Source: Candidatus Gastranaerophilales bacterium | Lineage (GTDB): Bacteria; Cyanobacteriota; Vampirovibrionia; Gastranaerophilales; Gastranaerophilaceae | NCBI GenBank assembly: GCA_947624685.1 | Contig: CANQLJ010000001.1 | Span: 1 to 64,000, forward strand | Direction: 5' to 3' | Length of the DNA stretch: 64,000 nt | Shown here: positions 1 through 64,000 of the stretch, piece by piece | Position numbering within the stretch: the stretch's first letter is position 1 | How the letters are laid out: every line of letters begins with the position of its first letter | The notes under the pieces: model-generated | Databases searched by the model: none | Seen by the model: only the letters and a program-made list of their open reading frames with translations | What the model was told of the DNA's origin: nothing | Translations under genes and position numbers: made by a program

Positions 1-443
1 GTGCGTGTTTTGGCTTTTGCTCATATAAGAGCGACTTCGAAACAAGTTCCTCGATAAAACGATGCCGGACCCCGACACCGAAATTAAATTTTTATTGCCG
101 AAATTTAAAATTTTCTTTTTTAAAATTATTCCTCAAAAATTTTTTTAATCGTGCATGGGGGTATGGATTTTTAAAAACGATTCCGAATTATACCCGACCG
201 AAAATAATAATACGGGGCGAGGCTATACGCTATTTTTATTTTAATTCAACCGAATTAAATTGTTTCTTTTTTGCTACCCCCCCCGATATAAAAAACGTAT
301 AAATGTATCTTGTTTTTTGTACATAATAAAAACAAAATGTAAATAATTGTAAAAAATAAATATTTATTTTGTTTTTTGTATTGATTAAAAACAAGATAGA
401 TTTATAATAATTATACAAGGAACGCAAAAACAAAGGAGGCAAT
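1..443. promoter_or_regulatory. Leader with promoter and repeats
   Basis: No convincing gene is visible here. The right half holds a good sigma70-type promoter for the rightward genes: TTGATT at 381-386, a 16-base spacer and TATAAT at 403-408. Around it are two copies of a T-rich motif, TTGTTTTTTGTA at 309-320 and 369-380, each followed about 10 bases later by an A-rich partner (AAAAACAA), so each copy is an imperfect inverted repeat. These look like operator sites. A run of eight C lies at 277-284. Bases 1-230 show nothing I can assign. Confidence 0.5.
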
Positions 444-638
444 ATGAACACATTTTATTATTTTGAAAACAACATTTATGAAACAAAAGAGGAAGCACAA
501 AACGCAACAAAGAATTTCAATAATAAAAGAATAGATGAAATTCAAACGGAAAAAGATTTTAATTCTTTTGAAGAATTATATACCCAAGCAAGAGAAGAAG
601 GAAATTCATGCGTTGATTCGATTGAATGGGCAAGATAA
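444..638 (+). CDS. Small acidic protein of unknown function
   Basis: I do not recognise this 64-residue protein. It is acidic and rich in Asn, Glu and Lys, with no membrane segment and no cysteine cluster. A strong ribosome site (AAAGGAGG) lies seven bases before the ATG, and a promoter lies just upstream. It is the first gene of a three-gene rightward operon that faces the late genes of the prophage and is closed by a terminator at 1607-1637. That isolated, opposite-strand position suggests a cassette expressed in the lysogen (a moron), but this is inference. Confidence 0.6.
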   Translation: MNTFYYFENNIYETKEEAQNATKNFNNKRIDEIQTEKDFNSFEELYTQAREEGNSCVDSIEWAR

Positions 639-649
639 AAGGCGGCAAA

Positions 650-1078
650 ATGAAAATAATTGAATTCAAATTCACAAACGAAAACGGCGAAGAGCGATTG
701 AGAATAACATTTAATCATCATCAAGCGGCAATATTTACTTCCGAAATATCTTTAAATTATGACAGATGTAAAAATTTAAAAATCGCCCAAGCGAAAGAGA
801 ATGTCATAAAAGATTTTTTAAACAGTTTCAACGGTAAAAAATACACAAGAAAAGAAGTGTTGTTGGCTTATTCCAAAGTCGATAATCATTTTAAAGATGT
901 TTACAAAGAAGAATTTCCGCACGGCGGCTATCGTAACGGAGGACGTCCAAAAGGCTCGAAAACCGAAAAAACCGAGCGAATAAATTGGGCGGTAACTCCC
1001 GAAGAAAAAGTTATGTTGAATGATGTTTTAACGAATTTTCGCAACAATAAAAAGCAAAAACAAGAGGATAATTTATGA
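650..1078 (+). CDS. Hypothetical protein with basic GRPKGS motif
   Basis: The 142-residue protein is not recognised. Its C-terminal third has a basic GGRPKGSKTEKTER segment like an AT-hook, followed by VTPEEKVMLNDVL, which resembles the helix of small phage DNA-binding proteins. DNA binding is therefore possible. The start at 650 was preferred over an upstream in-frame ATG at 626 because AAAGGCGG sits just before it. The gene overlaps the next one by four bases (ATGA), so the two are probably translationally coupled. Confidence 0.6.
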   Translation: MKIIEFKFTNENGEERLRITFNHHQAAIFTSEISLNYDRCKNLKIAQAKENVIKDFLNSFNGKKYTRKEVLLAYSKVDNHFKDVYKEEFPHGGYRNGGRPKGSKTEKTERINWAVTPEEKVMLNDVLTNFRNNKKQKQEDNL

Positions 1079-1602
1079 TTAAAGTTTCAACAACCAAAAT
1101 TGAACCGATGAAAGAAAAAGATTGTTTGCCGTTGCAATTAGCAAAGGCAAAGTTTATAAATGATTTTCGTTCATCGCTTGAATCGCTTCAAGAAAAAGTT
1201 ATTTCCGAAAATACTTTAAAAGAAATTAAATCAAAGTTTTATTCAAAACTTAATGAATATCGCATGCAAGTACACAAGGAAAATTCGCCTTTTTATAAAC
1301 ACGATTGTTCGGAGTGTGTTTGGTTGGGCGATTTTATTGAAGCAAGTTTTGACAAAGGAATATTAAATTTTTCATTTTATGATTTATATTATCACGACAG
1401 AGAAACAACAATCGAATTTGTTGCTCGTTATGGCGATTGCCCGAGTGATTATATTTCATATACTTATTTTAAGAATTTACCGACGGAAGAAATATTTAAT
1501 AAAATGTTAGAAATCAAAAAAACTCTTCCTCCTATATTTGAAATATATAATCGGATTAGTTCTTGCATGCCAACGCTTGATTTGAAAATTGAAATTAAAT
1601 AA
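1075..1602 (+). CDS. Hypothetical protein
   Basis: This 175-residue protein, third in the rightward cassette, is not recognised. It has a central CSECVW motif, many aromatic residues and no membrane segment. It is coupled to the gene before it by an ATGA overlap. A rho-independent terminator follows immediately, so the cassette is a closed transcription unit facing the lysis genes. Together with its own promoter this suggests expression independent of the lytic programme. Confidence 0.6.
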   Translation: MIKVSTTKIEPMKEKDCLPLQLAKAKFINDFRSSLESLQEKVISENTLKEIKSKFYSKLNEYRMQVHKENSPFYKHDCSECVWLGDFIEASFDKGILNFSFYDLYYHDRETTIEFVARYGDCPSDYISYTYFKNLPTEEIFNKMLEIKKTLPPIFEIYNRISSCMPTLDLKIEIK

Positions 1603-1606
1603 CAAA

Positions 1607-1637
1607 AAAGCCGACTTTAATTACAAAAGTCGGCTTT
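1607..1637 (+). terminator. Terminator of the rightward cassette
   Basis: A perfect 12-bp stem (AAAGCCGACTTT / AAAGTCGGCTTT) with an eight-base loop lies directly after the stop codon at 1602. A-rich sequence on one side and T-rich on the other could let it stop transcription from both directions. Confidence 0.8.
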
Positions 1638-2080
1638 AAAATTACAAAATATTTAATTTTTTTACAAAAATTGTATTTTACGCACAAACGATTTTAAAAA
1701 GGGTTTTAAATACAAATTATCATTTTTTACATTTAACCCCCTTTATTTTTTATCCTAACCCCCTACATTTTAATTTTTTAATAAACTTTATTCCTTAAAA
1801 ATATTCCGATTTATTTCCACGCAGATCTGCGTAAAAAATTTTTAAATAAATTTTGGCAATAAAAAAGGGGAACCCGAACACGGATTCCCCCTCGCTTATT
1901 GTCGGCATTAAACGAATTTTGAGCTTTTGCCCTTCGCTCTTTGCCGACCTCCGCTGAACAAAGAAGAACATTTCCCCTCATCAACTCCCCTTTGTTTGAA
2001 CGGTTCTCTAAATAAAACCCCCTTCGGCGAATTTCTCCGCTTCGGGGGTGCCTTTAAGAAGAGAACCTTGAAATTTTGAA
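1638..2080. other. Non-coding, structured region between convergent operons
   Basis: No gene is visible. The stretch holds a perfect 14-base palindrome ACGCAGATCTGCGT at 1819-1832, a hairpin GGGGAA-CCCG / CGG-ATTCCCC at 1867-1890, and a C-rich/G-rich hairpin at about 2017-2051 just past the endolysin stop, which probably ends the leftward late transcript. The repeated phrase TAACCCCCT occurs twice near 1730-1770. The role of the palindrome is unknown. Confidence 0.5.
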
Positions 2081-2533
2081 TTAAAAAATATATAAATTAC
2101 CGTCTGCAGTTCCGAGTGAATCAACGTGAACCCAAGTCGGAGTTGATTTAATATTTTCAAGCCGACGGATTTTCTTTAATTCTTTAAGGTTTATGAGTTT
2201 TTTTGAATGTTCCCATAATCCCATATTATCGCCGCCTTTGTCGTGCAAATCGAAGCCTTTGGCAAGATTATGCCCGCCCAAATAAGGCGTTGTTTTTGCT
2301 TTAACAAGCGGGTCAATGTTACATCTTAAACCGCATTGAGATAAATTTCCGCCGCTTGCCCAATTATTTATAATAATCGGTTTCCCCCAAGTTTCTCGGA
2401 TTTTGTCGATGTCTTGTTTATCTTCATCATCAAAGAAACCCCAAATAAATTTTTCGCCGTAACGGGGAGTATAAAAATTATATACGGCTTTTGAAACAAG
2501 CTCTTTTATTGTGAAATATTTGCAAATATACAT
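2081..2533 (-). CDS. Endolysin, peptidase M15-like
   Basis: The 150-residue protein has the M15A (D-Ala-D-Ala carboxypeptidase-like) pattern used by many phage lysins: GGNLSQCGLR near residue 62, then LGGHNLAKGFDLH (zinc His and Asp) near residue 85, and WVHVD near the C-terminus, which supplies the last zinc ligand. It should cut cell wall peptides at the end of infection. A clear GGAGGG site precedes the start. It follows a coiled-coil membrane protein by one base, as expected in a lysis cassette. There is no signal peptide, so export would need a holin. Confidence 0.8.
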   Translation of the reverse strand: MYICKYFTIKELVSKAVYNFYTPRYGEKFIWGFFDDEDKQDIDKIRETWGKPIIINNWASGGNLSQCGLRCNIDPLVKAKTTPYLGGHNLAKGFDLHDKGGDNMGLWEHSKKLINLKELKKIRRLENIKSTPTWVHVDSLGTADGNLYIF

Positions 2534-2809
2534 TTATTTCCCTCCTCTTCTTTCCAAAAGATAATTTTTAATATCGGAAATGCCTTTTGACAATTCTTCA
2601 AAGTGTTTTTCGCCGTCGTCAAGCCGTTTGTGAGCAGATTTGACTCCCGCTTCGTTTTTAATGGTTCGCTCAATAACGCTGTTATGTTTGTCTTGTTTCT
2701 TTTCGAGGTTCAATAATTTTTCCTCGAATTTTCCCATTTTGTGAGCAACATAAAGCCCTTGAATAATAACCGTTAATAAAATTCCGATGAGTTCATAATT
2801 TACATTCAT
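2534..2809 (-). CDS. Small membrane-anchored coiled-coil protein
   Basis: This 91-residue protein has one hydrophobic segment (residues 6-22, IGILLTVIIQGLYVA) followed by a charged region with heptad-like leucines. The layout is like the XhlA/haemolysin or spanin-type proteins of phage lysis cassettes. It lies between a DUF1353 protein and the endolysin with almost no spacing, which supports a lysis-related role, though the sequence alone does not identify the family. A GGAGGG site sits ahead of the ATG. Confidence 0.6.
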   Translation of the reverse strand: MNVNYELIGILLTVIIQGLYVAHKMGKFEEKLLNLEKKQDKHNSVIERTIKNEAGVKSAHKRLDDGEKHFEELSKGISDIKNYLLERRGGK

Positions 2810-2812
2810 AAA

Positions 2813-3286
2813 TTACGCCCTCCAACCTTGAAATTTTTGAAAATTATCGACACAATGAAACATCGCCCAACGCTTGAAAGAGCCAACGCCGGAAACATAC
2901 AAAAGCCGTTCGAAAACTTTATCGGCAAAATAACGGTCGTTCCCCGCAAAACAATGATTTTCACAAAGTACATCGTGAATCATCGAAGGAATTAAGAAAC
3001 GAGGGTCGGTTTTTGCTCCGATAACACGCCAAGCAAAACGGGGAATTGTCGCCCCGTCCCAAGTGTAACCCCTTTTTATTGAAAAAGCATAACGGCTATT
3101 TCTTTTTAAATCAAAAAGAACAACCGCTATGTCTTTTTTATTTAAAAACGGTTTTTTTGCGATGTCGTCTTTTTCTTCCTTCGACATTTTGGGTTCGATA
3201 ACCCGAAAACCGACATCGGGTTTATGGGAAAAATATATCGCCAAGTCGTCGTCATTGTACCATTTACAAAGCGAATCTTTTTCCAT
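2813..3286 (-). CDS. DUF1353 family phage protein
   Basis: The 157-residue protein shows the DUF1353 signature: GYTWDGATIPRFAW near residue 91, then MIHDVLCENH and RYFADKVFERLL. This family is common next to lysis genes in tailed phages and its biochemical function is not known. The conserved His-Asp pair (MIHD) suggests a catalytic or metal-binding site. It overlaps the upstream gene by one base, and the endolysin lies two genes downstream, so it belongs to the late lysis transcript. Confidence 0.75.
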   Translation of the reverse strand: MEKDSLCKWYNDDDLAIYFSHKPDVGFRVIEPKMSKEEKDDIAKKPFLNKKDIAVVLFDLKRNSRYAFSIKRGYTWDGATIPRFAWRVIGAKTDPRFLIPSMIHDVLCENHCFAGNDRYFADKVFERLLYVSGVGSFKRWAMFHCVDNFQKFQGWRA

Positions 3287-3633
3287 TATTCGCCCCCAAT
3301 CTCGCCGCTTGTTATTTTTTCAAGTCGTTCTTTTGCTTCCGCTATTGCCGCCGAATATTCGGGAATTATTTCTTCCAAAACCTGATGAATTTTTTCAAAA
3401 AATCCTAAACCCAAAGAGCAACATTCGATGCGTTTTTTGAGTTTTTCGGGATTATCCGTATTGAACATTTTTTCAACGGCTTCGCCGAACGATTCAAGAG
3501 CCTTTTGAAATTTATCGTATAATTTTTCATATAAACTTTTCCCGATTTTTGAAATCGCCGATTTTACAATCGTTGTAATTATCGGAAAAACATATTTTTT
3601 GCATAGTTCCAAACCGAAATTTTTTAAATTCAT
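3286..3633 (-). CDS. Helical hypothetical late protein
   Basis: I do not recognise this 115-residue protein. It appears wholly alpha-helical, with an N-terminal amphipathic or hydrophobic stretch (FPIITTIVKSAISK) and a charged C-terminal half. The ATG at 3633 was chosen because AAGGAG lies eight bases ahead; an in-frame TTG two codons earlier is too close to that site. The gene is packed between the DUF1353 protein and a zinc-ribbon protein. A membrane-associated lysis role is possible but unproven. Confidence 0.5.
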   Translation of the reverse strand: MNLKNFGLELCKKYVFPIITTIVKSAISKIGKSLYEKLYDKFQKALESFGEAVEKMFNTDNPEKLKKRIECCSLGLGFFEKIHQVLEEIIPEYSAAIAEAKERLEKITSGEIGGE

Positions 3634-3645
3634 TTTCAAATCTCC

Positions 3646-3993
3646 TTATTTTGCTGATAACCGCTCCTTGAAATATTCGATTTTCTTTTTGTTGTGTTCG
3701 ATTTCGTTCTCGGCGTTTTCAATCCCACGTCTGCAGGATTCAATATCATCCTCAAATAAAACGAATTCGCAACCGCACGCCAAACATTTCATTTGAAAAA
3801 ATACTCTTTCGGAATCGCCTTCGGATGATTCGATTATTTCAATCAAATCGTTTTTACACAAAGGGCAATAAACATTCGTATTCAAACGGGGTTCTTCTCT
3901 TTCCGGCTCCGATAATAATAAATTTATCAAGCCTTCGTCTTTACGCTCAATGCAACTCCGAATTTCTTCCGCTTTTGATTTTTCTTTATACAT
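3646..3993 (-). CDS. Zinc-ribbon hypothetical protein
   Basis: The 115-residue protein has a four-cysteine zinc ribbon (CPLCKNDL about residue 43 and CLACGCEF about residue 74), acidic flanks and a predicted C-terminal coiled coil. Nothing identifies a specific partner. It starts after AAGGAGAG and ends a few bases before the next leftward gene. Its upstream region contains a G/C hairpin with an eight-base C run, described separately. Confidence 0.6.
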   Translation of the reverse strand: MYKEKSKAEEIRSCIERKDEGLINLLLSEPEREEPRLNTNVYCPLCKNDLIEIIESSEGDSERVFFQMKCLACGCEFVLFEDDIESCRRGIENAENEIEHNKKKIEYFKERLSAK

Positions 3994-4077
3994 TTTTTAT
4001 TCTCTCCTTAAAATGATGTCGGGGGAGGAATACCCCCCCCGAACAATCGGCATCGGTTCCGTGAACCGAAGCTAAGT
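3994..4077. promoter_or_regulatory. Intergenic hairpins with an 8-base C run
   Basis: Two hairpins lie in this gap: GGGGG (4021-4025) facing the C run at 4033-4040, and CGGTTC-CGT-GAACCG at about 4052-4066. They could end or attenuate the leftward transcript. The length of the C run would alter the first stem if it slips during replication. Confidence 0.4.
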
Positions 4078-4581
4078 CTATTCATTCGCCGCTTGGTCGA
4101 ATAAATCTTGTTGTTTTTCTTTGGCTTCGCCTCGAATATATAAAACGGCTTGCCGCTTTAATTCTTCGATTTGTTCCAAAGCGTAATCGGGCATTGAATA
4201 TCCCTTTTCGGCTTCGAGCATTATATGCGGGGTATTTACGCACAAAGGTTGAGGAACTCCGTTATTTAACGGAATTTGCCCCGAAATAATAACTCCGCCT
4301 TTTTCTGAAAAATTGACGGTCGTAATTAAAACGTCGTCCTCTTTGCCTTCGATTTCGCAAATTTTGCAAAACACGCCCGACAAATCTTGCATTGCTTTTA
4401 AGAAACTGTCAAGGGGCTTCGCTTGCCCCTTTAAAATAACCGTTTTGTCGTTCTTTTCGTTTCTTTCGTTGTAACAAATATCGGGAATGTCCGTTTTTGC
4501 ATCGATTCTGATTTTTGAAATGAAGCCGTCAAAATCGGGTTTCATTTTTGTTGTAATTTTTGTAACTTTGCTTTTTGCCAT
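4078..4581 (-). CDS. Hypothetical phage protein
   Basis: This 167-residue protein is not recognised. The first half is beta-rich with a CKICE motif. The C-terminal 40 residues form a charged helix ending in Gln and Asp (EKQQDLFDQAANE). It lies directly downstream of the reverse transcriptase and another unknown gene, all with good ribosome sites and short gaps, so it is co-transcribed with the retroelement. It does not look like the small four-helix Avd accessory protein of known DGRs. Confidence 0.5.
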   Translation of the reverse strand: MAKSKVTKITTKMKPDFDGFISKIRIDAKTDIPDICYNERNEKNDKTVILKGQAKPLDSFLKAMQDLSGVFCKICEIEGKEDDVLITTVNFSEKGGVIISGQIPLNNGVPQPLCVNTPHIMLEAEKGYSMPDYALEQIEELKRQAVLYIRGEAKEKQQDLFDQAANE

Positions 4582-4595
4582 TTTTGTTTCTCCTC

Positions 4596-5135
4596 TTAAT
4601 TTTTCAAACTCTGCTTATACTCGTTAAAATATTCTTCTTGTTTCGTTAGTAAAAAGAACCATAATTCGATAATATCCAAGACGGACATCATTTCGGCGTT
4701 TTCCGAAGTTGCTTCAACATCGTAAATATTGACTTTTAAATTTTTAAATTTTGAAATGTCGCCGCCTAATTGCCCGTAGGCGTTCATTACGGGAATTATT
4801 TCATTCAATTTTTTGTTGTATAAATCCGCCCACTTTGGTTTATATGTTTTGCCGTTTTTATATAAAACGGGCGTGTCGAGCTTCTTTTTATACTCGTCAA
4901 ACTCCGGCGTATTGTCCTCGCTGAATATTTGTTTAACAAGTAAATCTTTTGAAACGGTTTCATATTCGGAATGAGAAACAAACGCCTCTTCATACTGATA
5001 TTTTGTTAAAACCCCCGTTTCCGATTCGGTTTCAATTTTTTTGATGTTGCGGCGAATATAAACGCCGTCTTTTGAACTTGAAATGTCAATTTCGCACGGC
5101 AAAACGCCGCTTTCAACGGTTTTGTAATTTAACAT
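4596..5135 (-). CDS. Hypothetical protein after the reverse transcriptase
   Basis: The 179-residue protein has a beta-rich N-terminus with the phrase DGVYIRRNIKKIE followed by KYQYEEA, a pattern I associate with small proteins found near tail fibres in other phages. The rest is helical. It starts 25 bases after the reverse transcriptase stop, with TAAGGAG ahead of the ATG. It might be a fibre-related or DGR accessory protein, but it is larger than Avd and I see no defining motif. Confidence 0.5.
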   Translation of the reverse strand: MLNYKTVESGVLPCEIDISSSKDGVYIRRNIKKIETESETGVLTKYQYEEAFVSHSEYETVSKDLLVKQIFSEDNTPEFDEYKKKLDTPVLYKNGKTYKPKWADLYNKKLNEIIPVMNAYGQLGGDISKFKNLKVNIYDVEATSENAEMMSVLDIIELWFFLLTKQEEYFNEYKQSLKN

Positions 5136-5160
5136 AAATTCTCCTTAACTTATTTTTTAA

Positions 5161-6357
5161 TTATTTTTTTGGCGAAAAATGATTGCTGATAATCTTTTTA
5201 CAAACTTTTATATTTACAAAAGGTTCGATATATTTTTTATAAGCTCCGTGCGTTGCCGTAGGCTTGAACCAACCCAAATAACTTAACATTTGACAAGCAT
5301 CAAACCAAGTAATTCGACCCTTTTGTTTTATTCTCCGAGCTTTTCTTATTGCCCGAATAAATATTTTTCCTCTGATTGTTGTTTTATCCCGATAGAACTT
5401 AAATCCCATAAAATCAATAAAGCGACCTTTTCTTTTGCCGTTTTTATCGATGTAATCAAATCTAAAAATTTGATAATTAGATTTGACTTCCAAATCAAGG
5501 GATTTTAAATATTCCCGAATCAGTTCAAACTGTTTTTTAAGTTCCTTTTTGTTTCTTCCGAAAATAACAATATCATCCATATAGCGAACATAGCATTTCG
5601 CTTTTAAAACTTCTTTTATATAATGGTCGAACGGTTGCAAATACCAATTTGCGAACCATTGAGAAGTATAAAAGCCAATCGGAAGTCCTTGTTTTATAAT
5701 TTCTCCGTTATGCTCGGCGGCGTTTGAATCAATAACGTAATAAACCAAAGCGAGCATTTTTTCGTCGTGAATTAAATTCTTGAATCGTTCTTTCAATAAA
5801 TCCGTGTTTATGGATTGATAAAAATGATGTATGTCGATTTTTAAAACATATTTAATCTCTTTGGGATTGTTTTTAATAAATTTTTCAAGATATTTTTTGC
5901 CGTAATGTATGCCACGCCCCGGAATGGAACCGCAAGAATAAACATACATTCCTTTCATAAATATTTTTTGCAAAGTTTCAACGACGACGTGTTGGCTCCA
6001 TTGTTCGGGGTAAAAATAAGGCTGAATAATAATTCTTTTCTTTAATAAAAAGCCGTCGTTAATTAAAGTCGCTTTATGAACAAGCGGCTTGTAATCTCCT
6101 TTTAAGAGCCATTCTTTAAAAAGTTTTATATATTTATCTTGATTTTCTAAAATTTTTAAAACCGCCGGACGGTTTCTTTTTCCTTTACTTGCACCGTGAA
6201 GCGACGAAATCAAAACTTCGTCGCTTGTAGCAATTTCAAAGAGGTGGTTGTATGATTTCATTTCTCTTACTAAAACCTCACGAACTTTCGATAAACTACT
6301 TGCCCGTGCCTCTTGTTCGGTTAATTTTTGCCGAGCGGCAAGGATAATAAGCCACAT
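5161..6357 (-). CDS. Reverse transcriptase of a diversity-generating retroelement
   Basis: This enzyme copies the template RNA into cDNA with frequent errors opposite adenine; the cDNA then replaces the variable repeat of the fibre gene. The 398-residue ORF shows the RT palm: KIDIHHFY with the first catalytic Asp (residue 175), IGFYTSQ (227-233), which is the DGR-specific form of motif 4 (IGxxxSQ rather than QGxxxSP), and YMDD (259-262). A start at 6261 (MKSYNHLFE) would match the usual N-terminus of DGR enzymes; the first ATG at 6357 has no clear ribosome site. The template repeat lies 25 bases upstream. No avd-like gene is recognisable beside it. Confidence 0.9.
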   Translation of the reverse strand: MWLIILAARQKLTEQEARASSLSKVREVLVREMKSYNHLFEIATSDEVLISSLHGASKGKRNRPAVLKILENQDKYIKLFKEWLLKGDYKPLVHKATLINDGFLLKKRIIIQPYFYPEQWSQHVVVETLQKIFMKGMYVYSCGSIPGRGIHYGKKYLEKFIKNNPKEIKYVLKIDIHHFYQSINTDLLKERFKNLIHDEKMLALVYYVIDSNAAEHNGEIIKQGLPIGFYTSQWFANWYLQPFDHYIKEVLKAKCYVRYMDDIVIFGRNKKELKKQFELIREYLKSLDLEVKSNYQIFRFDYIDKNGKRKGRFIDFMGFKFYRDKTTIRGKIFIRAIRKARRIKQKGRITWFDACQMLSYLGWFKPTATHGAYKKYIEPFVNIKVCKKIISNHFSPKK

Positions 6358-6381
6358 TGTAAGACTTTTATGTTAGTAATA

Positions 6382-6490
6382 GAGCGACACGCCATAGTTC
6401 CAATTCGAGTTAGACACGGCGTTGTTCAAATTCAACGCAAAAGCACCGACACACAAGCCGTCATTCGGATTACTGCCAAAGCGAGCGAAC
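6382..6490 (-). repeat. DGR template repeat (TR), cassette 1
   Basis: Over 109 bp this sequence matches the 3' end of the fibre gene (7066-7174) except at ten positions, and all ten are adenines in this copy on the fibre-coding strand (T on the + strand). Of its 19 adenines, 10 are replaced in the variable copy by C, G or T. That is the hallmark of adenine-specific mutagenic homing, so this copy is the donor. Read in the fibre frame it is rich in AAT and AAC codons (Asn), which can reach many amino acids. It sits directly before the reverse transcriptase. Confidence 0.93.
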
Positions 6491-6519
6491 TCGTGAGTTA
6501 TTATCCGTTTTTAGTAATA

Positions 6520-6628
6520 GAGCGACACGCCATAGTCCCAATTCGAGTTAGACACGGCGTTGTTCAAAGTCAACGCAAAAGCTCCGGCTATCAAGCCGTT
6601 ATTCGGAGAACTGCCAAAGCGAGCGAAC
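6520..6628 (-). repeat. TR/VR-like cassette 2
   Basis: This is a 109-bp copy of the template with no insertion or deletion. It keeps AAT/AAC codons at most diversified positions, so it still looks like a template. It also differs from cassette 1 at non-adenine positions (for example at the codons for Cys-Val in the middle), so it is not a simple mutagenic product of cassette 1. It reads in the fibre frame from FARFG to GVSLYY and a stop. Confidence 0.85.
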
Positions 6629-6657
6629 TTGTGAAATATTACCCTTTTTTAGTAATA

Positions 6658-6766
6658 GAGCGACACGCCATAGTCCCATGCAGACCAAGAAGCCGCATAA
6701 GCCAAAGTCAACAAAAAGGCTCCCGCCGGAAAAGCGACAGACGAAAGACCGCCAAAGCGAGCGAAC
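6658..6766 (-). repeat. VR-like cassette 3
   Basis: A third 109-bp unit, again without indels and in the same frame with the same ends (FARFG ... GVSLYY, stop). The positions that are Asn in the template are here Leu, Ser, Thr, Ala, Tyr, Trp and Ala, and the unit has lost nearly all AAT/AAC codons. It therefore resembles an already diversified variable repeat rather than a template. Confidence 0.85.
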
Positions 6767-6792
6767 TTGTGTTTATTATCTTTTTAGTAATG

Positions 6793-6901
6793 GAGCGACA
6801 CGCCAAAGTTCCAAAGCGATTCACGAACGGAGTCCGCCAAATACAAAACAAAAGCACCGTCCAACAATCCGTCCACGGGACAAGAGCCAAAGCGAGCGAG
6901 T
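6793..6901 (-). repeat. VR-like cassette 4
   Basis: The unit nearest the fibre gene is also 109 bp and in frame, from LARFG to GVSLHY and a stop. Diversified positions read Cys, Val, Tyr, Ala, Asp, Glu and Leu. Conserved scaffold residues (ARFG, GAF, W, GVSL) are kept. It is the most diverged of the four from the template. Confidence 0.85.
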
Positions 6902-7020
6902 CCGTAGTTATTACCCAAATTTTAAATGTACAATGACAAAAGTCATGCATGATAATAACACAAAAAAACTCGCTTTGATTCTTTTAAAAAAATCGCCGAG
7001 AGCCTAACGGCTCTTTTTTC

Positions 7021-7042
7021 TTTGGGGGAGAAATCCCCCAAA
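7021..7042 (-). other. DGR target hairpin after the variable repeat
   Basis: A perfect 9-bp inverted repeat (TTTGGGGGA / TCCCCCAAA) with loop GAAA on the + strand lies a few bases past the fibre stop codon and about 23 bases beyond the variable repeat. Known DGRs carry a 7-10 bp hairpin or cruciform with a GRNA-type four-base loop just downstream of the VR, needed for efficient retrohoming. Position, stem and loop all fit. Confidence 0.8.
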
Positions 7043-7047
7043 CCCCC

Positions 7048-9216
7048 TTAAGAGGGTGTGTAAGAGAGCGACACGCCATAGTACCAATCCGAGTTAGACA
7101 CGGCGTCGCCCAAAGTCAACGCAAAAGCACCGACACACAAGCCGTCAAACGGATAACGGCCAAAGCGAGCGAACATTGTTCCCGAAGCAACCCAAACGCC
7201 GTCGGGAATAAACGTCGAACTTGAACCGCTTGTTTTGTCGGGCAATAATCCCATTCCGCCGACAAGCGAAACTCCGTTAATATATCCGCCCGTTACATTT
7301 GCCAAAGTGATTCCCGAATCAATATAACCTTCGGCGTTTGTTCCGTCGGTATAATCATCTGCAGTCGAACCGTCGGCAGTCCCCGGCGTAAATTTTACAT
7401 ACAATTTTCCGTTTACGGCGATTAAACCTTGAACGATTTTCCAAATATTTCCCCAAGGGTTTTCCCTGTGGAAAACTTTAACGGCTCCGTTGTCTTTGTC
7501 GCCGTGGAATGCTCCTCGGTTAATAAGCTGACCCGTTGCAAGCTGATTGTTTGCATTTGCCGAGCCGCCCGAATATCTGCCCGTGCCGAAAGCCGTTTGA
7601 GTGTCGGTTGATTTTGAAATTAAAAGCAATAAGATTTGTTCCGCCAATATTGCTCTTAATTCGTTTGAATTCCAACCTTTCCCGTTTGCTTTGGCATATT
7701 GAATTTGAGTATTGCCCGCCACGTTTTTGCAAATATTTTGTCCCGAAAGCGAGCGAACAATATTATCAACCAAGCAACCGTCAAACAAGCCGTCAAAATA
7801 AAATTCGGTCGGTTCATTGTCTGTTCCGATATGAGTCCAACATTTATAATCTTGCGATTTTTTCTTGTTTGAAACCCAAAAATGAAATTTGTCGGGTTCG
7901 TATTCTTCGGCTTTTATATAAAAGTCTTTCCATAAACGCATTGCGTTGGCGTTACAATTTACATCGGCAACGTGCGAAGGTTTACCCTCGACCGTTACGG
8001 AATAATCATTCGGATTTAATTCTTCCATAATTTGCCCGTTCAAATTTTTATATTTTGAACCGTCGAAAACTTTGGAATTGTTAATCGTGAATGAACATTC
8101 TTTTAAGTGAATTGTTCCGTTAAAAGGCGTTGCGAGTAAATCAAGTCCGAGCCTTATTGCTTCGTTCCAACCGATATTTGAAACGCTCAACTGTCCCATT
8201 TGTACTTCGTCGCCGTCGTTTGAAGTTAAATAAGCGGTAAGGGTTGAACCTCCTTTATTATAAACAAGCCTTGTTTTATAATGTGTTTCGGCTTGAGCAT
8301 CGCCGCTTGAAGCGATTGTCCCGCCCGTATAAGCATAAGCGGAAGTCGGAACGCTCCATTCGATTTTCTTTGATGTATTTATTATCAACTGCGGCGAATG
8401 AGCGTTTGTCGTTGAATTGCCGTATATGGTTTGTTGTGTTGCGTTTATCGTTGCCCCCGTTGTAAATCCGGCGGCAAGTTCAAAACTTTCTATTTCTTCA
8501 ACATTTTCGGGAATATAATCAATATTTCCGTAAATAGCCGTTGTAAATCCGCTACAATCCCCGTTGTCGGTTAATTTTAACGCCCCTTTTATTTTTAACC
8601 CGATGTCATTTCCCCATTGATTATAAAGCATTACGGGTTTAAATAAATCGAGCAACCAAGAATCCAACCAACCGCCGTAATCAAAACGGTTGTTTTCATA
8701 ATCCATTTTTGCGGGAGCAAAATTTTCGTTTACGCAACCGACGGGGTATGTAATACAACCGTTTACATTCGAGTTTGTACTGTCATATAAAAATTCGTAT
8801 TCGATAGATAAATCGAACTCGTTGGCAGGGTCGAGGTTTACGACTCCGTTTACCGAAACGGGGAACGCTCTGTAAAAATAATCCCCGTCGTCGGGCGGGG
8901 TATCTTTGAAAACTTGTGTATCGTAAAGTTCACGCCTTGTATTTTCAAGAACAACCGTTCCGTCGCTTATTGTTTGAGGATAACTGTCTTTTTTTCTGAC
9001 AATGACCGTCTTTTGCCAAGTACAAAGAACGTGGTCGTTTATAATTGTATCGGTCGGGTCTTTCCATTGTAAAGAAACGCTTTTGTCTTTGTTGTGTTCG
9101 ATTCTTAAGTGAGTACAATTTGAAGGCGGAATCCCTTCGTTGCCCGAATTATATCCGCCTCCGCCTCCGCCGCCCGATGAACCGTAACCCGAGCCGCTGA
9201 AAAATACTTCTCCCAT
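7048..9216 (-). CDS. Tail fibre / receptor-binding protein diversified by the DGR
   Basis: This 722-residue protein is predicted to sit at the tail tip and bind the host surface. It starts with a glycine-rich stretch (residues 8-27), then a fibronectin-like segment, long beta-rich regions, and a C-terminal domain of the type found in DGR variable proteins (C-type lectin-like fold): DGVWVASGTMFARFG, then the variable residues, and YGVSL near the end. Residues encoded by the variable repeat include Arg-Tyr-x-Phe, Thr-x-Gly-Asp, Asp and Tyr, where the template encodes Ser or Asn. A strong AAGGAG site precedes the start. It follows the baseplate genes directly. Confidence 0.9.
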   Translation of the reverse strand: MGEVFFSGSGYGSSGGGGGGGYNSGNEGIPPSNCTHLRIEHNKDKSVSLQWKDPTDTIINDHVLCTWQKTVIVRKKDSYPQTISDGTVVLENTRRELYDTQVFKDTPPDDGDYFYRAFPVSVNGVVNLDPANEFDLSIEYEFLYDSTNSNVNGCITYPVGCVNENFAPAKMDYENNRFDYGGWLDSWLLDLFKPVMLYNQWGNDIGLKIKGALKLTDNGDCSGFTTAIYGNIDYIPENVEEIESFELAAGFTTGATINATQQTIYGNSTTNAHSPQLIINTSKKIEWSVPTSAYAYTGGTIASSGDAQAETHYKTRLVYNKGGSTLTAYLTSNDGDEVQMGQLSVSNIGWNEAIRLGLDLLATPFNGTIHLKECSFTINNSKVFDGSKYKNLNGQIMEELNPNDYSVTVEGKPSHVADVNCNANAMRLWKDFYIKAEEYEPDKFHFWVSNKKKSQDYKCWTHIGTDNEPTEFYFDGLFDGCLVDNIVRSLSGQNICKNVAGNTQIQYAKANGKGWNSNELRAILAEQILLLLISKSTDTQTAFGTGRYSGGSANANNQLATGQLINRGAFHGDKDNGAVKVFHRENPWGNIWKIVQGLIAVNGKLYVKFTPGTADGSTADDYTDGTNAEGYIDSGITLANVTGGYINGVSLVGGMGLLPDKTSGSSSTFIPDGVWVASGTMFARFGRYPFDGLCVGAFALTLGDAVSNSDWYYGVSLSYTPS
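7066..7174 (-). repeat. DGR variable repeat (VR)
   Basis: This is the 109-bp recipient of mutagenic homing at the 3' end of the fibre gene. It aligns without gaps to the template at 6382-6490; the ten mismatches are all at template adenines. The adenine-free 3' segment GGCGTGTCGCTC is identical in both and is the likely initiation end. The stop codon and the hairpin follow within about 45 bases. Confidence 0.93.
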
Positions 9217-9228
9217 TTTATTTTCTCC

Positions 9229-9609
9229 TTATAATAGTTTTAAAATTAAATTCAACTCAATTCCCGTCGGATTCGTCGCATAAAATGTGATTTTTCCTTC
9301 CGTTGTAATTGCTTTAAACAATCTCGAATAAGCCGACATTTCGCTTTGTGCCGTTTCGTAATCCTCCGATAATTTGAGCGTAATATGCGGATTGTCTTTT
9401 TCTTTTATTCCCTCGACTTCGACCGATTGAGAATAAGGAGCTTCGCCCCCTTCCCAGTTGTCCCCCGAGAGTTTTATTTCGCTTCCTTCAAACCTTTTGT
9501 CGATTTTTTTGAAGTTGTCGTTTAAATCACGGTCAAAATCAAAATAATCATCGCCGTCGGTTTCCATATCGGTTAAAAATAAATCAATAACTTTACTCCA
9601 AAAAGACAT
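9229..9609 (-). CDS. Fibre-proximal tail protein of unknown role
   Basis: The 126-residue protein begins with an acidic helical segment (DMETDGDDYFDFDRDLNDNFKKIDKRF) and continues as a beta-rich domain. It lies between the gp48-like baseplate protein and the fibre, where contractile phages often encode a fibre connector or adaptor. No family motif is recognised. It overlaps nothing and has a GGAGGG site ahead of the ATG. Confidence 0.55.
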   Translation of the reverse strand: MSFWSKVIDLFLTDMETDGDDYFDFDRDLNDNFKKIDKRFEGSEIKLSGDNWEGGEAPYSQSVEVEGIKEKDNPHITLKLSEDYETAQSEMSAYSRLFKAITTEGKITFYATNPTGIELNLILKLL

Positions 9610-10287
9610 TTAAAATCCCTCCTTTGTCCTACAATCGCAATAATGCGATTTTTTATATTTTTGCATTTGCGATTTTGTCAAAACGTGATGTATTTCTTTT
9701 TTTCGTAAATATCGAGGAACAACAAAAACGCCGTTATGAGCGGGCTTGTTTTTGACAAGCGTTTCAATCAATTCTTGAATTTGTTCGCTTGTGAAAAAAT
9801 TCTCAAACTTTACGATGAATGAATGTTTGCCGTCTTTAATCGCAATCGGGTCTTTATGTCCGTTTTCATACAAAAGAAAACCGTTCCCGACTTCTCTTGC
9901 TCCGTACATATCGAATTTTTCGTTCGGAATATTTTCAAGAACCCGAACATCAAACCCCCTGTTTTTTAAAAACTTTTCGATTTGTTGGAAGGTATGGCAA
10001 CCGCCAAAACTGCTCCAATGACCTTCAACCTCTGCCGCTCTTTGCTCAAGCGTTCGTTTTTCCGAATCAATTATTCCGAAAAGTTCTTCCCCGTTTACAA
10101 TGTCGTTTTTGTCAACATTTTTCGTCGGGAAATGTGTATATTTTAGATTTATAAATCGCTCTTTTAATTCTTCAAAAGGGGAAACAAGCAAATCTAAAAA
10201 ATCAGACATAAAGCGTTTCGGGGTTTTGAAAGCTCTTCCGTTTCCCAACAACTTTTTAAAAGCTATTTTTAAAACATCGTTCTTCAT
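9610..10287 (-). CDS. Baseplate protein, Mu gp48 / DUF2313-like
   Basis: The 225-residue protein starts with LLGNGRAFKTPKRFMSDFLDLLVSPFEELKERF-type sequence, which is typical of the YmfQ/DUF2313 (Mu gp48) family that joins baseplate wedge and fibre. The central part (residues 80-110) carries the usual WSSFGGCHTFQQIEKFL stretch. It sits directly after the gp47/J-like gene, as in Mu. It should be a structural component of the baseplate rim. Confidence 0.8.
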   Translation of the reverse strand: MKNDVLKIAFKKLLGNGRAFKTPKRFMSDFLDLLVSPFEELKERFINLKYTHFPTKNVDKNDIVNGEELFGIIDSEKRTLEQRAAEVEGHWSSFGGCHTFQQIEKFLKNRGFDVRVLENIPNEKFDMYGAREVGNGFLLYENGHKDPIAIKDGKHSFIVKFENFFTSEQIQELIETLVKNKPAHNGVFVVPRYLRKKEIHHVLTKSQMQKYKKSHYCDCRTKEGF

Positions 10288-10289
10288 TT

Positions 10290-11501
10290 TTACCCCCGAT
10301 ATATAATTTCGCTATTGATAGTCAATTCGGACAGATAAAAAAGAGAGCCGTTTTCAAGAACAAGTTCCGAAATCTCTTCATCATTTCCTTTTTTGACCGT
10401 GAATTTTTGAATTGTCGCTTCGCCGATTACTTGGCTTATAATTCCCGATAATTGAACCGAATTTATTTTTGCATTTGTTTCGCTATATCCCAAAACGACA
10501 ATATGAGGGCGTTTTTGGTCGAGTTCGTTTATAAGCGTTGTTCTTATTTGCTCCGAAAAACTTGTGTCGCTTAAACCCGTAATTTCAATTTTTATCGGGG
10601 TATAAATCGCCTCTTTTAATTCGACTTTGGCTTGAACGGGACGGCGGTCGTGAACCCCCTCTTCCGTTCCTTCGATTGCTTTGGCTACTTGCAAAAATTG
10701 ACCTTCGCCCGTTAGTTCGGTAAATTGCCCGTTTTCCCATTTCGGAAACGGGTTCGGCTCCAAACTTCCCGAAGGACTTCTATATCTGCCCGAGCCGCTC
10801 GCAATTAAATAAAGCGTTGTTGTACCTTCCTCGAAAACATAAGGAAGAACATCGACAATGCCCGGAACTTCCAACGCCCAATTATAATAATCAATCATAC
10901 TTCCGATTTGTGTTTTATTTCTATAACGATATAAAACTCTTTTTCGGTATTCTTCGACCTCTTCATCTTCGCTTCCTTCAATTTTAATTCCTTGAACGGT
11001 TGCGGTTGAAGGAATTCCGTCTAAAGGGTTAGCAATATTTAAAACGGTTTCGATGCTTAAATTTCCGACCGTTCCCGTGGAAGAACATTGAACGGTTGCG
11101 GTTATTTGCCCGTTTTCGTTCGATACTTGAGAAACGGTTTTAAAAATTAAACCCGATTCCAAGTCTTTATAAACGGTTCCCGAAATTAAATAAGGAGCCG
11201 TTACCCCTTCGAGAAGTATCGTTAAATTTGCCGCTTGTCCTTCTTGATATTCAACGCCGACCAAGTTTCCCCAAAATTTCAACATCGGCAAATCGCAAGT
11301 TTGGGGGAAACATTGTTTGTAAATCCAAACCGCCAACTGCCATAATATAACCGCAACGCCCGAAATTGCGTAACCGATAGATTTTATAAAAGATTTTTCA
11401 AGTAAAGGATGTTTGTCCCCGTATTTATTTCTTAACACGGCATATCTTGCCATAAAAGAATCGTGAATTTCTTTTAATGTTTTTGTTTGAAAATTTGCCA
11501 T
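10290..11501 (-). CDS. Baseplate J family protein (Mu gp47-like)
   Basis: The 403-residue protein fits the baseplate J / gp47 family of contractile tails in length, order and sequence: an N-terminal helical region, AISGVAVILWQLAVWIYKQCFPQT with the motif for the trimerising part, a central beta domain (YLISGTVYKDLESGLIFKT), and the EEYRKRVLYRYRNKTQIGSMIDYYNWALEVPGIVDV block that defines the family. It forms baseplate wedges that change shape when the sheath contracts. TTGGAGG precedes its ATG. Confidence 0.88.
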   Translation of the reverse strand: MANFQTKTLKEIHDSFMARYAVLRNKYGDKHPLLEKSFIKSIGYAISGVAVILWQLAVWIYKQCFPQTCDLPMLKFWGNLVGVEYQEGQAANLTILLEGVTAPYLISGTVYKDLESGLIFKTVSQVSNENGQITATVQCSSTGTVGNLSIETVLNIANPLDGIPSTATVQGIKIEGSEDEEVEEYRKRVLYRYRNKTQIGSMIDYYNWALEVPGIVDVLPYVFEEGTTTLYLIASGSGRYRSPSGSLEPNPFPKWENGQFTELTGEGQFLQVAKAIEGTEEGVHDRRPVQAKVELKEAIYTPIKIEITGLSDTSFSEQIRTTLINELDQKRPHIVVLGYSETNAKINSVQLSGIISQVIGEATIQKFTVKKGNDEEISELVLENGSLFYLSELTINSEIIYRG

Positions 11502-11544
11502 TTATCCTCCAAAGATTATTTTTGTTTTATTTTGCTTTTTGGAG

Positions 11545-11943
11545 CTATGTCCCACGCAAAACCCGTTTTTGATTTTCCCAAACAAGAGAGAATGAATATT
11601 TATTCCCCGTTGGTTGAGTAATTGTAATTTCAATTTCAATTTTGTCGTCATTATTTCCGTAAGCGTAAGTTTCGATTGATTCGGCAACGCCTTCGTCAAT
11701 CATCCATTTAAGAGCCTTATTTGCATTATTTTCGACCGTTTTTAAATTTGTAATTGTTATCGGTAAATTAAGCGATTTTTCAAAATCGTTGTTTGTTTCG
11801 TATTTTTCGAAAGCATTTGAAAAACAATCGCCTTGAAACAATGACAAATAAACGCTATTGTATAAACTTCCGCACCCTTTAAGGTCGCCGCCTTCCAAAA
11901 CAACTTCGGCTCCGTCGCCGTTGTCTTGCAATAAAACGTCCAT
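11545..11943 (-). CDS. Baseplate wedge protein, Mu gp46-like
   Basis: This 132-residue protein has the features of Mu gp46 and gp25-type wedge proteins: an opening MDVLLQDNGDGAEVVLEGGDL, a central helical part, and a C-terminal strand pair (IEIEITITQPTGNKYSFSLVW). Its place between the spike (gp45-like) and gp47-like genes matches Mu order. A very good site, AAAGGAGG, precedes the start. Confidence 0.8.
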   Translation of the reverse strand: MDVLLQDNGDGAEVVLEGGDLKGCGSLYNSVYLSLFQGDCFSNAFEKYETNNDFEKSLNLPITITNLKTVENNANKALKWMIDEGVAESIETYAYGNNDDKIEIEITITQPTGNKYSFSLVWENQKRVLRGT

Positions 11944-11966
11944 TTTGCCTCCTTTGTTTGTAAAAT

Positions 11967-12554
11967 TTATATCGAAGTATTTATCCCCGCCGAGCTGATT
12001 GTTCCTTTGTATGTTCCGGCGGAATCGCCCTTGTCGATTGTAACCGTGATTTCATCCCCGAGCCTTGCTATTTGTTGACCGCCCGCCCCGAGGTTTGTTG
12101 TACTCGCTTCGATGTTTACATTTGCCGCCGAAATATTTGCATCGCCTTGTGTTATAAGCGAAACATTCCCGTTTATAACCATTTTCAATTCGCCCGAATT
12201 GTTGACGTTTATTGTTCCGTCGTTTTTCAAATACAATTCACAAGCAACAATCATTTCGCCCGATTCGTTTCTTTTGGCGTTCCCTGTTTCGGGGTCAACA
12301 AGAACGGAATACAATCTTTTTTCGCCGTCTTTTGAAACTCTTCGAACATCATCACGCCACGCAAGAACAAAACCGTCGGCGGGGTTGCCGCCAATGTTTT
12401 CGCTCAAACCTTCACATTCTTTCAACGGGCAGTAATCATCCCCGCCCGAATGGAATTGAACCAACTTTGAAGCTCGCCCCGACATCGATGTTGTATTAAA
12501 AAAGCGAAGTTGAATATTATTAAAAATTTCTAAAATCTTTATTTTTGAAAACAT
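11967..12554 (-). CDS. Baseplate spike protein (gpV / Mu gp45-like)
   Basis: The 195-residue protein contains the OB-like start of the central spike (LVQFHSGGDDYCPLKECEG) followed by a repetitive beta-helical C-terminus (INVNNSGELKMVINGNVSLITQGDANISAANVNIE-type repeats) with alternating Asn and Val. Such trimers form the needle that pierces the outer membrane. It lies between the gpP-like hub and the gp46-like wedge gene. The family match is by pattern and order. Confidence 0.82.
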   Translation of the reverse strand: MFSKIKILEIFNNIQLRFFNTTSMSGRASKLVQFHSGGDDYCPLKECEGLSENIGGNPADGFVLAWRDDVRRVSKDGEKRLYSVLVDPETGNAKRNESGEMIVACELYLKNDGTINVNNSGELKMVINGNVSLITQGDANISAANVNIEASTTNLGAGGQQIARLGDEITVTIDKGDSAGTYKGTISSAGINTSI

Positions 12555-12578
12555 CTTTTCTCCATTTCCCGATTGTTT

Positions 12579-13742
12579 TTATACATCACAAAACGGAAGT
12601 TTTTCGGGGATTTCGAATGTATAAGTACAAGGGAGGGTTAATGTTAAAAATGTCGCATCGGGATGCCGTCTTTCAACCGATTCAATAACCCAATCCGTTT
12701 CTTCATTGATTTTTATTTTCGGGTTTTTAACAACGGCAAAATTGCCCGATTTAAAACGAATATTTTCGCTTAACAAAGCGTATATCTTAAAATGGTCGCC
12801 GATGTCTTTACAAGCGATTTGAACCCCCGTCGTCTGCAGATTAAGAGCGTTGTAATCGTTTGAATCGTAACGCTTTGTTATGGGAAACGGAAGCGGAATT
12901 TGAACCGTTGCCGTATCTGTTGACGGATATTGAGAGTTTATTTCATAATAACGCCCCAAGCCGACCGTTAAAAATTCTCCTCGAATTTCTTCAAGCCCCA
13001 AACACTCGCCGTCGATTAAATTCAATTTTTCTTCGGTGTTTGGTTTATATCGCCCGATAAAAAGTCCGTCGCCCGTGTCGGTTATCAATAAACCTCTTGA
13101 GCGGCAAATTCTTTTCATAAAATCCCAAACTTTTTCTTCTTTTTGAGCCGTGAAAGAAGTTCCGATTTCATTTGTGAAAACTTCGTCCAATTCGGCTTCG
13201 GATGAAAATTCTATTTTTTGATTATAATATCCGGCGAGTTGCTCCAAAACGCCCCGAATTGAACGGTTTGAAAATTCAAACGGATTCGGAACATTTGTTT
13301 CGCCCAAAATTCCCGCATGCGACTTAACTTCAACTTGAAACCAATTCGCCTCTTTTGTTAAACACGGTTTAAAATTTGCAATTCGCCCTTTTAAAAACAA
13401 TCCCTCTTCATCAACGACCGTTATTGAATCGTTAAAAGAAAAATCATAATCGACGTCGGTTTTGTTAAAAATAAAAACGGCTCCTTTTATCGCCTCCAAA
13501 CCGTCTAAAAGTATAAATTCGGAAAAATCTTTATAATTATTTTCGCCGTGCTTGAGATAAACTTCGCCCGTAACTTCAACATCATCGGAAGAGGTTTCGT
13601 TTTCTTCGAGAACTAAAACCTCGCCCGATTCAATGTTGTTGTTCATTCTTGCAATATCGCCCCCTTTTGACGGCGTGCCGTAAACTTGGCGGGCGATGTC
13701 GTCCCAACTGTCATTTTCTGATTTTGAAATTGTTTTATACAT
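12579..13742 (-). CDS. Baseplate hub protein, Mu gpP / gp44-like
   Basis: The 387-residue protein starts with a short LysM-like segment (SWDDIARQVYGTPSKGGDIARMN ... SGEVLVL) and continues with the hub fold of Mu gp44/gpP and P2 gpD: a region near residue 165 (IRGVLEQLAGYYNQ) and the WDFMKRICRSRGLLITDTGDGLFIGR block are typical. It would hold the spike at the end of the tail tube. The gene overlaps the upstream gpN-like gene by eight bases, so translation is likely coupled. Confidence 0.82.
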   Translation of the reverse strand: MYKTISKSENDSWDDIARQVYGTPSKGGDIARMNNNIESGEVLVLEENETSSDDVEVTGEVYLKHGENNYKDFSEFILLDGLEAIKGAVFIFNKTDVDYDFSFNDSITVVDEEGLFLKGRIANFKPCLTKEANWFQVEVKSHAGILGETNVPNPFEFSNRSIRGVLEQLAGYYNQKIEFSSEAELDEVFTNEIGTSFTAQKEEKVWDFMKRICRSRGLLITDTGDGLFIGRYKPNTEEKLNLIDGECLGLEEIRGEFLTVGLGRYYEINSQYPSTDTATVQIPLPFPITKRYDSNDYNALNLQTTGVQIACKDIGDHFKIYALLSENIRFKSGNFAVVKNPKIKINEETDWVIESVERRHPDATFLTLTLPCTYTFEIPEKLPFCDV

Positions 13743-15129
13743 AAATCTTTATTTCCGTTCCCCGTGAAATTAAGAAAAAATCATCATCCGCAAAATTATT
13801 TGTTCGAATTAAATATTCCAAAGTCCCGTCGGGGTCATTTCTGAATTCTTCGTTGTAATATTCCCAAGCGAGTTCAATCGGCGTTTTGTCCTCGGTTAAA
13901 ATAATTTTTTGTTCAACCTTTAATTTATAAGAACGCTCGAGAACTTCATTCGCCGCCGCCGAAACAATATCCGAAACGCTTCCGTCCCGAATATAAGCAT
14001 CGGCAAGGTCGGTTATTCTTTTGCTTTGCTCATCAACGAAAGTCGTCCATTCGTTTTCAAGTGTCATTAAATTTTTTGCCGCTTCAACGGCTTCGCTTCG
14101 TGTTTCAAACTCCATATCCAAAAGCGATTCGGCAACCGAAACGATTGCGGATGAAGCAAGCAAATCGTTTAATTTTAACTCGTCGATTTGTTCGCCCGTG
14201 TATGGACTTGGCGTGTTCGGGTTCGATGAATATTCCAAGTTTGAAGTTTTAAGGCTCGAAAGCAAACTTTTCCAACTTCCGAAAAGCGAAGAGAAACCCG
14301 ACGGCATAGAAAACGCCGAAACTCCGCTTTTTGCTTTGCTTGCCAACGAAGCCGCCTTTGAAAATATAATCCCGAGTTGCGATGTGATTGTGAATGTATT
14401 TGACATTAAATTTTGCCCTAAAATATCGGACATAATTGAATTCAAAGAAACATTGTTTGCAACGTCGAGAGCGTTTGAAATTTTCCCCAAAACTCCTTGA
14501 AAATTAGCCGTAAACGTCGCCAATCGTGTCGGGTTTTGAATAGCGTTCGCCGTCGCTTCAACCGTTGAAGCGATATTTTCTTTAACATCCGAAGCAAGAT
14601 TTTTAATTTCTTTTTGTTTGCTTGCTTCGCTCTTCGGGTATGTCGAAGGCGAGGTTTCGTGCCAATTTACCGTTATAATTGTTGAATTTATTTTTTCAAC
14701 AAGCGAATTTTTTACTTCAAAATTTAAAACATTAACCGTAAATTCTTCGCCATAAGCAAGTTGAAGTTTTGATTTTCCGACTTGACAAAGAGCTTTTCTG
14801 AACGCATCGGCTTCGATATTATGTTTTTCTCCGATAAAATAACAATCGAGCGAAATATCACGCCCGCCGATTCCCATATCGGTAAAAGTATCGTTTGAAT
14901 CGCCGACACGTTTTGTCCCTTGCGACCTCGAAACGGAAGTGCTTGAAGAAGTTTTTGATTTTTTGCCGCCTCCGTTTTTTGTTGAAGTCGATGTTGAAGT
15001 TGATGTTCTCGGATTTTCTTTAACCTCCCCGATGTGCTTTTGCGAATAACCGCTTTCAAGGGTTTTTATTATAAAAGACGTTCCGTCGGGAGCCGTCCAT
15101 ATTACATTTTGACTTGAATTTATTGCCAT
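13735..15129 (-). CDS. DNA circularisation / Mu gpN-like tail protein
   Basis: The 464-residue protein has the DNA-circularisation N-terminal domain of Mu gpN and its relatives (GGRDISLDCYFIGEKHNIEADAFRKAL and YPKSEASKQKEI). These are structural baseplate proteins despite the historic name. A low-complexity Thr-Ser insertion (about residues 42-72, alternating TS then Ser/Lys) interrupts the usual N-terminus and may be an exposed loop. The gene follows the tape measure and precedes the hub, as in Mu. Confidence 0.8.
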   Translation of the reverse strand: MAINSSQNVIWTAPDGTSFIIKTLESGYSQKHIGEVKENPRTSTSTSTSTKNGGGKKSKTSSSTSVSRSQGTKRVGDSNDTFTDMGIGGRDISLDCYFIGEKHNIEADAFRKALCQVGKSKLQLAYGEEFTVNVLNFEVKNSLVEKINSTIITVNWHETSPSTYPKSEASKQKEIKNLASDVKENIASTVEATANAIQNPTRLATFTANFQGVLGKISNALDVANNVSLNSIMSDILGQNLMSNTFTITSQLGIIFSKAASLASKAKSGVSAFSMPSGFSSLFGSWKSLLSSLKTSNLEYSSNPNTPSPYTGEQIDELKLNDLLASSAIVSVAESLLDMEFETRSEAVEAAKNLMTLENEWTTFVDEQSKRITDLADAYIRDGSVSDIVSAAANEVLERSYKLKVEQKIILTEDKTPIELAWEYYNEEFRNDPDGTLEYLIRTNNFADDDFFLISRGTEIKIYV

Positions 15130-15209
15130 AATTTTCTCCGAGTGTATGGAAAATTAAAACGGAAAATTCATCATTCCCCGTTTTAATTTATAACCGTTTT
15201 TGCCGCCTT

Positions 15210-17096
15210 TTATGCGGGTTTTAATTGTAAATTATTCGAGCTTTGGAGCGATGTTGTTGTGTTCGCTTTCAAGTTCGTTTTATTATCGATTGTCGTTTTG
15301 ACTTCGATTTGCCCGTTTTTGCTTCCTTCTTTTACTTGAGGATTTTGTTTCGGGTTTTTATCGTCGTTTTCGGTTTTTATTTCAAAGGCATCGCCCTTTA
15401 TATTGAGAGCCTTCAAAATTTGAGGTATTTTTCGAATCGAATTTATAATTGCCCCTACCGGACCCAAAGCCATAAGAAGAATATCGATAAAATGCTCTTT
15501 AATAAACGCCCCTATTGTTCCGAAAACGCTTTTGCAATTTTCCCAAAATTCGCCCAAAGCCGTTTTGACTTTCGCCGTGAAAGATTGAACCGTTGCCGTT
15601 ACTTTATCCCAATTCTTCCAAAGAAGAACAAGAGCCGTAATGACCCCCGCAATTACGGCGGGAATCCAAAACAACGGATTCGACAACAAAGCGACCGTTT
15701 GGCTCCAAATTGCCGGAATTGAAGCCAAAATTTGAGGAATCAACTGCGATTTTAACATCATTGAAAATAATGCCGCTTGAACCCTCATCATTTGAAAGAA
15801 TTGAACGGCTTTATAAACGGCAAGTCCCGTCAATAAACCCGTTACAATAGGTAATAAAACCTGTAAAGGCTTTAAAAAACTTATTACGTTTCTGAACCCT
15901 TCGCCGAGTTTTATCACAAAAGCGACAACGGGTTCCAATTTCGGAGCCATTTCCGAAAGCCAAAAAACAAAATTCCCGAAGCCTTTAACCAACGGCATTA
16001 AAACGGGCGAAATCAATTTGCCGAGCTGAATCATCGCAATATTTAACGCCCCCATAGCATCTGCCATAGTTGCGGCATCGCCCGTTGACATTCTTTCAAA
16101 CGCCTCTTTCAAACCCGTTCCGTTTTTTAAATCGGCTTGAACTTGTGTTAAAATTTTGTCAACGTCTGCCATACGCTCTTCGTTCATAGATAAAACGCCG
16201 TTTAAGGCTCTTATGTTCGGAATAGCTTTGGCAATTTCGGCGGGATGTTCCTTTTGTAATTTAATCAATTTTGAAAGCGTTGTCGCCAAACCTTGTTGTC
16301 TTAATTGCACAAGATTGCTTGCGATTCCGTATTTTGAAAGAACTTCGCCCGCTTCTTTTGACGGTTTAATAAAAGCAACTAAAGTCGCTCTCATAGCCGT
16401 TGTTGCATCGGCGGTCGCCATACCTCCCTTGGTTAATGCCGCCATAGTTGCCAAAGTTTCTTCCATAGAAACTCCTGCGGCACGTGCCGTCGGGGCAATT
16501 TGACCGATTGAACCCGCCAATTCTTGAACCGTTGTAACCCCGTATTTTTGAGCCGTAAACATAGCGTTTGCCGCCGAAGTTGCATCAGTGTTAGCTTGCC
16601 CCCAAGCGTTCATTATTGCCGATAAACCTCCGACGGCGGTCGATAAATCGGTGTTTCCGCCTTTTGCCAAAATCAACGCTTGATTATAGGCTTCAAAAGA
16701 TTTTTCGCTGACTCCCATAGCTGAAATTGTATCGAATAAGGCTTTGTTTGAATCCTCAATCGAAATCCCGTGTCTTATTGCTGATTTTGAAAGTTCTTCA
16801 ATCTTTTTTCCGTATTGCTGAATTTCATTTTGGCTCATTAAACCGTAAACATTATTGATTCCCTTTTCCCAATCGGCAAAAGATTTAACGGGAACCGCCG
16901 TTGCAACTGCAGTAATTGCCACGCCGACGGCTGTCAAAGAAGCCTTCAAAGACATTAAACTTGCCCTTGATTTAACAATGCCCGAATTCAATCTATTATC
17001 AAATTTTTCGGAAGATTTTGTCATATTTTTAAAGACGGGAGAAACCCCGTCTTTTGCCAAAAACTTCGAAAAAATACTAAAATTACTTATTCCCAT
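15210..17096 (-). CDS. Tail tape measure protein (TP901 type)
   Basis: The 628-residue protein sets tail length and reaches the host membrane during ejection. The N-terminal 350 residues match the TP901 core: ADWEKGINNVYGLMS, AMGVSEKSFEAYNQALILAK, TTAMRATLVAFIKPSKEAGEVL and so on. Two or three hydrophobic segments follow (about residues 405-430 and 475-495). The size implies a fairly short contractile tail. The start overlaps the region read by the frameshifted chaperone product, whose stop lies nine bases past this ATG. Confidence 0.9.
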   Translation of the reverse strand: MGISNFSIFSKFLAKDGVSPVFKNMTKSSEKFDNRLNSGIVKSRASLMSLKASLTAVGVAITAVATAVPVKSFADWEKGINNVYGLMSQNEIQQYGKKIEELSKSAIRHGISIEDSNKALFDTISAMGVSEKSFEAYNQALILAKGGNTDLSTAVGGLSAIMNAWGQANTDATSAANAMFTAQKYGVTTVQELAGSIGQIAPTARAAGVSMEETLATMAALTKGGMATADATTAMRATLVAFIKPSKEAGEVLSKYGIASNLVQLRQQGLATTLSKLIKLQKEHPAEIAKAIPNIRALNGVLSMNEERMADVDKILTQVQADLKNGTGLKEAFERMSTGDAATMADAMGALNIAMIQLGKLISPVLMPLVKGFGNFVFWLSEMAPKLEPVVAFVIKLGEGFRNVISFLKPLQVLLPIVTGLLTGLAVYKAVQFFQMMRVQAALFSMMLKSQLIPQILASIPAIWSQTVALLSNPLFWIPAVIAGVITALVLLWKNWDKVTATVQSFTAKVKTALGEFWENCKSVFGTIGAFIKEHFIDILLMALGPVGAIINSIRKIPQILKALNIKGDAFEIKTENDDKNPKQNPQVKEGSKNGQIEVKTTIDNKTNLKANTTTSLQSSNNLQLKPA

Positions 17097-17254
17097 TTAA
17101 AGTTTTCCTTGTTGATTTTTTTACATCGCTTGCCGAATTCAACAAGCTCACAAATCTTTAAATTTAAAACTCCCGTTACGGTTTCCCAACCGCAACAAAG
17201 AAGAATGTCAGCATAATAGCTTCCAACAAAATTATTTATCTGTCGAAAAAACCC
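17087..17254 (-). CDS. Frameshift extension of the tail assembly chaperone
   Basis: Directly after the slippery heptamer at the end of the chaperone gene the -1 frame is open for about 55 codons (GFFRQINNFVGSYYADILLC ... NKENFKWE, stop), ending just past the tape measure start. A second chaperone domain made by -1 frameshifting, as in lambda gpG/gpGT, is conserved across long-tailed phages. The open frame fills the whole gap before the tape measure gene, which otherwise would be non-coding. Confidence 0.8.
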   Translation of the reverse strand, partial: GFFRQINNFVGSYYADILLCCGWETVTGVLNLKICELVEFGKRCKKINKENFKWE

Positions 17255-17685
17255 ATACAACCTATTGAAATTAAAAGGTCTTGCCCTCTTAATTCTTCGA
17301 TTAGTTGCGTTGGTTTTGCCGTTATATTCGCCAAACTTTGAATCATAACTTCGCCTTGTTGGGCGGTTCTAAAATCTTTGGAATCGCCGAATTTTATCGT
17401 GTTTTTATAACATAATTTATCGGCTTTTATTGTTCCGGCTTCTATCGGATGAATAAGATGTTGAACCATACAATTTTCGGTTTCGTCCCATTCAACAAGT
17501 CCGCAACGAACGGCTTGAATAACCTTTTTATATATTTTGGATGTTTCTTCGTCTTTGCTTGAAATTTTAACTTCGTCGCCGCATAATTCATCCAAATCAA
17601 CATCGCAAATTTTGTTTTTTATTTCGTTGATTACTTCCAACGCTTTTTCTTCGCTCATACGAACTTTAATTTCTGATTTATTCAT
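17236..17685 (-). CDS. Tail assembly chaperone
   Basis: This 149-residue protein lies between the tail tube module and the tape measure, the fixed position of the tail chaperone. The first 60 residues are acidic and helical; the middle (VEWDETENCMVQHLIHPI) matches the Mu-type gp41 and E/E' family layout of a beta strand pair before a helical end. It ends in IGCMGFFDR, whose codons include the frameshift site GGGTTTT. It should coat the tape measure during assembly and not appear in the virion. Confidence 0.78.
   Translation of the reverse strand: MNKSEIKVRMSEEKALEVINEIKNKICDVDLDELCGDEVKISSKDEETSKIYKKVIQAVRCGLVEWDETENCMVQHLIHPIEAGTIKADKLCYKNTIKFGDSKDFRTAQQGEVMIQSLANITAKPTQLIEELRGQDLLISIGCMGFFDR
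17248..17254 (-). other. Programmed -1 frameshift site GGGTTTT
   Basis: On the coding strand the heptamer reads G GGT TTT in the zero frame, a correct X XXY YYZ slippery sequence, six codons (counting the stop) before the zero-frame end. The -1 frame then stays open into the tape measure start. Confidence 0.75.
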
Positions 17686-17750
17686 TTTTGTTTCTCCTTT
17701 TGTTTAGCGGCTCTTTGCCGTTAAACCGCTTCTTAAAGTACACTTAATTT

Positions 17751-18137
17751 TTATTGTTTTTCGATGTATTCCCATTCTTCAAGTTCTTCGCTATATCGAA
17801 CCCGTTTATAATCGAATGCTACAATCTTTATTTGTGAAACCGTCAAAGGGTTTCCCTTTTCGTCGAGTTGACCTTTTAAATGGTTTGGCGTGAATTTGTT
17901 TTCAACCAAACGCCCTTTTATTTGAATAAGGTCGTTCTCTTTTATGTTTTCTCCAACTTCCTCGGCAATAGGACGGGTTTTTGTGTTGAAAAAATCAACG
18001 AAAAAATTATTCCATTTTTCGCCCGTTTTTACTCCGATGTTTATTGTCGTCAACATTCCGCCCGTTTCAAAACATTTACATTCTTTGTATTTGCCGACCC
18101 GACCGATTAAGGTCAAAGAATTTGTTAAAAGTCCCAT
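17751..18137 (-). CDS. Single-strand DNA-binding protein-like (OB fold)
   Basis: The 128-residue protein has the SSB pattern: MGLLTNSLTLIGRVGKYKE at the start, GGMLTTINIGV, WNNFFVDFFNTKTRPIAEEVGENIKENDLIQIKGRLVEN. The acidic tail found in cellular SSB is missing; it ends EEWEYIEKQ. The start at 18137 has a GAGGAG site; the longer in-frame ORF has none. SSB normally belongs to replication modules, yet here it lies between tail tube and tail chaperone. It may be a replication protein moved into the late region, or an OB-fold structural protein. Confidence 0.75.
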   Translation of the reverse strand: MGLLTNSLTLIGRVGKYKECKCFETGGMLTTINIGVKTGEKWNNFFVDFFNTKTRPIAEEVGENIKENDLIQIKGRLVENKFTPNHLKGQLDEKGNPLTVSQIKIVAFDYKRVRYSEELEEWEYIEKQ

Positions 18138-18176
18138 ATTTTGATTTCTCCTCTTAAAGTGTGTATATGCAAAATT

Positions 18177-18200
18177 CGAGGGCAAAAATGCCCTCGAACT
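18177..18200 (-). terminator. Hairpin after the tail tube gene
   Basis: A perfect 9-bp stem (TTCGAGGGC / GCCCTCGAA) with a six-base loop follows the tail tube gene. On the coding strand it is followed by TTTTGC. It may act as a partial terminator or protect the 3' end of the abundant tube and sheath mRNA. Confidence 0.5.
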
Positions 18201-18246
18201 CACGTTCATTCTTTTATCCCTCGATAAAACGACGAACGATTATTTT

Positions 18247-18627
18247 TTATGTTTTACGAATTCCACTTCCGTCCGTACAATGAACTTCAAATTCATTCGT
18301 AATTCTTCGGGTTGCTGAAACTTCAACTTCGCCAACCATACAACCCGTTAATTCGTAAGATTTTGAAACACATTGAAGAACAATCGGAATATCAGTCATT
18401 GAACGAACGCTCTTGAAAGCACTATCAAGTTTGTCGTCAACTTTTATTCTCAATCCCGTTATTCTTGCAATATTTCTCGAAACATAAGCATCGGCGGTTC
18501 CGTCGCCGAATTGTTGAGTTTCCGTAATAGTATCGCCGCCTTCAATGACATTCGGTTCGGTATCTTTGGGAATAGCAAACTTTGTGCCGTTGAGAGTAAG
18601 CGAAATCGCATCTCCGACTTTTGACAT
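18247..18627 (-). CDS. Tail tube protein (Mu gpM-like)
   Basis: The 126-residue protein follows the sheath gene, as the tube does in Mu and similar phages, and it is beta-rich with the tube-like start MSKVGDAISLTLNGTKFAI and an end GEVEVSATRRITNEFEVHC. It would stack in hexamers inside the sheath. The start at 18627 was chosen over an upstream in-frame start because AAAAAGGAG lies ahead of it. It is separated from the sheath gene by 250 bases of structured, non-coding DNA. Confidence 0.78.
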   Translation of the reverse strand: MSKVGDAISLTLNGTKFAIPKDTEPNVIEGGDTITETQQFGDGTADAYVSRNIARITGLRIKVDDKLDSAFKSVRSMTDIPIVLQCVSKSYELTGCMVGEVEVSATRRITNEFEVHCTDGSGIRKT

Positions 18628-18877
18628 TTTTATATCTCCTTTTTTATTTCTCTTGGTTGCTCGCATTAAACGGCGTTCAAGCCGAAAGCTCCTCGCTTCC
18701 GTCTTTCAGCCTCTGCTCGCAATCCGCTTGTATTTATACCTTTTTACAATTTCGAGGGGTTTAACGCCCCTCGTAGAATCGATTTTGCGGCTCGTCGGCA
18801 GAGGGTTAAGCGTAAGCGTACCCGTTTAACGCCGACGAACAAGTAAAGCCCCTGTTAAATTGTTAGCAGGGTATAAA
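18628..18877 (-). other. Structured gap between sheath and tube genes
   Basis: There is no ORF, but several hairpins are visible: CGAGGGG / CCCCTCG at about 18752-18772, a long arm closed by CGTCGGC / GCCGACG at about 18795-18836, and CCCTG / CAGGG at about 18849-18870. They could slow or end transcription, or stabilise the mRNAs on either side so that tube and sheath are made in different amounts. Confidence 0.45.
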
Positions 18878-20413
18878 CTACCCCTTGAAATTAAACCCGA
18901 TGAAGTTTACAAGGTCGAATATTCTTCCGACTCCCGTAATATCAAATTTCGGGTTAATATTTACTCGGTTTGGATTGCTTGAATCAATTTCAACTTCGGT
19001 TTCGTTTTGGGCATCGGCATAATTTGCTATAAATCCGGCTTTACCCAACAAAGCGATTCTTGTATTTACGGCGGCTTTAACATCTTTCAAAGTGCGAGCC
19101 GCCGGATTTGTTGTGATGTCGTTTTCGCCAATCAAAATAACCGATTTCCATTCTTCCGAATCTCTGAAAGTTACCATTAAATCATAAGCAATATTCCCGA
19201 TGACGGTAATATCACGGTCGAATCTGAATAACGGGTTTGTGTTTCCGACGGGATGATAAAATGAAGCCAAATCCATTAAACGATAAGATTTGTCGGATTT
19301 ACGAACAAAGTTTGAATATCCCGCTTTCAACAAAAGATTTCTTTCGATGTAAGTTAAGGTTCTTAAATTACCGACATCGCCCACTATTTGAACATTTATG
19401 GCATCATCTCTTCGGTCATTACCCGCCGCAATTAAAGAAGCAACATCCCAAGTTCCTTCGACCAATTCGGATTCGGGAGCTTGTATTGCCGAATAATAAG
19501 TTACATATTGAGCGATTAAACCGTCGCTTCTCCATGCTTCAAATTTTTCTTGTAATGTATCGAGAACGGTTGAATTTGCGTATTGAGAAATAACCCTTGT
19601 AACGCCAAATTCTTCGTTAATCAGTCCCAACGCTTCGTCTTTAATAACGCCAACGCCCGCCGCTTCCTCGGTTCTTTCCGTCGTGAATTTTACGCCGAAA
19701 ACCGTTTCGTCAATAGCTTTGCCGTCCTCATCAACAATATTGAAATTGAAGTATGAATCGGAGCCTTTCCATTTTGCCGTTAATACAACCCCCGTAACCT
19801 CTTCTTGTGTTAAAGCTATTGTAAACGGAAGCTCCAAATATTCTTCCAATGTTTCTTTTATGGCTTTCGCACATTCTTCAACGCTCATTCCTTTTGTAAA
19901 GGTCAACGGAATTTTTGATTTTTCATAAGAATTCAAATCCATTCCCCTAACATCTTGAGCGGGGTTGTTATGAAAAGCCGTCGCAATTTTGCCGACAACA
20001 TCTGCCGCCGTTTCAAAAGTTAAATCATCCAAAACAAAATAAGCCGTTAAATTTTTCTTAACGCCTTCCTCTGATGTTATGGTTAAAGTTTGAACTTCGG
20101 CTTTTGCGTTGTCGGGTTCTTTGATTGCGATAAAATAAGTTTCAACCTTTGAACCGTTTCCGGCTTTTGGGAATAATTTTCTCGCCATTCTATGAAGAGG
20201 CGAGCCGAAACCGAATATTACTCCGACGTCGTCGGCACTCCCCGAAGCCAAAACAACTTCATTCAAAGCCGCTTTTGATTCTGTTTGTTTTTGACCCAAA
20301 CAAACTATTTTTTCGGGGCGTAAATTAGCCGCATTTTGTTGATTTTTTTGTTTGACCGTAACGCTTGTTGCTGATGCAATAGCGGAAACGTCAAGTCCTT
20401 TTGTAATTGTCAT
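18878..20413 (-). CDS. Tail sheath protein (Mu gpL-like)
   Basis: The 511-residue protein matches Mu gpL-type sheaths in size, position and sequence: a KGLDVSAIASATSVTVKQKN start, LASGSADDVGVIFGFGSPLHRMARKLFPKA near residue 55, and the C-terminal core with WDVASLIAAGNDRRDDA, RTLTYIERNLLLKAG and NPAARTLKDVKAAVNTRIALL. It contracts to drive the tube through the cell envelope, so the phage has a myovirus-type tail. A strong ribosome site precedes the ATG. Confidence 0.87.
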   Translation of the reverse strand: MTITKGLDVSAIASATSVTVKQKNQQNAANLRPEKIVCLGQKQTESKAALNEVVLASGSADDVGVIFGFGSPLHRMARKLFPKAGNGSKVETYFIAIKEPDNAKAEVQTLTITSEEGVKKNLTAYFVLDDLTFETAADVVGKIATAFHNNPAQDVRGMDLNSYEKSKIPLTFTKGMSVEECAKAIKETLEEYLELPFTIALTQEEVTGVVLTAKWKGSDSYFNFNIVDEDGKAIDETVFGVKFTTERTEEAAGVGVIKDEALGLINEEFGVTRVISQYANSTVLDTLQEKFEAWRSDGLIAQYVTYYSAIQAPESELVEGTWDVASLIAAGNDRRDDAINVQIVGDVGNLRTLTYIERNLLLKAGYSNFVRKSDKSYRLMDLASFYHPVGNTNPLFRFDRDITVIGNIAYDLMVTFRDSEEWKSVILIGENDITTNPAARTLKDVKAAVNTRIALLGKAGFIANYADAQNETEVEIDSSNPNRVNINPKFDITGVGRIFDLVNFIGFNFKG

Positions 20414-20415
20414 TT

Positions 20416-21087
20416 TTATTTCTCCTTAAATTTATTTGAGTTCAAAACCACTTGAACAAACGGGTCGATAAATTCTTCCCGAATATTCGTTTTTGTATAA
20501 AACTCTTGTATTTCATAAGTGTTTGAATAATAAGTCGGCTCGCTGATTCCGACTTTAAATTCAAATTTTGCTCCAAGAACGGTTCCCGCCGTGTTGTCGT
20601 TTTCGGGTGTAATAATTCGTTTCCATTTTTTCAATGTGAAATTCTTTATTAAATTATCCGTCGCCGTGTATAAATTCGTTGCTTCCGAGCAAAGCATTTT
20701 ATAAAGTTGAGCCGTTAAATAACTCAATCTGTCCTCGGCGTTAGTGTCGGCATCTTTTTGATTTTGCGAGCTTTCATCATCATTTAAACCGACCGCATAA
20801 TATTCAACAACGAGGTTGTGTTCGGCTTCGTTGCAATATGTATCTTGTTCATCCTCGGGAAAATCCGTTTCGTTAAAATAAACAAATACACAAGGCATAT
20901 CCTGTACATCGGGAAAGCGAAAGCGTTTTGGAAAAACCGTAAAATGAATATTTTTGGAAATCCAATCTTGATTTTCGCCCGCTTTTGCGGCGAGTTCTTT
21001 TTGACTTTCTCGGCAATTTGCCAAGTGTTGACATATTGAATCCCGAACAAGAGTAAAATTCATCGGCGTTATTATTGATGAAATCAT
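20416..21087 (-). CDS. Probable tail terminator / neck protein
   Basis: This 223-residue protein lies between the head-tail joining gene and the sheath, where contractile phages encode the tail terminator. Sequence such as DVQDMPCVFVYFNETDFPEDEQD and CNEAEHNLVVEYYAVGLND fits the strand-rich terminator pattern (a short protein with a strand, then a helical RLSYLTAQLYKML). Identification is by position and general pattern only. A GGAGG site precedes the ATG. Confidence 0.55.
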   Translation of the reverse strand: MISSIITPMNFTLVRDSICQHLANCRESQKELAAKAGENQDWISKNIHFTVFPKRFRFPDVQDMPCVFVYFNETDFPEDEQDTYCNEAEHNLVVEYYAVGLNDDESSQNQKDADTNAEDRLSYLTAQLYKMLCSEATNLYTATDNLIKNFTLKKWKRIITPENDNTAGTVLGAKFEFKVGISEPTYYSNTYEIQEFYTKTNIREEFIDPFVQVVLNSNKFKEK

Positions 21088-21088
21088 T

Positions 21089-21502
21089 TTACATTCCTCC
21101 CGAACTTTGCCTTTGAACCGATTTTGGATTGCCCGTCATAGTTGAAGCCGAACATTTAATCAAATACATCCCGAGCGTTCTATCAAACGCCACGTTTTCG
21201 ATTTTGAACGGAACGGGTTCATTGTTTAATTGAGGAAATTTAACAACAATCCCCCAACCCCGAACGGGAATTAAATCCGTTTTTTCCTTCAAAGCGTTAT
21301 AATCAATCGTTAATTCAAAAGAATCGCCGAAAAATCCGTTGTGATTATCCTCGAAAGTTAATCCGATGAAACTCGTTAAACCCTTAAGTTCGAAGCCGTC
21401 GTTTGAACTTGGAGGTTGCAATATGCAATCCACGGCGAAACCGTTCCCTGTGATGAGAACGGTTTCTTTGTGAATTTTTAATAATTCGTGCAAATTATTC
21501 AT
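21089..21502 (-). CDS. Head-tail joining protein candidate
   Basis: The 137-residue protein follows the capsid gene, the usual place for the head-tail connector such as lambda FII or its functional equivalents. It begins with a short helix (LHELLKIHKETVLI) and continues as a beta barrel-like domain; the phrase DRTLGMYLIKCSASTMTG is typical of small connector proteins that complete the neck. No family signature is certain. It ends one base before the next gene. Confidence 0.5.
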   Translation of the reverse strand: MNNLHELLKIHKETVLITGNGFAVDCILQPPSSNDGFELKGLTSFIGLTFEDNHNGFFGDSFELTIDYNALKEKTDLIPVRGWGIVVKFPQLNNEPVPFKIENVAFDRTLGMYLIKCSASTMTGNPKSVQRQSSGGM

Positions 21503-21510
21503 TTTGAATC

Positions 21511-22584
21511 CTATACGATGTCGTGAATTGTTGCGAATGAATCAATTTCAACGGGAACACAAAGAGGTCTTGATTTAACGCCGTATTTTGTAACGCCGCT
21601 TCCGTCCTCCAAAATGTCGTAAGCATAAGGAAGTTGTTCCGCTTCAATCAATTCAAGTTTGTTTCCGCCAATGCCCGGAGAAGCGGGAGCGTTTGTGTTG
21701 TTAATTGCTCCGTAATATCTTAAGAAATTCGGGTTCATCGGAAGCAAAGCGGCACAACCTTTGGGGATATAACCGAATTCTTCGCCTTCGTTTGCGAAAT
21801 CGTAACCAACGGGAACCGTATATTTCTCGTTGTAACTCCAAACATTTACAAGATATGAACCGACCGAAATTCTTCCGTGGAACATCGCCCCCGGAGTTAA
21901 TTCAACGGGCATATTTATATCGGTTCTCTTGATTCCTTCGTTCCAATTTCCGTTTGATTTTACTTTTGCGTTTCCAAGGAAAGCGTTTAAGCCGTTGTCC
22001 TCGAAAATAATATTCCATTCGGAAGTTGAAATTCTTCCGTCAGACATACACAAAGAAATCAAATCTTTAATAACTGAAATCGGGTCGCCCGTTTCGGTGT
22101 CCCATTTTGCTTCCGAAACGCTCTTTTTGTGTGTTTCTTTTTTGTTAAAATCAATTTTATTGCCTCCGGCAAGAACGATTTTCCCTTGGAATAACGCATC
22201 GGAAGCCTGTTTTTCTTCGGCTCTTCTTTGTTTATCCGAGAATATTTCTTGACCGTCGTTGATTGCGTTTATAACGCTTCCGACTTGGTCGTATTCGGTT
22301 TGTCCGAATTGAGCTTTGAAAACATCCTCTTCGGTCAATGAAGCGATGTCGTTGTATTCGGGAACAACAAAATCTCTTTTGCTATACTCGTCAAGCGAAT
22401 TATAACGACCGCCCGTGCCGAGTTTTACATCAACGGAATAATATCCTTTAACAACTCTCCCTTGAAGCTCGACTTTAATGCCTTTTAATTGTCTTTTTTT
22501 GAATAAATTCGCCAAAAACATTGACGGTTTTTGTTTAATATCAAAACCGATTTCCATTACTTTTTTGATGTTGTCTGTATTCAT
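21511..22584 (-). CDS. Major capsid protein (lambda gpE-like)
   Basis: The 357-residue protein fits the lambda E / HK97-fold family: it starts with a helix (MEIGFDIKQKPSMFLANLFKKR), then VELQGRVVKGYYSVDVKLGTGGRYN, and the DTETGDPISVIKDLISLC and NVWSYNEKYTVPVGYDF parts typical of E-type capsids. It follows a decoration protein gene and precedes the joining protein, which is the lambda order. Its ribosome site is strong (AAAAGGAG), as expected for the most abundant virion protein. Confidence 0.87.
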   Translation of the reverse strand: MNTDNIKKVMEIGFDIKQKPSMFLANLFKKRQLKGIKVELQGRVVKGYYSVDVKLGTGGRYNSLDEYSKRDFVVPEYNDIASLTEEDVFKAQFGQTEYDQVGSVINAINDGQEIFSDKQRRAEEKQASDALFQGKIVLAGGNKIDFNKKETHKKSVSEAKWDTETGDPISVIKDLISLCMSDGRISTSEWNIIFEDNGLNAFLGNAKVKSNGNWNEGIKRTDINMPVELTPGAMFHGRISVGSYLVNVWSYNEKYTVPVGYDFANEGEEFGYIPKGCAALLPMNPNFLRYYGAINNTNAPASPGIGGNKLELIEAEQLPYAYDILEDGSGVTKYGVKSRPLCVPVEIDSFATIHDIV

Positions 22585-22653
22585 TTTTTATTCTCCTTTT
22601 TTAAATTAGTACATTTAATTTTTTTAGTTTCGGGAACGGTTTAAGCCTTTTGA

Positions 22654-23046
22654 TTAAGACAAACTTGTTGTTCCTGTTTGTTCTTCAACCAAAGCAAGAC
22701 GGATTCCGTTTGTATGTAAAGCGTCGAGGTATTCGACATTTGAAGCATCTTCGGATTTAACGAAAATTATTCCGTTTTTATCGACCGTGCCGCTTTCTAA
22801 TACACGGACAAGTCCGATTTCGGCGGGGTTTGAATCTTCGTTAGTAATCGTTTGAGCCAATACATAAAGCGGACTTGATTTGAATGTTTCTTCAACATTC
22901 AAATCGCTTGAAAAGGCGGTCAATTTGCCGTCTTGATTTCTTCCCAAAACCGTTCCGGCTTTATATGTGGTTTGTTTTGGAACATAAATTGTCGCATCGG
23001 AATAAAGTCCGTCGTGAAAAATTTTAGAATTGTCTATTTGTGTCAT
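22654..23046 (-). CDS. Head decoration protein (lambda gpD-like)
   Basis: The 130-residue protein sits between the protease/scaffold gene and the capsid, exactly as gpD does in lambda. It opens with a flexible tail, then YKAGTVLGRNQDGKLTAF and IGLVRVLESGTVDKNGIIF, the compact beta pattern of D-type trimers that stabilise the expanded shell. Length agrees with the family. Confidence 0.78.
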   Translation of the reverse strand: MTQIDNSKIFHDGLYSDATIYVPKQTTYKAGTVLGRNQDGKLTAFSSDLNVEETFKSSPLYVLAQTITNEDSNPAEIGLVRVLESGTVDKNGIIFVKSEDASNVEYLDALHTNGIRLALVEEQTGTTSLS

Positions 23047-23085
23047 TTTTATTTCTCCTTTTATTTTTTTTGTAATACCAATGAA

Positions 23086-23110
23086 AAAGACGGGGTTTTT
23101 ACCCGTCTTT
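23086..23110 (-). terminator. Hairpin between scaffold and decoration genes
   Basis: Stem AAAGACGGG / CCCGTCTTT with a short loop and T runs on both sides. It may terminate part of the leftward transcript, or protect the ends so capsid and decoration protein are made in higher amounts than the protease. Confidence 0.6.
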
Positions 23111-23143
23111 ATTTTTTTGAGGATGATAGATTATGAAAAAAAA

Positions 23144-23548
23144 TTATTTTTCTGTTTGTTCTTGAATTCCCATAGCCTTTAATAAAGCGTTTTGTTCTTT
23201 TTCGTTCGCTTCTTTTAGTGCTTTTGCTTTTTCCTCTTCGTTTTCGCCTTCGCCTTCGCCGCCTTCGGGAGCGTGTGTTTCGGGTTTCGGGTCAACGGCG
23301 GGAGGATTGCCCTCTTCCATTTGTGCAATTTCTTTTTTGTTGGTTTTTGCCATTAAAATCGCCGCTTGAAATTCATTGTCCGAAACATCAACGCCGTCAT
23401 TTATTGCCTTAATTACGGCGTTTTTATCGACATCAATAAATTTCATTAAAGAAGCGACCCTTTTTTGTTCGTCTTTTTTGCCTTCGTCTTTTGCTTCGTT
23501 GTAAACCGCTACATTTTGAGCCTTAAGTTCGTTCAAATCTTTTACCAT
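23144..23548 (-). CDS. Nested scaffold protein (Nu3-like)
   Basis: Inside the protease gene, an AAGGAG site lies about eight bases before an in-frame ATG (MVKDLNELKAQNVAVYNE). Translation from there gives a 134-residue acidic, helical protein that lacks the protease domain. Lambda expresses Nu3 from the end of C in the same way. The site is as good as those of the neighbouring genes, so independent translation is likely. Confidence 0.65.
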   Translation of the reverse strand: MVKDLNELKAQNVAVYNEAKDEGKKDEQKRVASLMKFIDVDKNAVIKAINDGVDVSDNEFQAAILMAKTNKKEIAQMEEGNPPAVDPKPETHAPEGGEGEGENEEEKAKALKEANEKEQNALLKAMGIQEQTEK

Positions 23549-24238
23549 TTCGTTTTCTCCTTCTTTTTTACTTTCATTTATTACAACTTTTTGTTTTGAA
23601 TCCAAGCCTTGTTTATTTTGAAGCGACGGCAATAATGCGGCGATTTTTTCGCTTTCATCATCCGACCTTATTGCTTTTAACTTCGCTTTGGCTTCATTCA
23701 TTCGTTCACGGCAGGCGGCGATTTTAATTTCTTCGCTTCCGCCGTTTTCATTCTCCGAATTGTTATCCCCGAGAACAACCCCGAGTTTTTTCAAATTTTC
23801 GCCCATAAACCAAGTTTCTTCATCCATAATCGAGCGAATTTCGCCTTCTTTGAAAAGTCCTTTTTTTACGAATTCGGCGGCATATAAACTCGCCATTTCT
23901 TCGAGAATTGCCCCTTCTTTTTTCATCGCTCTATAATCGCCGATTGCGTAACTCCAAGGATTATGCAAAACAACAATCGAATTCGGTTCAAACTCGACTT
24001 CGCCGTCGCCCGCCAACATTACATAAGCCGCCATTGAAGAACAATCCCCGACTACATGCATGCGGCATTTTCCTCTGTCATAATTTTTAATCGCATTGAA
24101 CATTGAAATTCCGTGAAAAACGGAACCGCCCGGCGAATCAATTTCAAATTCAATGTCGCCCGAGAGCTTTGAAATTCTTTCGGCGAATTCTTGCCCGTTA
24201 ATATCTGCCCCGATAACGCCTTTAATTTTAATCGCCAT
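23144..24238 (-). CDS. Prohead protease (ClpP/S14-like) fused to scaffold
   Basis: The N-terminal 180 residues are a ClpP-like protease: FEIDSPGGSVFHGISMFNAI, GDCSSMAAYVMLAG with the nucleophile Ser, and VVLHNPW with the catalytic His. The C-terminal half is charged and helical, low in hydrophobic residues (PETHAPEGGEGEGENEEEKAKA), as expected for a scaffold. The protease processes the portal and scaffold inside the prohead. An internal start allows the scaffold to be made alone. The layout is that of lambda C and Nu3. Confidence 0.88.
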   Translation of the reverse strand: MAIKIKGVIGADINGQEFAERISKLSGDIEFEIDSPGGSVFHGISMFNAIKNYDRGKCRMHVVGDCSSMAAYVMLAGDGEVEFEPNSIVVLHNPWSYAIGDYRAMKKEGAILEEMASLYAAEFVKKGLFKEGEIRSIMDEETWFMGENLKKLGVVLGDNNSENENGGSEEIKIAACRERMNEAKAKLKAIRSDDESEKIAALLPSLQNKQGLDSKQKVVINESKKEGENEMVKDLNELKAQNVAVYNEAKDEGKKDEQKRVASLMKFIDVDKNAVIKAINDGVDVSDNEFQAAILMAKTNKKEIAQMEEGNPPAVDPKPETHAPEGGEGEGENEEEKAKALKEANEKEQNALLKAMGIQEQTEK

Positions 24239-24251
24239 TTAAAACCTCCGA

Positions 24252-24680
24252 TTATTTATGAAAGCCGCAACCCGTACAAACGCCGTTTATAACTTTTGAA
24301 CGGCAAATATGACAAATTCCCTCATATTTTGGTTGTTTTGGTTTTTCGTTCTTTTTTACTTCGACCTTTTTTTCTTCCTTTGGTTCTTGAGAAGGCTCGG
24401 TTTGGGTTTCGGTTTCCGAATTTTCTTGTTCATCTGTTGAATTGTTTTGTTCATCTGATGAATCGTTTTGTTCATCCGCCCCGTTTTGCTCATCATTTGA
24501 GCCGTTTTGTTCTTTGGTTGAATTTGCTTCGTTCTTTTTTTGCTTGTAGGCTTCAATTTTAGCCTTTAAAGTTTCCACTTTCCAACCGTTGAATGTTCCT
24601 TGTAAGCCGACCGCATACGCTTCGCTTGCAAGTTTTTTTTGTTCCTCTTCGGGTAACTCCGAAAATTTGATGTTTGACAT
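24252..24680 (-). CDS. Low-complexity head-region protein with zinc ribbon
   Basis: The 142-residue protein has three parts: a helical start (SELPEEEQKKLASEAYAVGLQGTFNGWKVETLKAKI), a repeat-rich acidic middle in which the unit DEQN with variations recurs (residues 58-88), and a C-terminal zinc ribbon (CHICRSKVINGVCTGCGF). The second ATG was chosen because it is eight bases from AGGAGA. It lies between portal and protease. I do not recognise a family; the repeats suggest length variation between relatives. Confidence 0.6.
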   Translation of the reverse strand: MSNIKFSELPEEEQKKLASEAYAVGLQGTFNGWKVETLKAKIEAYKQKKNEANSTKEQNGSNDEQNGADEQNDSSDEQNNSTDEQENSETETQTEPSQEPKEEKKVEVKKNEKPKQPKYEGICHICRSKVINGVCTGCGFHK

Positions 24681-24696
24681 TTTCATTTCTCCTTTT

Positions 24697-26304
24697 TTAT
24701 TTTTTACCTTTGCCGTCTGATTCCGTGTCCTCGTCATTTGACCCGCCGCCGTCGGGTGCAAATAAGGTTTCAAACCTCAACCCCGCTTTTCTGATTTTTT
24801 CTTCCTCGATTTTTCGACGTTCGATTATTGAATCAAAATCCGAAGCGATTCCCAAATCCTCCAAAGCCTGTTCAAAGGTTGTCAATCCGCCTTTTAATTT
24901 TGAAAGAACGGCATTGACCTCTTTTACTTCGTCAATATGAGGAATTTTAATCCCGACGAATTTTGCTTTCGTGTAAGCGTTATCAAGAAAACCGTCGTCG
25001 TTTTTAAGCTCCAAATATTTCGGAGCTTGGATGTTTCCTTTTAAACATTCGAGTTCAAAAAATTGTTCGTAAATAATTTGATAAAAATTGTCGATAATCG
25101 TAAATTGTCGATTATTTTGAAGAATAACTTCAAACATTTTTAAAGCCGCTCTTGAAGCTGAAAAATTGTTTGAAAATTGCATCAAAGCCACTTCAAAGGG
25201 AATTCCGATTGAGGCGGTGTTATATTTCATCGAACCGTCAAGAAAACCCGTATAATTTACGTTCGGGCGTTTTGTATCGAATGAATTTAACTTTTGACCT
25301 TTGGGCATGTGTATGAACAACCCCGAGGCGATTTTCTTTAACGAATCTTTGAACCTTTGCATTTTGCCCGAATCGTCATTGTCGCCGCTCGGAATAATGC
25401 CTTGATTTTCTAAAATTCGACCCATTCCCGGAATGTTTTTAATCGGATTAACGCCCGTTGAATCTTTGTCTTGTTCAACCCAAGCCGCAAACTTGGCGTT
25501 TGTTTCCGCCGCCATAACTTCCGAGTTTGAATATTGCCCGATTTTATGGAGCTTTTGCATTATTGCTCCAAGAATTGAATATGAACGGGGCGAATTCAAT
25601 TTTTTAATGCCGCAAGGAACAAGCCAAGCAATAAGGCGACCTTTGTCGTCCCGTGCTTTTATATATTGCTCTTTCCCGTCTTTATCAATTACAAAATATC
25701 CGAGCGGCTTTTCGTTTTCGTCAATTTCAACCCCGTCGATGATTTTATGTTTGTTATCTTGTGTTTTAAATTTAGTTGAACAAACCGCCAATCCGTTTAC
25801 TAATTGATATTCAAGACAACCTTTTACGATTCTTTTAATTACTAAAATGTCGCCGGAAATTAAACCGTTGAAAAAAGCGGTTTTTGCCAAAGCGTGAATA
25901 TTTTGGTCTTTAGTAATTGAAATATTTTTGTCGCTTTCAATTAAGCTCCATAATTCTTGAATATTTTTTGAAAAATCTTCGGGAATTATAACATTGAAAA
26001 GCCTTTTCAATAAATTACGAATCGGCGTTGGATGTAATTTTAACCCCGTGCCGACAACAAATTCGGTTAATCTCAAAATCATAATTCGAGCGAATTCGTT
26101 AATCGTAACAAGTGTATAAGCTCGTTTTGCAAGTTCGTAATAATCAACGTCGTAAATATAACCCGAATTTAAAGCACAAGGCTCTTGTTCTCCGTTATAT
26201 ACTCCGCCCCAAAGAGTGCCGACGGGAAATATCGCCGCACTTGGTTCCGATTTTCTTTTTTCTTTGCCGAATTTAAAAGGGTTTAATAAAAAATCAAAAA
26301 TCAT
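24697..26304 (-). CDS. Portal protein (lambda gpB-like)
   Basis: The 535-residue protein is the dodecameric DNA gate of the head. Lambda-type portal features include YELAKRAYTLVTINEFARIMILRLTEFVVGTGLKL near the start, DILVIKRIVKGCLEYQLVNGLAV, and the clip/stem section with AAETNAKFAAWVEQDKDS and SNNFSASRAALKMFEVILQNNRQF. The phrase NNFSASRAAL is strongly conserved in this family. It overlaps neither neighbour and follows the gpW-like gene by one base. Confidence 0.88.
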   Translation of the reverse strand: MIFDFLLNPFKFGKEKRKSEPSAAIFPVGTLWGGVYNGEQEPCALNSGYIYDVDYYELAKRAYTLVTINEFARIMILRLTEFVVGTGLKLHPTPIRNLLKRLFNVIIPEDFSKNIQELWSLIESDKNISITKDQNIHALAKTAFFNGLISGDILVIKRIVKGCLEYQLVNGLAVCSTKFKTQDNKHKIIDGVEIDENEKPLGYFVIDKDGKEQYIKARDDKGRLIAWLVPCGIKKLNSPRSYSILGAIMQKLHKIGQYSNSEVMAAETNAKFAAWVEQDKDSTGVNPIKNIPGMGRILENQGIIPSGDNDDSGKMQRFKDSLKKIASGLFIHMPKGQKLNSFDTKRPNVNYTGFLDGSMKYNTASIGIPFEVALMQFSNNFSASRAALKMFEVILQNNRQFTIIDNFYQIIYEQFFELECLKGNIQAPKYLELKNDDGFLDNAYTKAKFVGIKIPHIDEVKEVNAVLSKLKGGLTTFEQALEDLGIASDFDSIIERRKIEEEKIRKAGLRFETLFAPDGGGSNDEDTESDGKGKK

Positions 26305-26305
26305 A

Positions 26306-26563
26306 TTACATCACCCCCATATCTCGCACATAAGTACAATGTGAACCCGAACCGTATTCAATTTCTTCGTTCAATAATTGCTTCCAATAAGCAAGTTGTG
26401 TTTGAATTGATGAAATTGATGCTTGTTGAACGGTCGTTGAACCTTGCCCCGATGAAATAGTGTAAGATGTAACGCCGCCCGATTTAACCGCTCTCAAATA
26501 CGCTTCGTTAAGCGTTGAAATTATTGTTTTTAATTCCGAAACCGTGTAACCAGTAACACTCAT
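26306..26563 (-). CDS. Head-tail connector, gpW-like
   Basis: The 85-residue protein sits between large terminase and portal, the place of lambda gpW. It starts with a helix (VSELKTIISTLNEAYLRAVKSG), has a short beta hairpin (TSYTISSGQGSTTVQQA) and a second helix (SISSIQTQLAYWKQLLNEEI), the gpW topology. It would close the portal before tail attachment. The start follows AAGGAGATTTTATAA. Confidence 0.75.
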   Translation of the reverse strand: MSVTGYTVSELKTIISTLNEAYLRAVKSGGVTSYTISSGQGSTTVQQASISSIQTQLAYWKQLLNEEIEYGSGSHCTYVRDMGVM

Positions 26564-26680
26564 TTATAAAATCTCCTTTAAGTTTTGCTCCTGTGAAATT
26601 TGCTTTCGCAAATTTTTACGTCGCAGTCGTACAGTTTTGCAATCGTCTTGCTCAACGCAAGCCGTTTGCTTCACTTCGGC
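26564..26680 (-). other. Hairpin-rich gap between terminase and gpW genes
   Basis: This 117-base gap has no ORF but holds a perfect 8-bp hairpin AAATTTGC / GCAAATTT with loop GAAA on the coding strand (26598-26617), a second hairpin CTTGC / GCAAG, and a third closed by GCCG / CGGC. They could form a processing site in the late mRNA. Confidence 0.4.
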
Positions 26681-28615
26681 TTAAGCATTTAAATTCCGAA
26701 CTGCTTTGAGGTATTCAAAAACGGCTCTCGGGTTTGAATTTTCCAACCCCAAAATATAAAGCGAAAGATTTCGGATATATAAATCGGCTCCCGCCAAATT
26801 ATAAACATTTAAGTCGAACGCTTCGTTTCGCCCGTGTTGAACCCATTGAATTTTTACGCCGCCTGCAGGCGTTATCGCCTTAACCCTTTGTTCGGTTGTT
26901 AATTGTCTGAAATATTCGTCCGTGTATGAATTAGCGAATGTATGCCAACCGTCGGGATAATCGTTTTCATCAAAGCGTTCTTCTTGGGAAAAATAACGAG
27001 CCAAAATGTTTTTGTACAAATCGACGTATATTTCAACAAGTGAAATTTTTTCGTAATCTTTCAAATCCGCAATTTTGAGTTTCTCTCTTGTCCTATCCGT
27101 AACCCTTAAACCTTTAAGGGGAAGAATTAAACCCTCGCCGAATGTTTCGCAAAAATCATAAACCGAACTTTGGGTTTCGCCGTCGCCGGAGTCCACAAGT
27201 TGAACATCAACTTTTCGACCGTCCGTGAAAACCTCGTCTTTTATGGCTTTGAATTGTTGCCAACAAGGGTCGTAAATATCAAGCGTATTTCCATAAAAAA
27301 CACGATGGTCGATTCCCCAACATCTGAAACGGTCGCCGTAAGCCTTAATTTCGGCTTCAATACGATTCCGTTGAACGTCGGCGGCACAAGTCATAAATAA
27401 CGCTTCTTTCGGAACAACATTTCTTTCTTGGGTTTCGATTCTCAAACGATGAACTTGTTGATATTCAACGCCTCCCGTTTGCTCTTCAAAAGGAAGTCCC
27501 AAATCAAGGTTATAAAAAACTTGAAGTTTTTCGGGGTTTTTTCCCGCTTCGATAAATCTTTGAACGATTCTCCACCAAGGACGGGTTAAAGAATACAAAG
27601 CCGAAATATGATAAGAAACATAATAAGGAACCTTTGAATTCGCCGTCGGTCGCCATTCGCCTTTTTTCTCGATTGATTTTTTATAATGGTCTTGAAACTC
27701 TTCGCCGCAATATCGGCAACGGTATCGAACGGAATTATAATTGCCCTCTTTGCACTCATCGGCATTAAACATTATTCCGTAAGGTTTCGTTTTGTTTTTG
27801 CCTTTTATTATTGCTTTTGAATCGTCGTATGAACCGCCGTCCGCTTTATAAAAAACGAGTTCTTGCATTTCGCCGCAAAACGGGCAAGGAACAAAGAATT
27901 TTCGTTGGTCGCCCTTTAAATAAAGAGCGTAAATTTTAGAATTATGTTTTAAAGCGGGCGTTGACCCGTAACAAATTTTTCTTCCCAATTCCGAATAAGC
28001 ATCGGTTCTTGATGTAACAATTTGAACGGGGTCGCCTTCATCTTTTATTTTGTCGGGATAGCCGTCCACTTCATCCATAAACGCCTTTTTAATATGAGTT
28101 GAACGAAGTTCCTTCGGGTTATTTGCCGAAACAAACTTTAAAAATCCTCCCTTAAATTCCAAAAGAGAAGCCGTGTCGCCTGTTCTTCTTGTGTTTCGAT
28201 TGTCGGTTTCCGCCGTGATTTTATCACGAAGTCCCGAGTTATCAATCAAACCGTCAATTTTTATTTTTTTATATTCTTCGGCTTGGTCTTTATTCGGGAA
28301 AGTAAACATCATCGGGCAAGCATCGAAGTCCACCGAATAGCCGATTGCGTTTTCAATAACCGAAGTTGTAAAGCCTAATTGAACCCCCTTCATAACAACG
28401 ATTTCTTGTGTCGGGTCGTTCTTTGAAAATCTGTCGGCGATTTCTTTACAATAAGGCGAATTGTCAAATTCGAACAAACCGCTTCGCCCCGAAGCCTTTG
28501 AATCAAGATAACGATTCAACTCCGCCCATTCGGAAACGGTCATTAAAGTATTATTCGGAATTAAAGCCGATACAATAGAAAAAATTTTGTCGATTTGTTT
28601 CGCTTTATTCGTCAT
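26681..28615 (-). CDS. Terminase large subunit (GpA family)
   Basis: The 644-residue motor cuts and packages phage DNA. The GpA family signs are clear: EIVVMKGVQLGFTTSVIENAIGY (ATPase motif with the family-specific Gln), AFMDEVDGYPD (Walker B), ICYGSTPALKHNSKIY (coupling motif), a CPFCGEMQ / CRYCGEEF zinc site and, in the nuclease, DVQRNRIEAEIKAYGD. The start at 28615 has AAGAGG six bases ahead; five codons more are possible. It overlaps the small subunit stop by 11 bases. A GpA-type motor normally makes cos ends. Confidence 0.92.
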   Translation of the reverse strand: MTNKAKQIDKIFSIVSALIPNNTLMTVSEWAELNRYLDSKASGRSGLFEFDNSPYCKEIADRFSKNDPTQEIVVMKGVQLGFTTSVIENAIGYSVDFDACPMMFTFPNKDQAEEYKKIKIDGLIDNSGLRDKITAETDNRNTRRTGDTASLLEFKGGFLKFVSANNPKELRSTHIKKAFMDEVDGYPDKIKDEGDPVQIVTSRTDAYSELGRKICYGSTPALKHNSKIYALYLKGDQRKFFVPCPFCGEMQELVFYKADGGSYDDSKAIIKGKNKTKPYGIMFNADECKEGNYNSVRYRCRYCGEEFQDHYKKSIEKKGEWRPTANSKVPYYVSYHISALYSLTRPWWRIVQRFIEAGKNPEKLQVFYNLDLGLPFEEQTGGVEYQQVHRLRIETQERNVVPKEALFMTCAADVQRNRIEAEIKAYGDRFRCWGIDHRVFYGNTLDIYDPCWQQFKAIKDEVFTDGRKVDVQLVDSGDGETQSSVYDFCETFGEGLILPLKGLRVTDRTREKLKIADLKDYEKISLVEIYVDLYKNILARYFSQEERFDENDYPDGWHTFANSYTDEYFRQLTTEQRVKAITPAGGVKIQWVQHGRNEAFDLNVYNLAGADLYIRNLSLYILGLENSNPRAVFEYLKAVRNLNA

Positions 28616-29189
28616 TTGCGACCTCTTCATAATACTTTTTCGCCGCCGTTTTTGCCGATTGAAGTCCTTGTTTTATTGTTGTTGAAATCTTTTGAGTTAA
28701 AAATTCAACAATCAATTCTTTCGGGTTCTCTTCCGATTGAACGGTTTTTATAATATCGCCCGCATAAATGTTTGGAAGCTCCGTCAAGCGTTTAATCATA
28801 TCGCCGAAAATCTCTTGAATACAACGGTTTAAAACATCGGTTTCAATAACCTCCCGTTTTTCTTTTGCGATTTTAATTCTTTTGAGTTCGGCGTTTTGGT
28901 TCTTCTCTTCAAGGCGAGCGTTCAACAAATCAATTTCAAGAGCAAGTTGGTCGGATGATTTTTGATTTTTTGATTGTTTAAATTTTTCCGGCTCTTCTCT
29001 TTTTGATTTTGTTTTTAGCCTTTTGATTTTCTCTTCTCTTTTTTGGCAATAATTAGCGTTGTGTTCGTCGTTCGTGTCAATCATTCCGTCTTTATTGAGC
29101 TTGATTTTCTTTTCTCGAACCAAACGACAAACTGCCGAAGGAGAATTGAAATTATAATGTTTTTCAAATTCTTCTTTTGTTAAAATCAT
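28605..29189 (-). CDS. Terminase small subunit (Nu1-like)
   Basis: The 194-residue protein has an N-terminal winged-helix-like DNA-binding part (MILTKEEFEKHYNFNSPSAVCRLVREKKI), a long charged coiled coil and a C-terminal helical region, as in lambda Nu1. It should recognise the packaging site and recruit the large subunit, whose start overlaps its stop. The ATG at 29189 was preferred because GGGGA lies ahead of it; an upstream TTG start would be less likely. Confidence 0.75.
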   Translation of the reverse strand: MILTKEEFEKHYNFNSPSAVCRLVREKKIKLNKDGMIDTNDEHNANYCQKREEKIKRLKTKSKREEPEKFKQSKNQKSSDQLALEIDLLNARLEEKNQNAELKRIKIAKEKREVIETDVLNRCIQEIFGDMIKRLTELPNIYAGDIIKTVQSEENPKELIVEFLTQKISTTIKQGLQSAKTAAKKYYEEVANDE

Positions 29190-29238
29190 TTGTAAATCCC
29201 CGAAGAATAACAAAACGGGGATTATGTTTTGTTATTCT

Positions 29239-30033
29239 TCATTTTTTCAAATTTTTAGACATCTCTTTTGACAACCTTTTCTCGGCTTCTATACAATAGA
29301 ATTCTCCGATTTTTGGAGCGACTTTTTCCGTTGCAAGTTTTAACATCGGGTGCGGTTTTAAATTTTGGTTTTTATCTTTAAACGAATATAATAATTTCGC
29401 CGCTTTACCTTTTGCGTGCTTCTTTCCGTCCTTTCCAATCTTTGTTCCCGTATCTTTAAATTGAAAAATCCCGAATTTATGACCCGATGTTTCTCCGTCG
29501 GGAATAAAGTTTATTGTTTTGTGCGTGGTATGAGCAACGGCAATCGCTTGTTTAAATTGCTGTTTTACATTATTTTTTATGGGATGTTGGGCGATGTCCT
29601 CGATGTGAAGGGCGTTTGTTCTTGAAATTAAATTTTCTTTTTGAACAAATCTCTTATAAGAACCGCCACGGGTAAACCTCGTCGCTTTAAGCGTAAATTT
29701 CCCTTTTGCGTGAAGTGTTTCGCCGAGTTCCTGTTTTCTTAATTGCTCGGTCGGTTTTCCGTAAGTTTTGCTTTGTTGCCCGACATAAGAAGCCATATTG
29801 TCAACAACTTTTTCTTTATATTGAGCCTTTTCGTAATGAATCGAAGTGAGGACAATGTTTGAACTTCCCCCTCTGATTGTTAGCTCTTTTTTTACATTAG
29901 CCTTATATAAAAGGCTCGTTTCGTAAGCCGCTTTTGATAATGTCGAGCGAACGGCATCGGGGTAAGCGTATTTTGCGGCGTTTTGTAAGTTTTGAGTGTA
30001 TCGTTTTAAATCTTTATCGTCAACATCTATCAT
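29239..30033 (-). CDS. Hypothetical phage protein, possibly minor head or tail
   Basis: This 264-residue basic protein is not firmly identified. The opening (DDKDLKRYTQNLQNAAKYAYPDAVRSTLSKAAYETSLLYKANV) resembles minor tail or neck proteins such as HK97 gp10 or lambda Z, in which a helix pair precedes a beta domain. It is unusually placed, upstream of the small terminase. It overlaps the last methyltransferase by one base (TAATG), so it is coupled to that operon. Confidence 0.45.
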   Translation of the reverse strand: MIDVDDKDLKRYTQNLQNAAKYAYPDAVRSTLSKAAYETSLLYKANVKKELTIRGGSSNIVLTSIHYEKAQYKEKVVDNMASYVGQQSKTYGKPTEQLRKQELGETLHAKGKFTLKATRFTRGGSYKRFVQKENLISRTNALHIEDIAQHPIKNNVKQQFKQAIAVAHTTHKTINFIPDGETSGHKFGIFQFKDTGTKIGKDGKKHAKGKAAKLLYSFKDKNQNLKPHPMLKLATEKVAPKIGEFYCIEAEKRLSKEMSKNLKK

Positions 30034-30686
30034 TAAAACAACCCCCTAAAAAGTTTCATTTGTGCTTGTACATTTGCCAAACGCTCAACGCTTGATTTAA
30101 AATATTCTTCGTCCTTTTCGACGGCGATAAAATCAAACCCCAAATTCCAACAAGCGACCGCCGTCGTTCCCGAACCCGAAAAGAAGTCTGCTATTAGCCC
30201 CCCCCCCGAAACTCCGATGTAATCCCGAATTATTTGTTCGATGAGTTTTACTGGTTTTTGGGTCGGATGAATAGCCTTTTCGGTTTCGCCTGTTTTAATA
30301 AACCCCGCCCACGGGAATTCGTAACATTTCGCTACTTTGTCAAACGAAGTCCAAGCGAGTTCCCCGTCGGCAAAATTCGGAACGAACGTGTGTTTGTTCC
30401 AAAATATAAAACCACGACCGCCATATTTCCAAAGAATCGGGAAATAATTTCCGCCAAAAATTATTTGATTTTTGGAAACTCTCATCATTTCCAAAAAGAA
30501 TTCATCGCTCGGAATCGAATTGTCCCAAGTTTTCTTTGACATATTTGAATGCGAATGAGGTTTTGAAGAATAATCGATTCCATAAGGAGGGTCGGTCAAT
30601 ATTAAATCAATACACTTGTCGGGAAGTTTTTTCAATATTTCAAACGAATCGCCAAGCGTGATTTTATTTTTCAATGTTTCCAACAT
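30033..30686 (-). CDS. DNA methyltransferase with 10-base G tract
   Basis: The 217-residue protein methylates adenine or cytosine amino groups (N6 or N4). It has the beta-class order: the catalytic motif TDPPYGID near residue 33 comes before the SAM-binding motif DFFSGSGTTAVA near residue 173. No endonuclease is encoded beside it, so its role may be protection of phage DNA or gene control. The + strand has ten C in a row at 30198-30207, which encode Gly-Gly-Gly just before the SAM motif. A one-base slip would remove the SAM site. Confidence 0.88.
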   Translation of the reverse strand: MLETLKNKITLGDSFEILKKLPDKCIDLILTDPPYGIDYSSKPHSHSNMSKKTWDNSIPSDEFFLEMMRVSKNQIIFGGNYFPILWKYGGRGFIFWNKHTFVPNFADGELAWTSFDKVAKCYEFPWAGFIKTGETEKAIHPTQKPVKLIEQIIRDYIGVSGGGLIADFFSGSGTTAVACWNLGFDFIAVEKDEEYFKSSVERLANVQAQMKLFRGLF

Positions 30687-30712
30687 TACAAAAAACCCTT
30701 AAAAAGTTTTAT

Positions 30713-31363
30713 TTAAGCTTGAACATCCTTTAAGCGTTGAATCGAATCTTCGTAATGTTTCAAATTTTTTTCAACGCAAATAAACGGAATTCCCAAATTG
30801 TAACAAGCGACTGCGGTGCTTCCCGAACCCGAAAAGAAATCAGCGACGATGCCGTTTGTTTCTTTTTTGTAATACTCTCGCAATATCTTTTCTAATAATC
30901 CAACGGGTTTTTGGGTCGGATGAATTCGAATTTCTTTGTTTTTCATATCTTGTTGAATCATTCCGTTCCAAATATAAGTAAACTTTCGAACTGCAGAGCC
31001 GAACGAAGTCCAAGCAAGTTCACAATCGGCATAATTGCCCGTGTTTTGTTTATCCCAAACAATCCAACAAGAGGAATTTTTATTGATGTTTTCAACCATA
31101 AAATTTCCGCCAAAAATTATTTGATTTTTGGAAACTCGGAACATTTCATCAAAATAAATTTTTTCGGGAATTTTGTCGTCCCAATCGCTTTTCCCGTAAT
31201 CTTTAACAACCCCTTTATTCGAACTCCCGATTTTACCCCTTTTTGACATCTTTTCGCCATACGGCGGGTCGGTCAATATTAAATCAATACACTTGTCGGG
31301 AAGCTCTTTCATTACATCCAAGCAGTCGCCAAGCGTGATTTTGTTCAAATATTTTTCAATCAT
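30713..31363 (-). CDS. DNA methyltransferase (DPPY, beta class)
   Basis: The 216-residue protein is a paralogue of its two neighbours, with LILTDPPYGEKMS near residue 32 and ADFFSGSGSTAVACYNLG near residue 170. The opening MIEKYLNKITLGDCLDV is nearly the same as that of the next gene upstream, which points to tandem duplication. It has no homopolymer; where its paralogue has a Gly tract it has KKETNG. The start overlaps the preceding gene by four bases. Confidence 0.88.
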   Translation of the reverse strand: MIEKYLNKITLGDCLDVMKELPDKCIDLILTDPPYGEKMSKRGKIGSSNKGVVKDYGKSDWDDKIPEKIYFDEMFRVSKNQIIFGGNFMVENINKNSSCWIVWDKQNTGNYADCELAWTSFGSAVRKFTYIWNGMIQQDMKNKEIRIHPTQKPVGLLEKILREYYKKETNGIVADFFSGSGSTAVACYNLGIPFICVEKNLKHYEDSIQRLKDVQA

Positions 31364-32043
31364 AAAATAAAAAGTTTTTGTTGTGCCGTGTCATTTTTTA
31401 ATCTGTCAAGACTCAATTTATAATATTTTTCGTCTTTTTCAATACAAATAAATTGTCTGTTCAATTCGCTACAAGCAACCGCCGTCGTTCCCGAACCCGA
31501 AAAACAATCCAAAACAATATCGCCTTCGTTGGAAGAATGACGAATAATTTTTTTAATCAAATACAATCCTTTTTGATGTGGATGTGTTTCTTGGTCGTGT
31601 TGAATATGTTGCATTTTTAAAACATTTGAAAAATCGTTTAAATTATATTTTGGATTGCCTTTTTCGAGAACCAAACAATATTCGGATTGATTTCTAAAGC
31701 CATAACCCAATCCAAAATTGTTTTTCACGATACAAATAAGCATTCTTATATTAAAATTAGTTTCATTTTCGATAAAATGTCGGATTTTGCTTTCAAACTT
31801 CCAATTTGTGAACAAATAACAACTTTTATCGGGTTTAAGAACTTTATACAATAACGGGATAATCTTATAATTTATAGATTCATCCTCGTTGTTTAAAATG
31901 GTTTTGCCGTTTCTGCCATAGCCGCAACCGTCCCCATACGGAGGGTCGGTTACTATTAAATCAATAGAAGAATCATTTACCCCCCCCCCGAGAATTTGAA
32001 GTGAATCGCCAAGCGTGATTTTGTTTAAATATTTTTCAATCAT
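31360..32043 (-). CDS. DNA methyltransferase with 10-base G tract near the start
   Basis: The 227-residue protein is the third paralogue in a row. It has IVTDPPYGDGCGYGRN near residue 33 and LDCFSGSGTTAVAC near residue 184. A run of ten C on the + strand (31980-31989) encodes Gly-Gly-Gly between GDSLQIL and the catalytic loop. In this copy it is in frame; a slip here would stop translation early and switch the gene off. Upstream it is coupled to an unknown gene by a four-base overlap. Confidence 0.88.
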   Translation of the reverse strand: MIEKYLNKITLGDSLQILGGGVNDSSIDLIVTDPPYGDGCGYGRNGKTILNNEDESINYKIIPLLYKVLKPDKSCYLFTNWKFESKIRHFIENETNFNIRMLICIVKNNFGLGYGFRNQSEYCLVLEKGNPKYNLNDFSNVLKMQHIQHDQETHPHQKGLYLIKKIIRHSSNEGDIVLDCFSGSGTTAVACSELNRQFICIEKDEKYYKLSLDRLKNDTAQQKLFIL

Positions 32044-32522
32044 TTAATTTTTTCCGTCTTAATCGGACATACAACTTTCAATCCGGCATCTTCCGATTCA
32101 TCAATATATCTCGGGATTTGAGAATGTGAATCAATCGGCTTGTAATATACCCAAGGAATTTTTTTTGAATGTTTTACTTCAAGTTTTGGTTTAAACGGGT
32201 CGGGTAAATCAATCAAATCGTATAATTCGGAGCGGCGATTGAATATTTCATCCGCTTTCGTGCCTCTTATAATTTTCGTTTCGTCCCAATCTTGAAAACG
32301 CCCGTTCTTTTTTGCGTAAAATAAAAATCTAATAACCCAATGTTTACAATTCGGGCAAAAACCAACCAACAAAACTTCCCTTTTTATTTCTCGCCCGTCT
32401 GATAATTTTTTCTTAAAAAATTTTTTGCCCGATTTTAATTTGAAACAATCTATATAATGATAGCTTTTTGAACAAGTTTTTACTTCATAACTACAACAAT
32501 CTAAAATCAAAAAACTTTTCAT
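32040..32522 (-). CDS. Hypothetical cysteine-containing protein
   Basis: I do not recognise this 160-residue protein. It has a probable zinc site made from several cysteines (LDCCSYEVKTC at the start and FCPNCKHW in the middle) and is basic. It opens the methyltransferase operon after a 400-base gap that holds a terminator hairpin, so its upstream region should contain the operon's promoter. GAGG precedes the ATG. Confidence 0.55.
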   Translation of the reverse strand: MKSFLILDCCSYEVKTCSKSYHYIDCFKLKSGKKFFKKKLSDGREIKREVLLVGFCPNCKHWVIRFLFYAKKNGRFQDWDETKIIRGTKADEIFNRRSELYDLIDLPDPFKPKLEVKHSKKIPWVYYKPIDSHSQIPRYIDESEDAGLKVVCPIKTEKIK

Positions 32523-32919
32523 TATTTATCCTCAATTTACCAAAGAACAAAAAGGGCGTTTATAAGAATTAGTGTGAACAATTATGAAAAATCGCATTTT
32601 TTAAATAAATTTTTGCCCTTTTGCTCTTTGTGTTAAAAAAGAAAAAGAGTATAATACTCCCCTCTTGCATTTGACTCGGTACCGCTCCCGATTGAACTAA
32701 CCTGTCAACATAAACCAAGTTTAAAAAAAATTTTCTTTAAAGGTAATGGCAATTTTACGACTATTTTAAAAAGCAAAAAAAGCATGCCGGAACTGATTTT
32801 GGCATGCTTTTAAAAAATATCAAAACTTTATAAAATTTTTATCGATTTTAATTCATTTTTGCAGATTATGTCTGCTTTTCGCACAAATCAATATTTTACA
32901 ACTTTTTAATTTTTTCTTT
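32523..32919. other. Non-coding gap with terminator; promoter region of the late operon
   Basis: No gene is visible. A clear hairpin AAAGCATGCC / GGCATGCTTT with 12-base loop (32779-32810), flanked by A and T runs, should end transcription, probably in both directions. To its left is a perfect inverted repeat GAGTAT-A-ATACTC (about 32648-32660) with a T run on the leftward side, and TTGACA (leftward) near 32703-32708. These could be the late promoter and its control site, but no matching -10 box is obvious. Confidence 0.45.
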
Positions 32920-33225
32920 TTATTTTTTGTGCTTTTGCCCGTTGTGTCTGCTTTTTTTCGAGGTCGCAAATTTACGACTCTTTATTTTTTTAATTACCGA
33001 ATTTAAACAATTATTTAATTTCGTTAGTTCTTTGAGCAAAGTTGAATCCAAATAAATATCTGCAATTTCTTTTGTTGTGCTGACCCCGTATTCGTCCCGA
33101 AGCTCCTCGAACACTTTGCGAACCGTTCCTATTGAATAATTAAGCCTTCGGGCGATTTCTTCCGTCGGAACTCTTTGTATTAACAAATTTAAAATTTTAT
33201 CCTTCGATTCCTTGCTGACGCCCAT
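32920..33225 (-). CDS. Helix-turn-helix regulator
   Basis: The 101-residue protein has a clear helix-turn-helix of the LuxR/sigma-4 type (IQRVPTEEIARRLNYSIGTVRKVFEEL) and a very basic C-terminus (KSRKFATSKKSRHNGQKHKK). It is the last gene before a terminator and a large control gap, and just before the late operon, so it is a good candidate for the late-gene activator. The start follows AGAGGAGAAC. Confidence 0.65.
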   Translation of the reverse strand: MGVSKESKDKILNLLIQRVPTEEIARRLNYSIGTVRKVFEELRDEYGVSTTKEIADIYLDSTLLKELTKLNNCLNSVIKKIKSRKFATSKKSRHNGQKHKK

Positions 33226-33553
33226 TGTTCTCCTCTGTTGGTTTTATTTTGATGTCGTACACCACGCCAACCGATTCCGCATACAATTCGACGTTTTTTT
33301 CATTTTGTTTTCTTAGTGTGGTAAACAAAATATTTTTATCCCCTAAAAATAAGAGCAACATATAATTTTCATCGGGTTTTATGTTGTATAATAACCCGTC
33401 GCTTCTCAATGAATCGTACTTCATTAAATAATAAAAATTGTTGCATAATAATTCGCCCGAAATATCTTGAATAACCATAAGAAGCCGTGCGGCTTTTTGG
33501 TTATGTAATTTCGGAAAATCGTTGTTGAATTCGATTTCTCTTAATTCTGACAT
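33197..33553 (-). CDS. Hypothetical protein
   Basis: The 118-residue protein is not recognised. It is mixed alpha/beta, with KAARLLMVIQDISGELLCNNFYYLMKYD and LLLFLGDKNILFTTLRK. The ATG at 33553 was chosen because AAAGGAGGAAGT precedes it; the longer in-frame ORF lacks a site. It overlaps the helix-turn-helix gene downstream by 29 bases and is overlapped by the phosphatase gene upstream. Confidence 0.5.
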   Translation of the reverse strand: MSELREIEFNNDFPKLHNQKAARLLMVIQDISGELLCNNFYYLMKYDSLRSDGLLYNIKPDENYMLLLFLGDKNILFTTLRKQNEKNVELYAESVGVVYDIKIKPTEENNGRQQGIEG

Positions 33554-34101
33554 ACTTCCTCCTTTACATTGATTAAATGATTTATTTGTGATGAATATTC
33601 CGCTACAACTTGAACGGGAACAAAACCGATAATCCATTTAATGCATGGAATATTCTTTGATTTATACATTTTCAAAACTGATTCTTCGTCGTCGATAGCC
33701 AAAGCGACTTCACGCCCCGAATCAATAAAGGCTTGAAGTCGGGCGGCTTTGCTTTCGGCACTTTCCGAAATATCCGTTGTCGGGCGAAAACTGATTGAAA
33801 ATTCTTTCCCATAAACAAGTCCCGTTTTCTTTTGAATGAAGTTTATTGTTTCAACTTCAATCAATTCGCTTCGAGCGGTTAAAAAATGGATTTTTAAACC
33901 TCCCGATGCCTTAAAACAAAGATATTTATACAATGGAATTTCAATTCGATTTTTGTCGGCGTTTGCCAATCTGTTAAATAAATCAAACGCTTCATCTTTC
34001 GAAACGCCTTGAGATTTTATAACATCCCAAATCCAAGAAGAATCAATCAAACATCCGTCAAGGTCGCAAATTATATATTTTGGTTTAATTGTAGTTGTCA
34101 T
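33541..34101 (-). CDS. HAD-family phosphatase (PNK-like)
   Basis: The 186-residue protein has the HAD signs: CDLDGCLIDSS (nucleophile Asp) near residue 12, FLTARSE (motif II) near residue 73, and LAIDDEESV (motif IV) near residue 132. These match the 3'-phosphatase domain of phage polynucleotide kinases (T4 PseT) more than metabolic HADs. It could heal RNA or DNA ends cut by host defence, or act on nucleotides; the sequence does not decide. There is no kinase domain. Confidence 0.75.
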   Translation of the reverse strand: MTTTIKPKYIICDLDGCLIDSSWIWDVIKSQGVSKDEAFDLFNRLANADKNRIEIPLYKYLCFKASGGLKIHFLTARSELIEVETINFIQKKTGLVYGKEFSISFRPTTDISESAESKAARLQAFIDSGREVALAIDDEESVLKMYKSKNIPCIKWIIGFVPVQVVAEYSSQINHLINVKEEVCQN

Positions 34102-34118
34102 TTTACGCTCTGTCTCCT

Positions 34119-34427
34119 TTATTTAAAAAACTGAATCATATCAATAATAATGAACGAAACAACAACGCCGCAAATAAAGAACATTACGTTAATCGTTACA
34201 AAGTTTGATGTCATTCGGAAAAGTTTATTTTCGAGTAGTTCTTTTTTTTGTTGCAATTCTTCAAACATTTCTCGTTCTTCCTTTACAGATTCCAAGAAAC
34301 ATTCTTTGCAAAGCCAACCCGGACCAAGTTCAAAATCTTTAACCTCAATAAAAACATCGTGGTTGATTGTTCCGTCCTTTTCTTTACAATACATACAATA
34401 TTTTCTTTTTTTATTACTTTTACTCAT
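34119..34427 (-). CDS. Zinc-binding membrane protein
   Basis: This 102-residue protein joins an N-terminal zinc site (CMYCKEKD and LCKECFLE), a coiled-coil helix (EEREMFEELQQKKELLENK) and a C-terminal membrane segment (TINVMFFICGVVVSFIIIDMIQFF). It would sit in the inner membrane with the zinc part inside. The start has TGGAGG upstream. A role in superinfection exclusion or takeover of the host is possible but is guesswork. Confidence 0.55.
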   Translation of the reverse strand: MSKSNKKRKYCMYCKEKDGTINHDVFIEVKDFELGPGWLCKECFLESVKEEREMFEELQQKKELLENKLFRMTSNFVTINVMFFICGVVVSFIIIDMIQFFK

Positions 34428-34749
34428 TCTCGACCTCCAAAGAAATTTCAAATTCTTTTATTTTGTTATTTATTAAAGCAAGATTTCGTCTTGTAATATT
34501 TAAGAAGAATTTTAATATTTCAACTTGTTCTTCTTTGTCGTTAAATTCTATATTTGAAGCATAACCCATCCCCTTCATAAATGTTTGTCCGTCCTCGTCT
34601 GCAAAACTAAAACGACATAGAACAATTTTGTCGGGATTTTCAAGTGATTTTTCAAGTTCTTTTATCGCTTCCGTTTCACGCTCTTTGTCTATAAGTAAAC
34701 CGTTGTAAATTTCAATATCTTCAATTTTAATAAATTTTTGTTTATTCAT
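34420..34749 (-). CDS. Hypothetical protein
   Basis: The 109-residue protein is not recognised. It is acidic and mostly helical, with a central CRFSFADEDGQTFMKGMGYASNIEF strand region. It overlaps the next gene by a few bases and forms part of the same leftward early operon. A reasonable ribosome site (AAAGGAG) precedes the ATG. Confidence 0.5.
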   Translation of the reverse strand: MNKQKFIKIEDIEIYNGLLIDKERETEAIKELEKSLENPDKIVLCRFSFADEDGQTFMKGMGYASNIEFNDKEEQVEILKFFLNITRRNLALINNKIKEFEISLEVENE

Positions 34750-34774
34750 TTTTTAATCTCCTTTTTTATTTGTT

Positions 34775-34996
34775 CTAAAAACATTTTTCCTCTTTTAGTT
34801 CGTTCCATTCGTCGGATTCGTCGATTTTTTGAATATCGGGAATATAAACCTCGTCCGAATTCCAAAAACCAACATCGACATTTTGTTCTTTTGCTTTTCG
34901 GCGATTCATTTCTCCGACAATATACTCAAACAATTTGTAAAGTTTATCGTCTGACATTGAACGAATATAAGCCGTTAAAGTTTGTTTATTCGGCAT
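34775..34996 (-). CDS. Small hypothetical protein
   Basis: The 73-residue protein (MPNKQTLTAYIRSMSDDKLYK start) is acidic and helical. The ATG at 34996 was chosen because GGAGGAAAAAAG lies directly ahead; the longer in-frame ORF has no site and would overlap the membrane gene upstream. It overlaps the end of that gene by 11 bases in another frame. Function unknown. Confidence 0.55.
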   Translation of the reverse strand: MPNKQTLTAYIRSMSDDKLYKLFEYIVGEMNRRKAKEQNVDVGFWNSDEVYIPDIQKIDESDEWNELKEEKCF

Positions 34997-35144
34997 CTTT
35001 TTTCCTCCCGAATCCCATACGGTCGAACGAACAATGAATCGTTTCAATAAAATCGACCGTATAATTAACCATAGCGGCAACGAACCAAATCGTAAAAGCC
35101 ACGCCGCAAATTAAACCTAAAATTTTAAAAATTAGTTCAAACAT
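34986..35144 (-). CDS. 52-residue membrane protein
   Basis: This short gene encodes a protein with a single membrane segment (FKILGLICGVAFTIWFVAAM, residues 6-25) and a short basic C-terminal tail (FGRKKDAE). The start has a textbook site, GGAGGAAGAAA. It overlaps both neighbours by a few bases, which together with the strong site makes it convincing despite its size. It may be a small phage membrane effector; nothing shows which. Confidence 0.65.
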   Translation of the reverse strand: MFELIFKILGLICGVAFTIWFVAAMVNYTVDFIETIHCSFDRMGFGRKKDAE

Positions 35145-36045
35145 TTTCTTCCTCCATAATGTTCGGGAATTCTTTATATTCTTTCCCGTCTAACAAAGCT
35201 CCCGATTTTGCTTTTCCTGTTTTCAAAACGATTACTCCATTTTGACCGTCAATCGATTTACCCGTTTGTTTTTCCCATTTTTTTACATCGTTAGGGAAAA
35301 TTCCGTCAATTATACTTCCGTTTTTCAACAAAATTTTTGCCGATAATTTAGAATAAATCGGGTTTTCTATTTCAAAAGGCGGTTGTTGGTTAGAAATTAG
35401 CCATTCGCCCCATTGTTTAAAGAAAAACGGAACTTTTTGTTCTTCGCATTGTTTTTGAATGTTTCTAACCCAATCGGGGTGCATAGGTCTTGCGTTCTTT
35501 CCGCTTTCGCCGCCTACAATTACCCAATCAATCCCTTTTAAATCAAGCTCGCCCAAATCCTCCAAAAGAGGTTCGCAACTCAAAAATTTAATACTTGCAT
35601 CGGTTTGTTTTAAATATTCCATGCGGCTTTTATATTTTGCCTTTTCAACCGTAACCCCAAGCCAAACATTCGGCGGATAATAAAAGTTTAAAAGCCGTTC
35701 CGCTCTTTTTGTAAGTATTTGAAAAATATTATTTTCCCATACATTACAATGCTTTAAAATTAAATCAATTTCCCCGTCTGTTATATCCTTGTGAAAAGTG
35801 TCGGACATCGAATTTACAAAAATCATAACCTTTTGTTTCTTATTCTTTCCGACTTTGTGTTTTTTTCCGAATTCTTCAAAATGAAAAACTACATTATTAA
35901 ACGGCTTGGAATATTTCTCTTGTCCCATAGCCGTTAAGCGTTTGTGCATTTTTTCGGCATAACAATTTTGGCAACCTTCCGAAGCATGCGAGCAACCCGT
36001 AATCGGATTCCAAGTTTCATTCGTCCATTCAATTTTTGTTGACAT
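35137..36045 (-). CDS. DUF5131 (phage Gp37/Gp68) family protein
   Basis: The 302-residue protein carries the family opening IEWTNETWNPITGCSHASEGCQNCYAEKM, a three-cysteine cluster (Cys about 18, 25 and 28) like that of radical-SAM enzymes, and later VNSMSDTFH, WLGVTVE and CEPLLEDLGELDL. The family occurs in many phages and mobile elements and is likely an iron-sulfur protein that acts on RNA or protein, but its role is unknown. It lies in the early operon. Confidence 0.8.
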   Translation of the reverse strand: MSTKIEWTNETWNPITGCSHASEGCQNCYAEKMHKRLTAMGQEKYSKPFNNVVFHFEEFGKKHKVGKNKKQKVMIFVNSMSDTFHKDITDGEIDLILKHCNVWENNIFQILTKRAERLLNFYYPPNVWLGVTVEKAKYKSRMEYLKQTDASIKFLSCEPLLEDLGELDLKGIDWVIVGGESGKNARPMHPDWVRNIQKQCEEQKVPFFFKQWGEWLISNQQPPFEIENPIYSKLSAKILLKNGSIIDGIFPNDVKKWEKQTGKSIDGQNGVIVLKTGKAKSGALLDGKEYKEFPNIMEEENV

Positions 36046-36568
36046 TGTTTATTCTCCTCTTTTTTAATTCTTCATTTATCAATTCAATACTTTTGTTTAA
36101 TTGTTCCGTGGAAATCTTTTCAAGTATTTGTTTTTTCTTTTCCTCTGTATTTCTAAGATAATCGCACGAATGTTCAATTTTTTCGGCAAGGTCATTCATT
36201 AGCTCTTTTACTGTTTTTCCGTAATATTTTGAATCTACAATCGGACATTGTTCATATAAAGGTTTATCAATTCTTATTGTCGCCGCCGTTGATTCTTCAA
36301 TTTTTTCATTTAAAACATCTAAAATATAAGCAAGGATTCGCCCTGTTTTATATCCCCCAAAATCGATTCCGAGTTCCTGCCAATTTGAAACCCTTGTCGC
36401 CGCCACCCAAGCCGCAGCCACTTCGTCAATCCCCAATGGACGAGGATTATTTGCCTCGGCATTTATTTTTGCGATTTTTGGTTCGATATTTTCGCATTCT
36501 TTTTTACAAGTTTGAACCTTTTTAAAAAAATCTTTTCTAATTGTTGACATAAAATCATTGTTTTTCAT
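36029..36568 (-). CDS. Hypothetical protein
   Basis: The 179-residue protein (MKNNDFMSTIRKDFFKK start) is not recognised. It is acidic and helical, with the conserved-looking phrase GIDEVAAAWVAATRVSNWQELGIDFGGY. The ATG at 36568 has AAAGGAGAAAC upstream. It overlaps the DUF5131 gene downstream by 17 bases and the small DNA-binding protein upstream by 14. Confidence 0.5.
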   Translation of the reverse strand: MKNNDFMSTIRKDFFKKVQTCKKECENIEPKIAKINAEANNPRPLGIDEVAAAWVAATRVSNWQELGIDFGGYKTGRILAYILDVLNEKIEESTAATIRIDKPLYEQCPIVDSKYYGKTVKELMNDLAEKIEHSCDYLRNTEEKKKQILEKISTEQLNKSIELINEELKKRRINNVNKN

Positions 36569-36761
36569 TGTTTCTCCTTTTGTTTTTTCTGTATTTACCA
36601 AATTTTATTTGTTTTATTTTATTTTTGACCGCCGAAATACTTCGGCTTGGAATCATTTCGGCGACTTGGCGAATTGTTTTTTTTGAATAATTTTTATAAA
36701 CAATTTCAAGTTCTTCGCTCGACCATTTCTCCCCGTGTTTTCGTTCCTCCGTATTTCCCAC
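36555..36761 (-). CDS. Small Myb/SANT-like DNA-binding protein
   Basis: The 68-residue protein has a helical repeat like a SANT/Myb domain or the phage HTH of this shape: KWSSEELEIVYKNYSKKTIRQVAEMIPSRSISAVKNKIKQI, followed by a basic tail (KYRKNKRRNNEKQ). The tryptophan and spacing suggest DNA binding. It lies immediately after the split cytosine methyltransferase. Confidence 0.6.
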   Translation of the reverse strand: MGNTEERKHGEKWSSEELEIVYKNYSKKTIRQVAEMIPSRSISAVKNKIKQIKFGKYRKNKRRNNEKQ

Positions 36762-37630
36762 TTAAACAATCACCTCCAAAAAATTAAAAATATGAACAAT
36801 AACATCAACCGTCCAACCGTCGCCGATAACTCCGGCGGCTTTGTTACGGTTTAAAATTTTTGTATATCCTTCGGGCAAAGTTTGAAGTCGCTCAAGCTCC
36901 GTTTGATTAAGATGTCGGCAAGAATAACGGTCGTTTAAATCCTCAAAAACAAGCGTGAACATCCCCGTCGTTTCGTATCGGCGAAGCATTTTAATCTTAT
37001 TACTATAAGGACGGCTCTCGCTTTCCTTAATACAATGAGCTTTTAATCTGTCGGCATAACCGCTCGTTAAAATATCTTGCAAATAAATTTTTTTGTCTTT
37101 TGGTTGCGGAATTGCACAAGTCGGGAAACCAAAAAGATTATAATTTTTTTCGCCAATATTCGTCCAATAAAAACGATTCCGTAATTGAGCCGAAACAAGT
37201 TCCGAATTGATATTTACGGGATAAATTCCAAGGGCTTGGGAAATTATTTCGTAATCTGCAGACGGCATTTCAACATTTTCAAATAAAAAATATTTTGGTT
37301 TTAATTCCTTAAACGCCCGGACGTATTCCCAAAACAAAGAACTTTTTGAACCCTTTAAACCGAGGCGTTCGGAATGTGCATGCGATAAATCTTGACAAGG
37401 ACTTCCACCGATTAGCAAATCACACCCCCCCCGCAAACTTCGGCGAAGTTTATATTTCGAACATCGCCGAGTTGAATCGTGTCGGGATAATTATTCATTG
37501 TTACTTTTATTGCTTCGGGTTTAATTTCGCAAGCAAAATATTCGGCAACCGAAATTTTTGCTCTTTCGAGAGCGATTCTGCCGCAACTTATGCCGTCAAA
37601 TAATGAAACTACTTTTAAACCCTTTTTCAT
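36762..37630 (-). pseudogene. C5 cytosine methyltransferase split at a G tract
   Basis: Two frames together make one C5-type enzyme of about 289 residues. The first (37412-37630) has SLFDGISCGRIALERA and ends with VCGGGVIC. The second (36762-37436) holds CDLLIGGSPCQDLSHAHSERLGLKG (catalytic Pro-Cys-Gln), FLFENVEMP (ENV motif), QLRNRFYWTNIG and LNQTELERLQTLPEGYT, with the C-terminal GDGWTVDVIVHIF. The break is at eight G (eight C on the + strand, 37425-37432). With nine G the frame joins as EVCGGGCDLLIGG. So the gene is probably off by slippage, not dead. It may protect phage DNA. Confidence 0.85.
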
Positions 37631-37776
37631 TATTGCAAAACCTCAAACATTTCTTTTATTTGTTCATAGCAACAACAACCGTTGCATTTACCGTTAGCAC
37701 AACATTTTTGACAAAAATCAACATCGTCGCCAAAAATTTCTTCAAGAAGGTTCCACAACCTTTCCATTTCTTCCAT
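37630..37776 (-). CDS. 48-residue cysteine-rich protein
   Basis: A short gene encodes MEEMERLWNLLEEIFGDDVD followed by a cluster of seven cysteines within 16 residues (FCQKCCANGKCNGCCCY) and a helical end. The cysteines could bind zinc or iron. It overlaps both neighbours through TAATG stops/starts, so it is translationally coupled to the methyltransferase and to the upstream gene. A cysteine-rich microprotein with an acidic helix is a typical shape for phage anti-host proteins, but no function is shown. Confidence 0.65.
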   Translation of the reverse strand: MEEMERLWNLLEEIFGDDVDFCQKCCANGKCNGCCCYEQIKEMFEVLQ

Positions 37777-38258
37777 TATTGAACCTCCGAAGAATCTTTT
37801 ATTTTTTGACCGTGTAAAGCGATGCTTAAAACATCCGCTTTGAAATTTGTCCCGTTTGAATCGCCTTTTCCAAGGTACGTTTTACGAACGCCCGAGCTTT
37901 TCCATTCAACTTCAACAATTCCAAGTTGTTCGTGCAAGTTTGGGATTGTAAACCAAGCATGCGAAATCAAATAAAATTCGCCAAAATCCATATTTTGCCC
38001 CGAATTTAAAGCGTAAGGGAAAAATGGTTTTTTCTTTATATCTTTTATTTTGTCTTTTAATAGATTTAATTCCGTTTGTAAATTTACATTTTGCTCAATG
38101 ATTTTATTGTAATTTGATAATGACAACTTAATTGCAATTAAACGATTTACAATTTCCTCATCTTCTAAAAATTCGGCTTTTAATTTGTCGTCCTCTTTGC
38201 CTACAAGTTTATAAATCTCGTCGGCGACACATTTTGAAACGATTCTTTGTTCTTGCAT
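37776..38258 (-). CDS. Hypothetical protein
   Basis: The 160-residue protein is not recognised. The first half is a charged helix (AEFLEDEEIVNRLIAIKLSLSNYNKIIEQNVNLQTELNLLKDKIKDI), the second half is beta-rich (FGEFYLISHAWFTIPNLHEQLGIVEVEWKSSGVRKTYLGKGDSNG). It is coupled by a TAATG overlap to the cysteine-rich protein downstream. GGAG precedes the start. Confidence 0.5.
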   Translation of the reverse strand: MQEQRIVSKCVADEIYKLVGKEDDKLKAEFLEDEEIVNRLIAIKLSLSNYNKIIEQNVNLQTELNLLKDKIKDIKKKPFFPYALNSGQNMDFGEFYLISHAWFTIPNLHEQLGIVEVEWKSSGVRKTYLGKGDSNGTNFKADVLSIALHGQKIKDSSEVQ

Positions 38259-38269
38259 TTTTGTTCTCC

Positions 38270-38926
38270 TTATTTTTTGTTTTCCTTTAAAATTGCTTTT
38301 CTTTTGTTTTTAACCGTTGCCCCTTCAACACATTTGAAATCAGCTTTTGGGATAAAAAATTGTGTTCCATAGCCGTTAAAATGCAAAAAACGCCCATTTC
38401 TAACGGCTTTAAATTTTGTTATTGTGTATGTATAGCGTTGTTGATGTCTGACTTTACGCTCTATCGTGTGAATTTGAATCAAATCATTGTCTTTTAAATG
38501 TTTAAAAAGTTCGTATTGAACGCCAAAACATTCGCACATATTTCTTTTTGAATCGGCGTGGAATTCGTGAATTTCTGTATTGACATTCGTTTTTCTTAAA
38601 GTAATACGATTGTTCTCAATATCGTTAATAAGAACGCCGATGCATTGTTTTGGAGCATATTTTTCCGACAAAAAATAGCCGCCTTTTTGAATAATTTTTT
38701 CATAAAATATTGAAACAACGGTTCCGATTGAATTTGCTTCATAAGTTAAACGAAATTCATCATATTTCCGGCTTGAAATATGTCTTGCAATTTGAAGCGA
38801 AATCGGATAATAATATGAAATTCCGTTTTGCTCATAATTCGGATTGAACTCAATTTTGCTATACAAATCAAGCATCATTCCGTCAAGCTCTTTTTCGACT
38901 TGTTGGTTGATTTCTTCGTTTTCCAT
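38270..38926 (-). CDS. Hypothetical early protein
   Basis: The 218-residue protein is not recognised. It has no membrane segment; the centre contains the pattern YAPKQCIGVLINDIENNRITLRKTN and the C-terminus is very basic (FKCVEGATVKNKRKAILKENKK). Lying next to the helicase loader, it may be part of the replication module. It starts three bases after the loader gene. Confidence 0.45.
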   Translation of the reverse strand: MENEEINQQVEKELDGMMLDLYSKIEFNPNYEQNGISYYYPISLQIARHISSRKYDEFRLTYEANSIGTVVSIFYEKIIQKGGYFLSEKYAPKQCIGVLINDIENNRITLRKTNVNTEIHEFHADSKRNMCECFGVQYELFKHLKDNDLIQIHTIERKVRHQQRYTYTITKFKAVRNGRFLHFNGYGTQFFIPKADFKCVEGATVKNKRKAILKENKK

Positions 38927-38929
38927 ATA

Positions 38930-39736
38930 TTAACCCCCTAACCTTTTATTTTGATGTGAAAATTGAATTATCTTTGAATTATTGACATCAGCCAGCCTCG
39001 AAATAATTGCTTCATTAAAATAAAAAGAATCTAATTCTTCGAGAGAATGGTTCGCCGAAATGATTGTCGAGAGTTCGTTTTCGGTTCGTGTGTTTACAAT
39101 CGAATAAATGGTTTCTTTTGCATATTCGGTCGGTTTAATTTTATCGATGTCGTCCAAAAATAAAAAATCGCTTTTGTTGTAATCGTCAAGAATTTGTTTA
39201 ACCGTCTTATTATTAGATTCATTGAAAGAATCTTTAATTTCGTTCATAAAATCAACGACGTTTACAAATTTGCATTTAAACAAATACTCATTCGCCAATT
39301 CTCGACAGAGAATTGACATCAACATTGTTTTTCCCGTTCCATAATTACCGAAAAGGATTAAATTCATGCCCGTTAAATAGTTTTTAAAACCGTTTTCGTA
39401 AAATTCAACAATTCCGTTCAATGCTTTTTTTTGTGAATCATTCTCGGTTATATAATGCTCAAATTTCATTCCTTGAAATTTTCTTGGAATTTTGACAAAG
39501 GGCAGTATATATTTTTTTCGCACCGCTTCAATGTCGGATTCAAACGTGCCATAATCTTTAATATCGCAAATTTTCGAAGAGGCTCTTTTAAAATAACGGT
39601 TAATCAATTCGGCTTCGGGGCAATTACAATATCCGTCATTGACGGCAGAGCCGCAAAAAACGCATTTTCCGTCAATTATTATTTGCCCAAATTTTTCGTT
39701 AGTTTGTTTTTTACATTTAGCGATTAACTTCTCCAA
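38930..39736 (-). CDS. DnaC/IstB-like helicase loader
   Basis: The 268-residue protein loads the replicative helicase at the phage origin. It has an N-terminal cysteine cluster (CKKQ, KCVFCGSAV, GYCNCPEAE) that may bind zinc, and a C-terminal AAA+ domain: LILFGNYGTGKTMLMSILCREL (Walker A), FLFLDDIDKIKP (Walker B) and TIISANHSLEEL (sensor). It lies next to the initiator gene, as lambda P does to O. The host must supply the helicase. Confidence 0.85.
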   Translation of the reverse strand: MEKLIAKCKKQTNEKFGQIIIDGKCVFCGSAVNDGYCNCPEAELINRYFKRASSKICDIKDYGTFESDIEAVRKKYILPFVKIPRKFQGMKFEHYITENDSQKKALNGIVEFYENGFKNYLTGMNLILFGNYGTGKTMLMSILCRELANEYLFKCKFVNVVDFMNEIKDSFNESNNKTVKQILDDYNKSDFLFLDDIDKIKPTEYAKETIYSIVNTRTENELSTIISANHSLEELDSFYFNEAIISRLADVNNSKIIQFSHQNKRLGG

Positions 39737-39753
39737 AACCTAACCCCTCTTAA

Positions 39754-40545
39754 TTAACCGTAACATCTTGAATATTTGCCTTCGTTTTCAAATTCCGACA
39801 ACGATAATTGTTCGTTTTTTGGGAAAACTTTTTGAAATACCCAATTAGAGCGATTTAAAACGGCGTAATCTGATTTATATTTTCGCCCCGATGATTCTTT
39901 ATAATTTGACAAAATCGCAATTCCTTCGTTGAATTTTTCTTCGTTTTTATAAAGCTCTTTCAATTTTCCAATTTCGTCTTGAGTTAAAAAAACATTATTA
40001 AATTCGCCAAAAGAAATTTTTTCTTTTTGTTTTTTCTTTTTTTCTGTTTTAGTAATTTGTTTTAAATTATTATTATTGATATTTATTTGTTCGGATTTTT
40101 CCGAATCGGTTGAACCGTTTCGGTTTGTCTGCATCGGATTAACCGTAACGGAAAACCCGTTGCGGATATTTTCTTCGGTTTTTTCTGACCGTAACGGAAA
40201 ACCCGTTGCGGTTAAACCCTTATAATTTGGGTTTTCTTCGGGATTTTCGTAAAATGTATAAAAAGTAGAAAAAGCCCCTTTATTTGTTCTTTTTGCTTCA
40301 ATGGTAAGAAAACAATATTTTTTTAATTCATTCAAGGCGTTTGTTACAGCTTCTCGTCCGTCTTTCGACAACGTAACAAGTCCCGCTATTGAATAATCCC
40401 AATTTTCGGGGAGGGACAAACATAATGACAACAATCCCTTTGCTTTTAGTGATAAATACTTCGCTCGCAAGTGAATATTGCTCATCGTAGTAAAATTTTC
40501 ATTTTTTACAACACGGCATTGTTTGCCGTTGCTTTCGGTTCTCAT
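39754..40545 (-). CDS. Replication initiator, winged-helix (O-like)
   Basis: The 263-residue protein has an N-terminal winged-helix domain of the phage replication type (FTTMSNIHLRAKYLSLKAKGLLSLCLSLPENWDYSIAGLVTLSKDGREAVTNALNELKKYCFL), a low-complexity linker with poly-Asn and Lys, and a C-terminal DnaD-like helical part that ends SNWVFQKVFPKNEQLSL. It should bind the origin and recruit the loader encoded just downstream. Its linker coding sequence contains inverted repeats that look like the origin itself. Confidence 0.75.
   Translation of the reverse strand: MRTESNGKQCRVVKNENFTTMSNIHLRAKYLSLKAKGLLSLCLSLPENWDYSIAGLVTLSKDGREAVTNALNELKKYCFLTIEAKRTNKGAFSTFYTFYENPEENPNYKGLTATGFPLRSEKTEENIRNGFSVTVNPMQTNRNGSTDSEKSEQININNNNLKQITKTEKKKKQKEKISFGEFNNVFLTQDEIGKLKELYKNEEKFNEGIAILSNYKESSGRKYKSDYAVLNRSNWVFQKVFPKNEQLSLSEFENEGKYSRCYG
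40115..40211. other. Candidate replication origin inside the initiator gene
   Basis: Two exact copies of a 23-base imperfect inverted repeat (CCGTAACGG-AAAAC-CCGTTGCGG) lie 46 bases apart at 40143-40165 and 40189-40211, with a related half, CCGTTTCGG, at 40115-40123. They fall in the linker region of the initiator gene, beside an AT-rich run (about 40050-40085). Lambda also has its origin, a set of inverted repeats beside an AT-rich stretch, inside gene O. Confidence 0.6.
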
Positions 40546-40563
40546 CTTAAAGGCTCCATTTTT

Positions 40564-40920
40564 TTATTTGTTATTTTCTTTGAATTTGCTTTTATAGCAA
40601 TGCTCAATAAATTTTTTGCCGTGTCTTTTCTCGGTAATTTCAACGGCTTGTTTTGCTAATTCGACCGCTTCCCAACAAATTACAAAACCTCTTTCATATA
40701 TAAATCGAGGAATATCAAGGGTTTTTTCTTTTTCTCTTTCGTTCAAGATTCTCTTTAAATAATGTTTGTAACATTCTTTTTTTAAGAATTCGATTTTTCT
40801 TTTATAATCAATCTCTTTTTGGATTTTGCGATTTGTTAAAAATACTCTGATTTTTTCAACAAACGATTTTTTCCTTTTTTTGTTTTCCAAAGTGTTCGGG
40901 AAAGTTAAAACATTTTGCAT
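40564..40920 (-). CDS. Basic helical early protein
   Basis: The 118-residue protein is very basic and helical (KRKKSFVEKIRVFLTNRKIQKEIDYKRKIEFLKKECYKHYLKRI) with an FICWEAVELAKQAVEITEKRHGKKF region. It could bind nucleic acid. It overlaps the gene upstream by 65 bases in another frame and has AAAAGGAGAAC ahead of its ATG. Function is unknown. Confidence 0.5.
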   Translation of the reverse strand: MQNVLTFPNTLENKKRKKSFVEKIRVFLTNRKIQKEIDYKRKIEFLKKECYKHYLKRILNEREKEKTLDIPRFIYERGFVICWEAVELAKQAVEITEKRHGKKFIEHCYKSKFKENNK

Positions 40921-41050
40921 TTTTGTTCTCCTTTTGGTTTCGTGCGGCTTCGGCTAAAAACATTACGAACCGCCCCAACAATAAATTTCGCTCTTCGTCG
41001 GAGTATTCAACATCATCAAAGTCTATAATTACCCCGATTTTTTTACTCAT
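40856..41050 (-). CDS. Small hypothetical protein
   Basis: This 64-residue acidic protein (MSKKIGVIIDFDDVEYSDEE start) is not recognised. It begins one base before the Cro-like gene ends (overlap TAATGA-type), which supports real coupled translation. The C-terminal half overlaps the next gene in another frame. Confidence 0.45.
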   Translation of the reverse strand: MSKKIGVIIDFDDVEYSDEERNLLLGRFVMFLAEAARNQKENKNAKCFNFPEHFGKQKKEKIVC

Positions 41051-41310
41051 TACGCTTGTTCCTTTTTGAATAAATATTCAACGGATAAATTTCCGCCTAA
41101 CATTTCAACCATTTTGAACGCTTCATCAAGCGTAAATTTTGTTTCTCCCTTGATTTTTAACAAGAGAGCGGATGTCGAAATATTTAATTTTTCGGCAATA
41201 TCTTTTCTTTTTAATCCTTTACGCCCAATTTCGGCGTTTAAATTTTCATACATCGTCAAATCTCGCTTTCTATTTTCTAAAATTAGAATGTTATCCTCTT
41301 TTTTATCCAA
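41050..41310 (-). CDS. Cro-like helix-turn-helix regulator
   Basis: The 86-residue ORF contains a helix-turn-helix of the XRE type (LKRKDIAEKLNISTSALLLKIKGETKFTLDEAFKMVEMLGG). A start at an internal ATG (MYENLNAEIGRKG, about 41253) would give a normal 67-residue Cro-like protein; the upstream TTG start at 41310 lies within the operator and is less likely. It is the first leftward gene after the divergent promoters, the place of cro, so it should turn the switch toward lytic growth. Confidence 0.7.
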   Translation of the reverse strand: MDKKEDNILILENRKRDLTMYENLNAEIGRKGLKRKDIAEKLNISTSALLLKIKGETKFTLDEAFKMVEMLGGNLSVEYLFKKEQA

Positions 41311-41483
41311 ATATGGAATTTATGTTTTTTATCTTATGTCTATATTTAGAATATGTCAAGCAATATTTTCTATATTTAGATTTTTTATTTAATATTTGAC
41401 AAAATTATTTGCTATATATGGAATTTTTTGTTTATATATTCTATATAAAGACACTTCAAAAAACTTAACAAAGGAGAAAACGC
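41300..41483. promoter_or_regulatory. Divergent promoters and operators of the genetic switch
   Basis: Four direct repeats of CTATATWTRGAWTT-type sequence lie at 41307, 41340, 41370 and 41412, and an inverted copy at about 41434-41447. The leftward promoter is clear: TTGACA (41354-41359 on the - strand), a 17-base spacer and TAAGAT (41331-41336), with the second repeat inside the spacer. A rightward TTGACA is at 41396-41401 and the fourth repeat overlaps its -10 region. Repressor bound to these sites would block the lytic promoter and control its own synthesis. Confidence 0.65.
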
Positions 41484-41858
41484 ATGCCGAAATTTAGTAT
41501 TAAAAAATTGAACGAAATTAAAGATTCCAAAGGTTATACATTTAAAGAAATTTCGGAAATGACAGGAATTCCGCACAGTACAATTTCAAAAATATTCGGG
41601 GGCTTTAACAACAATCCTTCTATTGAAGCCGTGCAAAAAATCGCCAATGCTCTCGAATGTGGAATCGATGATTTTATTGAATATGAAGTTCAACCAAAGT
41701 CCCCTTATTATATAGACAGACAAACGGGGAAAATTGCACAAGATATATACGAAAACCCCGATTTAAGAATTTTGTTCGATGCAAGCAAAGATTTATCGCC
41801 GGAAGATATTCAAGCCGTTATTCTTATTGCACAAAAAATCAAATCTACAAAAAGATAG
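41484..41858 (+). CDS. Phage repressor, helix-turn-helix
   Basis: The 124-residue protein has an XRE helix-turn-helix (YTFKEISEMTGIPHSTISKIFGGFNNNPSIEAVQKIANALECGIDDFIEY) and a short C-terminal dimerisation part. It has no LexA-type self-cleavage domain. Instead the next gene is a small ImmA-like protease, which usually inactivates such repressors after DNA damage. It is transcribed away from the lytic genes, directly after the operators, with AAAGGAG before the ATG. Confidence 0.82.
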   Translation: MPKFSIKKLNEIKDSKGYTFKEISEMTGIPHSTISKIFGGFNNNPSIEAVQKIANALECGIDDFIEYEVQPKSPYYIDRQTGKIAQDIYENPDLRILFDASKDLSPEDIQAVILIAQKIKSTKR

Positions 41859-41872
41859 AAAAGGAATTTAAA

Positions 41873-42091
41873 ATGCTTGAAAATTACATTATCGCTTATG
41901 AAAATCTCCCGTTCAAAGTTAGTGGCTTTATAATGTACGATGCCGTTGATGATTATTACACTATTGTTTTAAATAGACGTTTGAGTTTTTGGAGTAATAA
42001 AAAAACCTTTGAACACGAAATCGGACATATATTGAACGGCGATTTTTTCAAAATAAAAAATGTTGAAATGTTAGAAATGGCAATGCATTAA
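41873..42091 (+). CDS. Minimal ImmA/IrrE-like metalloprotease
   Basis: The 72-residue protein carries the zinc protease signature FEHEIGHILNGDFF near residue 46 and the usual strand before it (VLNRRLSFWSNKKT). It is about half the usual ImmA length, but the start (MLENYIIAYENLPFKVSGF) and the end look complete, so it may be a small functional enzyme rather than a fragment. It should cut the repressor encoded 14 bases upstream and induce the prophage. Another Glu after HEIGH could be the third zinc ligand. Confidence 0.75.
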   Translation: MLENYIIAYENLPFKVSGFIMYDAVDDYYTIVLNRRLSFWSNKKTFEHEIGHILNGDFFKIKNVEMLEMAMH

Positions 42092-42101
42092 AGGAGACAT
42101 T

Positions 42102-42446
42102 ATGAAGAAAAAAATTTTAATTACAATCGCTATTTTATACGGATTTTTTATGATTTTGATGTTATTTGCTCAAAACGGCGATAATACAAAAAATAATCCG
42201 AACCTTTTAAATATTGAAAAACTCGGCGAAAAATATCCTTATACAATCGACAATATGGAATTAAAGTGTTCCCCAATAAACGCCGTTTGGATTGAATCCG
42301 AATCGGGCGAAAAATATGCTTTGAACGGAAACGCAATCAACAATTTGAAAAACGACCCAAAATATAAAGGAACAACAAATCTTATTTTGAAACAAAATAA
42401 AAACGATTTTGATATTTTGCAACAAGGCTTTAAGATTTGCAAATAA
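42102..42446 (+). CDS. Membrane-anchored lysogeny protein of unknown role
   Basis: The 114-residue protein has an N-terminal membrane segment or signal anchor (KKKILITIAILYGFFMILMLFAQ) and a beta-rich outer part. It lies between the ImmA-like protease and the recombinase in the lysogeny operon, a usual place for superinfection exclusion proteins, but the sequence alone cannot show it. AAAGGAG precedes the start. Confidence 0.5.
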   Translation: MKKKILITIAILYGFFMILMLFAQNGDNTKNNPNLLNIEKLGEKYPYTIDNMELKCSPINAVWIESESGEKYALNGNAINNLKNDPKYKGTTNLILKQNKNDFDILQQGFKICK

Positions 42447-42458
42447 TGAGGAATATAA

Positions 42459-43961
42459 ATGACAAATAACGCCGTATTATACACAAGAGTTTCATCCGAC
42501 GAACAAAGAAAAAAGGGGTTTTCTTTGGATTATCAAGAAAAACAGGGGCGAGAATATGCCGAACGAAACGATTTAAAAATAATTAAAATTTTTACCGAAT
42601 CTTTTTCTGCAAAAAAGCCCGGACGTCCGATGTTTAACGAAATGTTGTCATATTCCAAAAAAAATAAAATTCAACATTTAATTTTTTTAAAATCTGACCG
42701 TGCCTCAAGAAACGGAGTTGATTCGGCGGCATTAGTCTATATGGCGGAAAGAGAAAATTATAATATTCATTTAATACAAGACGGCTTGTGTTTAAATCAA
42801 AAATCACGTCCAACCGATTTTTTAATTTTTGAGATGAACAATGTTTTTGCAAATTTTTATCCTCGAAATTTATCGATTGAAGTATCGACTAAACTTCTTG
42901 AAAAAGCAGAACAAGGTTATTACCCCGAACGACCTCCTATCGGTTACGAAAGAAAACCGAAGTTGCGTAAGGCGTATTTGCAAATAAACCCCGAAAAAGC
43001 TCCATTTATTAAAAGAATTTTTGAGTTATATTCAAGCGGCGAATATTCTTATTCATCGTTAGCCGCAAAAATGAGAGAGGAAGGGTTTATGATTTCGCCT
43101 GCAGTTAAATGCGGAAAATCAAATATTGAGGATATATTAAACAACCCGATTTATATGGGCGATTTTGTTTTTAAGGGAAAACGCTATTATAATGCGAAAC
43201 ACGAACCTATTATTTCAAGAGAATTATATACAATTTGTCAAAATATTATTCAATCAAGACTTAAAGGCAAGGCAACAAAGCACGACTTTGCCTTTTCAAA
43301 TCTTTTAAAATGCTCAAAATGTGGTTGTTATCTTGTCGGGGAAATTCACAAAGGAAAATATATTTATTATCATTGTACAGGAAACAGGGGCGGAAATTGT
43401 AAAAAATCAAGTTATATCCGAGAAGAAAAAATTGAAGAAGCAATTCTCGAAGTGTTGTCAACAATTCGTTTAAGCGATGATGTTCTCGAATTGGCGAAAA
43501 GATGTTTTAAAAACGAACTCAAAAGTCAAAATTTATATAACGAAGAACGAATCAAATCTATTGACGAAGAAATTGAAAAATTGAAAGAGCGTTCAAATAA
43601 ATTGTTTAATTTGTATTTAGACGGCAAAGTAAACGAAGAATTATATACTAAAAAATCTAACGAAATAGAATCAAACTTGGATGATTTAATTTTGTCCCGT
43701 TCGGCTATGTCGAAAACTGGATTTGAATTATTGAAATATAGTGAAAATTTGTTCGAACTCTTTAAAATGACGACAGAGCTTTATTCTCGGCTTGACAATT
43801 ATAAAAAGCGAGAATTATTAAAAATGTTATGTTCGAACTTTTCTTATAATGGCGAAAATGTAAGAATAACAATAAAAAAGGCGTTTCAATCAATAGTTGA
43901 AATCGCCAAATTAGAAAAAATGGGCGTTGAGAGGCTCGAACTCCCGACATCCTCCTTGTAA
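42459..43961 (+). CDS. Large serine recombinase (integrase)
   Basis: The 500-residue enzyme integrates and excises the prophage. Its resolvase domain starts NNAVLYTRVSSDEQRKKGFSL with the nucleophile Ser12 and continues to FLKSDRASRNGVDSAALVYM. A recombinase domain (residues 150-250) and a zinc ribbon (CSKCGCYLVG ... YYHCTGNRGGNC) follow, then a long coiled coil typical of large serine integrases. The last 13 codons lie inside the tRNA-Val gene on the other strand (ending GVERLELPTSSL), so the reading frame ends in the attachment region. Confidence 0.92.
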   Translation: MTNNAVLYTRVSSDEQRKKGFSLDYQEKQGREYAERNDLKIIKIFTESFSAKKPGRPMFNEMLSYSKKNKIQHLIFLKSDRASRNGVDSAALVYMAERENYNIHLIQDGLCLNQKSRPTDFLIFEMNNVFANFYPRNLSIEVSTKLLEKAEQGYYPERPPIGYERKPKLRKAYLQINPEKAPFIKRIFELYSSGEYSYSSLAAKMREEGFMISPAVKCGKSNIEDILNNPIYMGDFVFKGKRYYNAKHEPIISRELYTICQNIIQSRLKGKATKHDFAFSNLLKCSKCGCYLVGEIHKGKYIYYHCTGNRGGNCKKSSYIREEKIEEAILEVLSTIRLSDDVLELAKRCFKNELKSQNLYNEERIKSIDEEIEKLKERSNKLFNLYLDGKVNEELYTKKSNEIESNLDDLILSRSAMSKTGFELLKYSENLFELFKMTTELYSRLDNYKKRELLKMLCSNFSYNGENVRITIKKAFQSIVEIAKLEKMGVERLELPTSSL

Positions 43962-43993
43962 GGGAGGCGCTCTACCAACTGAGCTAAACGCCC
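43921..43993 (-). tRNA. tRNA-Val (anticodon TAC)
   Basis: The 73-base sequence folds as a complete cloverleaf: acceptor GGGCGTT / AACGCCC, D-arm AGCTCAGTTGGTAGAGC, anticodon arm CCTCC-CTTACAA-GGAGG with anticodon TAC, T-arm with TTCGAGC, and discriminator A. CCA is not encoded. The 3' half overlaps the end of the serine recombinase gene and is the likely attachment site; the 5' half belongs to the host side of the junction. Confidence 0.95.
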
Positions 43994-44191
43994 TCGACTA
44001 TTTAATTTTCATGTCCGCACCTCCCAAGGGAGGCGCATTTTTTGTTTTTGTTAGCTGACGCCAACGGGCAACTGAGCTAAACGCCCTCGACTATTTAATT
44101 TTCAGTTTTTTGAGTATCCAGGCACCTCCCAAGGGAGGCGCATTTTTTGTTTTTGTTAGCTGACGCTAACACTCATCTGAGCTAAACGCCC
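43994..44191 (-). repeat. Two tRNA-Val-derived structured units before tRNA-Val
   Basis: Two tandem units (44087-44191 and 43994-44086) each begin with the first 15-18 bases of the tRNA (GGGCGTTTAGCTCAG), then a hairpin GTTAGC-GTCA-GCTAAC (one G-U pair in the second unit), an A-rich linker, and a stronger hairpin GCGCCTCCC-TT-GGGAGGTGC. The second hairpin resembles the tRNA anticodon arm with its loop cut out. A shared tail (TGAAAATTAAATAGTCGA) leads to the next unit. They are not functional tRNAs. Confidence 0.7.
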
Positions 44192-44213
44192 GCAGAACTT
44201 CGAATGTATGACT

Positions 44214-44241
44214 ATAATACAATATAAAAATTATAAGTCAA
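44214..44241 (-). promoter_or_regulatory. Promoter of the tRNA-Val transcript
   Basis: On the - strand, TTGACT (44236-44241), a 16-base spacer and TATTAT (44214-44219) lie about 22 bases before the first tRNA-like unit. Confidence 0.65.
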
Positions 44242-44283
44242 GTTTTTTTTACAATTCAAACACCAACCGCTATAAATATAAAA

Positions 44284-44539
44284 GCCACACTATATCTATC
44301 GAAAGACCCAACGCAACTTTACGACCCAAAAACCTCCAAAACAAATCTCTCTACCCGCAAAACCGACCTTAGAGCTGCTATGTTTCCATCCTGACTCGGT
44401 TGGGGTGATTTCACGCCAGAAAAACTCATTTTATCACCGATTTTTAAATTTTCAAACTGCGCCAAATCCGCCTCATAATATACTCTGCATCCGGCATAAG
44501 CTTCCGGTCGAGGAGATGCAACCCCCCATGGAGTGTGGC
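44284..44539 (-). ncRNA. ffs: Signal recognition particle RNA, long form
   Basis: The domain IV of SRP RNA is recognisable at 44374-44395: GTCAGG, a short stem ATG / CAT closed by GAAA, then AGCAGC on the other side, within a longer helix (ACCGA / TCGGT and ACCC / GGGT). The 5' end GCCACACT pairs exactly with the 3' end AGTGTGGC, giving a closed RNA of about 256 bases, and a T-rich tail follows. The length suggests an Alu-containing form like that of Bacillus rather than the short 4.5S RNA. A 78-codon ORF with a GTG start over it is therefore probably not real. Confidence 0.78.
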
Positions 44540-44625
44540 AAAAATATTTTATCACAAAAAATTAAATTATGGCATTAATTTAAAAAATAAGTTATAATAA
44601 TTTTTATATTATAGGAGTCAAAAAA

Positions 44626-44976
44626 ATGTCAAAACAACCCTCAGACACTACGCCTGTCGAAGTATGCATAATCACAAAAGACCATGAAATCAAAGGAACG
44701 GTCTATGTTTCCAAATTCACAAAATCAAATCGCGAACTAACCGAACTTTTAAACGACAAAGAAAGAAGATTTTTAGCTGTCACAAACGCCGAAATAATCG
44801 GTCAAGGCGCTCTTTCAACACCAAAAAGATATGACTTTTTAGAAATTCATATAGATTCAATAATCATTATGCACCCGGCTTCTCAAGCCCTGTTTAAAGA
44901 AAGTTCAAAAGCCCAAGAAGACATAACAAAATTCAGAGAACTTCGAAACAGACTTTCTCAAACAAAACCCTTTTAA
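44626..44976 (+). CDS. Hypothetical conserved-looking cytoplasmic protein
   Basis: The 116-residue protein has a beta-rich core resembling small RNA-binding or Sm-like domains (EVCIITKDHEIKGTVYVSKF ... RRFLAVTNAEIIGQG ... YDFLEIHIDSIIIMHPA) followed by a helix. The function is not known. It has its own promoter region (an AT-rich stretch with TATAAT near 44595) and AGGAG before the ATG, and it is divergent from the SRP RNA gene. Confidence 0.65.
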   Translation: MSKQPSDTTPVEVCIITKDHEIKGTVYVSKFTKSNRELTELLNDKERRFLAVTNAEIIGQGALSTPKRYDFLEIHIDSIIIMHPASQALFKESSKAQEDITKFRELRNRLSQTKPF

Positions 44977-45020
44977 AAACAATAACAAAAACAAATAATA
45001 AATAATAAATAATAAATTAT

Positions 45021-45785
45021 CTAAATCATCGGAATGTCTAAAAATTCATCAACATTAAAAATCATCAACCCTTCGCAATAATCACATTCATTTGAAGTAC
45101 AGCGAAAAGCATTCAATCCGATGATTTTGTCGACCAAAGAAGGAAATTTATCCTCGGGATAATATTTTAAAAGCATTTTCTTTTTTGTTTCAATTATCGT
45201 CGATATATCAACATAATAATCCAAAGTGCACAAAGGAAAATCCGACTCAAACATTACGATTTTAAGGCTTTGTTTGTGCTCTTTTGTTTTTAACAGTTGT
45301 TTAAAGTGCTTTAATAGCGCAATCGTATCAATATTATTATCATAAACATTAGGCACAAAAACATAGTCGGCTTCTGATATATCAATTTTTTTAAAAACGT
45401 CCCAATGATTCTTTAAGGTTTTATCCTCAATATCAAAAATCTTATATCCTTTTACCCGAAGGGTTTTCATAACGTCAAAAAACTGCTGCTTTTTGATATT
45501 TGACGATTCAACTCCGCTATATCCTTCGACCATTGAAGAACCGTTTGTGAAACACAATATTTCAAAGCTCTTTGGATTTTGAGCAATAAGCCCGCCCAAC
45601 CCTCTCATTTCGGCGCCGGGGTATTGAGAGAGGATGATACAATTTGTGCTCATGTTAATTTTAAATTGTTTAAATTGACTTTTTAAACCAAAAAGAAAAT
45701 AAAAAATAAATTTATTAAAATTTATCTTATTAATCACTTGATTTTTTTGAATTAATTGAGTAATTTTCTTTTTAATATCCGTCAT
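45021..45785 (-). CDS. PIG-L/LmbE-like protein with altered active site
   Basis: The 254-residue protein follows the LmbE (N-acetylglucosamine deacetylase-like) pattern: a start near residue 50 with CIILSQYPGAEMRGLGGLI where the family has HPDDE, then ILCFTNGS, a DYVFVPNVYDNNIDT stretch where the family has DxHxDH, and LKIVMFESD. The zinc-binding His and Asp residues appear to be replaced, so it may not be an active deacetylase. An N-terminal extension of 45 residues contains hydrophobic segments. Function uncertain. Confidence 0.55.
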   Translation of the reverse strand: MTDIKKKITQLIQKNQVINKINFNKFIFYFLFGLKSQFKQFKINMSTNCIILSQYPGAEMRGLGGLIAQNPKSFEILCFTNGSSMVEGYSGVESSNIKKQQFFDVMKTLRVKGYKIFDIEDKTLKNHWDVFKKIDISEADYVFVPNVYDNNIDTIALLKHFKQLLKTKEHKQSLKIVMFESDFPLCTLDYYVDISTIIETKKKMLLKYYPEDKFPSLVDKIIGLNAFRCTSNECDYCEGLMIFNVDEFLDIPMI

Positions 45786-45953
45786 CAATCCACCTTTGTT
45801 GATTGGATTATAACAAAAAAGCTTTTTTTAAAACAGTTTTTTATAAATAATGTTAAATAATTTAACTTTATATTAAAATTTATATCCTTCTTTTAAACTA
45901 AATTTAACCAAAAATATCTTTTAAATTCATTGCTTTTATAATAAAATTTCTAA

Positions 45954-48854
45954 ATGGACAAAAATGCAATGGACAAAAAATTTAACTTAAGCTTCAAGAA
46001 AAACGACATAGAAAAACTGCTTTTAAATTTGGATCAAAATCCCTATTCTCAAAAAAACAAAGACTTTAGATACACTTTGTCTTTGATTTATGAACTGATT
46101 GAAGAAGAATTTTCAGATACTTTTGACACAAAAAACCCGATTTTAAGAGATAGCGAAATAATTCTTTCAAAAGAAAACAACGAGTATTCGATTTTTATCA
46201 CCCCTCCTTATAATTTTGATTACTACCTTAAACAAAAAGGCTCTCTTTATCGCTTAAGACCCCAATATCAAGGCGAAGACTACGGATATAAGATTAATTT
46301 CAACATATTTTTTGAATATTTCACAGGAATTGACGAAAACCTCGATTTATCGCAATGTTCAAAAAGCTATCAATTCTATTTTAATTTATTTCAATTCGTC
46401 AAAAAAACCGTCGAAAAATTAAACTTCATCCCCGCGGTGAACTTCAAAAAAGACACTTTCAGCATTTTTTGGGAACCGTATTTCAAAAACAAAGACTTTT
46501 TAAAAGCCTACAGCGAAATAACCGATAATGAAATATTAGACCCTAATACAACCAAAAAGCTCATCGAAAAATACTTAAATTATCTCATTTTCACGTTCCT
46601 GAACGTCAAACACTACCGATTTAAAGACCTCAAGGCTTCAATGTATCTTGTTAAAAACATCAGCCAAAAAAGAATGTATAAAGGTAATGACCTTGCCCAA
46701 GACATTCAAAATTGGTTTGATGAGATGAGTTTGGGCAGCTACGATATAATCCCTGTCTTTAATATCGAAAAATTGAGCGACGAAAAATTTTTGCTTAGGA
46801 TTTTAGCCAAAGACAAAACAAAAAATGAAATAATAGATCTTGAAAACCTTGATGACACGCAAAAAATCTTAATCGAAAAACAGATAAATTGGGCAACAAA
46901 ATACATTGAAGACCTTCAAGACGTCACAATGGAGCTTGATTTATCGGGTGTCTATAAATTAATCACTCAAATAACATATTATCTTTCTCAAGCGGGAATG
47001 GAAGTTAATCTTCCCGAGGGCTTAGATAATGTCATTATCCCAAGAGCCTCGATTAACGCTAAAATTAAAGCAAAAAGAATGGATGATCTTAAAGAACTTT
47101 TAGCTAACCCCAACGGCTCAACTATTTCGCTTGATGAAATAATGACTTTTGATATTGAAATTGCACTTGGTGATAACGAGAAAATTTCTGCCGAAGAATT
47201 TCGAAAACTCGCCCAAAATTCGCAAGGCTTGATTAAATATAAAGACAAATATCTTTTAATCGACAAGGAAGAAACGCAAAAATTACTTTTGAAGCTTGAA
47301 AAGAAGCCGAATCTTGTCGTAAATAAGATGCAGCTTTTGCACAATGCACTCTCGGGTAAAATCGACGAATATGATTTTGACTATGATGAAGCGTTTGCTC
47401 GCGTAATATCCGATTTTACCAGAGTTGAAGATATAGAGCTTCCAAAAACCCTGAACGGAACACTAAGAGCGTATCAACAGATTGGTTTTCGCTGGCTTTA
47501 TACAAACATTTCAAAAGGCTTTGGCTGCTGTATAGCGGATGATATGGGGCTTGGTAAAACAATTCAAGTCATAAGCTTAATATTAAAATTAAAAGAAGAA
47601 AACAAGCTCAAAAACCCTGTTTTAATCGTATGTCCGACAACGTTAATGGGCAACTGGAAAAGAGAATTAAATAATTTTTCTCCTTCGTTAAATGTTTTAA
47701 CCTACCACGGCTTTAATCGCGAATTTTCGACAAAATGCGATTGCATCTTAACGACCTATGCGATTTTAAGAATTGACCTTGAAAAATTCCAAAAAAATCA
47801 ATGGGATTTAATTGTAATTGATGAAGCTCAAAACATCAAAAACCCCTCCACAAGCCAAACTCAAGCAATTAAAGCAATCAAAGCAAATATGAAAATCGCA
47901 ATGACAGGGACGCCGGTCGAAAACAGATTAAGCGAACTTTGGTCAATATTTGATTTCATAAACAAGGGCTATTTGGGTTCATTGAATGATTTTAGCAAAA
48001 ATTATTCAATCCCGATTGAAAGATTTAAAGAACTTACAAGGGCTCAAAAGCTCAAAAAAGCAATAAGTCCCTTTATGTTAAGGCGTCTTAAGACAGATAA
48101 GACAATAATTTCGGATTTACCCCAAAAAGTCGTATTGGATGATTTTTGTTATTTAACAAAACCCCAAGCGATGCTCTATGAAAGAATCTTGAAAGAATCG
48201 ATGGAAGGAATATCAAAATCCGAAAGCAAAATTTCAAGACGCGGTGCAATTTTTAGGCTCATAACGCACTTAAAACAAGTCTGCAACCACCCGTATCATT
48301 ATCTAAAACATGGCGATATGTCAGCAAACGCTTCAGGAAAAACGCAAAAATTGATTGATATTTTAACAAACATCATTGATAACAATGAAAAAGTTTTGGT
48401 TTTCACTCAATATAAAGAAATGGGAACGATACTGGAAAACATCATCGCTCAAGAATTTAACCAAACGCCTCTGTTTTTCCACGGAAGTTTAAACGTTAAA
48501 CAGAGAGAAGAAATTATAAAAAGATTCCAGGAAGATATTGAAGATAAGATAATGATATTGTCTTTAAAGGCCGGAGGCTTGGGCTTGAATCTCACAAGTG
48601 CGTCAAATGTCATCCACTATGACCTTTGGTGGAATCCTGCGGTTGAAGATCAAGCAACGGATAGAACCTATCGTATCGGGCAGGATAAAAACGTTATGAT
48701 ACACAGGTTTGTGACATTATCCACATTTGAAGAAAAAATTGATAAAATAATAAAAGATAAAAGAGAATTAGCTAACGCTGCCGTATTTGAAGGAGAAAGA
48801 ACAATTACGGAATTAAGCGACGATGAAATTTATGAAATATTCTCTTTAGCGTGA
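45954..48854 (+). CDS. SNF2-family DNA helicase/translocase
   Basis: The 966-residue protein has a 480-residue N-terminal region of the bacterial SNF2 type, then the motor: CCIADDMGLGKTIQVISLI (Walker A), LIVIDEAQNIKNPSTSQT (DEAQ box), AMTGTPVENRLSELWSIFDFI, and the second lobe with VLVFTQYKEMG, PLFFHGSLNVKQREEIIKRF and GLGLNLTSASNVIHYDLWWNPAVEDQATDRTYRIGQ. Such proteins remodel nucleoprotein complexes, possibly transcription complexes (RapA-like), in the cell. A second ATG lies five codons downstream. The next gene starts just after it. Confidence 0.9.
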   Translation: MDKNAMDKKFNLSFKKNDIEKLLLNLDQNPYSQKNKDFRYTLSLIYELIEEEFSDTFDTKNPILRDSEIILSKENNEYSIFITPPYNFDYYLKQKGSLYRLRPQYQGEDYGYKINFNIFFEYFTGIDENLDLSQCSKSYQFYFNLFQFVKKTVEKLNFIPAVNFKKDTFSIFWEPYFKNKDFLKAYSEITDNEILDPNTTKKLIEKYLNYLIFTFLNVKHYRFKDLKASMYLVKNISQKRMYKGNDLAQDIQNWFDEMSLGSYDIIPVFNIEKLSDEKFLLRILAKDKTKNEIIDLENLDDTQKILIEKQINWATKYIEDLQDVTMELDLSGVYKLITQITYYLSQAGMEVNLPEGLDNVIIPRASINAKIKAKRMDDLKELLANPNGSTISLDEIMTFDIEIALGDNEKISAEEFRKLAQNSQGLIKYKDKYLLIDKEETQKLLLKLEKKPNLVVNKMQLLHNALSGKIDEYDFDYDEAFARVISDFTRVEDIELPKTLNGTLRAYQQIGFRWLYTNISKGFGCCIADDMGLGKTIQVISLILKLKEENKLKNPVLIVCPTTLMGNWKRELNNFSPSLNVLTYHGFNREFSTKCDCILTTYAILRIDLEKFQKNQWDLIVIDEAQNIKNPSTSQTQAIKAIKANMKIAMTGTPVENRLSELWSIFDFINKGYLGSLNDFSKNYSIPIERFKELTRAQKLKKAISPFMLRRLKTDKTIISDLPQKVVLDDFCYLTKPQAMLYERILKESMEGISKSESKISRRGAIFRLITHLKQVCNHPYHYLKHGDMSANASGKTQKLIDILTNIIDNNEKVLVFTQYKEMGTILENIIAQEFNQTPLFFHGSLNVKQREEIIKRFQEDIEDKIMILSLKAGGLGLNLTSASNVIHYDLWWNPAVEDQATDRTYRIGQDKNVMIHRFVTLSTFEEKIDKIIKDKRELANAAVFEGERTITELSDDEIYEIFSLA

Positions 48855-48880
48855 TAATTAAAAAAAATAAGGAGGGCAAA

Positions 48881-49528
48881 TTGACTTTAGAAGAAATTAT
48901 CAAAAATCGCCATAGCGTAAGACAATATAGCGACAAAAAAATCCCCCCGGAAGATTTAAAAAAGATTCTAAATGCAGGCTATTTGGCGCCTTCTTGGATG
49001 AACAGCCAGCCATGGAAATTTATTTTAGTTCAAAATGATTCCGCAAAAGAACTTTTATCAAAATTATCCAATAACCAGCCCCATGTTAAAAATGCCGCTG
49101 CGGTAGTTGTCTGCGTTGCGGATAAAAAAGGGTGGGATAAAGAAATTTTTGGTGAAGTTTTGAAAAAAAGAGGAATGGAAGAAGCGGGAATTGAAAGAAT
49201 TTTATCTATTCCTATGTTTTATCCTAAACTGTTAGGTGAAGAAAGGTTGCTTTTAAGAACAGTTGAACAAGTTACCTACGCGGTATCTTATATGATGCTT
49301 CAAGCTTATGAATTGGGGGTCGATTCTTGTATCATTGGCGCTATTGAAAACGAAGCAACTGTTATAAATCACCCCGACATTGTAAAAGAAGTAAATGAAA
49401 CATTGAATCTAAATCAAGATGATGTAATTATTACAATGATAACTCTGGGTTATGAAAAAGAAAAAACGCCCCCAAATAAACAAAGAAAAGATTATGATAA
49501 GGTAGTTTTCTTTGAAAAAGTGAATTAG
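48881..49528 (+). CDS. Nitroreductase family FMN enzyme
   Basis: The 215-residue protein has the family start IIKNRHSVRQYSDKKIPPEDLKKILNAGYLAPSWMNSQPWKFILV with the FMN-binding Arg-x-Ser-x-Arg, then AAAVVVCVADK, and YAVSYMMLQAYELGVDSCIIGAI near the end. It reduces nitro compounds or quinones with NAD(P)H. The TTG at 48881 was chosen because AAGGAGG lies seven bases ahead of it; the longer in-frame GTG start at 48851 has no site. It directly follows the helicase. Confidence 0.85.
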   Translation: MTLEEIIKNRHSVRQYSDKKIPPEDLKKILNAGYLAPSWMNSQPWKFILVQNDSAKELLSKLSNNQPHVKNAAAVVVCVADKKGWDKEIFGEVLKKRGMEEAGIERILSIPMFYPKLLGEERLLLRTVEQVTYAVSYMMLQAYELGVDSCIIGAIENEATVINHPDIVKEVNETLNLNQDDVIITMITLGYEKEKTPPNKQRKDYDKVVFFEKVN

Positions 49529-49555
49529 ATTAATTAATTTAATTAAAAAGCGTTA

Positions 49556-49588
49556 AAAAAAGAGGATTCAAATTAATCCTCTTTTTTA
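49556..49588. terminator. Shared terminator of convergent genes
   Basis: A hairpin AAAAGAGGATT / AATCCTCTTTT followed by T lies between the nitroreductase stop and the end of the leftward gene. It overlaps the 3' end of that gene and can end transcription in both directions. Confidence 0.75.
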
Positions 49589-50310
49589 ATATCTTCGGTA
49601 GGCTCATTTTTGACCTTTTTTATTTTTTTAGCCTTAACTTTTTTTGTTTCAACTCCGCTTTCATCTTCTATATTTTGTTCTTGTTTAACTTCATTAAGTT
49701 CCTTTTGGCGCTCAAGCTCGCTTTCTCTTGTCGGTTTTACGACAAAATAAAACGTATCGCCTTTTTTGAGTGATATATCTTCGCCATATTCGATATAAGA
49801 TAAAACCGAATCGTCATAGACTTGTTTTACGCCCGATTTTAATCTGTTATCTTCGGGGTTTTCGATAACTCCATCCACAAAGCTCAAACCGTAAGAGATT
49901 CCTTGGAACAAAAGATGGTCTCCCACAAAGCCTGCTGTCTTTTTAACGACATTTTTAGGAGAAACGTCTTTGACTTTTTCTTTGTTTAAGACGGATTTTG
50001 CGTATCTTCCCGTTAAATCCGAAGCGATTTTATGGGTGCCTTCGCTATCTTCGTAACTCACTATATTAAAATAGGCTTTTGCGTCTTGCTTTGCTCTTTT
50101 TGGGTCTTTTGTTTTTTGTAAGGTACAATGGATAATATCCCCTTTAATTAAAAATATTCCATCCATATGAGCGTCTTCAATGACTTGGGCGCTAAAATTT
50201 TTCTTGGGTTTAGTTGAATCAAAATCTTCAAGCGCCATTAAATGGATGTTATCAGCCGCAAACGCGATAAGATTCAACATAAAAAGAAACGTAAAAATAA
50301 TCTTTTTCAT
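49573..50310 (-). CDS. Secreted hypothetical protein with signal peptide
   Basis: The 245-residue protein starts with a signal peptide (MKKIIFTFLFMLNLIAFA, cleavage after AFA-AD) and continues beta-rich, with KGDIIHCTLQKTKDPKRAKQDAKAYFNIVSYEDSEGT and a KKGDTFYFVVKPT segment, then a charged tail (KAKKIKKVKNEPTEDIKKED). No family is certain. It is likely periplasmic or surface exposed; the other secreted protein at 54.1-54.8 kb has a similar design and may be related in role. Confidence 0.6.
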   Translation of the reverse strand: MKKIIFTFLFMLNLIAFAADNIHLMALEDFDSTKPKKNFSAQVIEDAHMDGIFLIKGDIIHCTLQKTKDPKRAKQDAKAYFNIVSYEDSEGTHKIASDLTGRYAKSVLNKEKVKDVSPKNVVKKTAGFVGDHLLFQGISYGLSFVDGVIENPEDNRLKSGVKQVYDDSVLSYIEYGEDISLKKGDTFYFVVKPTRESELERQKELNEVKQEQNIEDESGVETKKVKAKKIKKVKNEPTEDIKKED

Positions 50311-50383
50311 CTATAACCTATAAATAAATTCTTCCAACAAAAATATTCTATATTATTTTTTATTTTCAATCAACAAAAAATAA

Positions 50384-50416
50384 AAAACTGCCCGAAAATA
50401 TATATTTTTGCGGGCA
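50384..50416 (-). terminator. Terminator of rnpB
   Basis: A hairpin CTGCCCG / CGGGCAG with an A/T-rich interior follows the RNase P RNA on the - strand and is followed by a run of T. Confidence 0.8.
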
Positions 50417-50985
50417 GAAAGTCGGTTATAAGCCGGGTTCTGTATTAAACGGTCATTTATCTGAGCGTTTTTTCTTGTAAAATTTCACAAAACGAGTTGC
50501 AAAATCGGAAATAGCACCTTTTTACAAATTCAAACTTGCAGCCGATCGGGGTTTACCTTGCCTGATATTTCACAATATCAGCGGTGAGCTCTTACCTCGC
50601 CTTTGCACAATCGCTGTTTAAAAACAGCATCCTTTTTCTGTGGCACTTTCCTCACCCTCGCGGGCACTTGGGTTTCCCAAGCAAATTGCTATTTTGGCTG
50701 CCCGGACTTTCCTAACCCGAAAAGCAGCGAGCCTTAGTCCATGAAATGGACTTGGCGAGCGCTTTGAGCGGCACAAGTGTGTGACGAGAGCGCCGAAAGC
50801 GACAGAGCTTTTGGCGTCTCGAGAAACCGTACTAAGGCGCCGTAGGGCATCGAGTTTTAACGAGATGCCCACAGGCGCTAACCCGGCAAATTTACACATC
50901 TTGTGTCACTACACAATCTTCCCAAGAACGCACAAGCGCTCTAAGGTTCGCACCGACACAGGTTCGACCGTCAGCCGACTTTTTT
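50412..50985 (-). ncRNA. rnpB: RNase P RNA with enlarged P3 region
   Basis: This RNA cleaves tRNA 5' leaders. On the - strand P1 is AAAGTCGG at the 5' end against CCGACTTT at the 3' end, with the diagnostic GGAAAGTCCGGGCAGCC and, further on, GTGAGGAAAGTGCCACAG, ACAGAACCCGGCTTATAACCGAC and the AGGTAAACCCC region. The whole RNA is about 570 bases, far longer than the usual 350-450, because roughly 200 extra bases separate P1/P2 from the P4 strand. The insert is GC-rich and forms long hairpins. Confidence 0.9.
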
Positions 50986-51120
50986 AAACTTTAATGTACA
51001 ACTTATAACAAACCATATCGTAACATAAAATCAAAAAAAATTGGCACAATTAGTGGAGCTAAATAATATTTAATAATGTATAATACAATCGCGATGGTAG
51101 CAAATTAGGAAAAGGATACT
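50986..51120. promoter_or_regulatory. Divergent control region of rnpB and hppA
   Basis: The 135-base gap holds TATAAT at about 51077-51082 for the rightward gene, with GGAAAAGGA as the ribosome site. No clear promoter can be named for rnpB in the other direction. Confidence 0.45.
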
Positions 51121-53544
51121 ATGAAAAAATCATTTAAAAGTGTTTTAACACTTCTTTCTCTTTTATTTTCCGCGCTCCCAATCTTTGCAAGCGAAGCAAA
51201 TTTAGTCGTGCCCGATATTAAATCGGACGAATTAAGCTATAAATTGCTTCTTATAGGTATTGGGATTTGCGCTTTGGGGGCGGTATTCGGTTTAATTGAA
51301 TTTTTTAAAATCAAAAAAATCAAAGTGCACCCCTTGATGGAACAAGTAGGAAAAACAATATTTGAAACATGCAAAACTTATTTAATTCAACAAGGAAAAT
51401 TTTTAATACTTTTAGAAGTGATAATCGCGCTTTGTATCGCTTATTACTTCGGATTTTTGGAAAAGATGAATTTTTCAAGTGTTTGTTTGATTCTTCTTTG
51501 GTCAATAATCGGTATTTTAGGTTCATATTTTGTCGCATGGTTTGGTATAAGAATTAATACTTTAGCAAACGCAAGAACATCGTTTTTATCCTTGCGCTCA
51601 AAACCGATTAATTGTCTTAATGTTCCCTTGAAAGCAGGGATGAGCATAGGCGTGTTATTAGTTAGCGTCGAATTGCTTTTAATGTTAATTATATTATTAT
51701 TCATCCCGGGGCATCTGGCAGGAGCTTGCTTTATCGGTTTTGCAATCGGAGAAAGCCTTGGAGCATCGGCTCTAAGGGTAGCCGGGGGGATTTTTACAAA
51801 AATTGCCGACATAGGTTCGGATTTAATGAAAATTCAATTCGGAATTAAAGAAGATGACCCAAGAAACCCGGGCGTTATCGCCGATTGCACGGGAGATAAC
51901 GCGGGAGATTCCATAGGCCCTTCTGCTGACGGTTTTGAAACCTATGGCGTAACAGGCGTTGCTCTTGTAAGCTTCATTTTGTTAGGGGTATTCCCGCAAT
52001 ATCAAATTCAGCTTTTAGCTTGGATATTTACAATGAGATTTTTAATGATTGTGACTTCCGTCATTTCTTATTGGTTTAATAACGTAAGAACCTGTATCTA
52101 CGCTAAAAGATGCGAAAAAAATAATAAAAGATTTGATTTTGAAGTGCCGTTATCAAAACTCGTTTGGCTCACTTCATTGTTGTCAATCTTGATGACTTTT
52201 GGCGTATCAAAATGGCTCTTGGAATCTTTGGGAAATAGTTTATGGGCAATATTTGCTCTGATTATTTCTTGCGGAACATTAGGAGCAGCGCTGATTCCGG
52301 AAGCAACAAAGATATTTACTTCGCCCAAAGCTAAACACACAAACGAAGTCGTAACGGCTTCAAAAGAAGGCGGAGCTTCTTTAACAATCTTATCAGGGAT
52401 AGTTGCAGGGAATTTCTCGGGCTTTTGGATTGGTGCAATCATCGTATTATTAATGGGTATAGCATATTTTGCAAGCCAATATATAACAGATATTATGATT
52501 TACCCGTCCGTATTTGCTTTTGGTCTTGTGGCATTCGGCTTTTTGGGAATGGGCCCCGTGACAATTGCGGTAGACAGCTACGGCCCTGTTACGGATAACG
52601 CTCAATCGGTCTATGAATTATCATTAATCGAACAAACTCCCGATATTCAGCTTCAAATTGAAAAGGCATACGGCTTTAAACCCGATTTTGAAAATGCAAA
52701 AAGATACTTGGAAGAAAATGATGGCGCGGGTAACACCTTTAAAGCAACATCAAAACCTGTTCTTATCGGAACAGCAGTAGTTGGGGCTACCACAATGATA
52801 TTTTCTCTTATTCTTGTAATTCAACAAACGCTTGGAATAACACCTGAAAGCATATTGAATATGTTAAATCCCTATACATTGCTTGGCTTCATCGCAGGCG
52901 GTGCGGTAATCTATTGGTTCTCGGGCGCTTCGATGCAAGCTGTTACAACGGGGGCATATTCCGCTACCGAATACATTAAAAATCACATCAAATTAGGCGA
53001 AGCGGACGATAAAAAAGCAAACCTTGAAAATTCAAAAGAAGTCGTAAAAATCTGCACGCAATACGCTCAAAAAGGTATGTTTAATATCTTTGCGGCATTA
53101 TTTTCCTTTGCTTTAGCGCTTGCGTTTTTGTCTTCGCCATCTTCGAGCAACAACTCGGCCGTTGCATTTTTCATAAGTTATCTTATTGCAATTGCTGTTT
53201 TTGGGCTTTTCCAAGCAGTCTTTATGGCAAACGCAGGCGGATGCTGGGATAACGCTAAAAAAATCGTTGAAGTGGATTTAGACCAAAAAGGAACACCTTT
53301 GCATGATGCAACTGTTGTGGGCGACACTGTGGGAGATCCTTTTAAAGACACATCATCGGTTGCAATGAATCCGATTATTAAATTTACGACGTTATTTGGG
53401 CTTTTGGCGATGGAAATTGCCATAAGCGAACACTTCAGGCAAGTCTCAAAAATCGCAGGCGTTGTATTTTTAATCATTGCACTATATTTTGTCGTTCGCT
53501 CATTCTATGCAATGAGAATCCCAAAAAGAAAAGAACAGCAATAA
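51121..53544 (+). CDS. hppA: Membrane-bound H+-translocating pyrophosphatase
   Basis: The 807-residue protein hydrolyses pyrophosphate and pumps ions out. The signatures are DIGSDLMKIQFGIKEDDPRNPGVIADCTGDNAGD (substrate-binding loop), MGPVTIAVDSYGPVTDNAQSVYE, and DATVVGDTVGDPFKDTSS. In GAGNTFKATSKP a Lys is present where K+-dependent enzymes have Ala, so it is K+-independent by that rule. The phrase DCTGDNAGDSIGPSADGFETYG marks the divergent clade found in a few phyla. A signal-like start and about 15-16 membrane segments are visible. Confidence 0.92.
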   Translation: MKKSFKSVLTLLSLLFSALPIFASEANLVVPDIKSDELSYKLLLIGIGICALGAVFGLIEFFKIKKIKVHPLMEQVGKTIFETCKTYLIQQGKFLILLEVIIALCIAYYFGFLEKMNFSSVCLILLWSIIGILGSYFVAWFGIRINTLANARTSFLSLRSKPINCLNVPLKAGMSIGVLLVSVELLLMLIILLFIPGHLAGACFIGFAIGESLGASALRVAGGIFTKIADIGSDLMKIQFGIKEDDPRNPGVIADCTGDNAGDSIGPSADGFETYGVTGVALVSFILLGVFPQYQIQLLAWIFTMRFLMIVTSVISYWFNNVRTCIYAKRCEKNNKRFDFEVPLSKLVWLTSLLSILMTFGVSKWLLESLGNSLWAIFALIISCGTLGAALIPEATKIFTSPKAKHTNEVVTASKEGGASLTILSGIVAGNFSGFWIGAIIVLLMGIAYFASQYITDIMIYPSVFAFGLVAFGFLGMGPVTIAVDSYGPVTDNAQSVYELSLIEQTPDIQLQIEKAYGFKPDFENAKRYLEENDGAGNTFKATSKPVLIGTAVVGATTMIFSLILVIQQTLGITPESILNMLNPYTLLGFIAGGAVIYWFSGASMQAVTTGAYSATEYIKNHIKLGEADDKKANLENSKEVVKICTQYAQKGMFNIFAALFSFALALAFLSSPSSSNNSAVAFFISYLIAIAVFGLFQAVFMANAGGCWDNAKKIVEVDLDQKGTPLHDATVVGDTVGDPFKDTSSVAMNPIIKFTTLFGLLAMEIAISEHFRQVSKIAGVVFLIIALYFVVRSFYAMRIPKRKEQQ

Positions 53545-53574
53545 TTTTGCCAAAATAAAATAAACAAATAAATT

Positions 53575-53610
53575 AAAACCCTCTTTAGAACAAAATCTTT
53601 AGAGGGTTTT
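53575..53610 (+). terminator. Terminator of hppA
   Basis: A hairpin AAAACCCTCT / AGAGGGTTTT lies about 30 bases after the stop, and the following sequence is T-rich. Confidence 0.75.
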
Positions 53611-53693
53611 GATTATAAAAAATTTACATAATATCGCTTTTTAATTTAGTTATGCAATAATAATTATTGAAACTGTCGAATTAGAATTAGGTA

Positions 53694-54167
53694 ATGAAAA
53701 AGAATTTAAAAAGAATTTTTCTTATGGTTTTTGGGCTTTATTGCCTTTATCTTGCTCTTTGCGCCATATTATCCCCCATAATGGCTCATATACATCAATA
53801 TGATTTATCCGCAAAATTAACGGCATTATTTATGTTCAATTGTCATCAACGACCCGAGAGAACCTTTTGGATATTTGGTTATCCGATGGCGCTTTGCGCA
53901 AGATGTTTTGGAACATATTTAGGATGCGCCGTCTCATGTTTTTTAGAATTATTTAATAAATTAAACATAAATAAAAATGTCATTATCGCTCTTATAATAT
54001 TTTCTTTCGGAGACGTTTTAATAAATTTTATTATAAAAGGGTTTAATTCGGGCAATTTTGTTCGTTTTTTCGCGGGAATTTGTCTTGGAATCGTAATAGT
54101 TAAAATAATATCATATTTATTTAATTTGAAAGGGAAAAATAATGAAGTTAAAGAAAAGCATTGCTAA
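53694..54167 (+). CDS. DUF2085 family membrane protein
   Basis: The 157-residue protein has the DUF2085 pattern: FNCHQRPERTFWIFGYPMALCARCFGTYLGCAVSCF near residue 48, a His and four Cys in fixed spacing that suggest metal binding, and four membrane segments. The function is unknown. It overlaps the next gene by 26 bases, so the two are probably translated together. Confidence 0.78.
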   Translation: MKKNLKRIFLMVFGLYCLYLALCAILSPIMAHIHQYDLSAKLTALFMFNCHQRPERTFWIFGYPMALCARCFGTYLGCAVSCFLELFNKLNINKNVIIALIIFSFGDVLINFIIKGFNSGNFVRFFAGICLGIVIVKIISYLFNLKGKNNEVKEKHC

Positions 54168-54771
54168 TTTTTTAATAATTGTACTATCACAAATTTATTT
54201 CATCCCGCTTCAAGCGGCAATTGCCATACAAAAAGATATGACATTATATGAATTTTTAAAAACTACCGACAGCAACAAAGTTATGGCAAGCTATAAATAC
54301 CCATCCTTAAAACTCTCGGCTAATGCACCGGGCAAATCAACTCTGAGCGCCCATACACCGATTGTAGTTAAAAGCATTGAAACAATCTCTACAAAAACAA
54401 TCACAAGCGGTCAAAGCGTCAATTTTGTTACGGTAGGAGATGTGAAAGATGAAAAAGGCAACATATTAATTACATCAGGCACACCGGTAAGTGCGACGGT
54501 TAATTTTGCAAAATCAAAAGATTTAATCGGAAAAAGCGGAGAATTGACAATCAACGACTTTCACACAACGGCGGTGGATGGGACATATATCCCCTTGTCG
54601 GGTTCAATTTCAAATTCGCCCGATGATAAAACAACTCTATCCGTGGTTTTAAGCGTTATTGTTTGCTTTTTGTTTTTGTTAATGAAAGGGGAAGATGCCC
54701 AACTTGTTGAAGGAACAACAAAAACTGTCTATACAATATCTGAAACATATATAAAAACAAACAATATTTAA
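54142..54771 (+). CDS. Secreted or membrane-anchored hypothetical protein
   Basis: The 209-residue protein has a signal peptide (LKKSIANFLIIVLSQIYFIPLQAA), a beta-rich central domain (KTITSGQSVNFVTVGDVKDEKGNILITSGTPVSATV) and a C-terminal membrane segment (TLSVVLSVIVCFLFLLMKG). The pattern of an edge-on beta domain with the phrase GQSVNFVTVGDV hints at a surface or envelope structural role. It overlaps the DUF2085 gene. Confidence 0.55.
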   Translation: MKLKKSIANFLIIVLSQIYFIPLQAAIAIQKDMTLYEFLKTTDSNKVMASYKYPSLKLSANAPGKSTLSAHTPIVVKSIETISTKTITSGQSVNFVTVGDVKDEKGNILITSGTPVSATVNFAKSKDLIGKSGELTINDFHTTAVDGTYIPLSGSISNSPDDKTTLSVVLSVIVCFLFLLMKGEDAQLVEGTTKTVYTISETYIKTNNI

Positions 54772-54811
54772 ACAATACAAAATATTTAAAAATTTATGCT
54801 AGAATATTAAA

Positions 54812-55408
54812 ATGGAATACACAAAACCACTTGCAAAATTAATAGAACACTTTCAAAAACTGCCTTCAATCGGCCCAAAAAGCGCAATGCGCCTTGCTTT
54901 ATATGTAATTAAAATGAGCGAAAACGAGGTTAGAAATTTTTCTCAAGCCTTAATTGATGCCAAAACTCAAATTTCTTATTGCAAAGAGTGTTTCAATATG
55001 TCATGCGCTTCACCTTGCGAAATTTGTTCAGACCCTTCAAGAAACAGAAGTGTTATCTGCGTTGTAAGTGAAACAAAAGATTTAATTGCAATAGAAAAAA
55101 CAAACGAATACCACGGACTCTACCATGTGCTTCAAGGTTTAATTTCGCCTATTGACGGTATCGGCCCAAATGATATAAGAATTAAAGAACTGTTATTAAG
55201 AATCAATCAAAATGATATAAAAGAAGTGATTCTCGCCATCAACCCATCCGTTGAAGGCGAAGCGACGAGCCTTTATCTTGGGAAATTATTAAAACCTTTT
55301 AATATAAAAATCACAAGAATTGCCTTTGGGCTTCCTTTGGGATGTGAACTTGAATATGCCGATGAAATGACACTGGCTAAGGCTCTTGAAGGCAGAGTCG
55401 AAGTATAG
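54812..55408 (+). CDS. recR: Recombination protein RecR
   Basis: RecR loads RecA on DNA gaps as part of the RecFOR pathway. The 198-residue length is normal. It has the helix-hairpin-helix near KLPSIGPKSAMRLALYV, the zinc finger Cys57-Cys60 with Cys69-Cys72, and the Toprim domain (VICVVSETKDLIAIEKTNEYHGLYHVLQG, with GIGPNDIRI and LAINPSVEGEATSLYL). The start ATG is 40 bases after the preceding stop, beside an AT-rich promoter-like stretch. Confidence 0.95.
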   Translation: MEYTKPLAKLIEHFQKLPSIGPKSAMRLALYVIKMSENEVRNFSQALIDAKTQISYCKECFNMSCASPCEICSDPSRNRSVICVVSETKDLIAIEKTNEYHGLYHVLQGLISPIDGIGPNDIRIKELLLRINQNDIKEVILAINPSVEGEATSLYLGKLLKPFNIKITRIAFGLPLGCELEYADEMTLAKALEGRVEV

Positions 55409-55425
55409 TTAAACAACAAATAAAA

Positions 55426-56037
55426 TTATTTCATATCCAAAAGTTTTTTTGTTCTGGTGTTAAGGTTTTCATAGTGAATATTGACGTTTTTTTGTTCGCT
55501 GTGGGGGATGTCAGATACTTCTATAATTTGTTTTTCTTGGCCGCTTGAAAATTTAGTTATTTTTGATATGTTTTTTGCTTTTCGATTTTTAGCATAATCC
55601 AAGGGAGAATTTTTTGATGAGACTTTGTTTTTTTGGATTTTTGCCGTTGCTTTTTTGTTGTTATAAAAATCGCTTTTATAGTAGGTTATGCTGTTGTTTT
55701 CGATTTTAACGGGTTTAGAATTGTCAAAAAAAACATTTGATTCAAGGATATTCCAATCGATTTGGTTATTTTTTAATATGACTAATTTATAGCCTTGAAT
55801 GTTGTAAAAATTTCCGGATTTGATAATCCCAATAATGTCATTGTTACCGTCGTTATTAATATCATAAAAATAGCTTGAGACTTCAAAATTGTCGTTTGGC
55901 ATTTCGTCTTTTATAAAGTCATATAAAATTTTATTCGATAATTCGTCGCCTTCTTTTGAAAAATCAAAATTTTGAGCATTCGCAAAAGAAAACAAACTCA
56001 TTATTGAACAAAAAAATAAAACAAACGACTTTTTCAT
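55426..56037 (-). CDS. Secreted hypothetical protein
   Basis: The 203-residue protein has a signal peptide (MKKSFVLFFCSIMSLFSFANA) and a basic, lysine-rich C-terminal half. Near residue 61 it has FYDINNDGNNDIIGIIKSGNFYNI, which resembles calcium-binding dockerin- or EF-hand-like loops (DINNDGNND). This suggests a calcium-binding exported protein; the family is unknown. Confidence 0.6.
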   Translation of the reverse strand: MKKSFVLFFCSIMSLFSFANAQNFDFSKEGDELSNKILYDFIKDEMPNDNFEVSSYFYDINNDGNNDIIGIIKSGNFYNIQGYKLVILKNNQIDWNILESNVFFDNSKPVKIENNSITYYKSDFYNNKKATAKIQKNKVSSKNSPLDYAKNRKAKNISKITKFSSGQEKQIIEVSDIPHSEQKNVNIHYENLNTRTKKLLDMK

Positions 56038-56155
56038 AATTTGATAATATCATATTTTAAATTATTTTGGCAAAAAATTTTATTTTGATTTGTTGTATTA
56101 AAAAATATTGTTTTTATCTTGAAAAAATGATATTATTTAACCAGGGTGAGGGAAA

Positions 56156-56566
56156 ATGGTTGATAATCGCGGTATAACTCCTCTAGGGAGCACATATTTC
56201 CAGGCAGATAATGCAAGCGCCAACAAAATGAGCGAAGAAAAAAACGGTCAGGGCGGGGAATATTTTGCCCAAGAAATGCAGGAGGAAGAAAACGAACAAA
56301 GCCAAAAAGACTTCTATCAAGACCGCTCCGCGCAATTAAGGGCTTCTTTAAACGGGCTTGCGATGGCAAATGCCGCTTCGGTAATTTTTCAAAAGAAATT
56401 TAAAGAAAAGAAGCTTGAAGAAAAAAGATTAGAAGAAAATAAATTTGAAAAAGAAACCGAAAATCAAAAAGTCTCAAACCCAATAAACCCAACAAACCCA
56501 ATAAACCCTCAACTGAATCAAATTGAACCCCCGATTGAGCCAATTAATCAAGAGAATTTTAATTGA
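56156..56566 (+). CDS. Hypothetical low-complexity protein
   Basis: The 136-residue protein has no signal peptide. It is rich in Glu, Gln and Asn, with a coiled-coil-like stretch (KKFKEKKLEEKRLEENKFEKE) and a Pro/Asn/Ile tail in which INPTNPINP-like units repeat. Nothing identifies its function. A Shine-Dalgarno-like AGGGTGAGGG lies before the ATG. Confidence 0.5.
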   Translation: MVDNRGITPLGSTYFQADNASANKMSEEKNGQGGEYFAQEMQEEENEQSQKDFYQDRSAQLRASLNGLAMANAASVIFQKKFKEKKLEEKRLEENKFEKETENQKVSNPINPTNPINPQLNQIEPPIEPINQENFN

Positions 56567-56588
56567 CAGCCTTTAATTTTTAACTGTC

Positions 56589-58730
56589 CTATTCAAGCCC
56601 CGGTAAAGGCACAACCGATTTAATCGGTTTTTCATCGTCATATTCGATTAAGCCGTCTCGAGGAGTGTCAAAGACTTGTTTTTGGCTTTGGGGCTTAGTC
56701 GGTCTTGCTTGTTCAATATTATTTTGAGGCAAGGGAACAACTAAATTATCATTACTTGATGAACTTTTGTTATTTTGCGCTTCTTCCTTTTGGCGGGCTT
56801 TGTTGTCGGCGTCATGTTCTTCCGTTTCATCAACCGTTTCATCAACATCATCAATTTTTAACAGTGTCGCATTCCCCGAACCTCCCATTTGAGGATAGTC
56901 AAACACACTTTTTGGGAAATTTTGAATAGCGCTTTTCATATAATCCGCAAATATTCGAGCGGGCAGCGCTCCTCCTGTAATCCCGGGGAGCTTAGAGTTA
57001 TTGTCGTTTCCAATCCAAACACCCGTTACAATATCAGGGGTATAGCCCACAAACCAAGCGTCGCGATAATCGTTTGTGGTACCGGTTTTACCTGCGATGT
57101 TTGGAGCGATGTTAGCAGCCTTACCTGTTCCTATTTCGACAACTTTTCTTAACATATATGTCATTCCGGCTGCCGTTTCAAAATTAATTACTTTAACTAT
57201 TTTTGGGCCGGAGTTTTCATAAATCGTGACCCCTCTTGAATTTTCGACTCTTTCAACGCTATATGGGCGGACTCTATAGCCGCCATTTGCGAAAGCGCCG
57301 TAGGAAACTACCATATCATATAATTTAACGCCGTTTGACCCTAGTGCAATTGTCATATCGTTTGATAGCGGTGTTGTTATACCCATTTCTTTTGCCGTTT
57401 GGATAACGGCGTCAACGCCCGATTTTTTGATTAATCGAACGGCCGCAACATTTGATGACACTGCAAGAGCTTGCCAAAGAGGGATTTTACCTCTGTATTT
57501 TTTACCGTAGTTTTTGGGTGACCAATCTTTTATGGTCAACGGCGCATCTTCAATTATATCATCAACGCTAACGCCTTGTTGAAGGGCGGTTGCGTATACG
57601 AAAGGTTTAAACGATGAACCGGAAGGGCGAATCGCTTGAGAGACCCTGTCGTATTGGCTTTGTTCATAGTTTTTTCCGCCGATGTAAGCATAGATTCTGC
57701 CTGTGGTAGGAGAAAAGGAAAACAAAGCGACTTGGTTTGCGTTTTTTGTTAAACCCGCACCACTAAGAGCGGAATTTGCCGTGTTTTGAGCGATATTTTG
57801 AGATTTATAGTCAAGGGTCGTATAGATTTTAAGACCACCTTGAGAAATTTCCTGTTCTTCAAAACCTATGTTTTTAAGCTCATTTAAAACAAAATCTATG
57901 TAATAGGGAGCTTTGTTATATGAATAAATTCGAGGTTTGTTTGAAAGATGGAGAGGTTCTTTTTTTGCTTTTTCCATCTGTTCAAGCGTGATGTATTTAT
58001 TTCGATACATTCTTTTTAGGACTTGATCGCGCCTTTTTAAGCCCGCTTTTTTATTATTAAAAGGCGAATAGACGCTTGGCGCTTGAGGAAGCCCGGCAAT
58101 GAGCGCTTGTTCGGCAAGGGTCAATTGAGATAAATCTTTATCAAAATATGTCTTAGCAGCGCTCGAGACGCCATAGACACCGGAGCCCAAGTATACGGAA
58201 TTAAGATACATTTCTAATATTTCATCTTTTGAAATTGTTTTTTCGATTCTGTGGGCTATAATTAATTCTTTAATTTTTCTATCGAATGTTCTTTCATTTG
58301 ATAAAAACAGTATTCTTGCCAGCTGTTGAGTGATTGTCGAAGCGCCTTGTTTAACTTGTCCCGACATGACGTTTGTAATAGTCGAGCGCACCATACCCAT
58401 CGTATCAAAGCCTCTGTGGGAATAGAAGTTTTTGTCTTCTGTTGCAATTACGGCTTCTTTTAAGTATTCGGGGATTTTATCAATTTTTACTTTTTCAAAT
58501 TTGAAAGCAGTGAATGTCTTAATGACTTCGCCGTCAGAAGAATAGATTGTGGTAACGGGGTTTGGCTTAATATCCTCAAAATTTGATATAGGAGGCAAAG
58601 ACGCAAGGTATATATTAAATGCGGCAACCGCAGCTAATATCACGGAAGCGCACATAATTATAAAACAAGCAAAAATGCTTCTTTTTTTTGGCCCTCTTTT
58701 AACCGTTCTTTTTCTTCTAACACTATTCAT
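56589..58730 (-). CDS. Penicillin-binding protein 1A (glycosyltransferase/transpeptidase)
   Basis: The 713-residue class A PBP builds peptidoglycan in the periplasm. The glycosyltransferase has EDKNFYSHRGFD (catalytic Glu), GASTITQQLAR and RKIKELIIAHRIEK; the transpeptidase has RPSGSSFKPF (SxxK nucleophile), AVSSNVAAV (SxN) and AGKTGTTNDYRDAWFVGYT (KTG). One membrane segment is near the N-terminus (FACFIIMCASVILAAVAAFNI). The C-terminal 60 residues are low-complexity. It is convergent with the small rightward gene next to it. Confidence 0.93.
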   Translation of the reverse strand: MNSVRRKRTVKRGPKKRSIFACFIIMCASVILAAVAAFNIYLASLPPISNFEDIKPNPVTTIYSSDGEVIKTFTAFKFEKVKIDKIPEYLKEAVIATEDKNFYSHRGFDTMGMVRSTITNVMSGQVKQGASTITQQLARILFLSNERTFDRKIKELIIAHRIEKTISKDEILEMYLNSVYLGSGVYGVSSAAKTYFDKDLSQLTLAEQALIAGLPQAPSVYSPFNNKKAGLKRRDQVLKRMYRNKYITLEQMEKAKKEPLHLSNKPRIYSYNKAPYYIDFVLNELKNIGFEEQEISQGGLKIYTTLDYKSQNIAQNTANSALSGAGLTKNANQVALFSFSPTTGRIYAYIGGKNYEQSQYDRVSQAIRPSGSSFKPFVYATALQQGVSVDDIIEDAPLTIKDWSPKNYGKKYRGKIPLWQALAVSSNVAAVRLIKKSGVDAVIQTAKEMGITTPLSNDMTIALGSNGVKLYDMVVSYGAFANGGYRVRPYSVERVENSRGVTIYENSGPKIVKVINFETAAGMTYMLRKVVEIGTGKAANIAPNIAGKTGTTNDYRDAWFVGYTPDIVTGVWIGNDNNSKLPGITGGALPARIFADYMKSAIQNFPKSVFDYPQMGGSGNATLLKIDDVDETVDETEEHDADNKARQKEEAQNNKSSSSNDNLVVPLPQNNIEQARPTKPQSQKQVFDTPRDGLIEYDDEKPIKSVVPLPGLE

Positions 58731-58780
58731 AATTTACATAATATAGCATAAACTAAAAGATGCAACATATATCAAAAAGT

Positions 58781-60364
58781 TTAAATATCTTGAGAATTAT
58801 CAATTATTTCTGAACTTTGAGATTTTAATGTTTGGCCGATTGACCTTTCTAAGTTCGCTTTTGCGCTATTATATTCATAGATTGTTTGGAAATAGTTTTT
58901 CTTTGCGTCACTTAGCGCAACTTGAGCATCTTTTAATTCTATCGCATCGGAGTATCCGACTTTATACCTGCCTGATGCAAGGTCGTAGTTTTCTTGCGCC
59001 TTTTCCATCGCAAGTTTTGTAACGGGTATTCTTGCTTTTGTATCCTTGAGAGTCGTATAAATCGATTGAATTTCATAATATATATCGTTTATTTGAGCTT
59101 TTGTCGAATATTGAACCTGTTCATAAGCGGCTTTTGCTTCTTTAATTTGATTTCGAACTAAAACGGGGTTTACTGTAGGAAACGTCAAAAATCCACCGTA
59201 GTTATACCAATCTTTATCCGTCCAATCGTCAATTCCGCCTTTTGCAAAATTCGCTTGAAGTTCAATTGATGGTAAAAATGTTTTCCAAGATAACTTCACC
59301 GCTTGATTAGCACTATCAACACCGAGCATTGCGCCTTTTAAGTCGGGGCGATTCTCGTTTGCTATTTCGACAGCTTCTTTCATAGTGATTTCGACGGGTT
59401 CATATCTTAAAGTCGTATCTATCATATAAGGATCGACAAAAGGCAAACCTATCGCATTATTTAACTTTGAATAGGCAATATCTATGTTATTTTGAGCGGA
59501 GATGAGCTCTGCTCTTGCTTGTTCCATATTTGTTTGAGCAAAAAGCACGTCAACTTTTGCTTTTGTACCCACTTCCCAAAAAGCCATCGCCTGATAATAC
59601 ATTTTTGTATAATTATCCAAAGTCTCTTGTGCCACTTTTTTCTTATCAAAAGCAAACAAAAGATTGTAATATGCGTCTTTTACGGCACAGACGACTTCGT
59701 TTACGGTTTTGTCTATTTCGGTTTTTGATTTTTCATATTCTATTTTATCAATTGTATAGCGGTTTTGGGTGTAGCCAAAATCCCAAACAAGCTGGCGGAT
59801 GCCGATTTGACCTAGGGTATATTTATTAAACGCTCCGATATTCATATTGCTTCGAAGCATCGATAAATCGGGCTTTTGACGATTCAATGACAAAGTAAAA
59901 TCGAGGTTTGGAGTGTAACCTGCCAATGTTTCCCATTTTTGATATTTTGCCATTTGGGAATTAGCGTAAGCGGCTTTGATTTTGGGGTTGTTAATTAACG
60001 CCAATTCAAGACAATCCGCCATATTAAGTTCAATTGATTTTGATATACCCCCTTCAAGCTTCACCACTTTGTCGCTTGTTTCGCCGACATTCATATAAAC
60101 ATCTGTCGGAATGGAATATTCTTCTTTGACTTTTTTTGTAACTTGATATTGTTTTTTTATTTTTTCGGGTTTTACTTTGATTTTTTTGGTCTTTTTTTCT
60201 TTTCTAAAGATTGATTTTCCCACATCGGGATCTTTATTTATTGTGCTATGCAATTCTTGATTATTACCATTTTTTTTGTTGTCTTGCTTGCAATATGCGC
60301 TCTGCGTTATTGTTAATATTAAAAGACAAAGTATTATAAAAGAATTTCTAATTCTATCTTTCAT
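58781..60364 (-). CDS. TolC-family outer membrane efflux protein
   Basis: The 527-residue protein starts with a signal peptide ([21 protein letters not shown]) and a lysine-rich linker, then the TolC repeats: [64 protein letters not shown] and the second half [51 protein letters not shown]. It forms the channel of the pump. Its start overlaps the RND gene upstream by 11 bases. Confidence 0.9.
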
Positions 60365-63300
60365 CTTTGTTGTTGTCCCCTTTATCTTTTTTGTTGTTGT
60401 TTTCCTCTATGGTATTATTATGCCATCTTTTTTTGGTGTTTTCTCTTAATCTTTGAATGATTGCATAAAACGACGGTACAAGAAGTGTTCCGATGAGTAC
60501 TGCCGCAACCATACCGCCAAAAACCGTAACACCTAGTGATTTTCTTGAATTACACCCCGGGCCAACCGCAAAAACAAGAGGCAAAATACCAAATATGAAA
60601 GCTAATGATGTCATAACAACAGCTCTAAACCTTGTTTTAGCTGCCTTCATCGAAGCTTCCATAATGGATAGATTTCTTTCTTCTCTTTCTGTTTTTGCAA
60701 ATTCAATAATCAATATTGCTTGTTTAGCAGCCAGACCGATTAACATAATAAGCCCGATTTGAGCGTATAAATCAAGCGATTGACCCCAAACATATTGAAA
60801 TAATATGGCGCCAAGCATCGCAATCGGCGCAATAAGCATAACACCCACAGGCAGCATCCAGCTTTCATATAATGCCACAAGGAAAAGATATACAAAAGTT
60901 AATGACATCAAAAGAACCGCTGTTGTTTGACCTGCCGATTCAATTTCTTGTAATGACGTACCTGACCAAGCAAAACCTATATCATGGGGCAGAGTTTCAT
61001 TTGAAATTTTTTCCATTTCCTTTATGGCGTCGCCCGATGACTGGCCTTTTGCAGGGTTGCCTGTTATTTGAATTGATTTATATAAATTAAATCTTGTTAT
61101 GTTATATGGCCCGATAACGGGTTCGATTCTAACTAGAGTTGATAGAGGAGCGGATTTACCTGATTTTGTTTTAACATAGACTTTATCTATTGAATTAATT
61201 GTTTCTCTATATTGTTCATCCGCTTGCATCATAACCCTAAATACACGACCTTCGAGGTTAAAATCGTTAACGTAATATGTACCGAATTGGCTTGATAGCG
61301 CCGTATAGACATCGTTTATATCAATACCTTGGGCTAAGATTTTTTCATAGTCAATATTAATCATTAATTGCGGCGTTGCCGAATTATATTGAGTAAAGAC
61401 GCTTGTTAATTTAGGGTCTTGGTTTGCTCTCATAATAAGCTTTCTTGCTTCGTTATGGAGTTCTTGGGGGGTTCTATCGCCCTTATCCAATAATTGATAT
61501 TCAAAACCTCCAAACATTGATAGCCCTTGGATAGCCGGAGGTACAAAAGCATACATCGTAGCGTTAGAATATTTTGCACCGAGCGCATTAACGCTTGCTA
61601 TTATTTCATTAACATCTTTATGAGAAGCGGCCTTTTGCTCTTTTGACATAAACATATATTTTATAAAATTCGGTTTTAATCTTGATTTCCATTCATCGAG
61701 ATGAGCGATTATTATTGAAGTATTTTGACCGTTAAAACCGTTTAAGGTCAACGATGAATGAATCCCGGGGATTTTTAAAAGATCATCGGTTAAATGGGAT
61801 GTAACTTCGTTAGTTTTAGCTAGCGACGTACCATCCTTAAATTGAATGCTTGTAAAAATATCGCCTTTATCTTCTGTGGGCAAAAACCCCGATGGAATGA
61901 GTTTAAACATCGCTAATAGTGCAACAAGCAAAATAAGATAGGTAACTATTGTTCTTTTTGGAACTTCGATAAAATATTTTGTACCTTCCATAAAGCCGTT
62001 TTTGGTTCTCTCAAAAGCTCTATCGAATTTCTTTAAAGATACATCCCAGCCATAGGCTAAAAATTCGCCCCATGCTTTTAATTTTTTAATTCCTTTTAAA
62101 TCTTGTTTATCAGCCCAATAAACTCTGTATAATTCTCTATATTTTTCATAGAAGCTTCTTTTGGGCATATCTTCTTTGCTTCTTAAAAATATAGCGCAGA
62201 GTGCGGGAGCTAAGCTTAACGCCATAACAGTCGATATTGCAACTGATACCGCAATAGTTAAAGCAAATTGCTGATACATTTTCCCTGTAATCCCCGGGAT
62301 AAATGCAACCGGAACAAACACCGCCATTAAGACTAATGATGTTGCAATGACCGCTCCCGATACTTCTTCCATAGATACCAGCGCCGCTTCTTTTGGCTTC
62401 AAACCTAATTCAATGTGCCTTTGCACGTTTTCAACAACAACAATAGCATCATCGACAACGGTACCAACAGCAAGCACAAGCCCAAAGAGCGTTAAAATGT
62501 TAATTGAAAAACCAAATGCGCTAAAAGCCGCAAATGTACCGATTAAAGATACAGGTATTGCGCAAAACGGAACAATACTTGCTCTCCAATCGCCAAGGAA
62601 CAAATAAACCGTTGCAACAACGATTAACACCGCTAAAACTATGGCGTTTATTACTTCCGTCAATGAATCTTTAACCGAATCCGTTGCGTTATAAAATACA
62701 TAATATGAAATGCCGTCAGGGAAAGATTTAGCAAGTTCTTCCATTCTCTTGTTGCATTTGTTAGCAACATCAATTGAATTTGCATAGGATAATTGCGTAA
62801 CAGACATAACGGCAACCGATTTATTGTCGACTTTACCGTCCGTTACATAATTTTCCCCGGCAAGCTCTACTCTTGCAATATCTTTTAATCTTATGGTTTG
62901 ACCTAAAGAGGAAGATCGAACAATGATGTTTTCAAATTCTTCAACAGTCTTAAGACGCCCGGGAGTCCTTAAAGTTAGCGCCATATCAACCATTTTTTCC
63001 ATCGGCTGATTACCCAAAGCGCCGGCTGAAACTTGTGCGTTTTGAGCCGAGATTGCAGCGGAAACTTCGGAAGCCGAAACATTTAAAGCTGCCATTTTTT
63101 GGCTGTCAAGCCAAATTCTCATTGCATAATCTTTTCCGCCAAAAACTTGAACTTCAGCTACCCCGTTTACTCTGGCTAATTCGTCTTTTAAATAAATTGC
63201 GGCATAGTTTGATAGTGTAACTAAATCAACGGAGTCATCGGGCGAATAAATGCCGTAATAGAGCAATCCACCGCCCCCTGTGTTTTGTTTAACCGTTAAA

Positions 63301-63677
63301 CCATACCTTGAAACATCCGATGGAAGCCTTGAAGTGACAAGAGAAACCTTGTTTTGAACGTTTACGACATTCATATCAGGGTCTGAACCTACTTCAAAAT
63401 ATATGGTTAAACAATATTGACCGTCTTTAGAGTCAGATGTCATATAAAGCATTCTTTCAACGCCGTTTACGGCCGATTCAATCGGAGCGGCAACGGTCGA
63501 CTCGATAACATCGGATGATGCTCCCATATAAGTAGCGCTTACTGTTACCTGCGGCGGAGTGATTGTGGGGTATTCTTCCAGAGGCAAGGTTTTTAGGGCA
63601 ATTAACCCGACAAGAATTATGACAATTGAAACAACGAAAGCAAATCTTGGTCTTTCAATAAAGAACTTTGAAAACAT
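60354..63677 (-). CDS. RND efflux pump, AcrB/HAE1 family
   Basis: The 1107-residue inner membrane transporter pumps drugs or other compounds out with proton force. It has the usual start [72 protein letters not shown] and [25 protein letters not shown]; the essential acidic residues lie in the fourth membrane segment ([14 protein letters not shown]). It overlaps the adaptor stop upstream by one base (TAATG) and the TolC gene downstream. Confidence 0.93.
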
Positions 63678-64000
63678 TATTTATTGTCTCCTTCAATCGT
63701 TGAATCATCTTCGTTTTTTGACATTTCTTTAACTTTCATCTTAGGCATCAAGGATGTTAAAGATGAAGTAATAAACTTATCGCCTTCTTTTAAGCCATTA
63801 TTTGAATCTTCTTTTATGACCCAATAGTTTTCATATTGTCCGTCGTCTTTAAAATATCTTGTTTGAACAAGCCCGTTTTCATCAATTACATAGACATATT
63901 TTCCTTTTGTATCCTGTAAGACATAGTCTTGATGAACAACTAAGACATCTCTTTTTTTGTTTGAATATACTTTAACTTTGACAAAATCCCCGGGAATTAA
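63677..64000 (-). CDS. RND adaptor (membrane fusion protein), C-terminal part
   Basis: Only the last 107 codons are inside the window. The visible part has the usual end of these proteins: [57 protein letters not shown], then [18 protein letters not shown]. It bridges the RND pump and the TolC channel in the periplasm. The stop overlaps the RND start by one base. The rest of the gene lies beyond the right edge. Confidence 0.88.

Follow-up and report, generated by a model that had tools for sequence, protein, structure and literature searches.

A prophage locus with four template units

The window, a 64,000-nucleotide stretch forming the start of contig C1 in a draft genome of 2.0 Mb (99% complete, 92 contigs) from an uncultured gut bacterium related to cyanobacteria, carries a diversity-generating retroelement (DGR) whose gene neighbours encode a tape measure, baseplate hub, baseplate wedge, tail fibre, tail assembly chaperone and endolysin; hence the element sits in a tailed prophage. 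On the minus strand, the fibre gene (9216-7048) is followed by units 4, 3, 2 and 1, and then by the reverse transcriptase (RT; Table 1). The RT, identified by matches to the RVT_1 and phrog_1423 profiles, lies beside a template repeat (TR) from which the variable repeat (VR) of the fibre gene differs at template adenines. Its nearest named relatives come from Gastranaerophilales and Melainabacteria genomes, and the TR/VR pairs of relatives sharing this RT are adenine-specific.

Table 1. Features of the DGR locus, in window coordinates
Feature	Position	Strand	Basis
Tail fibre/receptor-binding protein, DGR target, 722 aa	7048..9216	-	phrog_5302 tail protein and structure match
Variable repeat (VR), 3' end of fibre gene	7060..7176	-	adenine-only core differences from unit 1
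Two GC-rich hairpins directly after VR, putative homing-type target signal	7021..7057	-	DNA fold z-score -3.75
Leader of unit 4	6904..6916	-	predicted pairing with common spacer -14.0 kcal/mol, equalled by 4% of shuffles
Unit 4, template-type, adenine-depleted	6787..6903	-	13/19 adenines changed, comparison with unit 1
Leader of unit 3, weakest of four	6769..6781	-	-10.7 kcal/mol, equalled by 0.3% of shuffles
Unit 3, template-type, adenine-depleted	6652..6768	-	15/19 adenines changed, comparison with unit 1
Leader of unit 2	6631..6644	-	-16.5 kcal/mol, equalled by 0/300 shuffles
Unit 2, near-intact, adenine-rich, template-type	6514..6630	-	4/19 adenines and 6/88 other sites differ from unit 1
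Leader of unit 1	6493..6506	-	13/14 pairs with spacer strand 6342-6355
Unit 1, template repeat (TR) in use	6376..6492	-	accounts for all VR core differences
Spacer strand of leader:spacer helix, common to four units	6342..6355	-	covariation, 20 loci
RT-18 structured RNA (Rfam RF03021), 5' of RT	6266..6340	-	49.4 bits against gathering score of 41.3
DGR reverse transcriptase, probable true start MKSYNHL	5161..6261	-	RVT_1 E 4e-18; phrog_1423 E 4e-94

A model of the C-terminal 344 aa of the fibre (pLDDT 81) matches TaqVP, the variable protein of the Thermus aquaticus DGR (Foldseek E 8.9e-11; VIA-align Z 25.0, rmsd 3.2, 267 aligned, 14% identity), pointing to a C-type-lectin-like variable domain of the same predicted fold, although the target in the window is a phage tail protein. 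The hairpins that follow the VR are absent after every array unit, and inverted repeats resembling them also follow the VR in relatives. A hairpin in this position is a homing signal in BPP-1 (PMC3240598; also PMC12875486). By analogy, the hairpins and the distinct 3' ends of the VR (CTCTCTTAC) and the units (CTCTATTAC/CTCCATTAC) would constitute the IMH/IMH* pair of a DGR, with hairpin loops (7021-7057) that do not fit the GRNA consensus stated for other phage DGRs.

The RT open reading frame can be extended to 6357, running through the spacer RNA, which falls within the first 32 codons of this longer version; the frame as a gene finder would call it (5161-6357) starts inside that structured RNA. 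In relatives L003, L004, L023 and L002, stops lie upstream of MKSYNHL, where the conserved protein begins, and the RT therefore probably starts at 6261. Avd is a usual, though not universal, component of DGRs, and no Avd-like open reading frame was found on the coding strand between the fibre gene and the RT. Elsewhere in the same genome, on contig C39, locus L065 (310-813 and 856-2025) encodes a second RT of 389 aa, which contains the motifs GNLTSQ and YVDD. Ahead of it is an open reading frame of 167 aa that is Avd-like by eye, and the locus is probably a second DGR, of the avd type.

The array itself is regular. Unit starts are 138, 138 and 135 bp apart, no indels occur inside the units (compared ungapped in a 117-nt register), and a repeat finder returned five copies of a 138-bp unit, four of them the array units and the fifth the end of the fibre gene. 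All four units are open in the frame of the fibre gene, beginning with ARFG and closing with GVSLxY-stop, and the spacers between units resemble each other and not the fibre gene. This organisation, including the make-up of the array from template-type units, had been proposed in the initial annotation, and is confirmed here. The open frames reported there stand as an observation, but are weak proof of function, since mutated AAY codons never yield a stop; the probability of finding no stop is 0.5-0.8 per unit, with a joint probability of 7.5e-4 over 13 units.

The VR differs from unit 1 at 10/19 adenines and at 0/88 other core sites (p=2.6e-9), and has 0 non-adenine mismatches to unit 1, as against 4, 30 and 22 to units 2, 3 and 4 respectively. 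This comparison identifies unit 1 as the donor of the present VR. Relative to unit 1, unit 2 is changed at 4/19 adenines and 6/88 other core sites, unit 3 at 15/19 and 21/88, and unit 4 at 13/19 and 16/88, while AAY codons number eight in unit 1, none in unit 3 and one in unit 4. Unit 2 is marked by ATAGCC instead of TGTGTC, and by GGA instead of GGT. The roles originally assigned to the units, with unit 1 as template, unit 2 as template-like, and units 3 and 4 as diversified, are thus all borne out.

Leaders, spacer strand and the RT-18 RNA

Ahead of each unit is a leader (GGATAATAACTCAC before unit 1) complementary to GTGGCTTATTATCC, a strand at 6342-6355 just 3' of unit 1. The predicted pairing of all four leaders beats that of at least 96% of shuffled leaders, and the equivalent pairing of the stretch before the VR does not. 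Across 20 loci, 93.6% of cells in the helix are standard pairs and 63 cells are doubly changed, and the covariation exceeds 500/500 shuffles and all slid controls, with the proviso that the register was set by hand on the GGG/TCC ends, with four loci lacking a clear register (L032, L035, L053 and L059) excluded, which tilts the sliding control towards the helix. The doubly changed cells are independent of that choice. The leaders are hence, as judged from these alignments, able to pair with the spacer.

Directly beyond the spacer strand lies the RT-18 RNA, where the window spacer scores above the gathering threshold over the full model (1-84). Unlike the window locus, the model contains no leader beyond the template, and the leader:spacer helix falls just outside it. 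Local RNA folding of the whole spacer alone was uninformative (z -0.45). Pairing strength was also considered as the selector of the active unit, and no consistent relation was found. As the units carry leaders and template-type 3' ends, whereas the VR lacks a leader and is followed by a hairpin, template modules rather than copies of the fibre gene make up units 2-4. The initial annotation had included neither this helix nor the use, by relatives, of a unit other than that proximal to the RT.

Arrays, donors and adenine loss among relatives

In the RT clade holding the window (support 100/100), arrays with between two and four units are present at nine of the 17 loci, and L034, one of the remaining eight, is truncated upstream. 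An extra unit is likewise present in another group, made up of L040, L042 and L173. Outside the clade, single templates are the rule, including in named phages of the same RT family, in which arrays were sought and single templates found instead. Butyrivibrio phage Arawn (46% RT identity) and Faecalibacterium phage FP_Epona (36%) share the fibre-TR-RT order and adenine-specific VR differences (9/9 and 13/13 at adenines, respectively), but each has one template, unlike the window array. No description of tandem template arrays was found in the openly available literature searched. On this comparative sequence evidence, the modular array is a real and recurrent variant of the DGR. Further direct repeats, of 100-140 bp, lie upstream of a related DGR in Ruminococcus faecis (L014, 2742-3084); their mismatches fall on both sides, and adenines are not clearly favoured.

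In several relatives, the VR does not correspond to the unit nearest the RT. In L004 and L007/L008, the VR matches the RT-distal unit with 0-1 non-adenine mismatches, compared to 24 for the proximal unit, even though the template adjoining the RT is intact and of a different sequence. The arrays of L007 and L008 are identical and their VRs have changed independently, hence the distal unit wrote at least one of these VRs with the proximal unit in place. In L029 (4457-4573 and 4769-4885), the VR and sole template are of different types, with 16 non-adenine mismatches between them: the VR is of the type of the template in its sister L006, and the template is of the type of the distal unit in L007, within flanks that are otherwise L006-like. 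The template of L029 appears to have changed after its VR was last written. In L005, both non-adenine mismatches between the VR and its template match the extra unit (TTGTTAGTT), although an older common template would also explain them. These comparisons provide moderate support for donor switching in relatives; in the case of units 2-4 of the window phage, the present VR exhibits none.

The extra units fall into two kinds. Those of L004, L007, L023 and L025, with roughly that of L002 and unit 2 of the window, are adenine-rich and have no adenine bias in their differences from the active template. By contrast, window units 3 and 4, and the extra units of L005 and L009, are adenine-depleted with strong bias (p=1.1e-5, 3.5e-5, 9.6e-6 and 1.5e-7, respectively, by Fisher tests that assume independent sites and approximate the parent's adenines by those of the compared template). 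The same tests detect bias between the templates of L003 and L023 (p=3.5e-6): the active template of L003 (4868-4984) has lost 10/20 of the adenines found in that of its close relative L023, and it is from this depleted template that the VR of L003 derives. They also detect it between the orthologous extra units of L042, which is adenine-rich, and L040, which has been hit (5/14 adenines, 4/61 others; p=0.009). Six close template pairs served as a control, with 2/130 adenines and 22/512 other sites changed; as these exhibited no adenine bias, such loss is not the normal drift of templates. Furthermore, 28/38 core adenines are changed in units 3 and 4 combined, compared to 0/8 terminal adenines (p=1.7e-4), and 0/12 terminal adenines are changed in three other hit units, which is the pattern expected if mutated cDNA were written into the unit.

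The parent of units 3 and 4 was not unit 1 itself, given their 21 and 16 non-adenine differences from it, changes with little synonymous excess (8:11 and 3:10). Nor do they appear to be copies of the present VR, with which they share adenine outcomes at 4/10 and 4/8 sites, about the level of chance. We infer with strong support that spare templates have been mutated by the element's own adenine mutagenesis; recombination of an older VR sequence into a template unit, instead of cDNA homing, would produce this pattern equally well. Of the three roles suggested for the array in the initial annotation, mutagenic homing into template copies is the best supported.

These observations can be set against BPP-1 (mtd-avd-TR-brt), with which the window element shares an RT adjoining the template, a spacer RNA separating TR from RT, VR differences specific to adenines, a receptor-binding gene that carries the VR at its 3' end and encodes a C-type-lectin-like fold, a hairpin after the VR, and differing TR and VR 3' ends. 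Unlike BPP-1, it has four tandem templates rather than one, and no avd at the locus. The TR of BPP-1 is described as unchanged (PMC3240598), whereas here two units, and the active template of one relative, appear adenine-mutated.

Origin and function of the array

Collapse or concatenation of variants during assembly, an alternative raised alongside the original description, might be suspected in a draft of 92 contigs, but is barely credible given that the units are regularly spaced, have distinct leaders and differ from one another at about 9-38% of core sites, and that arrays are present in at least ten other independent records. Another of the roles originally suggested, in which each unit is the template for a different target gene or VR, has a precedent in reported DGRs that combine several VRs with more than one TR: the available part of PMC6642488 describes a Stenotrophomonas DGR with two TRs and six VRs, similar to the window in having more than one template and dissimilar in its several VRs, and does not, in that part, describe a tandem array with one common spacer and one target. 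Yet a profile search of the whole 2.0-Mb genome (99% complete) found the fibre end encoded at five places, the fibre gene and the four units, with no second VR either there or in the other array-bearing genomes, leaving one VR per element; the 3'-end pattern also occurs at five places in the genome, all at this DGR locus. Within these searches the array has no second target in the genome, making this role very unlikely.

The remaining suggestion, an archive of older variable repeats, would have units 2-4 holding old variants that ordinary recombination, with no involvement of the RT, transfers to the VR, as with the silent cassettes of pilin and vlsE. Some relatives have features that would suit it. 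Besides the two mismatches in the L005 VR, there is an exact 281-bp tandem duplication in L173 (reverse-complement coordinates 512-1073), in which a VR-type unit with its hairpin lies captured behind the extra unit's leader, the two copies differing at nine sites, all inside the unit; such a structure, seen here on a draft contig, is what unequal crossing-over between constant unit ends would be expected to yield. Yet, unlike L173, the window array holds no captured VR copy. Its VR is not a mosaic of silent copies, containing no tract from units 2-4; the units have template leaders and template 3' ends; and adenine outcomes are shared with the VR at chance. An archive is consequently an improbable description of this locus.

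A more serious challenge comes from the proposal that the extra units are non-adaptive relics, in which unequal crossing-over duplicated the unit, unit 1 remained in use, and the functionless spares decayed, in part through self-mutation. The window VR derives from unit 1 only, units 3 and 4 show weak protein-level constraint, the leader of unit 3 is degrading, and L173 indicates that unequal crossing-over between VR and units occurs. However, decay does not fit with the intact, adenine-rich extra units of L004, L007, L023 and L025, nor with the orthologous extra units of L003 and L023, which exhibit only four synonymous changes at sites that are adenine in neither, and whose leaders keep full pairing through different sequences. 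It is also at odds with the distal unit being the donor in L004 and L007. Relic status for units 2-4 of the window phage is a real possibility, albeit short of probable, and as it differs from the explanation we prefer in function alone, the likelihoods attached to the two are not exclusive.

That preferred explanation, which we regard as probable on the sequence comparisons above, is that the array holds both alternative templates and retired ones, all for one target, and that the element itself has mutated some of them. The prophage DGR would combine a single RT and a single target gene with four template modules in tandem. Each module would comprise a leader, a template repeat of 117 nt whose 3' end is of the template type, and a stop, and all four would be served by the one spacer RNA (RT-18) beside the RT. 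Units 3 and 4 would be templates retired from use that received, by homing, adenine-mutated cDNA of the element itself, spare copies being open to this, we propose, because no selection protects their adenines. With moderate confidence, the extra units may act as alternative donors for the same target, with unit 2 the nearest reserve donor in the window phage: recombination across the constant unit ends could change the scaffold written into the fibre, and pairing of the spacer with another leader could likewise do so. A bolder version, which we consider doubtful, holds that the array is a working template library, in which the scaffold class of the receptor-binding tip is switched according to the module feeding the single RT. 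Either leader:spacer pairing or recombination across the common unit ends would determine the choice of module, and mutated sequence would be written back into the templates, such that these evolve by the target's own mutagenesis.

Whether or not the arrays matter, the leader:spacer helix offers a testable handle on how the DGR RNA marks its template. A DGR is usually understood as having one unchanging template, and one or more changing targets; the element in the window instead has four units, two of which are adenine-depleted. The arrays suggest that the template side is not fully protected from the element's own mutagenesis, and that donors can be exchanged among several templates for the same target. 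Through such exchange, a phage would be able to abandon its scaffold for a different one, beyond varying 10-20 residues of it.
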